Position numbers and translations under genes: made by a program | Shown here: positions 1-28,988 of the stretch, one piece after another | Layout of the letters: the number at the start of each line of letters is the position of its first letter | How positions within the stretch are numbered: position 1 is the first letter of the stretch | The notes under the pieces: generated by a model | The model's input: only the letters and a program-made list of their open reading frames with translations | What the model was told of the DNA's origin: nothing | Databases searched by the model: none | Virus record (IMG/VR): IMGVR_UViG_3300011113_000411 | Location: 1-28,988 of that record | DNA: 28,988 nt | Direction: 5' to 3' (one strand) | DNA from: a virus

Positions 1-965
1 CGGATCAGGTCGGGCAGGCCGAGGTGCTCCTCCCAGCAGTCGAGCAGCATGACGTTGTTGCGCTTCTCGTGGAAGAACACGCCCCACACGCTGCACGCCG
101 TCGGGTCAGGGTCGCCCGATCGCTTGTTCATGGTCTTCTCGGTGAAGGCCGTGTCGAGCGACATGACCACCAGATCGAAGCGCGGCAGCGGCTTGTCGTG
201 CGGCCACAGGCGGAACTGCGATCGCTTGACGATGCCGCTCTCCTCCGGGTCGATCAGCTCGCCGTACAGCTCCTGCCGGCCGAGCGTCGTGCCCTCGTAC
301 TGAGCGAGCTGGTCGAAGAAGCTGTCGGGCAGGTTGGCGCGGTTGTCGTACGTTGCGCCGGTGACGATAACGCGCCCGGCCTTGTTGGCGACCAGCCGGC
401 GCACCAGCTCCTTCGGCTTGGGCGTCGTCGTCCACAGCGCCTGCGGGCGCGGGCCGAGGCGCAGGCCCATCATGGCCATGTCCCACACGTCGTCGTACAT
501 CCACGCCGCCAGCTCGTCGCACCAGATGCGCGTGTGCTGCGGCCCGCGCAGTCGCTCGGGCTTCTCGGCCGTGAAGCCACGGATCGATGAGACGCCGCCG
601 GTGACGTTGTACATCTCAATCACGAGGTCGGTCTTGTTGTAGTTTTTTACCAGCTCTGGCGGGATGACGGACAGCAGCCCGCTCTCGCCCTCGAAGCAGG
701 TAAATTTCACGTCCTGATAGGTGGGCGCGATCACCGCGCTGTCGAAGCCGTCGGCGTCGAGGTAGGTCGCGCGGCCCAGCCATTCGGCACCCACGCGCGT
801 CTTGCCGAAGCCGCGACCGGCGAGGTAGCCCATCTCCACGAACCCGCCCGGAGACACCAGCTCGGGGATCTGGTTGGCGCGTGCCGTCTGCGCCCAGCGG
901 TTCTGCCACAGGGCGAAGGCCTGCTGCTGGGGCGTCAGCGTCTGCAGGGTTGTCGTGACGTTCAC
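1..965 (-). CDS. terL: Terminase large subunit, N-terminal 321 residues (cut by window edge)
   Basis: ATPase-nuclease that pumps phage DNA into the prohead. The frame is open from a GTG at 965 to the left edge, so the C-terminal part lies outside the window. It has a Walker A motif GRGFGKTR near residue 50, a Walker B segment RIWCDELAAW near 150, a coupling segment LWTTTPKP near 180, and the first acidic strand of the RNase H-like nuclease, VVMSLDTAF, near 265. The GTG start overlaps the small terminase stop as GTGA, which implies translational coupling. An internal ATG at about residue 45 lies just before Walker A and would remove the N-terminal helix, so GTG is preferred. The family assignment is secure; the packaging type (cos or headful) cannot be told from this part. 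Confidence 0.93.
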   Translation of the reverse strand, partial: MNVTTTLQTLTPQQQAFALWQNRWAQTARANQIPELVSPGGFVEMGYLAGRGFGKTRVGAEWLGRATYLDADGFDSAVIAPTYQDVKFTCFEGESGLLSVIPPELVKNYNKTDLVIEMYNVTGGVSSIRGFTAEKPERLRGPQHTRIWCDELAAWMYDDVWDMAMMGLRLGPRPQALWTTTPKPKELVRRLVANKAGRVIVTGATYDNRANLPDSFFDQLAQYEGTTLGRQELYGELIDPEESGIVKRSQFRLWPHDKPLPRFDLVVMSLDTAFTEKTMNKRSGDPDPTACSVWGVFFHEKRNNVMLLDCWEEHLGLPDLI

Positions 966-1426
966 TTGGCGCGATCGGCAGCCTGCTTCAGCAGCACCTC
1001 GGTCAGCTCGCGCATGGCGTCTGGCGCTGCGCCCACGGCCTCGGTCTTGATCGCGCCGCCGTCCGGGCCGGTCAGCTCGGTCTGCTGCTTGCTGCCGTAC
1101 TTCTTCGGGTTCCAGCACGCCAGCAGCTTGAGGCGCGTATCGACCTGCGCCCGCTTCCACGCGACGTGGCCCGGATCCACGCGGCCCTCAACGCGTGCCG
1201 GCTCCTCGTCGATCAGGGCGAGGGCCTGCTCGGCGAGGGCGTCAGTGCCCACGTCGCGCGCCTGCGCGTACGCGACCGCCAACGCTTCGTCTGCGGCGAC
1301 CCATTTGCCCCAGTTGACCGGATGGAAATCCAGCTCACGGCCGAGCGCCGCCAGCGTCTCGCCGTGCGCGATGCGCGTCAGCACCTGCTCGATCAGCTCG
1401 GGCTTCTTCTTCGACGGGTACGGCAT
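962..1426 (-). CDS. terS: Terminase small subunit-like DNA-recognition protein
   Basis: Probable packaging-initiation protein that binds phage DNA and recruits the large subunit. It has 154 residues from the ATG at 1426, which has GGAG seven bases upstream; in-frame GTG at 1456 and ATG at 1432 are possible but badly placed relative to that site. The N-terminal 70 residues look like a helix-turn-helix: EQVLTRIAHGETLAALGRE, followed by a W-K-W segment, resembles the HTH of phage small terminases that act on whole-genome concatemers. The C-terminal half has the common segment LKLLACWNPKKYGSKQQTEL, then a helical tail. It sits directly upstream of the large subunit and overlaps it by 4 bases, which is the main support for its role. 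Confidence 0.8.
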   Translation of the reverse strand: MPYPSKKKPELIEQVLTRIAHGETLAALGRELDFHPVNWGKWVAADEALAVAYAQARDVGTDALAEQALALIDEEPARVEGRVDPGHVAWKRAQVDTRLKLLACWNPKKYGSKQQTELTGPDGGAIKTEAVGAAPDAMRELTEVLLKQAADRAK

Positions 1427-1492
1427 CTGCATGCTCCGAGGTAGGACTACCAGCACCGCCTAGATACGCTCGAGGGGGCTTCTGTGCAAGCC

Positions 1493-2068
1493 TCACAGCC
1501 GCACGCGCTCGCCCTCCAGCCCGACGCGCCCAGCCCCCGCCAGCACCCGAAGCGCCCTGACGACCGACTGGCGGCGCGTGTCGCGCTTACCCCCAGTGCC
1601 CGCAGGCAGCTTGGCCACGGCCCGCTCTACCACCTCTGAGAGGCCCGCAACGTCAGCCACAAGGCCCAGCTCCCCCACCGCCTCCATCACCGCCCGCTCG
1701 TTCGCCCCGACGCGCGGCTCCCTCACCTTCGCAACCTTGACCGGCAGCGCCGCAATCTGCTCCTGCGTCTTCCACGCATTGGCCATGTGCGTGGTGAAGC
1801 CATAGCGATGCGCCGGGCAGCAGCGCGTCAGGTGGGGCGAGGTCATCCACTGATGCACCTCCTTCGTCGTGATGAAATACTCCTCACACATCGCGCAGGC
1901 CGCCTCCAGATCGACGAACAGGTGGAACTTGCCCCGGCGCTTGAACGGCCGAACGGCGACCACCTCATACGTCTGCTCGATGTCAGGCAGTACGAAACTG
2001 TCCCCGACAGTCCACTGCCCGCCCTTGTGATCCTCGATGAATGCCTTCACCTCATCCGCGTTTGTCAT
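1493..2068 (-). CDS. Unknown protein: Cys/His cluster plus C-terminal winged-helix-like module
   Basis: 191 residues from an ATG with GGAGG four bases upstream; a longer in-frame GTG/ATG start is possible but lacks a site. I do not recognise the family as a whole. Residues 58-87 contain C-x2-C and, 21 residues on, C-C-x2-H, which looks like a zinc-binding knuckle. The last 65 residues resemble the C-terminus of the phage primase-helicase at 8570-10600; both contain KRD-x-RRQSVVRA in the same place, so a shared winged-helix DNA-binding module is likely. First gene of the leftward transcript that leads into both terminase genes, with its own promoter at 2085-2113. A transcriptional or packaging regulator is a guess. 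The 66 bases between its stop and the small terminase start show no clear signal. Confidence 0.75.
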   Translation of the reverse strand: MTNADEVKAFIEDHKGGQWTVGDSFVLPDIEQTYEVVAVRPFKRRGKFHLFVDLEAACAMCEEYFITTKEVHQWMTSPHLTRCCPAHRYGFTTHMANAWKTQEQIAALPVKVAKVREPRVGANERAVMEAVGELGLVADVAGLSEVVERAVAKLPAGTGGKRDTRRQSVVRALRVLAGAGRVGLEGERVRL

Positions 2069-2084
2069 ACGACCTCCATACCCA

Positions 2085-2113
2085 ACCATACCCCAGCGCA
2101 ACGGGCAGTGCAA
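2085..2113 (-). promoter_or_regulatory. Leftward sigma70-type promoter with a variant of the phage operator
   Basis: On the minus strand, -35 TTGCAC (2113-2108), a 17-base spacer, then -10 TATGGT (2090-2085). The spacer contains GTTGCGC, the right half-site also found at the rightward promoter 2282-2310; the left half-site is one base short compared with the other copies. The predicted transcript would start near 2078 and give an untranslated leader of only about ten bases before the ATG at 2068. It would drive the unknown gene and the terminase genes. Confidence 0.55.
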
Positions 2114-2137
2114 CACCATACTCTACATCACTTTACT

Positions 2138-2205
2138 TGCACCATGCAGCAGGCATCATCAACTTGGAAAAGAAGGTTAAGTGATGATGCATGCTGCACG
2201 TTGCA
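2138..2205. repeat. 24-bp imperfect inverted repeat with a 20-base loop
   Basis: Arms at 2138-2161 and 2182-2205 pair at 21 of 24 positions; the core TGATGATGC...TGCTGCA is identical. The 20 bases between them are purine-rich (2162-2181). There is no T-run after either arm, so a simple terminator is unlikely. It lies in the non-coding divergent region beside phased ATGCTGC repeats and an A/T-rich stretch (2260-2277), an arrangement seen in replication origins and in multi-site operator regions. Function unknown. Confidence 0.7.
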
Positions 2206-2257
2206 GTCTGCACCATACATCATGACGCATCATGCTGCGCCATGCTGCAAATGCTGC
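2190..2257 (+). repeat. Phased ATGCTGC direct repeats (iteron-like)
   Basis: ATGCTGC occurs at 2191, 2232, 2242 and 2251; three of the four copies are preceded by C. Spacings are 41, 10 and 9 bases, roughly whole helical turns, so a protein could bind all copies on one DNA face. The first copy is part of the right arm of the inverted repeat at 2138-2205. An A/T-rich tract follows immediately (2260-2277), then the promoter at 2282. Candidate origin iterons or a regulator array. Confidence 0.5.
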
Positions 2258-2281
2258 AGGAAAATAATTTGAAAATAGGTG

Positions 2282-2310
2282 TTGCAACGCCACGTTGCGC
2301 GTGCCATAGA
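2282..2310 (+). promoter_or_regulatory. Rightward early promoter with operator dyad (copy A)
   Basis: -35 TTGCAA (2282-2287), 17-base spacer, -10 CATAGA (2305-2310). The dyad TTGCAAC-GCCAC-GTTGCGC covers 2282-2300, so a bound protein would block or contact RNA polymerase. Preceded by AAAATAGGT, also found before copy E at 17152. The predicted start is near 2316, so the mRNA would begin with ATCAACAACG, the shared leader, followed by GGAGACACC and the ATG at 2342. Confidence 0.65.
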
Positions 2311-2341
2311 GGGTCATCAACAACGCATACGGAGACACCCA

Positions 2342-2725
2342 ATGACCACCGCCCGCCAGATCGATGAACTGAAGTCCGAAGGCCGCTACTTCGAAGCCGG
2401 CAAGCTGGCTCGCCAACTCGGCGACACCACCGGCTACGGTTGCCACTTCGGCCTCCGCTCGGAACTGGAGAAGGCCCGCGCCGAGTTCGAGCTGGGCTTC
2501 AACGCTGAAGACACCGTGGCCGTCTGGCCGCGCGGTTACGCCCACGAAGATGGCACCTCCAAGATCAAGGTGCCCGCTGGCACCCCGGAGGCTGACGTTG
2601 CGCGCATCGTCCGTAAGCAGTTCGGCTCGTTTGCCTCGATCAGCGGCATCACCCGCGCTCGCCCGCCGGTTGCTCCGGTGAGCGACGCCGATGCTCGCCA
2701 CTACAGCCGCCACGACAACACCTAA
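2342..2725 (+). CDS. Hypothetical early protein
   Basis: 127 residues; the ATG at 2342 is chosen because the shared leader and GGAGA end just before it. Not recognised. It is helical and charged at the start (ARQIDELKSEGRYFEAGKLA), which suggests a short helical repeat, followed by a mixed domain with FAEDTVAVWPRGY-like strands and an Arg/Pro-rich tail ending in HYSRHDNT. Soluble, no membrane segment. First gene of the main rightward operon, directly under promoter copy A, so it is probably expressed early and strongly. Confidence 0.75.
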   Translation: MTTARQIDELKSEGRYFEAGKLARQLGDTTGYGCHFGLRSELEKARAEFELGFNAEDTVAVWPRGYAHEDGTSKIKVPAGTPEADVARIVRKQFGSFASISGITRARPPVAPVSDADARHYSRHDNT

Positions 2726-2734
2726 TCAGCAACG

Positions 2735-2756
2735 GGGGCGGCCACCGCGCCGCCCC
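2735..2756 (+). promoter_or_regulatory. GC hairpin inside a leader
   Basis: GGGGCGGC (2735-2742) pairs perfectly with GCCGCCCC (2749-2756) around a six-base loop. No T-run follows, so it is not an ordinary terminator. It sits between a copy of the shared leader motif (ATCAGCAACG, 2724-2733) and the ribosome site GGGAGA of the gene at 2777. It could stabilise the mRNA or mark a processing point. Confidence 0.5.
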
Positions 2757-2776
2757 AACCAACAGGGAGACACGAC

Positions 2777-3031
2777 ATGACCATCGACCACCTGCCTGAC
2801 GCCCAGTTCCTCGCAGCGACCAAGCTGCTCGAGACACATGTCCTCGCCAACCACGAAGTGATCGAACTGCGCGTCACGCCGTCCTTCGCCGGCAAGCACG
2901 TCTACGTGTACTGCGTCGCCGCCTTCATCGACTATGGGGCCAACGAAGATATCACCACCGCCGGGCGCTTCGCCCGCTCCGGCTTCCACGTCCGCATCGG
3001 CGCACGCGGTGCCGTCAAGCACCTCAAGTAA
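2777..3031 (+). CDS. Hypothetical protein
   Basis: 84 residues, ATG preceded by GGGAGACACGAC, the same ribosome-site wording used by its neighbours. Not recognised. Predicted as a small alpha/beta protein: helix at residues 8-30, then strands around VIELRVTP and VYVYCVAAFIDYG, with a basic C-terminus GARGAVKHLK. No signal peptide or metal-binding motif. Co-transcribed with the genes on either side. Confidence 0.7.
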   Translation: MTIDHLPDAQFLAATKLLETHVLANHEVIELRVTPSFAGKHVYVYCVAAFIDYGANEDITTAGRFARSGFHVRIGARGAVKHLK

Positions 3032-3043
3032 GGGAGACACGAC

Positions 3044-3355
3044 ATGACGCACACACCGGGCCCTTGGTACGCCGTCGGCCGCATGGTCGAGGTGGACGAC
3101 GACGACCACGCTGACATCTGCACCACCAACCCTGACCTGTTCGGGCAGGGGCACCGTGCGCCGCCGATCGAGGAGCAGCAGGCCAACGCCCGCCTGATCG
3201 CCCTTGCGCCTGACATGCTCGCCATGCTGCAGGAGGTCGCCGACTACCTCGACTGCTACGCCGACGTGATCGACGGCGACGACGGCCAGCCCGAGGCGAA
3301 CGACGCCATGCGGCTGCTGACGGCCGTGACCGATTTGATCGCCCCTCATAATTGA
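3044..3355 (+). CDS. Phage protein of the THTPGPW...NARLIALAP type
   Basis: 103 residues. The opening THTPGPW and the central ANARLIALAPDMLAMLQEVA are the hallmarks of a small protein found in very many phages of proteobacteria; its function is not known to me. Between them is an acidic stretch (residues 15-25, VEVDDDDHADI). The C-terminal half is helical. ATG follows GGGAGACACGAC. The gene is 12 bases from its upstream neighbour, so both are in one operon. Family recognition is firm; no role can be given. Confidence 0.85.
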   Translation: MTHTPGPWYAVGRMVEVDDDDHADICTTNPDLFGQGHRAPPIEEQQANARLIALAPDMLAMLQEVADYLDCYADVIDGDDGQPEANDAMRLLTAVTDLIAPHN

Positions 3356-3358
3356 TAG

Positions 3359-3387
3359 TTTCAACTCCGCATTGCACATGCGAGGAC
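3359..3387 (+). promoter_or_regulatory. Operator dyad and weak promoter (copy B)
   Basis: Dyad TTTCAAC-TCCGC-ATTGCAC at 3359-3377, followed at the usual distance by a poor -10 (GAGGAC, 3382-3387) and then by the shared leader ATCAGCAACGAGGAGACACC before the ATG at 3416. The -35 TTTCAA and the -10 are the weakest of the set, so this may need an activator or may mainly serve as a binding site. Confidence 0.45.
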
Positions 3388-3415
3388 AGCCCATCAGCAA
3401 CGAGGAGACACCGAC

Positions 3416-3646
3416 ATGACCACCTACCGCAACATCGACGCCGACAAGGCCCACCGCAGCTTCAAGCGCCTCAACGGCCGGCAGGTGCGTATCGTGCACC
3501 GCCACCTGCTCGCGGCCGTTGACCGCGTCATGACCGCCCGCGCCTTCTTCGACCACTCCGGCGACAAGACCCTGCTGCTCCGCAGCCTGTCCGAGGTCTA
3601 CGCCCTCAACGCCGTGAAGCGCGAGCTGCAGTCGGAGGGCTACTGA
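3416..3646 (+). CDS. Hypothetical basic protein
   Basis: 76 residues, start fixed by the leader and GAGGAGACACCGAC. Not recognised. Mostly helical and rich in Arg and His (FKRLNGRQVRIVHRHLLAAV), so nucleic-acid binding is possible but unproven. No membrane segment. It is preceded by its own copy of the operator/leader, suggesting separate control inside the early operon, and is followed one base later by the next gene. Confidence 0.7.
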   Translation: MTTYRNIDADKAHRSFKRLNGRQVRIVHRHLLAAVDRVMTARAFFDHSGDKTLLLRSLSEVYALNAVKRELQSEGY

Positions 3647-3647
3647 C

Positions 3648-3902
3648 ATGATCCGCCCCACGCTCAACATCAACGGCAGCAGCCTGACCGACCTTACCCA
3701 CCCGCGCATCGCCGCCTACGACGCCCTGCAGGATGTCATCAAGGCCCTACAGCAGGTGACGCCCAACGGCCGGGACTACCCCGGCGACAACGACCGCTGC
3801 GTGGCCGATCGGCAGGCGCACTACGACCGCCTCGCGGCGCTGCACGCCATCGCGACCGAGATCGTCGCCGAGGCCGTCCTCATCAAGGAGCAGATCAAAT
3901 GA
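3648..3902 (+). CDS. Hypothetical protein
   Basis: 84 residues. Not recognised. After a variable first 20 residues it is predicted to be two helices separated by a polar Pro/Gly/Asp turn (TPNGRDYPGDNDRC). The second helix runs to the end (LAALHAIATEIVAEAVLIKEQ). Its start lies one base past the previous stop, with GGAGGG about nine bases upstream. Its stop overlaps the next gene as ATGA, so translation is probably coupled along this stretch. Confidence 0.65.
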   Translation: MIRPTLNINGSSLTDLTHPRIAAYDALQDVIKALQQVTPNGRDYPGDNDRCVADRQAHYDRLAALHAIATEIVAEAVLIKEQIK

Positions 3903-4096
3903 CTGACCGCACACTGATCGGCCTGACCTGCCTCCTCCTCACCTGCATCGGCCTGATGCTCTGGGTGTGCGCGTGGGAGGAGAAGGCCCGCAAGCGCGCC
4001 GAGGCCTACTGTCAAGATCGCGGCATGATGCTAGTGGACACGCCCGCAGGCGAGCGCTGCGCGCACGTCTGGGCGCTTGAGAGGACGATCCGGTGA
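3899..4096 (+). CDS. Small single-span membrane protein
   Basis: 65 residues. Residues 6-26 (LIGLTCLLLTCIGLMLWVCAW) form one hydrophobic helix, followed by a charged EEKARKR stretch that should stay in the cytoplasm, then a soluble tail with two cysteines. Overlaps the previous gene (ATGA) and the next (GTGA). A small membrane protein in an early operon could act in superinfection exclusion, lysis control or host takeover; nothing in the sequence decides. The next gene also encodes a single-span protein, so the two may work together. Confidence 0.65.
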   Translation: MTDRTLIGLTCLLLTCIGLMLWVCAWEEKARKRAEAYCQDRGMMLVDTPAGERCAHVWALERTIR

Positions 4097-4200
4097 GCTG
4101 GCTGGCCCTGACCATCCTCGCCCTCGTCGGCACGGCTGTCTGGATCATCGTCCGGCGGCCGCCCATCACCCCGCAAGATCTTGAGGACACCGACTGGTGA
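4093..4200 (+). CDS. Very small membrane protein (35 residues)
   Basis: GTG at 4093 overlaps the previous stop (GTGA) and its own stop overlaps the next GTG (GTGA), so the reading frame fits exactly into the coupled chain. The product starts SWLALTILALVGTAVWIIV, a clear transmembrane helix, then RR and a short polar tail ending in DTDW. Arginines after the helix suggest that the N-terminus faces out. The exact overlaps on both sides and the clean hydrophobic profile argue that it is real despite its size. Function unknown. Confidence 0.6.
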   Translation: MSWLALTILALVGTAVWIIVRRPPITPQDLEDTDW

Positions 4201-4589
4201 CACGCAAACCCATCATCCACAATCGTCGCTTCTACTGGCTGTTTGAGGACGGCCGCCGCGAGCCTGTGCAGGTCACTGAGCGGCTGCTGGCGCAGGTGCG
4301 GCAGGCGTCCTACCAGACGCAGGTGCAGGCCGCCCAGCGCGCCGCAGAGGCGACCGACGCCCCGCCCCGCCGCACCAACCACCCGCCCCGCCCACCCGGC
4401 ACCATGCCGACGCTGCCGTCCGACGCCCGCGACATCGGCAACCGGACGCTCAGCGAGCTGGCCCACGACTATGGCTGGGGCTCCGTGGCGCGCTGCTCGG
4501 CGGCGCTCAAAACGCAACGCCCGACCGTCTACGAGGCTGCCCGCGCCAACGGCCGGGCGCGGGCCTACGTCAACCTGAGGCAGGGGTAA
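4197..4589 (+). CDS. Hypothetical protein with a Pro-rich linker and possible C-terminal HTH
   Basis: 130 residues from GTG at 4197, coupled to the previous gene. Three parts can be seen. Residues 1-35 are basic and aromatic (NRRFYWLFEDGRREPVQV). Residues 36-80 are an Ala/Gln helix followed by a Pro/Arg-rich linker. Residues 82-130 look like a helix-turn-helix of the type that opens with LSELAHDYGWGSVARCSAAL. That last part suggests DNA binding. I do not recognise the family. Confidence 0.65.
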   Translation: MTRKPIIHNRRFYWLFEDGRREPVQVTERLLAQVRQASYQTQVQAAQRAAEATDAPPRRTNHPPRPPGTMPTLPSDARDIGNRTLSELAHDYGWGSVARCSAALKTQRPTVYEAARANGRARAYVNLRQG

Positions 4590-4594
4590 TCGGC

Positions 4595-5005
4595 ATGACG
4601 AGCAGACCCATCTACGAGAGCGATGCCGATCGCGCCAATCAGGCCACCGTCGTGGCCAAGCTGGAGCGCGCCTTCGGCCTGACGGCCACTGCGCCTCAAG
4701 ACCGCTTCGCGCCATACGATGCGGTCTTCCGCTTCACTCACCGGCCCTGCGTCGTGGAGATCAAGGTGCGCCGCAACACGCGTGCGCGCTACGACACGTA
4801 CCTTCTGAGCGAGGGCAAGTACAACGCGCTCTGCGCGGTGGACGCCAACGCCCTGCTGGCAGTGCAGTGGACGGATCAACTGGGCGTCGTGCAGCTCCCC
4901 GTCGAGCACACCGTCACCACCGGCGGCCGCGCAGACCGGGGCGACAGCCGCGACATCGAGCGCGTGGTGCTGATCCCGATCGAGGCGTTTATTCCGGTGC
5001 CGTAG
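4595..5005 (+). CDS. Probable PD-(D/E)XK nuclease-like protein
   Basis: 136 residues; ATG with AGGGG upstream. Around residues 43-60 it has the pattern D-x(12)-E-I-K (PYDAVFRF...VVEIKVRR) after a helix with a conserved-looking Glu (LERAFGL). This is the arrangement of the PD-(D/E)XK fold used by Holliday-junction resolvases and related phage nucleases. The later strand ALLAVQW and a C-terminal strand fit such a fold. Its last 17 bases overlap the tail of the convergent gene at 4989-5156. A role in recombination or host DNA breakdown is inferred from the motif only. Confidence 0.55.
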   Translation: MTSRPIYESDADRANQATVVAKLERAFGLTATAPQDRFAPYDAVFRFTHRPCVVEIKVRRNTRARYDTYLLSEGKYNALCAVDANALLAVQWTDQLGVVQLPVEHTVTTGGRADRGDSRDIERVVLIPIEAFIPVP

Positions 5006-5156
5006 CGTCGCGCAGGGCGTCCTCATACTCCCGCTCGCGGCGGGCGATGATCGACGCGAACTGGGCGTATACGCCCTCGACGGCGCGGCCCACGGCCACG
5101 TCCCGCGCCTCGAGCGCGACGTGCAGGTCGTCCAAAGCCTGCTTCACTTTCTTCAT
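4989..5156 (-). CDS. Small helical hypothetical protein
   Basis: 55 residues from the ATG at 5156, which has GGAGG four bases upstream and overlaps the stop of the phosphoesterase gene (ATGA); the longer frame upstream lies inside that gene and is not needed. Almost wholly helical (KKVKQALDDLHVALEARD, then IARREREYEDALRDA) and probably forms a coiled coil. Its position suggests a partner of the phosphoesterase. Its 3' end overlaps the opposite-strand gene by 17 bases. Confidence 0.65.
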   Translation of the reverse strand: MKKVKQALDDLHVALEARDVAVGRAVEGVYAQFASIIARREREYEDALRDATAPE

Positions 5157-6169
5157 GACACCTCCTGCTCCTTTAGGTATTCTGCATGGTCGTCCACGAC
5201 CACCTGCCCGCGCCACATCGCGCGGCCCTCAATCACCTCGCAGATCTCTGGCGGCAGCAGCCGCCCATCCTTGAAGGTGAGCACGGCGAAGCCGGCGCAG
5301 GCGGGGCTGTAGCCGTTCTCGGCATACTCGAACTGGGGGCCGGTGGGCTCCGCTAGACAGCCCGTCTGCACGCCCCACCGGCGGCCGCGATAGTCGCCCC
5401 ACGGCTTGACCTCGAGCACGTGCGTGTGGCCCGTGACCATGCTGACGCCGGACTTGAGCGTGTTGTTGTAGGCGGCATGCACGCCGTTCGCCTGCCGGTG
5501 CTTGACCATGACCGGGTGCTTGCTGGCGCGGTTCAGCCAGCACGACCACGTCAAGTCCCACTCCGGGAAATGCTCGGCGAGGCGCAGGCCGGGCACGTCG
5601 GCATACATCGGCACCTGCGTGGCGAGGCGGCGCTCGAAGTTCAGCTCGTGATTGCCGACCGTGTATATCGACCGCACGCCCGTGCGCGCCGGCTTGGCCG
5701 CCATGCGCCAGCGGTGCAGTGCGTCCGTGACGCAGTCCAGCTCCTCTCGGACTGTCGGCCGGTGCTGCCAGCCGTGCGGGTCGTGCCGGTTGGTCGACGC
5801 GCCGTCCAGCCAGTCGCCGTTGGCGACCAGCATCCGCACGGCCTTGCCGAGGTCGGCCGTCACCAGAAGCAAGGCCTTGAGGGCCGTGGTGTCGGGGCCG
5901 GGCCAGATGTGCGCGTCGGAGCCGACCACGACGACGCCGTCGCGGATCTCGGTGTTAATCACCTTTTTGTATGTCGATCGGCTGATGGGGGACGTGGACG
6001 CCTTGACCGTGGGCAGCTCGATGCCCTTGGCAGTCAGCGCATTGCGCCGGGCGTAGATGTTTCTCTCCGACGTGCCAAGCTCTCGGGCCACGGCGGCCGG
6101 AGAGAAATTGCACCGCTCCCATGCCTCTATCAAAACATCGTCGGGGATCGTGTCTTTGCGCGCGGCCAT
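5153..6169 (-). CDS. HTH-containing calcineurin-like metallophosphoesterase
   Basis: 338 residues from the second ATG (6169), which has GAGGG seven bases upstream; the first ATG at 6175 abuts that site. Residues 10-45 form a helix-turn-helix (FSPAAVARELGTSERNIYAR). The rest carries the metal-ligand motifs of the calcineurin-like fold in order: GSDAHIWPG near 84, NGDWLDG near 118, GNHELNF near 172, VKHRQ near 224 and GHTH near 248. It should hydrolyse phosphoester bonds using two metal ions; substrate unknown, though the DNA-binding N-terminus points to nucleic acid. Similar HTH-phosphoesterases are common in phages. Together with the small gene after it, it forms a leftward island in a rightward operon. 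Confidence 0.88.
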   Translation of the reverse strand: MAARKDTIPDDVLIEAWERCNFSPAAVARELGTSERNIYARRNALTAKGIELPTVKASTSPISRSTYKKVINTEIRDGVVVVGSDAHIWPGPDTTALKALLLVTADLGKAVRMLVANGDWLDGASTNRHDPHGWQHRPTVREELDCVTDALHRWRMAAKPARTGVRSIYTVGNHELNFERRLATQVPMYADVPGLRLAEHFPEWDLTWSCWLNRASKHPVMVKHRQANGVHAAYNNTLKSGVSMVTGHTHVLEVKPWGDYRGRRWGVQTGCLAEPTGPQFEYAENGYSPACAGFAVLTFKDGRLLPPEICEVIEGRAMWRGQVVVDDHAEYLKEQEVS

Positions 6170-6234
6170 AAACATCCCTCTGAAAAAGGCTCGCCCGCGC
6201 CCTTAGCACAAAAATTGTTAATTAAAAATGTCTG

Positions 6235-6263
6235 TTGCAATCCACAATTGCATCTGCCACAAA
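6235..6263 (+). promoter_or_regulatory. Operator dyad and promoter (copy C)
   Basis: Dyad TTGCAAT-CCACA-ATTGCAT at 6235-6253, one of the most symmetric copies. -35 TTGCAA (6235-6240), 17-base spacer, weak -10 CACAAA (6258-6263), then the leader ATCAGCAAACGGAGAGACC before the ATG at 6294. It lies in the 124-base gap between the divergent phosphoesterase and this operon. An A/T-rich tract (6210-6230) is just upstream. TTGCAA is its own reverse complement, so it could also serve the leftward gene. Confidence 0.6.
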
Positions 6264-6293
6264 GCAACCCCATCAGCAAACGGAGAGACCGAC

Positions 6294-6551
6294 ATGACCC
6301 TAAGCGACATCCTCAACCCTTGGGGGGCGCTGCGCGAGGCCCGCTGGCTCGCCGCCAGTCAGAAGCGCGAGATCGAGGCCCTGTACGTCAAGCTCAGCGA
6401 GACTGAGCGCAAGGCGTCCAACTCCGCGACGGACGGCCTCGTCATTCGCGTCCTGCGCTCCAAGATCGAGCGACTGGAGGACGCCCTCAAGCAGGCGCAC
6501 TTCCGCGACCCCAAGACCGGCCGCATTGGCCCGAAGGGGGTGCGGAAATGA
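6294..6551 (+). CDS. Hypothetical coiled-coil protein
   Basis: 85 residues, ATG 6294 chosen from the leader and GGAGAGACC. Residues 10-70 are predicted helix with heptad-like spacing (KREIEALYVKLSETERKA, then VLRSKIERLEDALKQA), so it should be a coiled coil. The tail FRDPKTGRIGPKGVRK is basic. Not recognised. Overlaps the next gene by ATGA and is the first gene of the segment that leads into the methyltransferase and primase-helicase. Confidence 0.7.
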   Translation: MTLSDILNPWGALREARWLAASQKREIEALYVKLSETERKASNSATDGLVIRVLRSKIERLEDALKQAHFRDPKTGRIGPKGVRK

Positions 6552-6718
6552 TCGCCGAGGCACGTGAGGCCTTCGCCCAGCGCGATCGGCTGCAGGCCGA
6601 GCTGAACGCCGTCAACGACCGGCTGGCCAAGCTCAAGGCGCAATACATGGCGGAGACGCACATCTGGGGCATCCGAGACGAGCGCTTCCGTCACGAGATC
6701 AACAAGGAATACGCATGA
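6548..6718 (+). CDS. Small coiled-coil protein (56 residues)
   Basis: ATG at 6548 overlaps the previous stop (ATGA) and its own stop overlaps the next start (ATGA). The product is helical: EAREAFAQRDRLQAELNAV followed by LAKLKAQY is a textbook coiled coil, then WGIRDERFRHEINKEYA. It resembles its upstream neighbour in character and may pair with it. Function unknown. The exact overlaps at both ends support it as a real gene. Confidence 0.65.
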   Translation: MIAEAREAFAQRDRLQAELNAVNDRLAKLKAQYMAETHIWGIRDERFRHEINKEYA

Positions 6719-6948
6719 CAGACCGTGTTGCCACCATCAACCTCGCCATCGCCAAGGGCGGCGGCATCGTCCGCTTCGCCAAGAGCATGGGCGTGTCGCA
6801 TCAGGCCGTCTACGCGTGGAAGCGCAGAGGCTGGGTTCCGGTCGAGAAGGCCGTCGTGATCGAGGCCGCCTACGGCATTCCGCGCGATGAGCTGATGAGC
6901 CCAGATCTCGTCCGCGCACTCGCCGCCCCCGGTACTGACCTGCTGTAG
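6715..6948 (+). CDS. YdaS/Cro-like helix-turn-helix regulator
   Basis: 77 residues. The pattern AIAKGGGIVRFAKSMGVSHQ, then AVYAWKRRGWVP and a helix EKAVVIEAAYGIPRDELMSP, is that of the YdaS-like Cro family: a small DNA-binding protein with the recognition helix around residues 28-38. Such proteins act as phage repressors or anti-repressors. It is the only recognisable transcription factor in the window, so it is the first candidate to bind the TTGCAAY-N5-RTTGCAA operators, though nothing in the sequence proves that. It lies between the coiled-coil genes and the methyltransferase; four-base overlap with the previous gene. Confidence 0.8.
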   Translation: MTDRVATINLAIAKGGGIVRFAKSMGVSHQAVYAWKRRGWVPVEKAVVIEAAYGIPRDELMSPDLVRALAAPGTDLL

Positions 6949-6959
6949 GAATACCTCAC

Positions 6960-8558
6960 ATGCGTTACGGATCCGTTTGCAGCGGCATTGAGGCCGCGAC
7001 AGCCGCTTGGCACCACATGGCTTGGGAACCCGCCTTCTTTTCGGAGATCGAGGCGTTCCCCTGCGCGGTGCTGTCACACCACTATCCTGAAGTTCCGCTG
7101 CACGGCGACTTCACGACCATTGAGAAGAACCAATATGGCAAAATCGACCTCCTCGTTGGCGGCACACCTTGCCAATCCTTCAGTGTCGCCGGTCTCCGAG
7201 GTGGATTGGATGATCAGCGTGGTAACCTCGCCCTTGAGTTTTGCCGACTTGCTCAGCGTGAGCAACCTCGCTGGATTGTCTGGGAAAATGTCCCCGGCGT
7301 CCTGTCATCGGGAGGAGGACGGGACTTTGGTTCCATCCTCGGGGCGCTGGAAGACCTCGGGTATGGCCTCGCCTACCGAGTGCTTGACGCTCAGTACTTC
7401 GGAGTGGCCCAGCGACGCCGCCGTGTGTTTGTTGTCGGATACCTTGGAGACTGGCGTCCTGCCGCAGCGGTTCTTTTTGAGCGGCACAGCATGTCAGGGC
7501 ATCCTGCGCCGAGCCGAGAAGCGCGGAAAGACGCTGCCCGAGCAATTGCATCGGGCGTTGAAGAGCGTGGTGGCTGCGGAGGGGATGGATCTTCTGTAGA
7601 CTGGCCCGCAGACGTAGCCTGCACACTGGACACTGACTTCGCCAGCAAGTGGGGTCAGAACAACCAGCACGTCAACGCCGGCTGCCCGCTTGCCGCAGGC
7701 GCACACGCGCCAGCGATAGCATTTGCCCAGAACACACGCGATGAGGTGCGTCTGGTCGGCGGCGATGGTGAGATCGCAGGGGCGCTCGCCGCGCAGCCGG
7801 GCATGAAGCAGACGACCTATATCGCGTATGACCATCCCGGCCGGTTCAACAACATCCACGGCGGGTCAGGCGAGCACCGCGAGATCATGCCAACGCTTGA
7901 GGCCACGAACCCGAAACAGATCATCGCCTTCAGCAGCAATATGTCAGTCCCTGATTGTCAGACGGACGGCACTACGCCGACCCTGAAGCTGGGCGGCCAC
8001 GGTGGCGGTAATCCGCCAGCGGTGGTCTACCCGATCAACACCCAGATGGCGCTGCGCGGTGCAGATACGTCAAACACAAGCAGGGAAGGCGTGGGCATCG
8101 GTGGCGAAAGCGACCCCGCTTTCACGCTGCAAGCTGGCCACTGCCATGCGGTGGCTTTTGGAGAAACGGCCCGCACTTTGTCAGCGCGGCATGACGGCAG
8201 CCCATGCGTCGACCGCGGGCCTGATGTGGTAGCTGTGGCGTTTGGCCTTGCCACACCCGTCACACCAAAGTGGTGGGAAGAACTGTCCCCGACACTGACG
8301 CAGCCCAGCCCAACTGGGGGCGGCCAGCCTGCAGCCGTGGCCATAACATCAGCCGTCCGCCGCCTGACCCCCGTGGAGTGCGAACGGCTTCAGGGCTTCC
8401 CCGACAACTTCACCGCCATCCCGTGGCGCAAGAAGGGCGCAGAGGACTGCCCAGACGGCCCGCGCTACAAGGCGCTGGGCAACAGCATGGCTGTGCCGGT
8501 GATGCGCTGGATCGGTGAGCGCATCCAAGTTGTTGACGACCTGATTTCAGTCTTGTGA
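6960..8558 (+). CDS. DNA (cytosine-C5) methyltransferase with repeat-rich middle region
   Basis: 532 residues; transfers a methyl group from S-adenosylmethionine to cytosine C5 in DNA. Motif I is GSVCSGIEAATAAW (4-17), motif IV holds the catalytic Cys71 in GGTPCQSFS, motif VI is ENVPG (109-113), motif VIII QRRRR (151-155), and motifs IX-X lie at 465-515 (LTPVECERLQGFPDNF, then ALGNSMAVPV). Residues 215-465 hold about six repeats of the form (A/P/S)-T-L...(P)A-h-A-F, probably the target-recognition part. No restriction enzyme lies beside it, so protection from host restriction or gene control is more likely than a restriction-modification pair. Over residues about 59-213 the third codon positions are unusually poor in G/C, matching a nested gene in the +1 frame. 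Confidence 0.93.
   Translation: MRYGSVCSGIEAATAAWHHMAWEPAFFSEIEAFPCAVLSHHYPEVPLHGDFTTIEKNQYGKIDLLVGGTPCQSFSVAGLRGGLDDQRGNLALEFCRLAQREQPRWIVWENVPGVLSSGGGRDFGSILGALEDLGYGLAYRVLDAQYFGVAQRRRRVFVVGYLGDWRPAAAVLFERHSMSGHPAPSREARKDAARAIASGVEERGGCGGDGSSVDWPADVACTLDTDFASKWGQNNQHVNAGCPLAAGAHAPAIAFAQNTRDEVRLVGGDGEIAGALAAQPGMKQTTYIAYDHPGRFNNIHGGSGEHREIMPTLEATNPKQIIAFSSNMSVPDCQTDGTTPTLKLGGHGGGNPPAVVYPINTQMALRGADTSNTSREGVGIGGESDPAFTLQAGHCHAVAFGETARTLSARHDGSPCVDRGPDVVAVAFGLATPVTPKWWEELSPTLTQPSPTGGGQPAAVAITSAVRRLTPVECERLQGFPDNFTAIPWRKKGAEDCPDGPRYKALGNSMAVPVMRWIGERIQVVDDLISVL
7135..7599 (+). CDS. Candidate nested gene in the +1 frame of the methyltransferase
   Basis: 154 residues from ATG 7135 (frame open back to TTG 6988), read one base out of step with the methyltransferase. 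The methyltransferase loses its normal C/G-ending codon preference across this span and regains it after 7599, the stop of this frame, while codons here end mostly in G or C. The product is Ser/Thr-rich early (SFADLLSVSNLAGLSGK) and ends in LSDTLETGVLPQRFFLS and ACQGILRRAEKRGKTLPEQL. From memory, that ending recurs in phage proteins of unknown function, but I could not check this. The ribosome site (GAGAAG) is weak. Function unknown. Confidence 0.6.
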   Translation: MAKSTSSLAAHLANPSVSPVSEVDWMISVVTSPLSFADLLSVSNLAGLSGKMSPASCHREEDGTLVPSSGRWKTSGMASPTECLTLSTSEWPSDAAVCLLSDTLETGVLPQRFFLSGTACQGILRRAEKRGKTLPEQLHRALKSVVAAEGMDLL

Positions 8559-8569
8559 GCGAGGACGAC

Positions 8570-10600
8570 ATGTCTGCCAGCGTCAGGGCAATTGCGCCCA
8601 AAATCCGCGCCGTTGAGGTGCCGGCAGAGCTGCGGCTAATCCCCGGCTGGCTGATCTGGCGCTTCGAGCAACACCGCGATGAGATCAAGCCGCGCAAGGT
8701 GCCGTACTGGACAAACGGCACGATCCGCTACGGCGAGCAGGGCTCACCTCTGGATCGCGAGCGCCTGACCACGTTTGCCGCCGCGCGCGACGCGGCAGCG
8801 CGCATGAACTACGAGGGCGTCGGCTTCGCGCCCCTGCCCGACTTCGGCTACACCTTCCTCGACTTCGACAACTGCGTTGGGCCGGACGGCGAGATACCGG
8901 CCGAGATTGAGCGCATCATCGCCCGGACATATGCTGAGCACAGCCCGAGCGGCAAAGGCATCCGCGCCGCCCTGAAGGGCAATCTGGGCAACCACAAGAG
9001 CAAGAGCGCGCCCAACCACTACGGCTTCGAGACGTTCAGTTCGTCCGGCTTTGTCACGTTCACCGGCAACATCGTGGCCGGCTGTGAGATGATCGGCCTT
9101 GAGAACACGGTGGCCGAGATCGACCAGCACGTGCTCGACCTGTGCGAACGCCGCTTCGGCGGCTCCATCATCAACAACGTTGCCGATCCCGAAGACTTCA
9201 TGGCCGGCCGCGAACCGCGACTGGGCCTGACGCCCGAGCGCATGGCCGAGCTGGTCAACAGCCTCGACCCCAACATGGGCCGCGACGAGTGGATCAGGGT
9301 CGGCATGGCCCTGCACCACGAGTGTGACGGCGACGACACCGGCTTCGAGCTGTGGGACGAATGGTCGCAGGACGGCTACACGTACGTCAGCACCGAGGCC
9401 ATGCGCGCCCAGTGGGACAGCTTCGAACGCCGCAAGGGATCGAACCGGCGGCAGGTCACCATGGCCTCGGTGATCAAGATGGCAAAGGAGGCCAACCGCC
9501 CCACTGAGGCAGCCAGCCGCGAAGAGGTGCTCGCCAAGGCCGAGGCGATCATGGCTGAGCTGCCGAAGAAAAGTGCCGGCCGCTTCGGCCCGGTACCAAT
9601 CTACGACCTGACCCAGCGCGAGCCGATGGGCTGGCTGATCAAGGGCGTGCTGCCCAAGGCCGAGCTGGGCATCCTGTTCGGCGCGTCGGGCAGCGGCAAG
9701 ACGTTCGTGGCCCTCGACCTCGCCTTCGCGATCGCGCGCGGCATCGCGTGGCGCACCCGGCGCACGATGAAGGCGCGGGTTGTGGTCATCGCCGCAGAGG
9801 GCGGCTCCGGGCTGGGCAAGCGTGGTCAGGCCTACGCCCAGCACCACGGCTTCGACCTACGCAGCCTGCACGACCTGCACGTCATCACGGCCGCGCCGAA
9901 CTTTCTGGACGGGGACGACATCTCCGAGGTGATTGCCGAGATCAAGAATATTGGCGAGGTTGACCTGATCATCATCGATACACTGGCGCAGGTGACGCCG
10001 GGCGCGAATGAAAACACGTCGGAGGACATGGGCCGCGCGCTGGGCAACATCAGCCTGCTGCACGAGGCCACCGGTGCCATGAACCTCGTCGTCCACCACG
10101 CCGGCAAGGATCTCAGCAAGGGCTCGCGCGGCTGGTCAGGCCTGAAGGCCGCCGCCGACGTGCAGATCGAGGTGCTGCGCCACGAGAACGGCGACCGTGA
10201 GATCGTCATCGAGAAGATGAAGGACGGCGAGGACGGCTTGCGCTGGGGCTTCAAGCTGGAGACCGTCCTGCTGGGCCTCGACGACGACGGGGACGACATC
10301 ACGAGCTGCGTCGCGGTCGAGGTCGAGATCCGCCCGGCGGCGGCCACTGATGACAAGAAGGGCGTGAAGCGTCGCGGCCGTCTTGAGACCCACCTGCTGG
10401 AGGTGATGACCCTGTTCCCGGCGGATGCAGTTATTCGCGCGGAAGACCTGATCCGCAAGGCGTGCGATACATTACCACCACCCGAGGCCGGCAAGCGCGA
10501 CATCCGCCGCCAGTCTGTTGTCCGTGCAATTCAGGCACTTAGCAAGGAGAAGGACGGCCCACTGCGGATGGAAAACGGCATCGTAATTTTTTACGAATAG
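8570..10600 (+). CDS. Primase-helicase (AEP-like primase, PriCT-2, RepA-type ATPase)
   Basis: 676 residues from ATG 8570 (GAGGA four bases before); a GTG at 8555 overlaps the methyltransferase stop but has no site. Residues 85-200 look like a primase-polymerase domain (YTFLDFDNCVGPDGEIP, EHSPSGKGIRAAL). Residues 220-285 match PriCT-2 (SLDPNMGRDEWIRVGMALHH). Residues 355-540 are a RepA/RecA-like ATPase with Walker A GASGSGKT (371-378), Walker B VDLIIIDTLAQ (464-474) and sensor NLVVHHAGK. The last 65 residues are a winged-helix-like module shared with the protein at 1493-2068. It should prime and unwind DNA at the phage fork, partnering the polymerase at 13980. Confidence 0.9.
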   Translation: MSASVRAIAPKIRAVEVPAELRLIPGWLIWRFEQHRDEIKPRKVPYWTNGTIRYGEQGSPLDRERLTTFAAARDAAARMNYEGVGFAPLPDFGYTFLDFDNCVGPDGEIPAEIERIIARTYAEHSPSGKGIRAALKGNLGNHKSKSAPNHYGFETFSSSGFVTFTGNIVAGCEMIGLENTVAEIDQHVLDLCERRFGGSIINNVADPEDFMAGREPRLGLTPERMAELVNSLDPNMGRDEWIRVGMALHHECDGDDTGFELWDEWSQDGYTYVSTEAMRAQWDSFERRKGSNRRQVTMASVIKMAKEANRPTEAASREEVLAKAEAIMAELPKKSAGRFGPVPIYDLTQREPMGWLIKGVLPKAELGILFGASGSGKTFVALDLAFAIARGIAWRTRRTMKARVVVIAAEGGSGLGKRGQAYAQHHGFDLRSLHDLHVITAAPNFLDGDDISEVIAEIKNIGEVDLIIIDTLAQVTPGANENTSEDMGRALGNISLLHEATGAMNLVVHHAGKDLSKGSRGWSGLKAAADVQIEVLRHENGDREIVIEKMKDGEDGLRWGFKLETVLLGLDDDGDDITSCVAVEVEIRPAAATDDKKGVKRRGRLETHLLEVMTLFPADAVIRAEDLIRKACDTLPPPEAGKRDIRRQSVVRAIQALSKEKDGPLRMENGIVIFYE

Positions 10601-10604
10601 GGGC

Positions 10605-10634
10605 TTGCAATCCTAGATTGAAACTTTATATGGG
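10605..10634 (+). promoter_or_regulatory. Operator dyad and promoter (copy D)
   Basis: Dyad TTGCAAT-CCTAG-ATTGAAA (10605-10623). -35 TTGCAA (10605-10610), 18-base spacer, -10 TATGGG (10629-10634), then the leader GTATCAGCAAC and AAGGAGAGACCC before ATG 10665. It begins five bases after the primase-helicase stop and restarts transcription for the recombination genes. A short palindrome at the end of the preceding gene (10582-10595) has no T-run after it. Confidence 0.6.
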
Positions 10635-10664
10635 TATGTATCAGCAACCCCAAGGAGAGACCCA

Positions 10665-10979
10665 ATGGCTACCCAGCCCAACACCATCGACCTCGCCGCC
10701 TCGGTCGTCGACCGCCTCGGCAACATCAAGGCCCAGATCGCCGAACTGAAGGCGGTCGAGGCCAACCTGATCGCGCTCATCGTCAACACGGGCGACACCG
10801 CCATCGACGGCAGCCTGTTCCGCGCCACGGTGTCGGAAGTGGCCGAGCGCCAGTCGCTCGACGCCAAGGCCGCCGAAGCCAAGCTCCGCGAGCTGGGCGT
10901 GGACGGCCGTTGGTTCAGCAAGAACCAGAAAGTAGCTAAGGGCTACACGACCGTGAAGGTCGTGGCGCGCAAGGCCTGA
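10665..10979 (+). CDS. Hypothetical protein
   Basis: 104 residues, start fixed by leader copy D. The first 45 residues form a helix with coiled-coil character (VVDRLGNIKAQIAELKAVEA). The second half, with GSLFRATVSEVAERQSLDAK, is of a type seen in many phage early proteins that pair such a helix with a small beta segment; I know no function for it. The C-terminus is basic (KVVARKA). First gene under promoter copy D. Confidence 0.72.
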   Translation: MATQPNTIDLAASVVDRLGNIKAQIAELKAVEANLIALIVNTGDTAIDGSLFRATVSEVAERQSLDAKAAEAKLRELGVDGRWFSKNQKVAKGYTTVKVVARKA

Positions 10980-10982
10980 TCG

Positions 10983-11150
10983 ATGGTCAAGGCAGCCAAC
11001 TTTTACAAGCTCGGCAAGGGCCGCGCGGTGGTCTCGATTGAGATCATCGACGCGGGCCGCCGCACCCACCTGTGCGAACACGCCGTCGAGGGCAAGCGCG
11101 AGGCCCGCCTCGTTGCCGCCCAGTATGACGCCCAGCCGTGGAACTTTTGA
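10983..11150 (+). CDS. Small hypothetical protein (55 residues)
   Basis: ATG at 10983, three bases after the previous stop, then an open frame to TGA 11148-11150. The product begins MVKAANFYKLGKGRAVVSIE and contains EHAVEGKREARLVAAQYDA. Codon third positions are G/C-rich like those of the neighbours, and it fills the space between two genes exactly, so it is likely real. No clear ribosome site of its own; probably translated by re-initiation. Not recognised. Confidence 0.6.
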   Translation: MVKAANFYKLGKGRAVVSIEIIDAGRRTHLCEHAVEGKREARLVAAQYDAQPWNF

Positions 11151-11163
11151 GGGGAGACGAAAG

Positions 11164-11445
11164 ATGAACGACCGCAACTACTGGCGCACCTGCGACATGT
11201 TTGACCTGATCGAGGCCGCCTTCGAGAGCGACAACGAGCTGGCCATCGTGCTGGCCGAGCGTCTGGAGGACATGGATACGGAGGCGCAGGAGGCGCTGGC
11301 CGACTGGAGGCAGCGCGCCGAGGATCTGCAGATCGACTGCAACCAATTCGATGACAAAATCTATGAATTGCGCGCCGAGATCGAGAAACTAGAACTGATG
11401 ATCGCCGAACGCGATCGCATCATTGAGGAGCTGAAGAATGTATAA
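11164..11445 (+). CDS. Hypothetical coiled-coil protein
   Basis: 93 residues from the ATG at 11164, preceded by GGGGAGACGAAAG. Acidic first half (FDLIEAAFESDNELAIVLAE), then a long heptad-patterned helix from about 45 to the end (YELRAEIEKLELMIAERD), so a parallel or antiparallel coiled coil is likely. No enzyme motif. Its last 8 bases overlap the next gene. Not recognised. Confidence 0.7.
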   Translation: MNDRNYWRTCDMFDLIEAAFESDNELAIVLAERLEDMDTEAQEALADWRQRAEDLQIDCNQFDDKIYELRAEIEKLELMIAERDRIIEELKNV

Positions 11446-11806
11446 GATCGAGATCACCGCCGACACGCTCACTGAACTGGCCGGCAAGGCCATGTCTCTG
11501 GCGGTCAAGCTGAACAGCGGCACGGCGACGGAGCCGGCCGTCTATGTGCCGCCGGCTGAGCCCGTTGAGATCAACCCGGTTGCGCCCACGCCGCCTGTCA
11601 ACAGCACAACCCCAACGAAAATCGAAGAGGTTATGCCGGCGCTCAACTTCGACACGGACGTGGCACCGGTAGTGCTGCGCGCCGTGGCCACGAAGGGCAA
11701 GCCGTTCGTTGAGGCCGCGATGGCCGAGTTCGGCGTCGAGCGCGCATCGCAACTGGACGCGGCGCGCTGGGCTGAACTGATCGACCGTCTGGACAGCCCC
11801 TTCTGA
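11438..11806 (+). CDS. Hypothetical protein with flexible Pro/Thr linker
   Basis: 122 residues. Residues 1-28 are a strand and helix ([18 protein letters not shown]). Residues 32-65 form a Pro/Thr/Val-rich linker. Residues 75-120 make a compact helical domain ([20 protein letters not shown], then [14 protein letters not shown]). Proteins of this layout sit next to DUF2800/DUF2815 genes in other phages, so a part in recombination or ssDNA handling is plausible but unproven. Its stop overlaps the next ATG by one base. Confidence 0.68.
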
Positions 11807-12987
11807 TGGCACACGCAAAACTCAGCCCGTCGGGGGCGCATCGCTGGATGCGCTGCCCCGGCAGCGTCGCTCTTGAGGCGGCATTCCCCGACCAGAGCAG
11901 CTCCTACGCCGCCGAGGGCACGCTGGCACACACGCTGGCCAGCGACTTCCTTGAGCATCCCGCCGGCAAGCACCCGTCGCAGCGCATCGGCGAGAAGCAC
12001 GACGTGGACGGGTTCAGCTTCACCGTTGACGCGGCCATGGCTGCCTACGTGGACGACTACTGCCGCCTTGTGCGCGACTACGGCGAGCGCGGCCTGCTGC
12101 TGGTTGAGCAGCGCGTGCCGATCGGCCACCTAACCGGCGAGCAGGGTGCCACCGGCACCAGCGACGCCATCGTGGTGGACATCAGCAACCGCGTGCTGTT
12201 CGTGATCGACCTGAAGTACGGCATGGGCGTCCGCGTCGATGCCGGCGACAACCCGCAGCTCATGCTGTACGCTCTGGGCGCGCTGGAGCAGTGCGACCAG
12301 CTCGGCGAGTTCGAGCAGGTGTGCATGGTCATCCACCAGCCGCGCCTCAACCACGTGTCTGAGCACTGGCTCGAAGTCAGTGAGCTGATGGAGTTCGCCG
12401 AAGACGTGCGCCTCGCGGCCGTCGAGGTGGGCGACCACGAGGTGCCTCGCCTTGAGCCGGGCGAGAAGCAGTGCCGCTTCTGCAAGGCGAAGTCCACGTG
12501 CCCGGCGTTGCGCGCCGAGGTGACGGACATCGTCAGCGGATCGGCCACCCTCGACGAGTTCCTCGTCCCCGATATGACGACGGGCGACAACTATCTGTCC
12601 GTGGCCATGTCGAAGGTCGAGCTGGTCGAGCACTGGTGCAAGGCCGTCCGCGCCGAGGTCGAGCGCCGCCTGCTGGCCGGCCAGTCGGTTGACGGCTACA
12701 AGCTGGTCGAAGGCAAGCGCGGCAACCGCAAGTGGAGCAGCGACGACGAGGCCGAGAAGCTGTTCAAGAGCTTCCGCCTGCGGCAGGATGAGATGTACGA
12801 CTACAGCCTGATCTCGCCGACCAAGGCGGAGAAGCTGCTCAAAGACACACCCAAGCGCTGGGAGCGGGCCGAGGCCCTGATCTCCCGCGCCGAGGGCAAG
12901 CCATCTGTGGCACCCGCCACGGATAAGCGGCCAGCATTGGCCGTTCAATCGGTCGCGGATGACTTCCGCGATTTAACTGCAAACTGA
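11806..12987 (+). CDS. DUF2800 family PD-(D/E)XK nuclease, possible Fe-S cluster
   Basis: 393 residues. Opens with [18 protein letters not shown], the DUF2800 signature. The nuclease core is D120 (GTSDAIVVD), D135-x-K137 (FVIDLKYG) and Q151-x3-Y155 (PQLMLYALG), the RecB/Cas4-type order. Cys17 near the start and Cys223, Cys226 and Cys232 near the end ([10 protein letters not shown]) repeat the one-plus-three cysteine pattern of AddB and Cas4 nucleases, which hold a 4Fe-4S cluster; that cluster is inferred. It probably processes DNA ends in recombination together with the DUF2815 protein just downstream. A basic, less conserved C-terminus follows. Confidence 0.88.
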
Positions 12988-12998
12988 AAGTGAACAAA

Positions 12999-13583
12999 AT
13001 GGCTACACGTATCATGCTCAAGGGCGTTACCCTGTCGTTCCCGGCGATTGCCGAGCCGCAGGCATTCGGCGAAGGCGAACCGGCCTACGGCGCGAAGTTC
13101 GCCATCAAGCCGGGCAGCGAACAGCACAAGGCCCTCGAGGCCGCCATTGCCGCCGAGGCCGACGAGGCGTGGAAGGACAAGGCCGAGAGCGTCCTGAAGA
13201 TGCTGGAAGAGGACGGCAAGGTCGCCTTCACCAAGAAGGTGTACCGCAGCAAGAAGACCGGCGAGGCCTATCAGGGCTTCGAGGGCATGCACTACCTGTC
13301 CACCCGCAACGCCAAGACCCAGCCGACTGTCTTCGACCAGTACGGCAAGGAAGTCACGGGCAAGGGCTACATTGAGCGGCAGGCCCACAGCGGTGCCGTC
13401 GTCAACGCCTCGGTTGAGGTCTGGGCGCAGGACAACAAGTGGGGCCGCCGCATCAACTGCTCGCTGCGTGGCATCATGCTGACCGGTGAAGGTGAGAACC
13501 TCGGCGGTGGCTCGGCTCCGGCGTCGGCCGACGAGTTCGCGTCGCTGGCCAAGGTCGCCCCCGACGCGGCTGACTTCCTGTGA
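12999..13583 (+). CDS. DUF2815 family, probable ssDNA-binding protein
   Basis: 194 residues from ATG 12999; a GTG nine bases earlier is in frame, but neither has a strong ribosome site. The opening MLKGVTLSFPAIAEPQAFGE is typical of DUF2815. Central residues YRSKKTGEAYQGFEGMHYL and the later VNASVEVWAQDNKWGRRINC fit an OB-fold-like barrel. Family members lie beside DUF2800 nucleases and polymerases in phages and are thought to bind single-stranded DNA; that function is inferred. The acidic end DAADFL resembles the acidic tails of ssDNA-binding proteins. Confidence 0.82.
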   Translation: MATRIMLKGVTLSFPAIAEPQAFGEGEPAYGAKFAIKPGSEQHKALEAAIAAEADEAWKDKAESVLKMLEEDGKVAFTKKVYRSKKTGEAYQGFEGMHYLSTRNAKTQPTVFDQYGKEVTGKGYIERQAHSGAVVNASVEVWAQDNKWGRRINCSLRGIMLTGEGENLGGGSAPASADEFASLAKVAPDAADFL

Positions 13584-13834
13584 GCGAGGAGGGCCACAAC
13601 AGCGCAGGCGAGCAACTGCGCCTCCTGATCGAGCGCATCGAGACGCTTGAGGGGGAGAAGAAGGGCGTCGCAGAGGACATCAAGGACATCTACACCGAGG
13701 CCAAGGCCCGTGGGTACGATGCCAAGATCCTCCGCGAGATCGTCCGTCTCCGCAAGATGGCCAATGACGACCGTGACGAGCACTTTGCCGTGCTCACCAC
13801 GTACGCAAAGGCTATTGGCATGGATCTCCTGTAG
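13580..13834 (+). CDS. GapR-like (DUF2312) DNA-binding protein
   Basis: 84 residues from GTG 13580, overlapping the previous stop (GTGA). The core LRLLIERIETLEGEKKGVAE, DIKDIYTEAKARGYDAKIL and REIVRLRKM matches the DUF2312/GapR family almost throughout. In Caulobacter, GapR is a nucleoid protein that clamps over-twisted DNA ahead of forks and helps topoisomerases. The long helix (residues 10-42) and the following basic helices fit the known dimer-tetramer form. A phage copy directly before the polymerase suggests fork support during phage replication, or interference with the host protein. Confidence 0.9.
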   Translation: MSEEGHNSAGEQLRLLIERIETLEGEKKGVAEDIKDIYTEAKARGYDAKILREIVRLRKMANDDRDEHFAVLTTYAKAIGMDLL

Positions 13835-13843
13835 GTCTATAGA
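13815..13843 (+). promoter_or_regulatory. Putative promoter for the DNA polymerase transcript
   Basis: -35 TTGGCA (13815-13820), 17-base spacer, -10 TATAGA (13838-13843), partly inside the end of the GapR-like gene. It lacks the TTGCAAC dyad, so it would be controlled differently from copies A-F. The start is expected near 13850, so the transcript would begin inside the left arm of the first hairpin. Confidence 0.45.
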
Positions 13844-13899
13844 ACTGGCGCGCCCGCCCTGTTTATCCCCATAGTGCGGGGTGGGCGCGCCTCTGTTCT
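13841..13899 (+). promoter_or_regulatory. Leader hairpin 1 (GGCGCGCC stem)
   Basis: GGCGCGCCCGCCC (13847-13859) pairs with GGGTGGGCGCGCC (13879-13891) with one G-U pair and a 19-base loop. AGAAC (13841-13845) can also pair with GTTCT (13895-13899). That extension uses bases that hairpin 2 also needs. No T-run follows, so it is not a standard terminator. Confidence 0.6.
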
Positions 13900-13974
13900 G
13901 GTGAGCCGCGCGCGGGTGCGGGTCTCCCTCCTGCGTTGCTGATACACGAAGCGCGCGGCTCTCCCGAACAGAGG
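13890..13974 (+). promoter_or_regulatory. Leader hairpin 2, covers the polymerase ribosome site; loop is an inverted mRNA leader
   Basis: CCTCTGTTC (13890-13898) pairs with GAACAGAGG (13966-13974), then a 4/4 internal loop, then GAGCCGCGCGC (13903-13913) with GCGCGCGGCTC (13951-13961): 20 perfect pairs. The outer right arm contains AGAGG, the only ribosome site before ATG 13980, so folding would hide it. The 37-base loop (13914-13950) contains GTCTCCCTCCTGCGTTGC and TGATAC, the reverse complement of the leader shared by the other phage genes (GTATCAGCAAC..GGAG..GAGACC). Confidence 0.7.
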
Positions 13975-13979
13975 ATGCG

Positions 13980-16865
13980 ATGAGCACACTGTACCTCGAT
14001 CTCGAAACATTCTGCGAAACGAAGATCACCTACGGCGCGTACCGCTATGCGGAGGACGCCGAGGTGATGCTGGTGGCGTGGGCGTGTGACGACGAGCCCG
14101 TAACCGTCTGGGACACGCAGGACATGCCGCACTGGCGTGACGCGCTGCAGAACATCATCGACAAGGCCGATCGCGTTGTGATCCACAACAGCAACTTCGA
14201 CCGCACCGTCCTGCGCGAGCAGGGCGTCCACATCCCCGTGGAGAAAATTATCGACACGATGGTGCTGGCCCTGCAGCACAGCCTGCCCGGATCTCTGGGC
14301 CAGCTCTGCGACGTGCTGAACGTGCCGCAGGACAAAGCCAAAGACACGGCGGGCAAAAAGCTGATACACTTGCTGACGAAGCCGAGGCCCAGCAACGTAA
14401 AAATACGGAGAGCCACCCGTGACACACACCCCGCCGAGTGGGCCGCCTTCGTCGAGTACGCCCGGCTGGATGTGGACGCAATGCGAGACGTACTTGGACG
14501 ACTGCCATCATGGAACGATAGTGATCGTGAGCGGCTCTTGTGGCAGTGTGATCAAAGAATTAATGACCGTGGTGTCGCCGTTGACCGAGAGTTTGCACGA
14601 GCAGCTATACGAGCTTTCGATCGAGCTGGACGATCTCTGGCCGCTCGTGCAGCCCATCTGACGGGCGGCAGCGTCACGTCCGCCACGCAGCGCCAGCGCC
14701 TGCTCGACCACCTCAAGGATGCCCACGGCTTCGAGACCGAAGATCTGACGCGCGGCACGCTCGGCACCCTGCTCGCCGGCGACCTCAATCCGCAGGTGCG
14801 CGAGCTGCTGGAGATACGGCAGCAGGCGGCCGCGACGAGCCCGGCCAAGTACGGTGTGCTGATCAACGCCACGAACCGGGACGGCCGCCTGCGCGGCCTG
14901 ATCCAGTTCTGCGGCGCGTCGCGCACTGGGCGTGACGCCGGCCGGCTGTTCCAGCCGCAGAACCTGCCGCGATCGCCCGACTGGTTCGACGGCGACGTGC
15001 AGGCGACGACCGTGGCCGCCATGAAGGCGGACTGCGAGCACCTGATCTGGGACAACGTCAGCGAGCGCTGCGCGTTTGCCGTGCGCGGGGCGCTGGTTGC
15101 CCCCGAGGGCACCAAGCTGGTCATCGCCGACCTGTCCAACATCGAGGGGCGCGTCTTGGCGTGGTTAGCCGGCGAGGACTGGAAGGTCACCGCGTTCAAG
15201 GCCTACGACCGGGGCGAGGGGCACGACCTGTACAAGGTCACCGCCGGCCGCATTCTCGGCAAAGATCCGGGCGTCATCACCAAGGCCGAGCGGCAGCTTC
15301 AAGGGAAAATCCCTGAGCTTTCTGGGGGTTACCAAGGGGGCGTCGGCGCGTACCGAGCAATGGGCGGCCCAGTCTTCGACGCCATGACCGACGAGGCCAT
15401 TCAAAAGATCGTCTCCGCGTGGCGCAAGGCCCACCCGCGCACGTGCAATTTGTGGTACGACATGGAGGCGGCCGCGCGGTCAGCCATCAACAAACTGGGC
15501 GAGAGCTTCGCCGTGCGCGACCTGATCACATTCGACGTGAAGGCGGACGCGCAGGGCATCGCGTGGCTGCGGATGAAGCTGCCGAGCGGCCGCTACCTGT
15601 GCTACCCGCACCCGGAGGTGTCGGACAGCGCCAGCCTGTCGTACGAGGGCATCAACCAGTTCACGCGCAAGTGGCAGCGCCTCGACACGTACGGCGGCAA
15701 GCTCTGTATCGCGGGCGGTACTCTCGTCCTTACCGATGCTGGCTGGCTTCCGATCGAACAGGTGACCGTAATCCATAAAGTGTGGGACGGCGTAGAGTGG
15801 GTGGGCAACGAGGGGCTTGCCAGAAAAGGTGTTAAGGAGGTAATAAACTTGAATGGCGTTTGGATGACGCCAGACCATGAAGTGCTTACAACGAAAGGCT
15901 GGGTTCGTGCATCACAGAGCGAAGGACTTGAGCGAGCAGACCCTCGGATACCTGACGGTTGTGAAGTACCACGGGAGCAACGGTCGCCGGTCTCTGTGGC
16001 TGCTTCGATGCCGGTGTGGAGCTGCGGTAGTGCTCGCAGCGACGGAAATAGCGAAACAGCAGAAGCGCGGCATTCAGACCTCCTGCGGTTGCATGCGGAA
16101 CAAGACCATATCGGAGAAGCGGACAACTCACGGGATGTCGGGCCACAAAGCGTTCGCGGTGTGGCGCAGCATGATCGACAGGTGCTCACTGCCGACCCAT
16201 CAGGCTTGGGCGCGATACGGAGGGCGTGGAATAACGGTGTGCGATCAGTGGCGGAAATCCTTCAGCGCCTTCTGGGCCGATATGGGATCGACTTACCGCG
16301 AGGGGCTTACGCTGGAGCGGAAGGACAACGCCGCCGGATACTCCCCGGAAAACTGCGTGTGGGCCACGCCGCTGAAGCAGGCGCGGAACAAACGCACGAA
16401 TGTGCATATCAACACGCCGTGGGGGCGGATGACTGTCGCGGAAGCGGCGGATCGCTCAGGTCTGAACAGAACAACGCTGTACTACCGGGTGAACAACGGA
16501 GTGCCGGAACATCGACTTTTCGAGGTGCCCGATACGTCACGGAAGTTTACGATCTGGTAAACTGCGGGCCACGCAGCCGTTTCGTGGTTGCTGGGGAGGA
16601 CGGCAAGACGCTGATCGTCCACAACTGCGAGAATGCCGTGCAGGCGATCGCGCGCGACGTGTTCATGCACGGCATGCTGCGCGCCGAGGAGGAGGGCTAC
16701 AGCGTCTGCATCCGCGTACATGACGAGCTGGTCTGCGAGACGCCGGACGAGCCGGCGTACAGCAGCGACGGGCTGGCGGCGCTCATGGCGACCAACCCGA
16801 GCTGGTCGGCCGGCCTGCCGCTTGCGGCGGCGGGGTTTGAAGCGTACCGTTACCGCAAGGACTGA
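13980..16865 (+). CDS. Family A DNA polymerase with 3'-5' exonuclease, interrupted by an intein
   Basis: 961 residues; 654 after removal of the intein at residues 576-882. Exonuclease motifs: YLDLETF (5-11), IHNSNFDRTVL (64-74) and YARLDVDAM (159-167). Polymerase motif A is VIADLSNIEGRVLAWLAGE (about 381-399), motif B the ERQLQGKIPELSGGY helix, and motif C RVHDELVCE near 911. It is the phage replicative polymerase. ATG 13980 has AGAGG upstream, buried in hairpin 2. The intein sits between GGKL and CENAVQAIARD, a conserved palm region, so activity needs splicing. A nested +1 gene (14419-14661) overlaps the exonuclease part. VRR-NUC and helicase genes follow. Confidence 0.93.
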   Translation: MSTLYLDLETFCETKITYGAYRYAEDAEVMLVAWACDDEPVTVWDTQDMPHWRDALQNIIDKADRVVIHNSNFDRTVLREQGVHIPVEKIIDTMVLALQHSLPGSLGQLCDVLNVPQDKAKDTAGKKLIHLLTKPRPSNVKIRRATRDTHPAEWAAFVEYARLDVDAMRDVLGRLPSWNDSDRERLLWQCDQRINDRGVAVDREFARAAIRAFDRAGRSLAARAAHLTGGSVTSATQRQRLLDHLKDAHGFETEDLTRGTLGTLLAGDLNPQVRELLEIRQQAAATSPAKYGVLINATNRDGRLRGLIQFCGASRTGRDAGRLFQPQNLPRSPDWFDGDVQATTVAAMKADCEHLIWDNVSERCAFAVRGALVAPEGTKLVIADLSNIEGRVLAWLAGEDWKVTAFKAYDRGEGHDLYKVTAGRILGKDPGVITKAERQLQGKIPELSGGYQGGVGAYRAMGGPVFDAMTDEAIQKIVSAWRKAHPRTCNLWYDMEAAARSAINKLGESFAVRDLITFDVKADAQGIAWLRMKLPSGRYLCYPHPEVSDSASLSYEGINQFTRKWQRLDTYGGKLCIAGGTLVLTDAGWLPIEQVTVIHKVWDGVEWVGNEGLARKGVKEVINLNGVWMTPDHEVLTTKGWVRASQSEGLERADPRIPDGCEVPREQRSPVSVAASMPVWSCGSARSDGNSETAEARHSDLLRLHAEQDHIGEADNSRDVGPQSVRGVAQHDRQVLTADPSGLGAIRRAWNNGVRSVAEILQRLLGRYGIDLPRGAYAGAEGQRRRILPGKLRVGHAAEAGAEQTHECAYQHAVGADDCRGSGGSLRSEQNNAVLPGEQRSAGTSTFRGARYVTEVYDLVNCGPRSRFVVAGEDGKTLIVHNCENAVQAIARDVFMHGMLRAEEEGYSVCIRVHDELVCETPDEPAYSSDGLAALMATNPSWSAGLPLAAAGFEAYRYRKD
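14419..14661 (+). CDS. Candidate nested gene in the +1 frame of the polymerase exonuclease domain
   Basis: 80 residues from GTG 14419. Upstream, inside the polymerase gene, stands AGCAACG (14391-14397) then GGAGAG (14407-14412) seven bases before the GTG, the same leader and ribosome-site wording as the early genes; it is built with codons rare for this genome (ATA, AGA). Polymerase codons from about 14468 to 14658 end mostly in A or T, against the strong C/G rule elsewhere, and normal use returns right at this frame's stop. The product has a Ser/Pro start, then CHHGTIVIVSGSCGSVIKEL and an acidic helix (SLHEQLYELSIELDDLWPLV). Not recognised. ATG 14470 is an alternative start. Confidence 0.5.
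   Translation: MTHTPPSGPPSSSTPGWMWTQCETYLDDCHHGTIVIVSGSCGSVIKELMTVVSPLTESLHEQLYELSIELDDLWPLVQPI
15705..16625 (+). mobile_element. Intein in the DNA polymerase (307 residues)
   Basis: Protein-splicing element. Block A begins with Cys1 (CIAGGTLVLTDAGWLPIEQV). Block B is GVWMTPDHEVLT (intein residues 51-62) with Thr55 and His58. Block F is VYDLVNCGPRSRFVVAG (281-297). Block G ends LIVHN, with the catalytic His306-Asn307, and the next extein residue is Cys. All splice-site chemistry is present. Residues between about 65 and 278 show no intein homing domain in this frame; instead the DNA encodes an HNH endonuclease one frame over (15877-16560). The polymerase frame stays open across it, which splicing requires. 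Confidence 0.9.
15877..16560 (+). CDS. HNH homing endonuclease encoded out of frame inside the intein
   Basis: 227 residues from ATG 15877 (GTG 15907 is an alternative start nearer the family's usual beginning), one frame ahead of the polymerase. Residues 16-72 match the N-terminal domain of phage HNH nucleases (LGYLTVVKYHG, C45-x-C47 ... C70-x-C72, likely zinc-binding). The nuclease core spans 85-172: HKAFAVWRSMIDRC, WARYGGRGI, LERKDNAAGYSPENCVWAT. The end, 178-216, is a helix-turn-helix (MTVAEAADRSGLNRTTLYY). It should cut intein-free polymerase genes and so spread the element. Its start overlaps block B and its TAA lies inside block F. Codon third positions here are G/C-rich in this frame. 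Confidence 0.88.
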   Translation: MKCLQRKAGFVHHRAKDLSEQTLGYLTVVKYHGSNGRRSLWLLRCRCGAAVVLAATEIAKQQKRGIQTSCGCMRNKTISEKRTTHGMSGHKAFAVWRSMIDRCSLPTHQAWARYGGRGITVCDQWRKSFSAFWADMGSTYREGLTLERKDNAAGYSPENCVWATPLKQARNKRTNVHINTPWGRMTVAEAADRSGLNRTTLYYRVNNGVPEHRLFEVPDTSRKFTIW

Positions 16866-16868
16866 GCC

Positions 16869-17147
16869 ATGACGCCCGCCGGCAAGCTGCAGGATCACCT
16901 CAAGCACGTCGTGCAGAAGAGCGGCGGCCAGTACCGCAAGACGCGCTGGGAGGGCCGCAGGGGCTGCCCTGACTGCTTCGTGTGGTGGACGTGGCCGCGC
17001 GCCGCCTTCATCGAGATCAAGGCGGACGGCGACCGTCTCAGCGGCCACCAGCAGCGCGAGATCGAGCGCATGCGCGGCGACGGCGTGCCGGTCTTCATCG
17101 CCCGGTCGATCGAGGAGATCGACGAGATAGTGGCCCTATTAAAATAG
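16869..17147 (+). CDS. VRR-NUC domain nuclease
   Basis: 92 residues, essentially only the VRR-NUC domain: GCPDCFV with Asp35, then AAFIEIKADG with Glu49-x-Lys51 and SGHQQREIERM with Gln61, which is the catalytic set of this PD-(D/E)XK branch. Family members cut branched or flapped DNA. ATG 16869 has AAGGA seven bases upstream and lies three bases after the polymerase stop. Likely resolves replication or recombination intermediates with the polymerase and helicase. A small A/T palindrome (17136-17149) spans its stop. Confidence 0.88.
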   Translation: MTPAGKLQDHLKHVVQKSGGQYRKTRWEGRRGCPDCFVWWTWPRAAFIEIKADGDRLSGHQQREIERMRGDGVPVFIARSIEEIDEIVALLK

Positions 17148-17151
17148 GTAG

Positions 17152-17181
17152 TTGCAACTTGGCGTTGTTGCAATGTATAGT
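17152..17181 (+). promoter_or_regulatory. Operator dyad and promoter (copy E)
   Basis: -35 TTGCAA (17152-17157), 18-base spacer, -10 TATAGT (17176-17181), the best -10 of the set. Dyad TTGCAAC-TTGGC-GTTGTTG (17152-17170), and a further TTGCAA at 17168-17173. Followed by GTCAGCAACG and AAAAGGAGACAC, ATG at 17214. The upstream AAAATAGGT is shared with copy A. Confidence 0.65.
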
Positions 17182-17213
17182 GTTCATGTCAGCAACGAAA
17201 AGGAGACACTGAC

Positions 17214-17477
17214 ATGGAACTCGATCGTACCACATTCGCGCATTGGTTCAGCATCCCGCGCGCCAGCCGCAGCCCGGTGCCGAAGGCCGACCCCAACGCG
17301 CCACGCTTCAGCATCCACCGCAGCCATCGCGGCAAGGTGCTGGCCGAGGCTGACACCGAAGAGCGCGCCATCCAGTTGGCCGCAGCAATGGACGCTGGAT
17401 ACGTTCGAGATCGTCACGCGCCGCTGAACCAGCGCTGGCTTGAGATGGACGAGGGTAGGCTCTTTCGACCCGTCTGA
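17214..17477 (+). CDS. Hypothetical protein
   Basis: 87 residues, start set by leader copy E. Not recognised. It begins with ELDRTTFAHWFSIPRA, followed by a short Pro-rich loop, a beta strand (RFSIHRSHRGKVLAE) and a helix (TEERAIQLAAAMDAGYV). A single-gene unit: it has its own promoter upstream and a strong terminator eight bases downstream, so it is probably controlled independently of the genes around it. Confidence 0.72.
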   Translation: MELDRTTFAHWFSIPRASRSPVPKADPNAPRFSIHRSHRGKVLAEADTEERAIQLAAAMDAGYVRDRHAPLNQRWLEMDEGRLFRPV

Positions 17478-17484
17478 CGCAACC

Positions 17485-17516
17485 GGGGCGGCCTTCGGGT
17501 CGCCCCAAACTTTTTT
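17485..17516 (+). terminator. Rho-independent terminator
   Basis: GGGGCGGCC (17485-17493), TTCG tetraloop, GGTCGCCCC (17498-17506): nine pairs with one G-U, then AAAC and TTTTTT (17511-17516). Ends the one-gene unit 17214-17477, and probably also limits read-through from the polymerase into the next promoter. Confidence 0.88.
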
Positions 17517-17527
17517 GCATTTGGGGG

Positions 17528-17556
17528 TTGAAACCTGACGTTGCATGTGTCACATA
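17528..17556 (+). promoter_or_regulatory. Operator dyad and promoter (copy F)
   Basis: Dyad TTGAAAC-CTGAC-GTTGCAT (17528-17546). -35 TTGAAA, 17-base spacer, -10 CACATA (17551-17556), then TATCAGCAACGC and AGGAG before ATG 17591. It lies 11 bases after the terminator T-run, so the helicase operon clearly restarts here. Confidence 0.6.
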
Positions 17557-17590
17557 CTGCATATCAGCAACGCAAACAGGAGTTACCCAA

Positions 17591-18022
17591 ATGGCACTTT
17601 CTTTTCGAGTTCGCGACGATCTGGTCGATCTGGGTCGTGACGAAGACGGTTCGGTTATCGTGGGTCGTTCGTTTTACGTAGTGGCCGAGGACGCCGCCGG
17701 TCGTCGTTACGCTCATAATCATTCGTTTCTGGATCACGTTCAGCGTTACGACGAAGAAGATGGTTTTCATTTTTGGGGTCGCCGTTGGGACGGCGACGCC
17801 GAGCGCGAAGCCGCTACCCTGCTGGCTCGTATCGAAGCTCACGTTGCCGCCGGTGGCGCTCTTAACGAAGCTCATTGGGATGAGGTCGATCCGGGTTACG
17901 GTTCGGTCGCTTATCAGGAGCTGGACGCCGTTGGTTATTTCGCGGCTCGTGAGCGTCACGAGGCTCGTCAGGCCGGTGAAGCGGTTCCCTTCGATCAGGT
18001 CTACGATTATCATTTCGCTTGA
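17591..18022 (+). CDS. Hypothetical protein with distinct codon use
   Basis: 143 residues from ATG 17591, set by leader copy F. Acidic, with strands near SVIVGRSFYVVAED and a helix near AEREAATLLARIEAHVAAG. I do not recognise it. Codon choice differs sharply from every neighbour: CGT, GGT, GTT, GAT, CAT, TTT and TCG dominate where the rest of the window uses CGC, GGC and GTC. This could mean very high expression tuned to host tRNAs, or recent acquisition. It is followed 11 bases later by the helicase gene, so both share promoter F. Confidence 0.75.
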   Translation: MALSFRVRDDLVDLGRDEDGSVIVGRSFYVVAEDAAGRRYAHNHSFLDHVQRYDEEDGFHFWGRRWDGDAEREAATLLARIEAHVAAGGALNEAHWDEVDPGYGSVAYQELDAVGYFAARERHEARQAGEAVPFDQVYDYHFA

Positions 18023-18033
18023 GAGGAAGGCAC

Positions 18034-19392
18034 GTGACCTTCAAGCCGCACGACTACCAGAAGGAGGCCCTCGCGCACCTGTACAAGGAGCGCAGGGCCG
18101 CCCTGTGGATGCCCATGGGCGGCGGCAAGACCGTCACCACCCTGACGGCGCTGGAGGCGCTGTCCGTGGTCGAGGACGTGTACCCGGCGCTGGTGCTGGC
18201 ACCGCTGCGCGTTGCGCGCTCGACGTGGCCGGACGAGGTCAAGAAGTGGCCGCACCTGTCGCACCTGCGCGTCAGCGTCATCACCGGCACGCCCAAACAG
18301 CGTCAAGCGGCACTTGACACGCCGGCCGACATTTACACGACCAACTACGACAATCTTGTGTGGCTCCGAGAGACGCTGGGCGACGCGTGGCCGTTCAAGA
18401 CGGTCATCGCCGATGAGTTCACGCGCCTGAAGAGCTTCAGGCTGCGTCAGGGCGGCTCACGGGCGCGTGCGCTGGGTCAGGTGGCCCACACGCACGTCAC
18501 GCGCTTCATCGGCCTGACAGGCACCCCTGCGCCCAATGGCGTGAAGGATCTCTGGGGACAGGTCTGGTTCCTCGACAAGGGCAAGCGTCTGGGCCAGACC
18601 TTCTCCGCCTTCAGCGAGCGCTGGTTCCGCAAGGGCTACGACGGCTACAGCCTCGTGCCCTACGACCACACGCAGGAGGAAGTGCAGGAGCGGCTGAAGG
18701 ACATCTGCCTGACCGTGCGCGGCCTGCAGGTCGATGAGCCTATCACCACGCCCCTCTACGTTGACCTGCCGCCTGCGGCGCGCCGCGCGTACGACGAGAT
18801 GGAGGAGGAGATGTATACCGTCATCGGCGCAGAGGGCGTCGAGGCGGCCAACGCGGCCGTGCGGACGCAGAAGTGCCTGCAGCTTGCCAACGGCGCGATG
18901 TACACCGATGATTACGGCAACTGGGAGGCGGTGCACGATGCCAAGTTGGAGGCGCTGGACAGCGTCATTGAGGAGGCCAACGGCGCGCCCGTCTTGGTGG
19001 CCTATAATTTCAAACACGACTTGGCCCGGCTACGCAAGCGCTACCCTAAAGGCCGGGTGCTGGACGCTGACCCTGATACGATCAAACGGTGGAACCGGGG
19101 GGAAATCGAACTACTTTTCGCTCACCCTGCATCGGCGGGCCACGGCATCTCGCTCCAGTACGGAGGGAACATAATTACGTTTTTTGGCGTAAACTGGAGC
19201 CTTGAAGAATACCTACAGATCATTGAGCGCATCGGCCCAATGCGGCAAAAACAGGCCGGCTACGATCGGCCGGTGCTCGTCTACCCGATCCTCGCCCGCG
19301 ACACGGTCGATGATCTCGTCATGGATCGCCTCACGTCGAAGAAGAGCACGCAGGAAATTTTATTGGAAGCGCTGAAGCGGAGGAAGAAATGA
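18034..19392 (+). CDS. SNF2/DEAD-type helicase
   Basis: 452 residues from GTG 18034, which has AGGAAGG three bases upstream (a TTG at 18019 is in frame but overlaps the previous gene). Motif I is LWMPMGGGKTVT (about 25-36), motif Ia LAPLRVARSTW, motif II IADEFTRLKS (DEFT in place of DEAH/DEAD), motif III GLTGTPAPNG, motif V HPASAGHGISL and motif VI QIIERIGPMRQKQ. This is the compact two-domain SNF2-like helicase found in many phages near polymerase and VRR-NUC genes. It would move along or remodel DNA using ATP; its exact role in replication or recombination is not settled. ATGA overlap with the next gene. Confidence 0.9.
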   Translation: MTFKPHDYQKEALAHLYKERRAALWMPMGGGKTVTTLTALEALSVVEDVYPALVLAPLRVARSTWPDEVKKWPHLSHLRVSVITGTPKQRQAALDTPADIYTTNYDNLVWLRETLGDAWPFKTVIADEFTRLKSFRLRQGGSRARALGQVAHTHVTRFIGLTGTPAPNGVKDLWGQVWFLDKGKRLGQTFSAFSERWFRKGYDGYSLVPYDHTQEEVQERLKDICLTVRGLQVDEPITTPLYVDLPPAARRAYDEMEEEMYTVIGAEGVEAANAAVRTQKCLQLANGAMYTDDYGNWEAVHDAKLEALDSVIEEANGAPVLVAYNFKHDLARLRKRYPKGRVLDADPDTIKRWNRGEIELLFAHPASAGHGISLQYGGNIITFFGVNWSLEEYLQIIERIGPMRQKQAGYDRPVLVYPILARDTVDDLVMDRLTSKKSTQEILLEALKRRKK

Positions 19393-19694
19393 GCGACATC
19401 GATCTAGGTCGCGCGCAGGAGCTGGTTGAGAGCCGCTTCGACAGCGTCGGTGCATGGACGCCGGGCAACCGGGCGTTTTCGTTCAGGATCGGGTTTCCGG
19501 TCGAGGGGCTTACCGAGCGGCAGAAACGCTCAGTCTACAACATGGTAACCGGCTTCGCTGACCAGCTCAAGCGGCAGACCAAAGGAACCGTGCTGCGTTG
19601 GCGGGTGAAGCCGGAGATCAAAGAGGCGCTTCACCTTGAGCCGCCGGTAAAGCTGCGCGAATTGTTTTTTAGCGTTGATGCGACGGAGGAGTAA
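19389..19694 (+). CDS. Hypothetical protein
   Basis: 101 residues, start overlapping the helicase stop (ATGA), so probably translated with it. Predicted helix at 5-18, a strand segment AFSFRIGFPVEG, a long helix ERQKRSVYNMVTGFADQLKR, and strands near VLRWRVKPEI and LRELFFSVDA. A small alpha/beta protein; not recognised. Its tight coupling suggests that it assists the helicase. Confidence 0.7.
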   Translation: MSDIDLGRAQELVESRFDSVGAWTPGNRAFSFRIGFPVEGLTERQKRSVYNMVTGFADQLKRQTKGTVLRWRVKPEIKEALHLEPPVKLRELFFSVDATEE

Positions 19695-19697
19695 GAA

Positions 19698-20039
19698 ATG
19701 AGCTACATCTGTTCGGTATGCCTCACAGTGCACAATACGATATCCGGGGTCACGACCTGCGTCCATTCGCATGAGCCGACCAAGCTGACCGGCGGCAGCG
19801 CCGGCTACTACAAGGTGCGCGTCGAGCGGCCCACGTCCGGCGGCGAGCCGTACACGGCCGAGTGCAACGACATCATCGAGGCGCTGAACATGGAGTATGA
19901 CGTGGCCAACGCTTTCAAGGCGGCGTGGCGCGTCGCGGCGCTGCGGCAGGGCCGGGGCAAGCCGGGTCAGGACAGCGCGGTTTACGACGGCGAGAAGATC
20001 GTCTTCTTCGGCCAGCGGATCATTGAGAGGGCGAAGTGA
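19698..20039 (+). CDS. DUF3310/SaV-like protein with an N-terminal zinc-finger-like motif
   Basis: 113 residues; ATG after GGAGGAG. Residues 5-25 have C-x2-C, then C-x-H-x-H, which may hold zinc. The remainder (YYKVRVE, CNDIIEALNMEY, VANAFKAAWRVA, YDGEKIVFFGQRI) resembles the DUF3310/SaV-like phage family, with its central IIEAL and N-AFK-WR pattern; function unknown. Last gene of the rightward operon. Only three bases separate its stop from the stop of the convergent virion operon, and no terminator hairpin is visible there. Confidence 0.7.
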   Translation: MSYICSVCLTVHNTISGVTTCVHSHEPTKLTGGSAGYYKVRVERPTSGGEPYTAECNDIIEALNMEYDVANAFKAAWRVAALRQGRGKPGQDSAVYDGEKIVFFGQRIIERAK

Positions 20040-20042
20040 GGG

Positions 20043-21683
20043 TTAGGCGGCGTACTTTTCCGCCAGCTCCACGATGCCGCCCTCGGCCCAACCCCGACGC
20101 TTGTACTTCGCGACATCGTAGAGGTACTGACCGATAGCGTCTTGGATCTCGGGGGTAACCGTGACGATGGAGTTCGGGTCTGTTGCAAACGACTTGAATT
20201 TCATGGTCGAGGTTGTCGGGCCGCCTGTTTTCGTGACTTGCTTGGCCCGGTCAAAAACCGACTTGAACGGGATTTCAACGGGCAGAAGATTTTGCATCTG
20301 GCCCACCATAATGCCTGAGAGGCCAGCATTGTAGTCGGGGCGCATAAATTCGACCGGCTCGCCAAGGACGTTGGCATATTCGTTGCTGCCCTCAAACAGC
20401 CGGCGCTTCGATCCGCTCAACAACGCGGGGTCAACGCGTAAGAAATTTTCTGGGTCAATTTTAGCAACGCTGAAACCCGTCGATCCGAGTGGCGCGAGGC
20501 GCAAGTCGGGTTCGGCTACAGCCAGACGCGCGAGGGCACCGAGGTTGCCCGGCACCCCAGCCATCTGCGCTTCCTTGGTGACGTTTGACAGACGTTTTGT
20601 GATCAGCTTACGATCGCCGCCGGGACGGGTCAGGATGTCGAACAGGCCAAGGGCGGGGTCGTCCGCGAAGCCCTCAAAATCAGGGAGACCCTCCGCGCCC
20701 GACCGGATATACTTGTCGATCAGGCGCAATTTGTCCCCAGACAAACCCAGATTTGGGATCAGGTTCGCAAGGATCGCCGATGTCTGGTGGCTAAAATCTG
20801 ATCCCGACGGCCCCATGTTGACGTGCATACCAAACAGAGGCTGACCCGGATTGGCGTTTTGCCAGTCTCGGATCATGCGAGCTTCGTTTTCTTCCACGCC
20901 TGCGTCGCTGGCCCACACCAGTGGGTTTCCAACGGCGTTTTCTTGGTAGCCGTATCTTGCACCGCCGTATGTTGAAACTGGATTGACCAGTGGGACGCCG
21001 TTGACCGACAGAACGTCCTTGTTAGCCATAGTTGCGTCGCCGAGCATGCGGAAAAGACCCGAGCCTACAGGGAACGCGTCTTCGGTAAGAAGGGGAACGT
21101 CAGGTTCTGGCGTGCGGTCGCGATACTCGCCAGAAAACGTGAGCGGCGAGGGGGTCTCGTCGCCCCAACTGCTGCCATAGCCCGAAGAGTGCTGCGCGAA
21201 GAAAGGCGCTGCACCTTCAACAGGGAAGCCCTGTTCAGCGGCTTGTGATGTCACGGATTGCGCGCTGCCCGGCTTGATTGAAAAGCGCTGCAACTCGGGA
21301 TCGGGGTCTATGATCGTCGGCCCAATGGTGTACGGCGCTCGCGCTTTGCGGCGCTCTGCTGCGGTCGCGCCTTGGTTAAGACGCGCGCGAGCTTCGGCGC
21401 GAACTCGAGCTGAAGCCTCGCTGCGGATATCGGCCGGCTTTGTTTTGCGACGGGATTTGCCGCCCTTGCCGGGGAGGTCAGGGACATCCGGCACTTTGGT
21501 TTTCATGAACGCATGCGTGGGGGTCGGCTTCTCCGCCGCGCGCTGCGCCACGGCCTTCTTGATCATCTCCGGGTCGGCGTCGCGGCCGAGGACGGACATA
21601 ACCTCGTCCACAGCGGCTTTGCCGTACTGCGTAAACAGATCAGCAAGATAGTCGAGGTTGCGCTTGCTGGGCGGCTTAGCCAT
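20043..21683 (-). CDS. Large virion-associated or polyvalent-type protein
   Basis: 546 residues, last gene of the leftward virion operon. Residues 1-55 (RNLDYLADLFTQYGKAAVDE, LGRDADPEMIKKAVAQRA) duplicate the start of the next protein upstream. Residues 60-130 are basic and low-complexity. The large remaining part (VNGVPLVNPVSTYGGARYGY, FGMHVNMGPSGSDFSHQ, LGALARLAVAEPDLRLAPLG) looks like a globular domain of the sort carried on phage polyvalent proteins injected with the DNA; I cannot name it. The start ATG overlaps the previous stop by eight bases. G/C content is lower than in the early operon. Confidence 0.7.
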   Translation of the reverse strand: MAKPPSKRNLDYLADLFTQYGKAAVDEVMSVLGRDADPEMIKKAVAQRAAEKPTPTHAFMKTKVPDVPDLPGKGGKSRRKTKPADIRSEASARVRAEARARLNQGATAAERRKARAPYTIGPTIIDPDPELQRFSIKPGSAQSVTSQAAEQGFPVEGAAPFFAQHSSGYGSSWGDETPSPLTFSGEYRDRTPEPDVPLLTEDAFPVGSGLFRMLGDATMANKDVLSVNGVPLVNPVSTYGGARYGYQENAVGNPLVWASDAGVEENEARMIRDWQNANPGQPLFGMHVNMGPSGSDFSHQTSAILANLIPNLGLSGDKLRLIDKYIRSGAEGLPDFEGFADDPALGLFDILTRPGGDRKLITKRLSNVTKEAQMAGVPGNLGALARLAVAEPDLRLAPLGSTGFSVAKIDPENFLRVDPALLSGSKRRLFEGSNEYANVLGEPVEFMRPDYNAGLSGIMVGQMQNLLPVEIPFKSVFDRAKQVTKTGGPTTSTMKFKSFATDPNSIVTVTPEIQDAIGQYLYDVAKYKRRGWAEGGIVELAEKYAA

Positions 21684-22791
21684 GTTTCGCTTTCCTCTTC
21701 ACAGCGCCGCCAACGGCAAACTCACGCATGGCTTTGACGACATCGCTGTGCGTCGTGACCTCGTCGCCGGCCTTGTCCCATATAGAATGGTGCGCGAGAT
21801 GTTGATAGTAGGGGCGCAGCTCTTCCGGCAGCGCAAGATCAAGCGCGCTCTGGCGGGCTGACAGGCGCTCCACGCCTTCGACACCACCGAGGCCGCCGCG
21901 TCGGGCGATAAACTTGGATGCCTCTTTGGTCGGACGCCCGGTGTTGAGAATGATCTGGCGGGCGTCGAGTGTCGGCTGATCGCCGCGACCGAGCAGGGAA
22001 GCCAAGAAGCCGGATTTGCTCGGGCCGATGCCCTTAACGTCCTTCGTGAACTTTCGCCATTCGTCCGGCGAGCTTGCCATCTCGCGGCCGGCTGCGACGA
22101 GATCCGAGACCTGCGACTGCCGACCGGGCAGGTTCAGCGCGGCCCACTCGAGCGCGTTTCTCAAATCGTTTTGCTTCCCGAAGGGCTTCATCTGGGCGAC
22201 GGCGTCGCCGATAGCGTTGGGGGACAGCCGGCCGTACTGCGCGGCCTCGAGGTAAGCCTGACCGGCAGGCGTCCCAAGCCACTCACCGAACGCGCCTTCT
22301 GGGCGCACTTTGCCTGACACGTCTGCCGGGAGCCGCAAGCCGGCACGGCGCAGCTTCTCCGCGTCTACCGCCTGACGCTGGATGCTCGCTCGGGTGACGG
22401 TGAACGCCTTGATGAGATCGCGCGCCGACAGACCGCCAGATGCCGCACGGCCGGCCTGATCAGCCATGAAGCGGCCGAAGTCGAGGACGTGCTCCGGTAT
22501 GACTGAGAGGCCTTCCAGCTTCTCGTACACATCCGACATGGGTGACCACTGCCAGTCGGCGTTCACGGTGGCTTCGGGATCGCGATACTCCGCAACTTTG
22601 CGCGGCGGTGGCATCACTTGAACGATCGGTTTCTTCGCTGCCTTCGCGCGCTGCGCCACGGCCTTCGCGACCACTTTCGGCTCAGCGTCACGGCCGAGGA
22701 TAGACCTCACCTCATCGACGAGGGGTTGGCCGTATGTGTCGTACATGTCGGCCAGATAGTCGAGGTTGCGCTGACTGGACGGCTTAGCCAC
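21676..22791 (-). CDS. Virion-associated protein, paralogous N-terminus, possible HhH segment
   Basis: 371 residues from GTG 22791 (AGAGGAAGG six bases before). Residues 1-50 (RNLDYLADMYDTYGQPLVDE, LGRDAEPKVVAKAVAQRA) match the start of the 546-residue protein downstream. Near residues 260-290, VKGIGPSKSGFLASLLGRGD followed by PTLDARQI has the G-I-G-P-x-K then D layout of helix-hairpin-helix proteins such as HhH-GPD glycosylases; an enzyme role is only a possibility. The end is basic (KRKAKHG), nearly the same as the end of the 203-residue protein upstream. Probably packaged and injected with the genome. Confidence 0.68.
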   Translation of the reverse strand: MAKPSSQRNLDYLADMYDTYGQPLVDEVRSILGRDAEPKVVAKAVAQRAKAAKKPIVQVMPPPRKVAEYRDPEATVNADWQWSPMSDVYEKLEGLSVIPEHVLDFGRFMADQAGRAASGGLSARDLIKAFTVTRASIQRQAVDAEKLRRAGLRLPADVSGKVRPEGAFGEWLGTPAGQAYLEAAQYGRLSPNAIGDAVAQMKPFGKQNDLRNALEWAALNLPGRQSQVSDLVAAGREMASSPDEWRKFTKDVKGIGPSKSGFLASLLGRGDQPTLDARQIILNTGRPTKEASKFIARRGGLGGVEGVERLSARQSALDLALPEELRPYYQHLAHHSIWDKAGDEVTTHSDVVKAMREFAVGGAVKRKAKHG

Positions 22792-23395
22792 GTTTCGCCT
22801 TCCTCTTGGCTACCGCGCGACGGACGCCGAAGCCGAGGCCCTCGGTGCCCATACGCATGGCCAGCGCCTGTTTGGCGTTGCTGGGCGTGTTCTCTATAAC
22901 GGTGGACAGGATGTCGTCGGGCGTCTCGGCCTGCCCGGCGCTCTGCACCGCGCCCGTGGCGACCTCATCAGCCGTGCCGAGCGCAACCCGAGGCAAGAAC
23001 TTTGCAGACAGGCTCTCGAGCATCTTGGGGCTCATGCGGGCCAGAGCGCGCTCAACCGGAGCGTCCAGCACGCGCGCCACGCGGCCCAGTGCGCCTATCG
23101 TGCCGACCTGCCCGCCCGGAATGAACGCGCCTGCGATACCGGGCACGAGGCCACCGGCCAGACCGGCCATCATCGCCTGCCCACGATTGGCCTCTGCCCA
23201 AGCGTTGCGCTCTTTCTCGATGCGCTCTTTGACGCCGCGATAGTCTCCACCGGCGAGCATCGCCCGGATAAAGGCCTCCGCCTCGTCGGTCGTGCCAAAC
23301 GACATCCCCTGCCCGAACTCGCGCAGAGCGTTGACGCCACCGCCCTCCGCATAGCGGCGCGGCGTCACGGCGAAGGGGGAGTCGGTGGAGCGCAT
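22784..23395 (-). CDS. Glycine-rich virion/ejection protein
   Basis: 203 residues. Residues 23-170 repeat a module of the 953-residue protein upstream: FGxG...DEAEAF, a helix ending NAWAEANRG, then a Gly/Ala-rich hydrophobic stretch with FIPG, and a segment QAETPDDILSTV. Gly-zipper helices of this sort are typical of podovirus internal proteins that insert into the host membrane during DNA ejection; that role is inferred. The basic tail KRKAKRG ends across the start of the next gene (8-base overlap). Its ATG overlaps the stop of the 953-residue gene (TAATG). Confidence 0.7.
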   Translation of the reverse strand: MRSTDSPFAVTPRRYAEGGGVNALREFGQGMSFGTTDEAEAFIRAMLAGGDYRGVKERIEKERNAWAEANRGQAMMAGLAGGLVPGIAGAFIPGGQVGTIGALGRVARVLDAPVERALARMSPKMLESLSAKFLPRVALGTADEVATGAVQSAGQAETPDDILSTVIENTPSNAKQALAMRMGTEGLGFGVRRAVAKRKAKRG

Positions 23396-26256
23396 TACCG
23401 GGTGGCTCCCGTCTCGTACTCGATCATGGCTTGGCTCACCATCGGGATCATTTCCGCCGTTATAGCATCGGAGGGCGATAAACCCAACTGCCCGGCGACG
23501 TACTTCTTGTAGTTGCGGATCTCAGCCGGCTTGTTGGCAGGATCGTCCCCGAGGTAGGCGTCAATCAGGCTGGCCACCGTGCGCGCACCGCCGCTGAACT
23601 TGTTGCCGACGAGCTTGCGCTGCGCGGCGTCGCCGGCCTCCACGCTCTCAAACTGGGCGAAGCCACCCTCGCCGGGGCCGACATAGCCGGGCTGTTTGCG
23701 CACCCACGGGAAGTCGCGCAAGTTGCCTCGGTTCATGTTCCGGTCGCCCAGCGAGTTACCGAAAGGGACTTCGCCTGCTTCGGCTACCCCCACCGGAACG
23801 GCCGCAAGTCCGGGGCTCTCTTCGCCACCGTACAGGGCTTCGTCGGCCTTCCGTAGGGTCTCTTCAATGCTCTCGCCCTCGGGCGCGCCAATCTTTGGCT
23901 GTGGCGGCGGATTGATGCCCCGGTCTTCGACCAGAGACGGCGCGACGTTGCCCGTCACCGCCGCGACCTGACCGGTGGCTGCCTTGCTGACCGCCAGAGC
24001 GCTCTGCGCGTAGCTCTTGGAGTTGCGCAGCATGCTCAGCACGTCACGCAGCTTGTCAGGCGTGTCGGCGCTCAGCGCCCGGCTCAACTCCGTGTAGACC
24101 TTGTCGCCGAACTCACGCTGCGGGTTGAACTTGTTCACGAACTTGGCCAGTGCGACCATCTTGCCCTGCGGCCCGGCTGCGAGGAAGTTGATGGCCTCAT
24201 CGATGTTGCCGCCCGCCATGATCTCGTCGAACTGACGCACGGACTCGGCCAGCGGCACCGTCTGCGATCCGCCACGCGCGGTGGCGACGCGCTCAAACAA
24301 CTGCCGCTCCTTTTCCAGAGCCTTGGACAGGAACTTGAACTCGGCCGGCGGCATGACTGCCTGCAGCTTGTCCATCTTCCGCTTGTCGCGGACGATCTCG
24401 CGCGCAAAATTCCGGCTCGTTGTGGTCGTCTGAAGCGGGACGATGAGCCCTTCGAACACTCCGTTCTTGAGCGCGTCGCGCTCGGCGTCAGAGCCAAGTT
24501 CCGACACGAACTTCCTGACCTGCGCGGCCGGTACGTTCTTTCCGACGAGATCCCGGCCGTACTGAAGGGCGTCGCGCACCTCGATGTCGCCAGCGTATTG
24601 CGCGCGAGCCGCCTTGTATTCGGGAGGCCCCACATCATCGAGGCGCTTGACGAAGGCGTTACGTAGTTCTTTGAGGGCCGTTGCCTCGCCACCCTGCCCG
24701 GAGGAGTAAAGAGCTGTTACACGCCTGTCCAAGGCGCGCTTGACCGCGTCCAGAGAGCGCAGGTCGGGCACCATCTGACCGCTGGCCTTGAGGCCAACGA
24801 GGCTGCCCTCTGCGTCCAGTACGGGCTCCATGAACTCCTTCATGGCGTATCTTGCTGGGTCTTCGCCGCGCAGGGCCGCCGCCGCCATCTCGTCGCGAGA
24901 GATACGCAGGGCGTCCTGATACGCTGACTGGATGGCGGGGTTGTCCAGCGCTCCCAAAATGCGCGTATCGCGGATTTCCGGCGCGGCCGCGTAGGCTGCG
25001 TCGTAACGAGGGTTGGCGTTGTTGCGCAGTGTTTGCGTCAAACGCTCTTCTGCTTCGGCGAAGTTTTCAGCGTCCGGCAACGCGCGCTCAACCTGCCCTT
25101 GAACGCGACCACGGACGGCCTCCGGGTCTTGCGTCTCGGCGAGCCTCGTGGCGAGCGTGCGCTCCCGCAGCGGCGCGCGAGCCATGACGACCTTTGACAG
25201 GGCCGCCAATTCCGGCGTGGCCATACCCAACGGCGTGGGTACGTCGTACCGCCGCGCGAGGCGGGACAGACCGGCGGCGCGCTCAGGTGATGCGCCACCC
25301 TCGGTGGCACGGTAGAGCATCTCAGCCGCACGGCGCTGCTCAGCCGGCGGCAGATCCTGTCCACGCAGCCTCGCGACGAGGGGGATAGCGGCGCGGCCGC
25401 CCAGTTCGGCTGCTTTGCCGAGGATGCCCCCGGCGACGGCACCTTCCGCGCCCTGCTCGAGCATCGACGGGATGATGTCAGACGGCGTGTCAGCCTCACC
25501 GGCACCGGAGATCATGCCGCTGGCACCGCCCGACAGCACGGCGCGACCCAAACCACTCGCCCCTTGGAAAGCCTTGCCAGCGATGCCGATGCCCGGAATG
25601 AACATCTGCGCCACGCCGCCGCTCAGCTCTGCGCCGATCGCGGCTCCGGGATTGGCCTTGGCCCACGCGTTGTAGTCAGCGTTGACCTGATCCTTGATGC
25701 GGTAATACTCGTCGGTGCTGATCTCGCCGGAAAGCAGCATGCGGGTGGCCGCCTCCGCCTCGTCCGCGAAGTTTGAGAGCAGACCCTTGCCGAACGCGCG
25801 GGCCACCTGCGTGCCTTCACCGGCGCGCGGCACCGTCGTGACGATGTCCTCCGGCTTGGCAGCCGGCGTAGGCGGGGCTTCGGGGGATACGTCGCGCAGG
25901 CGCGGGTTGAGCGTGCCGTACTTTTTGTAGAACTCTTCGATCTCGGGGATGTTGCTGGGCGCGCCACCGAGGTACTTTTCGCCAAGCTGCGTCAGCCTGC
26001 CGGGGTCGAGCGGCGCGCCCTTCAGCCCCTTGTAGTAGTCCCCAAGCTCGCTCTCGAACGCCTTGCGGCCGTCAACTGCAGGCGCTGCGGCTGCAGCGGG
26101 TGCCGCAGCCCTCGCACCGCCGTCGATTTCGACCACGTCTGCGCCGCCCTCTTTCTGGGCGCGCTGAGTGATCTGATCCGGGGTCACGTTGTCGGGCACG
26201 CCGTTGTACTGGAGCACCTCGCCGTTGCTCAGCGTCACCTTCACGTCTCTCGGCAT
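23395..26256 (-). CDS. Internal virion protein with C-terminal NRGNLR (muralytic-type) domain
   Basis: 953 residues, the largest virion gene here. Residues 1-45 are a small domain (LSNGEVLQYNGVPDNVTPDQ) common at the start of phage ejection proteins. Residues 150-280 form the Gly-rich membrane-type module shared with the 203-residue protein. Residues 300-800 are long helices (ERQLFERVATARGG and others). The last 115 residues begin NMNRGNLRDFPW and include GFAQFESVEAGDAAQRKLV, the pattern of the N-x-GNLR domain found in phage structural proteins with cell-wall-degrading activity. It would therefore open the peptidoglycan for DNA entry, like T7 gp16 in role if not in sequence. Confidence 0.82.
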   Translation of the reverse strand: MPRDVKVTLSNGEVLQYNGVPDNVTPDQITQRAQKEGGADVVEIDGGARAAAPAAAAAPAVDGRKAFESELGDYYKGLKGAPLDPGRLTQLGEKYLGGAPSNIPEIEEFYKKYGTLNPRLRDVSPEAPPTPAAKPEDIVTTVPRAGEGTQVARAFGKGLLSNFADEAEAATRMLLSGEISTDEYYRIKDQVNADYNAWAKANPGAAIGAELSGGVAQMFIPGIGIAGKAFQGASGLGRAVLSGGASGMISGAGEADTPSDIIPSMLEQGAEGAVAGGILGKAAELGGRAAIPLVARLRGQDLPPAEQRRAAEMLYRATEGGASPERAAGLSRLARRYDVPTPLGMATPELAALSKVVMARAPLRERTLATRLAETQDPEAVRGRVQGQVERALPDAENFAEAEERLTQTLRNNANPRYDAAYAAAPEIRDTRILGALDNPAIQSAYQDALRISRDEMAAAALRGEDPARYAMKEFMEPVLDAEGSLVGLKASGQMVPDLRSLDAVKRALDRRVTALYSSGQGGEATALKELRNAFVKRLDDVGPPEYKAARAQYAGDIEVRDALQYGRDLVGKNVPAAQVRKFVSELGSDAERDALKNGVFEGLIVPLQTTTTSRNFAREIVRDKRKMDKLQAVMPPAEFKFLSKALEKERQLFERVATARGGSQTVPLAESVRQFDEIMAGGNIDEAINFLAAGPQGKMVALAKFVNKFNPQREFGDKVYTELSRALSADTPDKLRDVLSMLRNSKSYAQSALAVSKAATGQVAAVTGNVAPSLVEDRGINPPPQPKIGAPEGESIEETLRKADEALYGGEESPGLAAVPVGVAEAGEVPFGNSLGDRNMNRGNLRDFPWVRKQPGYVGPGEGGFAQFESVEAGDAAQRKLVGNKFSGGARTVASLIDAYLGDDPANKPAEIRNYKKYVAGQLGLSPSDAITAEMIPMVSQAMIEYETGATR

Positions 26257-26260
26257 GGGC

Positions 26261-27466
26261 TTAGTTCTTCCAGTTCAAGATGCGCGGTTTGCCGGGCTTG
26301 CTCGGAGTGGAAGGCGCAGCAGCGGTTGATCCAGAGCCCTGCACCACGCCGTATTCGCCGCCCCTGAGACCAAGGAGCCTCTTACTTTCTCGATCAATGC
26401 GTGCCTGAGCCGATTGCAGCGCCCGCTGATAGATTTCTTGCCGAACGGCTCTCGGCTTGCCGCTCGAGGCTTGCAGTTCAAGGAGGATCTTGCGCTCGCC
26501 TTCAGTCGGGTTACCCCCGAAGGTAGCGCGCAAACTTTCGAGTGCGCCCCTCGTGATCAGATTGTCCAAGCTCTCTGTCGCCACGTAGGTTGGATCGTCG
26601 CTGGCGAAAGCCTGCCCCAGCATTTTACGGGCACCGGACAGTGACCCTTCGTAGGCCTGATCGTTGAGTGCCAAGGCCTGCTGCATGGCCGAAATAGCAC
26701 CCTTGCCGCTGGTGATCACTTCCTCAACGTCGAATATCTGTTTTTGCTCCGTAGCGCTAAGTTTGCGCGGCGGCTTGTCGAACTGCGTTACAGGCGTGCC
26801 GTCCGCCAGCACGGTATTGCCGCCCATGCGGAAAACAGGCTGGCCGCCACTGGTTACGCCTGTGACGGGCGTCAGTTGTTGCTCGCCTTGGCCGACGGGC
26901 TGCTTCGTCAGCGCGCCCGTGCGCGGGTCTTCATAGATGGCGACAATCATACCATTTTTAAGGGTTTCCGTGCCCCGGAAAATTGGTCGCGATGCCTTCT
27001 TCTCAGCCGCCTCGCTAGTTGCCGCACTGCGCATTAGCTGGCCCGCGCCGGCGGCGTTGGCCTGCAGGAGACGCAACTGCTCGGTGCCGGTCTGCATGCC
27101 TAACTTTTCGAGTAGAGACTCGCGCTCGCTTTCGGCCTCGCGCTTCGCGCCTGAGTACTTACCCAGCAGCGTACCGAGATTGCCCACGGTCTCGCCGAAC
27201 GAGCCGGTGCGCGTCGGCTGGCCCAGAGCAGCCGCAATCGCGAAATACTTCTCGGCGTCAGACGGCCCCACGCGCTGCGCGCGAAGGCGATCTTGAGCCG
27301 CTTGTAACAGCCCCAAGTTCGCGCTGATCTGCTTCTCAACGGCACTCTGTGCCTTGCTGTAGGCAGCCCGCGCGTCGGCCGACGACAGACCGGGCGTCAT
27401 CAGAGCATTGAGGCCCTCACCGGTCACGGCCGAACCGAGGCCGCCGATATCTTCGTCTTCGTCCAT
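26261..27466 (-). CDS. Virion-associated (internal or ejection) protein
   Basis: 401 residues, mostly helical. The first part (KAQSAVEKQISANLGLLQAA, then ALGQPTRTGSFGETVGNLG) and the later ATFGGNPTEGERKILLELQA are segments I associate with podovirus internal or tail-linked proteins, from memory. A beta-rich insert at about 160-230 (NGMIVAIYEDPRTGALTKQP) has repeated VTGV/GG turns. The low-complexity Ser/Thr/Pro tail ends in ILNWKN. The start overlaps the previous stop by one base (TGATG). No enzyme motif seen. Lower G/C than the surrounding genes. Confidence 0.68.
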   Translation of the reverse strand: MDEDEDIGGLGSAVTGEGLNALMTPGLSSADARAAYSKAQSAVEKQISANLGLLQAAQDRLRAQRVGPSDAEKYFAIAAALGQPTRTGSFGETVGNLGTLLGKYSGAKREAESERESLLEKLGMQTGTEQLRLLQANAAGAGQLMRSAATSEAAEKKASRPIFRGTETLKNGMIVAIYEDPRTGALTKQPVGQGEQQLTPVTGVTSGGQPVFRMGGNTVLADGTPVTQFDKPPRKLSATEQKQIFDVEEVITSGKGAISAMQQALALNDQAYEGSLSGARKMLGQAFASDDPTYVATESLDNLITRGALESLRATFGGNPTEGERKILLELQASSGKPRAVRQEIYQRALQSAQARIDRESKRLLGLRGGEYGVVQGSGSTAAAPSTPSKPGKPRILNWKN

Positions 27467-28323
27467 CAGCCACCCCCGAACAGGTTTTCAAAGCCCTTGA
27501 TCGTCGCGAACGTCGATCCGAGCGAGGCCAGCAGAGACGGGCTCATCGCGCCCGGCACTTCCGTGCCGACCTTGGTCGCGCCCTTCGGCACCGCCGGGGC
27601 GACGCCCTGCAGCGCGCCTATCATGCCCTTGACCTGCTCCTGCGGGTAGGCGAACTGCCGCTCGAAGTCGGACGAGGCGAGGTCGAGGTTGCGCTGCGTC
27701 TGGCCCTGTTCGAGGCCACCCATCTTCTGCAGCGCCTCCACGCCCGTCAGGCCGAGCTGCTGCGCCTGCTGCGCCAGTCCGCCCTGCCGCTCCTGCTCCT
27801 GCTGAGCCGCGCCCAGCGACTGCGCGTAGCCCTGCTGGAGAGCGCCCGTCTGCTGCGCACTGATACCTTCCGTGGCGTCGCGGATGGCGCGGCCCATCAG
27901 CTCGGCCTGCCGCGTGCCGCCGAACTGGCCGGCGCGGATCATCTCGCCCTCGATGCCGGGCAGCACCTGCTCCTTGAGCGTGCGCGTGCCGAGTTCGCCG
28001 ATGCGGTTGACGACCTGCTCGGTGTACGGGTTCATGAACTGCTGCGTAACGTCGGCGGTGCTGCGGCCGGCCTGCGCCAAGTACGGCGCGTAGGCCTGCG
28101 CGGCCTGCGGCGTCTGCTCGAAGGCCTGCTGCTGCAGCCCCGAGAAGTCGGCAACGCGCGGCCCCTGATACAGCGGGAAGGCGCGGTTCGCGATCGCCTG
28201 CTGATTGGACAGGATGTCCATCGCGTAGTTCGTGTACCAGTCAGGCAGCACCGACTGCTCCGTCGAGGAGACGGGCACCGCCTGCGGCGCTTTGCCTTCA
28301 GTCAGGAAGTCCAGAAAAGCCAT
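27466..28323 (-). CDS. Structural protein (Gln/Ala-rich, internal or tail type)
   Basis: 285 residues. Opens MAFLDFLTEGKAP and is rich in Gln, Ala and Gly throughout (QTPQAAQAYAPYLAQAG, AAQQEQERQGGLAQQAQQLG). It has an FNPYTEQVVNRIGELGTRTL-like helix and GGTRQAELMGRAIRDA, patterns common in virion proteins of podoviruses infecting proteobacteria. The end, PSLLASLGSTFATIKGFENL, is a Gly/Phe amphipathic segment. It is translated in step with its neighbours (one-base TAATG overlap). Virion location is firm by context, exact place in the particle unknown. Confidence 0.72.
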   Translation of the reverse strand: MAFLDFLTEGKAPQAVPVSSTEQSVLPDWYTNYAMDILSNQQAIANRAFPLYQGPRVADFSGLQQQAFEQTPQAAQAYAPYLAQAGRSTADVTQQFMNPYTEQVVNRIGELGTRTLKEQVLPGIEGEMIRAGQFGGTRQAELMGRAIRDATEGISAQQTGALQQGYAQSLGAAQQEQERQGGLAQQAQQLGLTGVEALQKMGGLEQGQTQRNLDLASSDFERQFAYPQEQVKGMIGALQGVAPAVPKGATKVGTEVPGAMSPSLLASLGSTFATIKGFENLFGGG

Positions 28324-28988
28324 TAAACTAATCCCCCAGAGAGGTAACGCTCGGGCCGTTTAGCATTAACACTAAACTTGCCCTTGGCCAAGTTGCGGCC
28401 CTTGTGCTTGCGGATTTTGGCGCGGAACTCGTCGAGGCGCTGGGCACCGGCCTTGCCGGATCCATCGCCGAGCAGCGCCACGGTCTCGGCGTCGATGACA
28501 TACTCGCCGTCGCTGAGCAATGCCGGGATCTCGTCACTGCGGCCGGTGCCTTCCCCGTTCACCGCGAAGCTCTCGCGGCTCTGGCCCTTGCCGCCCATGC
28601 TGCCGCCCTTGGCGCGCGGCGTCGCGCCCAGATCTTCAAAGATAATGGCGAGCTGCTGCTGCCCCTCGGGCGTGCCGAGGAACGCAACCAGTTCGGCGTC
28701 AGACGCGCCCGGCACGGCGGCGCGCAGCTTTTCGAAGCCGGCGCGCAGGACGGAGTCCGTCGCGCCAGTCTGGGCGGCACCGGGGAGCGCCTGCGGCATG
28801 ACTGTGCCGACGCCCACGCGCGGTGCGGCGGGTGCAGCGGCGGTTGCGGCAAAGGCATCGCGCTCGGCCTGCGTCTCGGGGACGTAGTTGAAGAACGAGC
28901 GCGCCGGGCCGTAGCCGTAGCGCGCGTAGTCGATGGCCGGGCGGCCAGCCTCGCCGGGTGGGCGCTGCCCGAGGGCCTGCGGCGTGAA
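28323..28988 (-). CDS. Virion protein with DGEYVIDAETVALLG motif (N-terminus outside window)
   Basis: At least 222 residues; the frame is open to the right edge, so the real start lies outside (a GTG at 28817 is internal). The visible start is Pro/Ala/Gly-rich, with RYGYGPARSFFNYVPETQ. A helical domain follows (ASDAELVAFLGTPEGQQQLA), then a Gly/Ser linker. The C-terminus LSDGEYVIDAETVALLG, GSGKAGAQRLDEFRAKIRKH is a strongly conserved ending of a structural protein found in many podovirus-like genomes. It lies first in the visible part of the leftward virion operon. Confidence 0.8.
   Translation of the reverse strand, partial: FTPQALGQRPPGEAGRPAIDYARYGYGPARSFFNYVPETQAERDAFAATAAAPAAPRVGVGTVMPQALPGAAQTGATDSVLRAGFEKLRAAVPGASDAELVAFLGTPEGQQQLAIIFEDLGATPRAKGGSMGGKGQSRESFAVNGEGTGRSDEIPALLSDGEYVIDAETVALLGDGSGKAGAQRLDEFRAKIRKHKGRNLAKGKFSVNAKRPERYLSGGLV

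Follow-up and report, generated by a model that had tools for sequence, protein, structure and literature searches.

Lee et al. are said to have described, in 1995, the beta gene of the C5-cytosine DNA methyltransferase (MTase) M.EcoHK31I as lying nested within the alpha gene in another reading frame. M.EcoHK31I is a two-polypeptide C5 MTase that carries motifs I-VIII, the TRD and motif X in one chain and motif IX in the other, and its activity needs the second polypeptide (PMC3404938). Another hidden protein is known from the ShiLan element, an out-of-frame HNH endonuclease in an actinophage methylase, which is a mobile insertion of patchy distribution (PMC11855218). Nested CDSs have furthermore been annotated in the +1 frame of the C5 MTase genes of Streptococcus phage MM1 (ORF13/ORF14) and phage P0091 (gp39/gp40), at an offset of 151 nt and hence +1. 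They are labelled simply 'DNA methyltransferase', and we found no study of the function of MM1 ORF14 or P0091 gp40.

A different group of phage C5 MTases likewise contains +1 ORFs, the products of which make up phrog_1008 (83/83 loci with both matches) and show a shifted substitution pattern; one of them, the 'Mte8-like protein' ORF30 of K1G, is annotated inside ORF31. With phrog_1008 as a second nested type, a second protein nested in a C5 MTase gene is thus a recurrent arrangement. By eye, the ending of the phrog_1008 proteins, LNPxxxxWLMGxPxxW, resembles MTase motif IX and their architecture looks M.EcoHK31I-like.

A nested reading frame in a viral MTase gene

The window analysed here is the whole 28,988-base stretch of a virus record (IMGVR_UViG_3300011113_000411), in which a C5 MTase gene adjoins phage replication genes and contains an ORF of 154 codons in its +1 frame (Table 1). 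The first-pass annotation had delimited this ORF from the letters of the sequence, and its coordinates are correct; the +1 frame inside the MTase gene is open over a stretch (6949-7596) that is longer than the ORF from ATG to stop. Directly upstream of the MTase gene a YdaS/Cro-like helix-turn-helix small protein is encoded (6715-6948, + strand; PF15943, E 4e-8).

Table 1. Features of the MTase locus and its nested ORF, in window positions
Feature	Position	Strand	Remarks
C5-cytosine DNA methyltransferase, frame 0, 532 aa	6960..8558	+	PF00145, E 1e-54; PCQ, ENV, motifs VIII, IX and X
Nested ORF, +1 frame, 154 aa	7135..7599	+	ATG 7135, TAG 7597-7599
Probable nested start ATG in the window's clade	7135..7137	+	without clear Shine-Dalgarno sequence in the window
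Nested C-terminal conserved part, residues 85-149, constraint peak	7387..7581	+	LSxxLExxxxPxRYFLSxxACxGILRRAxxRGKxLPxxLxxAL
LSDTLETGVLPQRFFLS, nested residues 100-116	7432..7482	+	homologous to in-frame DILE..VDEKYYLS after motif VIII of ordinary C5 MTases
Two confidently predicted nested C-terminal helices, residues 117-130 and 136-153	7483..7593	+	predicted structure
MTase motif VIII, QRRRRVFVVG, residues 151-160	7410..7439	+	nested old-MTase segment starts directly over the motif VIII end
MTase motif IX, RRLTPVECERLQGF	8358..8399	+	kept in frame 0, unlike M.EcoHK31I alpha
MTase motif X region, YKALGNSMAVPV	8466..8501	+	frame 0

As in ShiLan, a phage DNA methylase gene hides a second protein in a frame other than that of the methylase. 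The arrangement differs in that the nested ORF overlaps the catalytic core and conserved motifs of the MTase, does not represent an insertion and is a constant feature of large MTase clades, and in that neither an HNH nor any other Pfam match was obtained with the nested protein.

Over the nested ORF the composition of the MTase gene shifts, in that GC3 falls from 0.724 ahead of codon 59 to 0.535 in codons 59-213 and returns to 0.734 behind them, and the +1 frame itself has a GC3 of 0.753 across the overlap. Both features had been noticed in the first-pass annotation, which called the A/T-ending codons of this span unlike the rest of the window. The dip is real but this wording is slightly overstated, as GC3 is just as low in a stretch of 155 codons in the DNA polymerase gene (minimum 0.52, from 15816 on). 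That stretch also overlaps a nested +1 ORF (15877-16560, + strand, 227 aa), which codes for an HNH endonuclease (phrog_374, E 4e-54). This second ORF lies within an apparent intein of the DNA polymerase A gene (13980-16865, + strand), which by eye extends from about 15711 to 16620 (CIAGGTLVLTD... to ...GKTLIVHN, with C as the next residue). The element appears to be an intein with an out-of-frame homing endonuclease, and similar overlaps are found in the DNA polymerases of a Caulobacter phage and of APSE (APSE-1 P45/P46). A further GC3 dip (0.58) is located at 14430-14730 (+ strand) in the same gene.

Could the open +1 frame of the MTase gene, together with its similarity to other phage sequences, be a mere by-product of MTase conservation and high GC, with no second protein being made? 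In the window gene an open +1 frame is indeed not rare, as 19% of synonymous-codon shuffles of the MTase are also open in +1 over codons 59-212. On its own it is therefore weak evidence, and the case for a second protein rests on comparison with relatives.

Dual coding in relatives of the MTase gene

When the nested protein was used as query, tblastn gave matches in 148 phage records and 67 viral contigs, and at every viral contig or phage locus examined the match was to the +1 frame of an MTase. Of the 320 loci first examined, 80 had been selected solely on the MTase frame and 160 solely on the nested motif, with bacterial genomes contributing half of the latter; the motif is present in all 320, at an offset of +1 throughout and in no case outside an MTase gene. 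It scores 110 bits in the real sequences as compared to 16 bits in sequences whose synonymous codons had been shuffled with the MTase protein unchanged. Since loci and sequence pairs share ancestry, counts of this kind are not independent.

Synonymous constraint was assessed in a codon alignment of 215 non-redundant sequences as the ratio of observed to expected codon identity at conserved residues. This ratio is ~1.1 over codons 1-48, 1.35 over codons 49-60 and 1.4-1.7 through codon 132, rises to 1.7-2.0 over codons 133-156 and to 2.1-2.8 over codons 157-204, with a peak of 2.8 times expectation at codons 181-192, and is ~1.0 from codon 205, the constraint being gone at the +1 stop. The strongly conserved C-terminus of the MTase, which served as a control for amino-acid conservation, shows ratios of 1.17-1.36. 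Synonymous change is thus strongly suppressed exactly over the nested ORF, in line with the earlier proposal that the same bases are under selection for two proteins. Within codons 157-192 the third positions of the MTase change less than its first positions (0.21 and 0.39, respectively), whereas outside the overlap the corresponding values are 0.62 and 0.27, and over the same codons identity is higher for the +1 protein (0.72) than for the MTase frame (0.55).

Stop codons are avoided as well. Of the 215 sequences, 87% have no +1 stop within codons 59-142, as compared to 39% of synonymous shuffles, and for loci picked by the MTase frame the values are 98% and 47%, respectively. Over this region, +1 amino-acid identity is hardly above +2 identity, indicating that the N-terminal half of the nested protein is only loosely constrained. 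Most of its conservation signal comes from the C-terminal ~65 residues and the N-terminal part is weakly conserved.

The view that the +1 frame merely shadows the conservation of the MTase is very improbable on these grounds and has been rejected: synonymous shuffling that preserves the MTase protein destroys the motif, the constraint is bounded by the nested ORF, and in the C-terminal part conservation is higher in the +1 frame than in the MTase frame, which holds for phages of moderate GC and for AT-rich phages as well. Suppressed synonymous change would also be expected if a structure or regulatory signal in the MTase mRNA held third positions constant. This explanation was likewise rejected and is, in our judgement, extremely improbable, since it is mainly the third positions of the +1 frame (the first positions of the MTase) that change, which is the mark of a protein, and since the signal is ~155 codons long and stops at the +1 stop codon.

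Signals for translation of a second protein are enriched too. An ATG in the start zone is found in 77% of the relatives as compared to ~46% of shuffled sequences, and one with a Shine-Dalgarno (SD) sequence of at least 5 bases in 28% as compared to ~11%. In the Streptococcus-phage relatives AGGAG lies upstream of the nested start, and the combination of ATG and SD reaches 79% as compared to 29% after shuffling. The nested start shifts by a few codons between clades and relatives, and the ATG of the window is a plausible start. Taken together, these comparisons show, at the level of substitution patterns, that the +1 protein is under purifying selection of its own across very diverse phages. 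Without expression data at hand, we are nevertheless highly confident from sequence evidence that the second protein exists and that it is the product of a genuine nested gene, widespread and almost unannotated.

How widespread this gene is can be seen from its carriers. The dmt gene of phage P1 contains the nested ORF (58% identity over the C-terminal 69 residues), which is unannotated in P1, and the family is present in 535 plasmid records, mostly P1-like, in mycobacteriophages, in Vibrio, Caulobacter, Roseobacter, Sinorhizobium, cyanobacterial, Akkermansia, Oscillospiraceae and Streptococcus phages, and in prophage-like loci of many phyla. The hosts of the carrier phages and prophages include Proteobacteria, Firmicutes, Actinobacteria, Acidobacteria, Verrucomicrobia, cyanobacteria and others. 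Nearly always the nested gene is unannotated, the exceptions being the MM1 and P0091 pairs and gp104 of the Mycobacterium phage Thibault. In the latter (1539-3340) the gene of the HNH endonuclease gp103 interrupts the MTase, leaving gp102 and gp105 on either side, and the nested +1 product, annotated as hypothetical, is visible because of this interruption. The annotated nested CDSs MM1 ORF14, P0091 gp40 and Thibault gp104 also bear out the statement, in the first-pass annotation, that the ending of the nested protein is similar to known phage proteins. Moreover, residues 34-121 of the nested protein match positions 47-133 of the 139 of phrog_16143 (E 3.2e-8), which also matches 13 of 18 motif members and, judged by these profile matches, is evidently the nested product. 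Both PHROG 16143 and PHROG 1008 are labelled 'DNA methyltransferase', a label that describes the host gene and not the nested product.

Searches of Pfam, NCBIfam, PADLOC and PDB sequences with the nested protein gave no match. A separate homologue outside an MTase gene was found neither in the viral and bacterial collections (80 + 80 loci) nor in 274 further genomes, phage records and P1-like plasmids; the motif-profile search of genomes also gave a few weak partial matches, which remain unresolved. The nested gene was to have been refuted by the lack of homologues outside MTase genes combined with free synonymous change in relatives. As far as we searched, the former does apply, but the latter is false.

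Origin of the conserved C-terminal segment

The first-pass annotation had missed that the nested protein has an ending homologous to the post-motif-VIII segment of the MTase itself, a segment that other MTases contain in frame. The segment is found at offset 0 in five MTases, those of SPBc2 (mtbP), SPbetaL2, Phocaeicola BV57P1, Alicyclobacillus MMB025 and Staphylococcus SpP, and at +1 in Enterococcus EC99P2, Clostridioides phiCD27 and Streptococcus phages. Nested ORFs of the Streptococcus type end in SLSDILEEEVDEKYFLSEE, and those of MM1 and P0091 have SLSDILEE and YFLS elements at their end but are devoid of the ACxGILRRA..RGK..LP extension of the window type. SPbeta mtbP and E. coli-type Dcm contain the homologous ILE..VDEKYYLS..K segment after motif VIII within their main chain, whereas in the window class it is one frame off. 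The segment is located 17-52 residues past motif VIII in the five in-frame phage enzymes measured and directly overlaps the end of motif VIII in the nested class.

In profile comparisons by hhalign the in-frame segments matched the Streptococcus nested segments with 98.7% probability (E 3e-16) and the latter matched the window type with 97.2% (E 4e-11), while the direct comparison of in-frame segments and window type gave 73% (E 3e-5), so that the stronger link runs via the Streptococcus intermediates. Other frames of the same DNA, used as a control, stayed below 1%. These profile matches show homology between the nested C-terminal segment and the stretch that, in ordinary C5 MTases, is read in frame and separates motif VIII from the target-recognition region. 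The simplest history, whose direction is inferred without a tree, would be that the segment left the MTase frame through an ancient deletion or frameshift immediately behind motif VIII, and that the old frame survived in a new overlapping ORF, the N-terminus of which is overprinted and mostly disordered.

The same geometry could be read as programmed +1 ribosomal frameshifting near motif VIII, by which a truncated MTase with an old-frame tail ending at 7599 would be made without separate initiation. The old-frame segment starts exactly over the end of motif VIII, a shift at this point would restore the ancestral order of segments, and +1 protein-level conservation is concentrated after the motif VIII end. 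Yet constraint, stop avoidance and the enrichment of starts and SD sequences begin ~100 codons further upstream (codons 49-60), where a shift would have no need of them, and the nested CDS has a strong SD of its own in Streptococcus phages. We therefore regard frameshifting as unlikely and favour separate translation of the nested gene, with initiation inside the MTase gene in the +1 frame; the overlap would guarantee co-expression of the MTase and the nested protein.

Possible role of the nested protein

What, then, would the nested protein do? Its AF2 model is confident only for residues ~110-153, which form a C-terminal helical hairpin (pLDDT 87-98), and the N-terminal 80-odd residues are predicted to be disordered. 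Foldseek returned nothing significant for this model against the PDB and, against predicted viral proteins, only weak matches above the 0.001 line, namely Thibault gp104 and the MTase A0A8S5LZA8, whose frame was not checked. In its predicted model the MTase is folded beyond motif VIII as far as residue ~175; as residues 201-450 are unresolved, the model is silent on whether the enzyme needs the missing segment. Nor does the MTase have to be incomplete, since motifs I-VIII, IX and X remain in frame 0. The MTase of the pneumococcal phage SpSL1 methylates 102 of 113 RCGRC sites according to bisulfite data (PMC6755750). It belongs to the nested class and its gene carries an intact, unannotated nested ORF. 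An active MTase of the nested class thus co-occurs with the nested gene, although this does not show that the latter is necessary.

M.EcoHK31I offers the closest parallel, as there too a small second chain carries an MTase-derived piece. In M.EcoHK31I this piece is motif IX, whereas the nested protein described here carries the post-motif-VIII segment and the window MTase has motifs IX and X in frame 0, for which reason we do not class it as an M.EcoHK31I type. Also, the need for the second chain is established for M.EcoHK31I and not for the window class. By analogy, the MTase may still work like M.EcoHK31I. The nested protein is found only with an MTase, it is homologous to an MTase piece and natural two-chain C5 MTases exist, which makes a partner of the MTase, either a beta-like subunit or a chaperone or regulator, its most likely function; such a partner would supply in trans the structural segment that was lost from the main chain. 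This role is inferred by analogy and without expression or biochemical data, and we hold it with about as much belief as doubt.

Alternatively, the nested protein could be real but have a role separate from the enzyme, be it as an inhibitor of the MTase or of host restriction, as a feedback regulator, or as an unrelated overprinted small effector. Overprinted genes are commonly accessory or regulatory, which would fit such a role, as would a protein with a disordered N-terminus, a small helical C-terminus and no fold or family match. In addition, P1 can do without dmt, which contains the nested ORF, according to a CRISPRi screen (PMC10695390); this is what one would expect of a modification enzyme. 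A separate role would, however, not readily account for the strict linkage to the MTase over enormous divergence without a separate copy having been found, and the homology of the conserved part to an MTase segment points to a function with the MTase. We consider a separate role possible but rather doubtful. The complete explanation, that is, a genuine second gene in which an old MTase segment was kept after a frameshift and whose product would act as an MTase partner, is the one towards which we lean slightly.

The protein revealed by our work would have been hidden in a gene that is among the commonest of phages; it is conserved across many host phyla and unannotated even in the textbook phage P1. 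As gene callers suppress nested ORFs, hundreds of records are without the nested gene or mislabel it. Codon optimisation for recoded expression of such phage MTases would silently remove the second protein. The conserved part of this protein seems to represent a frame in which the gene was formerly read and which remained under selection after a frameshift; this would be an unusual route to a new gene or to a split enzyme. Tentatively, and with more doubt than conviction, we suggest that this phylum-crossing class of C5 MTases, including P1 Dmt, consists of two-protein enzymes to which the frameshifted segment is supplied in trans from the nested frame. If this is true, phage C5 MTases, P1 Dmt among them, would long have been mistaken for single-chain enzymes.

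Follow-up and report, generated by a model that had tools for sequence, protein, structure and literature searches.

The DNA analysed here, referred to as the window, is the whole 28,988-nucleotide stretch of IMG/VR record IMGVR_UViG_3300011113_000411. It carries a gene for a phage family A DNA polymerase (PolA) with a 3'-5' exonuclease, identified by profile matches to PHROG phrog_17 (E = 3.2e-97) and Pfam DNA_pol_A (E = 7.5e-11). The gene is a single open frame and not the two separate ORFs of a split intein or fractured gene, and its product includes an intein inserted after TYGGKL and before CENAVQAIARD. Intein-free alleles exist for the TYGGKL/CENxxQA site (L048, BPP-1 and others), so that the element is an in-frame insertion at a conserved site with empty alleles. 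The residue at +1 is Cys in invaded alleles; in uninvaded ones it is mostly Val, Ala, Thr, Ile or Leu, above all Val or Ala, with Cys in two.

The intein runs from the codon for C1 at 15705 to that for N307 at 16623–16625, with block B (T55xxH58) at 15867–15878, block F (VYDLVNCGPRSRFVV) and block G (HN). The original prediction had given these limits, the length of 307 residues and a predicted spliced product of 654 residues, all correctly. The sequence has the N-terminal Cys (where Cys, Ser or Ala is expected), TxxH, the C-terminal HN and the +1 Cys (Cys, Ser or Thr) of inteins, and an alignment of 34 inteins shows no variation at C1, T55, H58, D283, G288, P289, H306, N307 or C+1. AlphaFold gives pLDDT values of 81–97 for HINT-N residues 1–90 and 92–94 for the C-terminal half, mostly above 90 over both halves of the HINT fold, and the best PDB fold matches of the intein are mini-inteins (probability 1.00, best E = 6.2e-4). 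We would expect the intein to splice autocatalytically. Between the splicing halves, a second ORF lies at +1 relative to the intein frame (Table 1).

Table 1. Positions of the features at the polA locus of the window
Feature	Positions	Strand	Basis
PolA with 3'-5' exonuclease, 961 aa including the intein	13980..16865	+	ORF list; profiles
Intein (HINT), PolA frame, 307 aa	15705..16625	+	Splicing residues, empty alleles, fold matches
N-terminal HINT half (C1, block B)	15705..15974	+	pLDDT, host-frame dN/dS
HNH-family nuclease ORF, 227 aa from ATG	15877..16560	+	Profile, fold, dN/dS
Shine-Dalgarno-like GAAAGG, 8 nt upstream of GTG	15893..15898	+	Host-frame codons just after block B
Likelier nuclease gene from GTG, 217 aa (MHHRAKDL...)	15907..16560	+	Shine-Dalgarno support in relatives
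Overlap, where the host frame reads a linker of about 200 residues as a shadow of the nuclease gene	15918..16530	+	pLDDT, dN/dS, no stops
Nuclease Cys pairs (C45, C47, C70, C72)	16009..16092	+	Invariant in 36 sequences
HNH-like core (LERKDN...YSPENCVW...N)	16306..16395	+	R148, Y155, N159, C160, N171 invariant (36 sequences)
C-terminal helix-turn-helix of the nuclease	16423..16506	+	Pfam HTH_8, E = 9e-4
C-terminal HINT half (blocks F and G)	16530..16625	+	Alignment, pLDDT
+1 Cys of the C-extein	16626..16628	+	Cys in invaded alleles

The nuclease gene and its start

As originally predicted, the ORF one base over starts at an ATG within block B and stops at a TAA within block F. By profile similarity its product belongs with the phage HNH endonucleases of PHROG 374 / 3377, matching phrog_374 ('HNH endonuclease') with E = 3.7e-54 and the second of these profiles with E = 3.8e-48. 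The predicted structure has a mean pLDDT of 88 and, in a search of viral folds, matches HNH and homing endonucleases (best E = 1.9e-20). The Pfam HNH models and NCBIfam gave no match to the nuclease beyond weak HTH matches, the PDB fold search gave no significant match, and the PDB profile search gave none at 0.01, its top entry being I-HmuI (1u3e, E = 0.2). The HTH_8 match in the window falls below the curated cut-off, and 11 of 36 family members match this model. The two Cys pairs likely bind zinc. The core departs from that of I-HmuI, which in a motif comparison presumably has its first catalytic His at the place of the invariant Arg148. The original description of an HNH core needs correction at this residue, which is Arg instead of His. 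The protein is predicted to be synthesized and to cleave DNA at a specific site.

The start appears to lie downstream of that first proposed. The ATG has no Shine-Dalgarno sequence, and the GTG at 15907 is the likelier start on sequence grounds, so that the ORF of 227 residues stands but the gene would encode 217. Among 74 relatives of the +1 type, the start with the best Shine-Dalgarno support is this one, at intein position 202, in 27; L033 has a perfect AGGAGG at the place matching GAAAGG. Shine-Dalgarno-like sites precede the nuclease starts in both versions (p = 2e-19 for +1 and 7e-8 for +2), although the internal starts sit in codons for conserved intein residues and the signal could partly stem from those codons. 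At most aligned loci of the +1 class, the conserved codons of block B give rise to a stop in the nuclease frame, which is thereby closed a short way upstream of the starts. We also considered reinitiation after a mini-ORF (good Shine-Dalgarno AAGGAGGT at 15834–15841, ATG 15853, TGA 15865–15867), which was dropped as it is absent from most relatives.

Programmed ribosomal frameshifting (+1 or -1) would instead fuse the nuclease to the N-terminal polymerase and HINT-N. Both offsets occur, and the stretch around block B, which the two frames share, would give room for a slip; however, the strong Shine-Dalgarno start codons at fixed positions and the block-B-derived stop make this route improbable. 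The start signals, the frame-specific selection described below and the independent fold suggest that the nuclease is, as proposed, a separate product.

Selection and stop avoidance in the overlap

In comparisons of the window with its near relatives L001 and L033, dN/dS in the nuclease frame is 0.166 and 0.205, respectively, so that this frame is under purifying selection in the overlap. The host frame of the overlap has dN/dS above 1 in both comparisons and resembles the non-coding third frame, whereas the host frame of HINT-N gives 0.05 and 0.17, with values of 0.05–0.4 over intein residues 1–57. Where the sequence passes from the HINT parts to the nuclease part, codon-position patterns move to the other frame.

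The host frame of the overlap evolves as a passenger yet never gains stops. This exceeds chance: when the window's nuclease was shuffled synonymously, only 0.36% of trials gave a polymerase frame without stops. No host-frame stops were observed in 73 loci of the +1 type, against 466.3 expected, or in 27 loci of the +2 type, against 85.8 expected; the shuffles do not preserve dinucleotide content, and the third frame behaves as expected. Among 135 freestanding HNH genes, only four are stop-free in the frame that corresponds to the host frame of the +1 version, and none is in the other. AlphaFold leaves the host-frame linker unfolded, with pLDDT below 50 over most of its length. The proposal that the linker is a shadow reading of the nuclease gene, kept free of stops, is supported by all of these results.

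An open host frame also bears on whether the element might be a group I intron with an intron-encoded HNH gene. Such genes are common in phage group I introns; I-PfoP3I is an example in a phage polymerase intron (PMC3428280). Rfam gave no match above the gathering score over positions 15300–16900, the host frame runs without interruption through the whole element under selection to stay open, and the HINT protein domain is conserved; we regard an intron as highly improbable.

The two-frame layout among relatives

Loci were sampled by seeding from the window's clade, which yields a set of relatives and not a census. The set comprises 122 distinct related inteins with a detectable HNH gene: 93 carry it at +1, 29 at +2 and none in the intein frame, and every one of the 122 has an open host frame. 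Two objections foreseen at the outset, that an indel had displaced an in-frame HNH gene and that relatives might carry the HNH gene in frame, accordingly fail. The layout persists down to about 26% nuclease identity and occurs in phages and bacterial genomes, in independent assemblies that include finished phage genomes; named carriers are the APSE phages, Caulobacter phage RW, Shewanella phage SFCi1, Salmonella phage SE2 and Streptococcus phage Javan255. Its presence in more than 100 related inteins indicates that the mobile element is of a conserved type and did not arise from a sequencing error. An artefact of sequencing or assembly indels is already refuted by these relatives and by the frame switch in codon-position patterns, and we give it a negligible probability.

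The nuclease gene could alternatively be an unexpressed relic of a past insertion in an intein that still splices. The nuclease frame contains stops in 18 of the 122 copies, with five stops in the Arsenophonus copy L248, as a relic would allow; but it is intact in the other 104, the clade of the window shows dN/dS far below 1 and the start signals are conserved, which leaves this explanation quite unlikely. Forms in which the nuclease is lost or broken still keep intact splicing halves, in support of the earlier suggestion that splicing and homing can evolve apart.

On balance, we think that overprinted inteins form a distinct and widespread class, undescribed as such, in which (i) the nuclease is by rule out of frame, (ii) the +1 and +2 versions have separate nuclease lineages, (iii) the nuclease has a dedicated internal start, and (iv) the elements lie in PolA genes, at several sites, and helicase genes of phages, and in bacterial genomes.

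Proposed mechanism and known systems

The element is very probably a mini-intein in a phage PolA with an overlapping HNH-family homing nuclease gene one base over in its linker DNA. The sequences show the two-frame layout and how widely it is conserved, selection that differs between the frames, avoidance of stops, signals for internal starts, alleles free of the intein and derivatives that have lost the nuclease; from these we infer splicing, the synthesis and activity of the nuclease, its target site and homing. Ribosomes in the polymerase frame would make a precursor holding both HINT halves, which would fold across the disordered linker of ~200 residues, excise the intein and join the polymerase. 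Some ribosomes would initiate inside the intein, in the other frame, at a GTG or ATG preceded by a Shine-Dalgarno sequence and release a free nuclease. This enzyme would act on polA alleles that lack the intein, cleaving them at the conserved TYGGKL/(V)ENxxQA site; through repair, such an allele would then acquire the intein together with its nuclease and the +1 Cys. Selection maintains the splicing halves in the host frame and the nuclease in the other frame, while all it preserves of the host frame in the overlap is the lack of stops.

Inteins are taught as one polypeptide with fused splicing and homing domains, and in canonical full-length inteins the endonuclease (LAGLIDADG or HNH) normally sits in frame, joined to a splicing half on either side, within the same polypeptide; Dalgaard et al. 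in 1997 reportedly covered HNH in such inteins. The PolA element shares with them a HINT domain and a homing endonuclease in one mobile element at a conserved host site, but its endonuclease is read in a different frame, at +1 in the window, and so would not be part of the same polypeptide. In split inteins with freestanding endonucleases ('fractured genes'), the host gene and the intein are split in two. The endonuclease is made apart from the splicing domain in these as well, whereas the PolA element has a continuous host ORF with the nuclease nested in another frame.

Two further cases are annotated. APSE-1 P45/P46 (AF157835 / NC_000935) has the same PolA site, a HINT intein in P45 and an out-of-frame nuclease, of which P46 is the annotated part; the HNH is 53% identical. 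The APSE-1 records list a polymerase and an overlapping ORF (an HNH endonuclease in RefSeq), and name neither the intein nor the relation. The 'intein-containing DNA polymerase precursor' of Jerseyvirus (Salmonella phage SE2 and relatives) is a PolA intein of the same HINT subfamily, with the HNH at +2 in SE2; some Jerseyvirus records name the intein, and the SE2 record does not annotate the out-of-frame nuclease.

The closest published system is the ShiLan domain of a mycobacteriophage DNA methylase, an out-of-frame HNH in an open host-frame insertion for which homing is inferred; its host-frame reading is predicted to be disordered, and Pacc40 gp60 has a similar insertion (PMC11855218). Its authors found neither intein splicing motifs nor a ribosome-binding site and considered the domain probably retained in the methylase (PMC11855218). 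The PolA element resembles ShiLan in its out-of-frame HNH and stop-free host frame, and differs in having complete flanking HINT halves, and so a detectable splicing domain, in its mainly PolA hosts and in its detectable start signals. The same out-of-frame HNH in an open host gene (PMC11855218) would fit a non-splicing, ShiLan-like insertion in the window, an inert read-through loop whose intein motifs are coincidental or dead. However, all catalytic splicing residues are invariant, purifying selection acts on HINT-N and the predicted fold matches solved mini-inteins, none of which ShiLan has, and such an insertion is very unlikely.

The statement that no such class had been described therefore holds in part: an out-of-frame HNH in an open host gene is published (ShiLan, PMC11855218) and APSE-1 P45/P46 is annotated, if unexplained, but the form with a splicing domain was not found in the literature. 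Our literature search returned no paper that describes an out-of-frame HNH within an intein; an earlier description is possible, and PMC11855218 cites the possibly relevant 10.1101/2025.01.02.630785 and Gorbalenya 1998, 'Non-canonical inteins'.

In the reading as a mini-intein with an overprinted nuclease, both selfish functions share DNA and not protein, so that gain, loss and tuning of one could proceed without the other, and the precursor of the polymerase would be spared a folded nuclease. The overlap is a clear case of overlapping genes in which one frame is selected for its protein and the other only for the absence of stops, and the element connects ShiLan-type hidden nucleases with true inteins. 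For annotation, out-of-frame ORFs within phage polymerases can be real genes, and such a position does not exclude an intein; the Felix O1 genome paper argued against an intein from the out-of-frame position (PMC3185647). Protein engineering, too, may benefit from inteins in which a long linker is naturally tolerated.

An intein with a predicted nuclease gene in a second frame

The original prediction described an intein in the polymerase gene with an HNH nuclease encoded one base over, and an ORF listing of the window gives the same coordinates and lengths. The splicing residues (C1, T55, H58, H306, N307 and the +1 Cys) do not vary across an alignment of 34 related inteins. In the AlphaFold model, intein residues 1-90 and 276-308 have pLDDT values mostly >90 and most of the stretch 92-274 is <50; the top PDB matches in a fold search are mini-inteins (DnaX, RecA, DnaB; probability 1.00). 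An Rfam search over 15300-16900 returned no family match.

Features of the polymerase gene in the window
Feature	Position	Length	Remarks
Polymerase ORF	13980-16865	961 aa	Open throughout; family A polymerase (profile matches)
Intein, polymerase frame	15705-16625	307 residues	
HNH-family nuclease ORF	15877-16560	227 residues	One base off intein frame; phage HNH endonucleases, E = 3.7e-54

The nuclease model (mean pLDDT 88, AlphaFold) has matches among viral protein models annotated as HNH or homing endonucleases, with E as low as 1.9e-20; a PDB fold search gave nothing significant and no Pfam HNH model matched. Its label as a nuclease comes from the PHROG families and the viral models; the activity is a predicted one. 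In the nuclease alignment, Arg148 is an Arg common to the family, including a few freestanding members, at a position that we take to correspond to the first catalytic His of I-HmuI.

Relatives were drawn from viral contigs, bacterial genomes and named phages, and their splicing halves and nucleases were located by tblastn and profile HMMs. In none of the 122 distinct inteins that have both does the nuclease share the intein's frame (93 at +1, 29 at +2). All 122 keep an open host frame, and stops interrupt the nuclease frame in 18; because loci were gathered by similarity to the clade, these counts apply to it and not to inteins at large. The search for out-of-frame HNH inteins proposed originally therefore yields a layout that is neither an indel nor a chance ORF. 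Named carriers are the APSE phages, Caulobacter phages RW, GB2A, RLK and KcrB, Shewanella phage SFCi1, coliphage Pubbukkers, Salmonella phage SE2, Streptococcus phage Javan255, Gardnerella phage AB1 and Pseudomonas phage MR14. In SE2 (L318) the polymerase is annotated as two CDS past the intein (1660-4044 and 4157-4759), and the record is therefore broken downstream of the intein.

Host genes are PolA (113 inteins), SNF2-type helicases (15) and a DEAD-type helicase (1). The SNF2-type inteins of the same kind include L005 (113-1033), L035 (8587-9504), L088, L097, L103, L120, L121, L174-L176, L181 and L184; no intein was seen in the window's own helicase (18019-19392). Several contigs hold two inteins in a single PolA gene, a +2 in the O-helix region and a +1 near ENxxQ. 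Such pairs, each intein with its own out-of-frame nuclease, one +2 and the other +1, occur in L034 (4218-5081, 5463-6386), L040 (3882-4745, 5106-5891), L038 (4200-5084, 5577-6359) and L092 (2669-3529, 4001-4921).

Selection by frame

Per-frame dN/dS, the check proposed originally, was computed for the window against its nearest relatives, L001 and L033. In the N-terminal splicing half, most differences are at third positions of host-frame codons; within the overlap they shift to nuclease-frame third positions, with dN/dS of 0.166 and 0.205, indicating purifying selection on the nuclease. Read in the host frame, the overlap has dN/dS >1, as in the third frame, so the linker sequence as such is not selected. 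Host-frame stops are nevertheless absent from the window, vs ~4.7 expected after synonymous shuffling of nuclease codons (P = 0.0036), and none is seen in 73 (+1) and 27 (+2) loci, vs 466 and 86 expected; the third frame of these loci has 11-14 stops per 200 codons. Of 135 freestanding HNH genes, only 4 are stop-free when read in the frame that corresponds to the +1 host frame, and in the other frame none is. On these counts the openness of the linker, unlike its sequence, is under selection, in keeping with the proposal that the linker is a shadow of the nuclease gene kept free of stops. It follows that translation of the polymerase has to run through the element, a point in favour of protein splicing over RNA splicing.

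Empty sites, loss and origins

The same site is intein-free in the relative locus L048, BPP-1 and others. The +1 residue is Cys in invaded alleles and mostly Val, Ala, Thr, Ile or Leu in intein-free ones (Cys in two), as if this splicing residue arrived together with the element. At L045, L047, L066, L074, L131 and L159 the intein lies a few codons on, after ...VEN/AEN/TEN and before C.QA; with junctions before CEN elsewhere, the insertion point therefore shifts slightly around one conserved target.

Most of the nuclease is deleted, with both splicing halves in frame, in L050/L126, L083, L156, L098 and Javan422; in others, L248 among them, the nuclease is broken and the host frame still open. 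This pattern fits a nuclease that is gained and lost independently of splicing, and supports the suggestion that splicing and homing can evolve apart. In the nuclease tree, intein-borne copies fall mainly in two separated groups (6 label changes vs a shuffled mean of 77), and the splicing-domain tree requires 3 or more changes of frame label. More than one origin of the arrangement, or of its frame, is therefore probable, although both trees have many weakly supported forks.

Predicted nuclease expression and known systems

In 74 intact +1 loci, the anti-Shine-Dalgarno energy at the best start codon close to the domain has a median of -7.15, vs ~-3.8 for internal controls (p = 2e-19), and in 27 +2 loci the values are -8.6 vs -3.5 (p = 7e-8), a signal that may in part reflect protein constraint because the starts sit in codons for conserved intein residues. 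Start positions within the intein recur, mostly 202 or 187 at +1 and 98 in most +2 loci. Internal initiation is the simplest reading, and programmed frameshifting as the source of the nuclease is unlikely. For the window, the sequence points to GTG 15907 (217 aa; GAAAGG 8 nt upstream) rather than ATG 15877. Within 15834-15867, the motif AAGGAGGT is followed 11 nt on by ATG 15853 and a four-codon ORF, an arrangement absent from most relatives; the stop of this ORF (TGA 15865) falls just ahead of the nuclease ORF.

The ShiLan insertion in mycobacteriophage methylases likewise has an out-of-frame HNH within a stop-free host frame, but its authors report the absence of a splicing domain (PMC11855218), whereas both HINT halves are present in the window. 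APSE-1 P45/P46 is of the same class as the window intein and was deposited in GenBank without explanation. A literature search found no account of an intein with an out-of-frame nuclease, two candidates being beyond its reach: Gorbalenya 1998 and an actinobacteriophage-intein preprint, cited in the ShiLan paper for 'non-canonical architecture' (PMC11855218). The original view that no such class had been described stands, within that search, for papers on the intein form, but not for out-of-frame HNH insertions, published for ShiLan, nor for deposited sequences, given APSE-1.

Elsewhere in the window, two near-identical leader motifs (CATRTCAGCAACG...) at 17185-17207 and 17560-17582 each lie immediately 5' of a small ORF (0 expected by chance at 3 mismatches). 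Related sequence occurs at 10637-10663 and, on the opposite strand, at 13920-13946. The minus strand carries two neighbouring ORFs, 20043-21683 and 21676-22791, neither matched in a PHROG search, whose 5' ends (21537-21699 and 22645-22807) are duplicates with 78-86% identity.

Follow-up and report, generated by a model that had tools for sequence, protein, structure and literature searches.

The question raised by this locus is whether the family-A DNA polymerase gene of a set of uncultured phages also encodes a second, small protein in its +1 frame. The window, by which we mean the whole stretch of DNA that was analysed, is a 28,988-base virus record from IMG/VR. According to the list of its ORFs, the polymerase gene occupies positions 13980–16865 and specifies 961 residues, ∼307 of which are an intein. 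The product matched phrog_17 (E 3e-97), DNA_pol_A_exo1 and DNA_pol_A. At the junction between the exonuclease and polymerase domains, an ORF runs in the +1 frame from GTG 14419 to TGA 14661, with the 80 codons plus stop that had been proposed in a sequence-only reading of this DNA. The layout proposed for the start site also stood, with AGCAACG at 14391–14397, nine bases, GGAGAG at 14407–14412 and then the GTG, except that the last spacer, CCACCC, comprises six bases and not seven. The same reading had described the polymerase codons that make this site as rare in the genome. This held for AGA (8 of 397 Arg codons in the window); ATA is merely uncommon (16 of 222 Ile codons). The features considered below are as follows.

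13980–16865, plus strand: phage family-A DNA polymerase, the host gene (3′–5′ exonuclease and polymerase), from the ORF and profile matches
14407–14412, plus strand: GGAGAG, putative Shine-Dalgarno sequence for the nested gene (eight bases between GGAG and GTG), with the AGA codon kept
14419–14661, plus strand: predicted nested gene of 80 aa in the +1 frame, starting with GTG and ending with TGA, from the ORF, its openness in relatives and constraint
14434–14436, plus strand: alternative start position (ATG in class-B relatives; no start codon in the window), from start-site comparison
14470–14658, plus strand: conserved nested-protein core (MWTQCETY...LWPLVQPI), with ATG 14470 as a possible second start, from relatives and alignment
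14488–14660, plus strand: polymerase stretch with third-position G/C loss, from GC3 windows and relatives

Other overlapping frames were observed in the window. The polymerase contains an intein-like insertion of ∼307 aa at 15705–16625 (junctions KL/CIAGG and VHN/CENAV), for which the 80 other polymerases compared, a few of them truncated or incomplete, showed no counterpart. Inside this insertion, an ORF at 15877–16560 in the +1 frame encodes an HNH endonuclease (phrog_374) without closing the polymerase frame. Four of 15 relatives checked (L246, L247, L248 and L250) share this pairing of insertion and HNH frames, and L259 does so in part. The closest report to this out-of-frame HNH is the ShiLan domain, described as neither intein nor intron (PMC11855218). 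In the methyltransferase gene at 6960–8558, an alternative-frame ORF of 90 codons lies at 7327–7599, near a stretch where the GC3 of that gene drops to ∼0.46. Apart from the nested gene itself, it alone among alternative-frame ORFs of ≥60 codons in the 12 main window genes has GGAG 5–9 bases ahead of its start.

To return to the nested ORF, the polymerase had been claimed to lose its third-position G/C bias from about 14468 and to regain it at the nested stop. This was borne out: GC3 was 0.86 before the stretch, 0.35 in codons 165–226 and 0.94 after it, and in windows of 30 codons the fall began at ∼14460–14490 and finished at the nested stop. We then compared relatives, taken as the best 80 of 180 found in viral contigs, whose polymerases were 62–93% identical. 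The dip occurred at the same polymerase codons in 80 of 80 (GC3 0.35–0.56), with flanks of 0.71–0.92 before, where that part was present, and 0.72–0.98 after. Stops in the +1 frame of close relatives would have counted against the gene. The frame was open in the 80 relatives, and its first stop was the homologous one in 76. The stop fell three codons earlier in L045 and 4–8 codons later in L053, L058 and L073; L054 is a partial sequence.

Openness alone is weak evidence: of 35 polymerases lacking the nested gene, at least 8 also had an open +1 frame, and randomization of synonymous codons left ∼45% of sequences open. From the 81 sequences, we selected 42 non-redundant representatives (≥1500 bases, <95% nucleotide identity) and replaced their codons with random synonyms from the same genes in 200 resamplings. 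A +1 stop was present in one of the 42 representatives versus 23.3 expected (range 17–29). Mean pairwise identity of the +1 protein was 0.641 versus 0.459 under the null (0.442–0.481), and GC3 in the stretch was 0.452 versus 0.865 (0.843–0.884). Each of these observed values lay outside all 200 resamplings. The effect was specific to one frame. Among the five alternative frames, only +1 was free of stops in all 42 representatives over codons 165–223; the antisense frames had stops in 27, 41 and 23 of them. The order GC3>GC1>GC2 was found in the +1 frame of 38 of 42 and in the polymerase frame of the same stretch in none of 42.

Because the sequences are related, changes were also counted on a tree that was built from codons outside the stretch. 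Fitch changes at positions 1, 2 and 3 numbered 261, 128 and 275 within the 62 codons of the stretch versus 1381, 1067 and 3484 in the 487 codons outside (p 5e-21), and third-position changes per site were 4.44 inside versus 7.15 outside. The 62-codon windows starting at codons 164–165 were the minimum of the gene in both the third-position rate and its ratio to first positions. Synonymous-site conservation in related polymerases, suggested beforehand as a check, was thereby found where expected, with the fewest third-position changes in the gene at codons 164–225. The ratio of third- to first-position differences was ∼1.0 inside the stretch versus 1.3–2.4 elsewhere. In pairwise dN/dS estimates, which used 293 of 861 pairs, dNN/dNS of the +1 frame was 0.51 versus 0.66–1.03 in non-overlapping windows, indicating moderate constraint; dSN/dSS was 0.59, which is not distinctive (0.49–2.18 elsewhere). 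These comparisons show that selection of moderate strength acts on the predicted +1 protein.

We next consider how the nested frame could be initiated. The representatives fell into two main classes. In class A (21 of 42), the codon at 14419 is GTG or ATG and GGAG or AGGAG lies about eight bases upstream, and the Arg codon of this Shine-Dalgarno sequence is AGA in 20 of 21 versus 1 of 689 Arg codons elsewhere in the same genes. In class B (20 of 42), an ATG at the 14434 position mostly follows GGGAG or GGAG; it is made by a polymerase GAT (17) or AAT (3), with GAT accounting for 134 of 815 Asp codons elsewhere, and the Arg codon of the class-A Shine-Dalgarno sequence is never AGA. Start and Shine-Dalgarno sequence thus shift together between the classes, and comparison shows that the putative start codons are accompanied by a kept Shine-Dalgarno sequence. 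The remaining representative, L051, has the ATG at the 14470 position as its sole start. The proposal of GTG 14419 as the start therefore applies to the window and to half of the representatives, and not to those that start at 14434 or 14470.

The start label changed seven times on the tree, including the gain of the gene, L051 and a label in L180 treated below as chance; about four A/B switches are inferred to remain once these are removed. L016 has a class-B start region within the window's otherwise class-A polymerase group, a pattern suggestive of recombination immediately upstream of the nested gene. The ATG at 14470 was kept in 37 of 42 representatives, where the polymerase Asp codon is GAT, a codon used at 269 of the 1686 Asp positions elsewhere; it could serve as a second start or reflect a Met under constraint. 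This ATG in the +1 frame and the GTG at 14472 in the polymerase frame overlap as AUGUG (14470–14474 in the window), a motif at which initiation in both frames has been reported as possible in E. coli (PMC9841429). The AGCAACG motif had been interpreted as the gene's own copy of a phage leader. The window contains 11 copies versus 5.4 expected (3 of 100 shuffles reached 11), and the pairing with GGAGAG occurs only at the nested-gene site. The motif was present at this site in only 5 of 42 representatives, and we dropped the leader reading because it is not conserved.

To investigate the origin of the gene, we added 33 further viral loci for a tree of 84 polymerases, leaving out the nested stretch. 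The gene was found in 49 of 84, all in one clade with support of 1.0. The labelling rule, which needs WT, marks L073 (WM) as negative although the gene is present and L073 belongs in this clade. With a cruder label (no stop, and W as residue 2), L180 scores positive, which gives two presence/absence changes; we treat L180 as chance because its stretch has a GC3 of 0.90 and no similarity. Nine named phages, among them BPP-1 and Caulobacter RW, have homologous polymerase codons without the GC3 dip and without a similar +1 protein, and eight of the nine have an internal +1 stop, the exception being Jess A. By comparison, the predicted gene is thus in one polymerase clade and absent from its outgroups, and loss was not seen within the sampled clade. 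Against the outgroups, the polymerase frame is conserved within the nested stretch, which indicates that both frames are coding. The simplest and most likely reading is that an existing polymerase gene was overprinted a single time to give the nested gene.

No stand-alone copy was found among the matches examined. In IMG/VR there were 149 pattern matches, and none stood alone in the best 80 of 127 relatives examined; with L169 added, 81 of 81 examined matches to the nested protein lay in the polymerase +1 frame. In GTDB genomes, 463 pattern matches included one relative, on a 4.2 kb contig of a Bacteroidia MAG, and no stand-alone copy. The plasmid records searched with the polymerase yielded 12 records, all of <60% identity.

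The nested product comprises 63–85 aa and is usually acidic (median pI 4.3, median charge −5.4), with those of L051 and L058 near neutral. Set A1 comprised 36 sequences and A2 33 sequences. Residues invariant in 36 members are W19, C22, Y25, G32, G42, L48, T50, L66, E69, L70, L73, W74 and P75. AlphaFold modelled the window protein as a hairpin and a helix with an N-terminal part of low confidence (pLDDT 60), and the core of the L063 protein as three strands and a helix (pLDDT 74). From these models, the product probably folds as β-β-β-α, a prediction of low to moderate confidence. Profile searches of the nested protein in Pfam and PHROGs returned no convincing family, a PDB sequence search nothing convincing (best E 0.72), and tblastn against 50,697 phage records no match. 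Weak matches to phrog_32137, a family of unknown function, were followed up and membership was not confirmed: 13 of 36 members matched at E ≤1 (best E 0.0021), three of five members scanned singly matched at E 0.13–0.33, and none of 37 records matched at E 1.

Fold searches likewise gave no convincing relative. The first model (pLDDT 60) gave best E values of 0.20 in BFVD and 1.5 in the PDB; the second (pLDDT 74) gave 0.086 in the PDB (Rv1738) and a best Z of 5.8 in VIA-align 2. All of these scores are within the range given by common arrangements. Comparable arrangements occur in T7 Gp1.2, a dGTPase inhibitor (Z 4.4, rmsd 2.9, 56 aligned), and SPO1 Acb4, an anti-CBASS protein (Z 4.2, rmsd 3.3, 59 aligned). 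Z values this low are common for unrelated proteins and the PDB search found no sequence similarity; we regard the likeness as an analogy only.

Together, the open frame, the third-position constraint, the frame-specific conservation, and the conserved start and Shine-Dalgarno sequences support the main claim of a +1-frame gene nested in the polymerase. We assign a probability of roughly 0.88 to a real dual-coding gene with independent internal initiation, an estimate that excludes any guess at function and is made without expression data. We infer that the nested protein would be translated from the polymerase mRNA by such initiation, directed in the window by GGAG, 8 bases and GTG 14419. It would be made together with the replication proteins, on the inference that it is expressed with the surrounding replication genes, which encode a primase/helicase, an exonuclease, a Gp2.5-like protein and a helicase.

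What the protein does is a guess. One possibility is that it is host-directed and blocks a host factor while phage DNA is being replicated, a tentative suggestion that we do not hold to be probable. The suggestion draws on how small and acidic the protein is, on its confinement to one clade and on analogy with overprinted proteins of other viruses (PMC8227390); nothing directly supports the role and the function is untested. The product could instead be an accessory of the replisome, binding the polymerase that is translated from the same mRNA. The gene is found only inside this polymerase in the 81 matches examined, its neighbours are replication genes, and the sampled clade shows no loss. 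However, location inside the polymerase gene is a consequence of overprinting and does not demonstrate interaction. Binding is untested, and we consider this role rather unlikely.

The remaining alternatives do without a separate nested product. Ribosomes might shift from the polymerase frame into +1, so that a foreign tail of 62 residues is joined to the exonuclease domain and no separate small protein is made. The conserved core does immediately follow the YARLD stretch in the exonuclease domain, and the onset of the GC3 dip lies downstream of the upstream start codons. However, in most representatives a stop closes the +1 frame a short way upstream (the last stop is at codon index 131–141 in many, and within 60 codons of the start in 37 of 42), which would confine a shift to a short stretch. 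Frameshifting also leaves unexplained why rare codons preserve a start and Shine-Dalgarno sequence at either of two sites, and we judge it very unlikely. Constraint could also act on the nucleic acid, as an RNA structure, a replication or packaging element or a transcription signal, with the open frame as a by-product, since third-position conservation alone does not say which product is constrained. Yet the constraint is frame-specific, starts and stops with the ORF and is accompanied by start signals; the RNA of this stretch in the window does not fold unusually (z 0.40) and no Rfam family matched. This reading is more improbable still. Import of a low-GC3 stretch by recombination from a low-GC phage, without a second gene, would account for GC3 below that of the flanks and is hardly credible, as the dip lies at the same codons in all 80 relatives (62–93% polymerase identity) while flank GC3 varies, and import would neither slow third-position change nor keep the frame open; the +1 frame has the G/C pattern by codon position that a gene shows.

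Apart from translation, which is inferred, the nested gene fits the definition of an embedded gene: the ORF is wholly inside another gene, in another frame, conserved in relatives, under moderately strong selection for its amino-acid sequence and younger than the host frame, as outgroup polymerases lack it. It resembles Rz1 of phage lambda, an o-spanin gene within Rz, in being a small shifted-frame gene wholly inside another tailed-phage gene. Rz1 is a lysis-cassette lipoprotein. Unlike Rz1, the nested protein has by eye no hydrophobic N-terminus, and its gene sits in a replication gene; an Rz1-like o-spanin was rejected on the absence of this signal segment and the location in the replication module rather than a lysis cassette. 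In one annotation guide, embedded genes are called rare in Caudoviricetes, Rz1 in Rz is named as an example, and annotators are advised to record such genes only with extreme caution (PMC8785237).

The ShiLan domain is likewise a second protein out of frame within a phage gene. It is described as an out-of-frame HNH endonuclease insertion, a mobile element of patchy distribution (PMC11855218). Unlike ShiLan, the nested gene coincides with no insertion, the polymerase codons being homologous to those of the outgroups. An inserted mobile element of this type was rejected: the polymerase alignment contained no insertion, and 36 members matched neither HNH nor any other convincing family. Overprinted accessory proteins of eukaryotic viruses are also de novo small proteins in alternative frames of essential genes, and a published table lists many that suppress host responses (PMC8227390). 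These belong to small viruses, whereas the nested gene is in a tailed phage and has no known function. An embedded gene is of a known kind, and we found none reported for a phage family-A polymerase in open-licence papers.

The locus would be a clean case for the study of new-protein birth in an essential gene, of start-site evolution and of the cost to the polymerase, because comparative support is strong, the gain is clear on the tree and the outgroups keep the single-coding state. The fullest picture, which we offer with less than even confidence, is of a protein that arose from scratch in a replicative polymerase, that is old enough for the polymerases around it to have diverged to ∼61% identity, is folded, has not been seen to be lost in the sampled clade, has had its start moved several times between two sites and may be a host-directed inhibitor delivered with the polymerase. 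If the reading is true, embedded genes in the core replication genes of tailed phages would be missed by annotation as a class.
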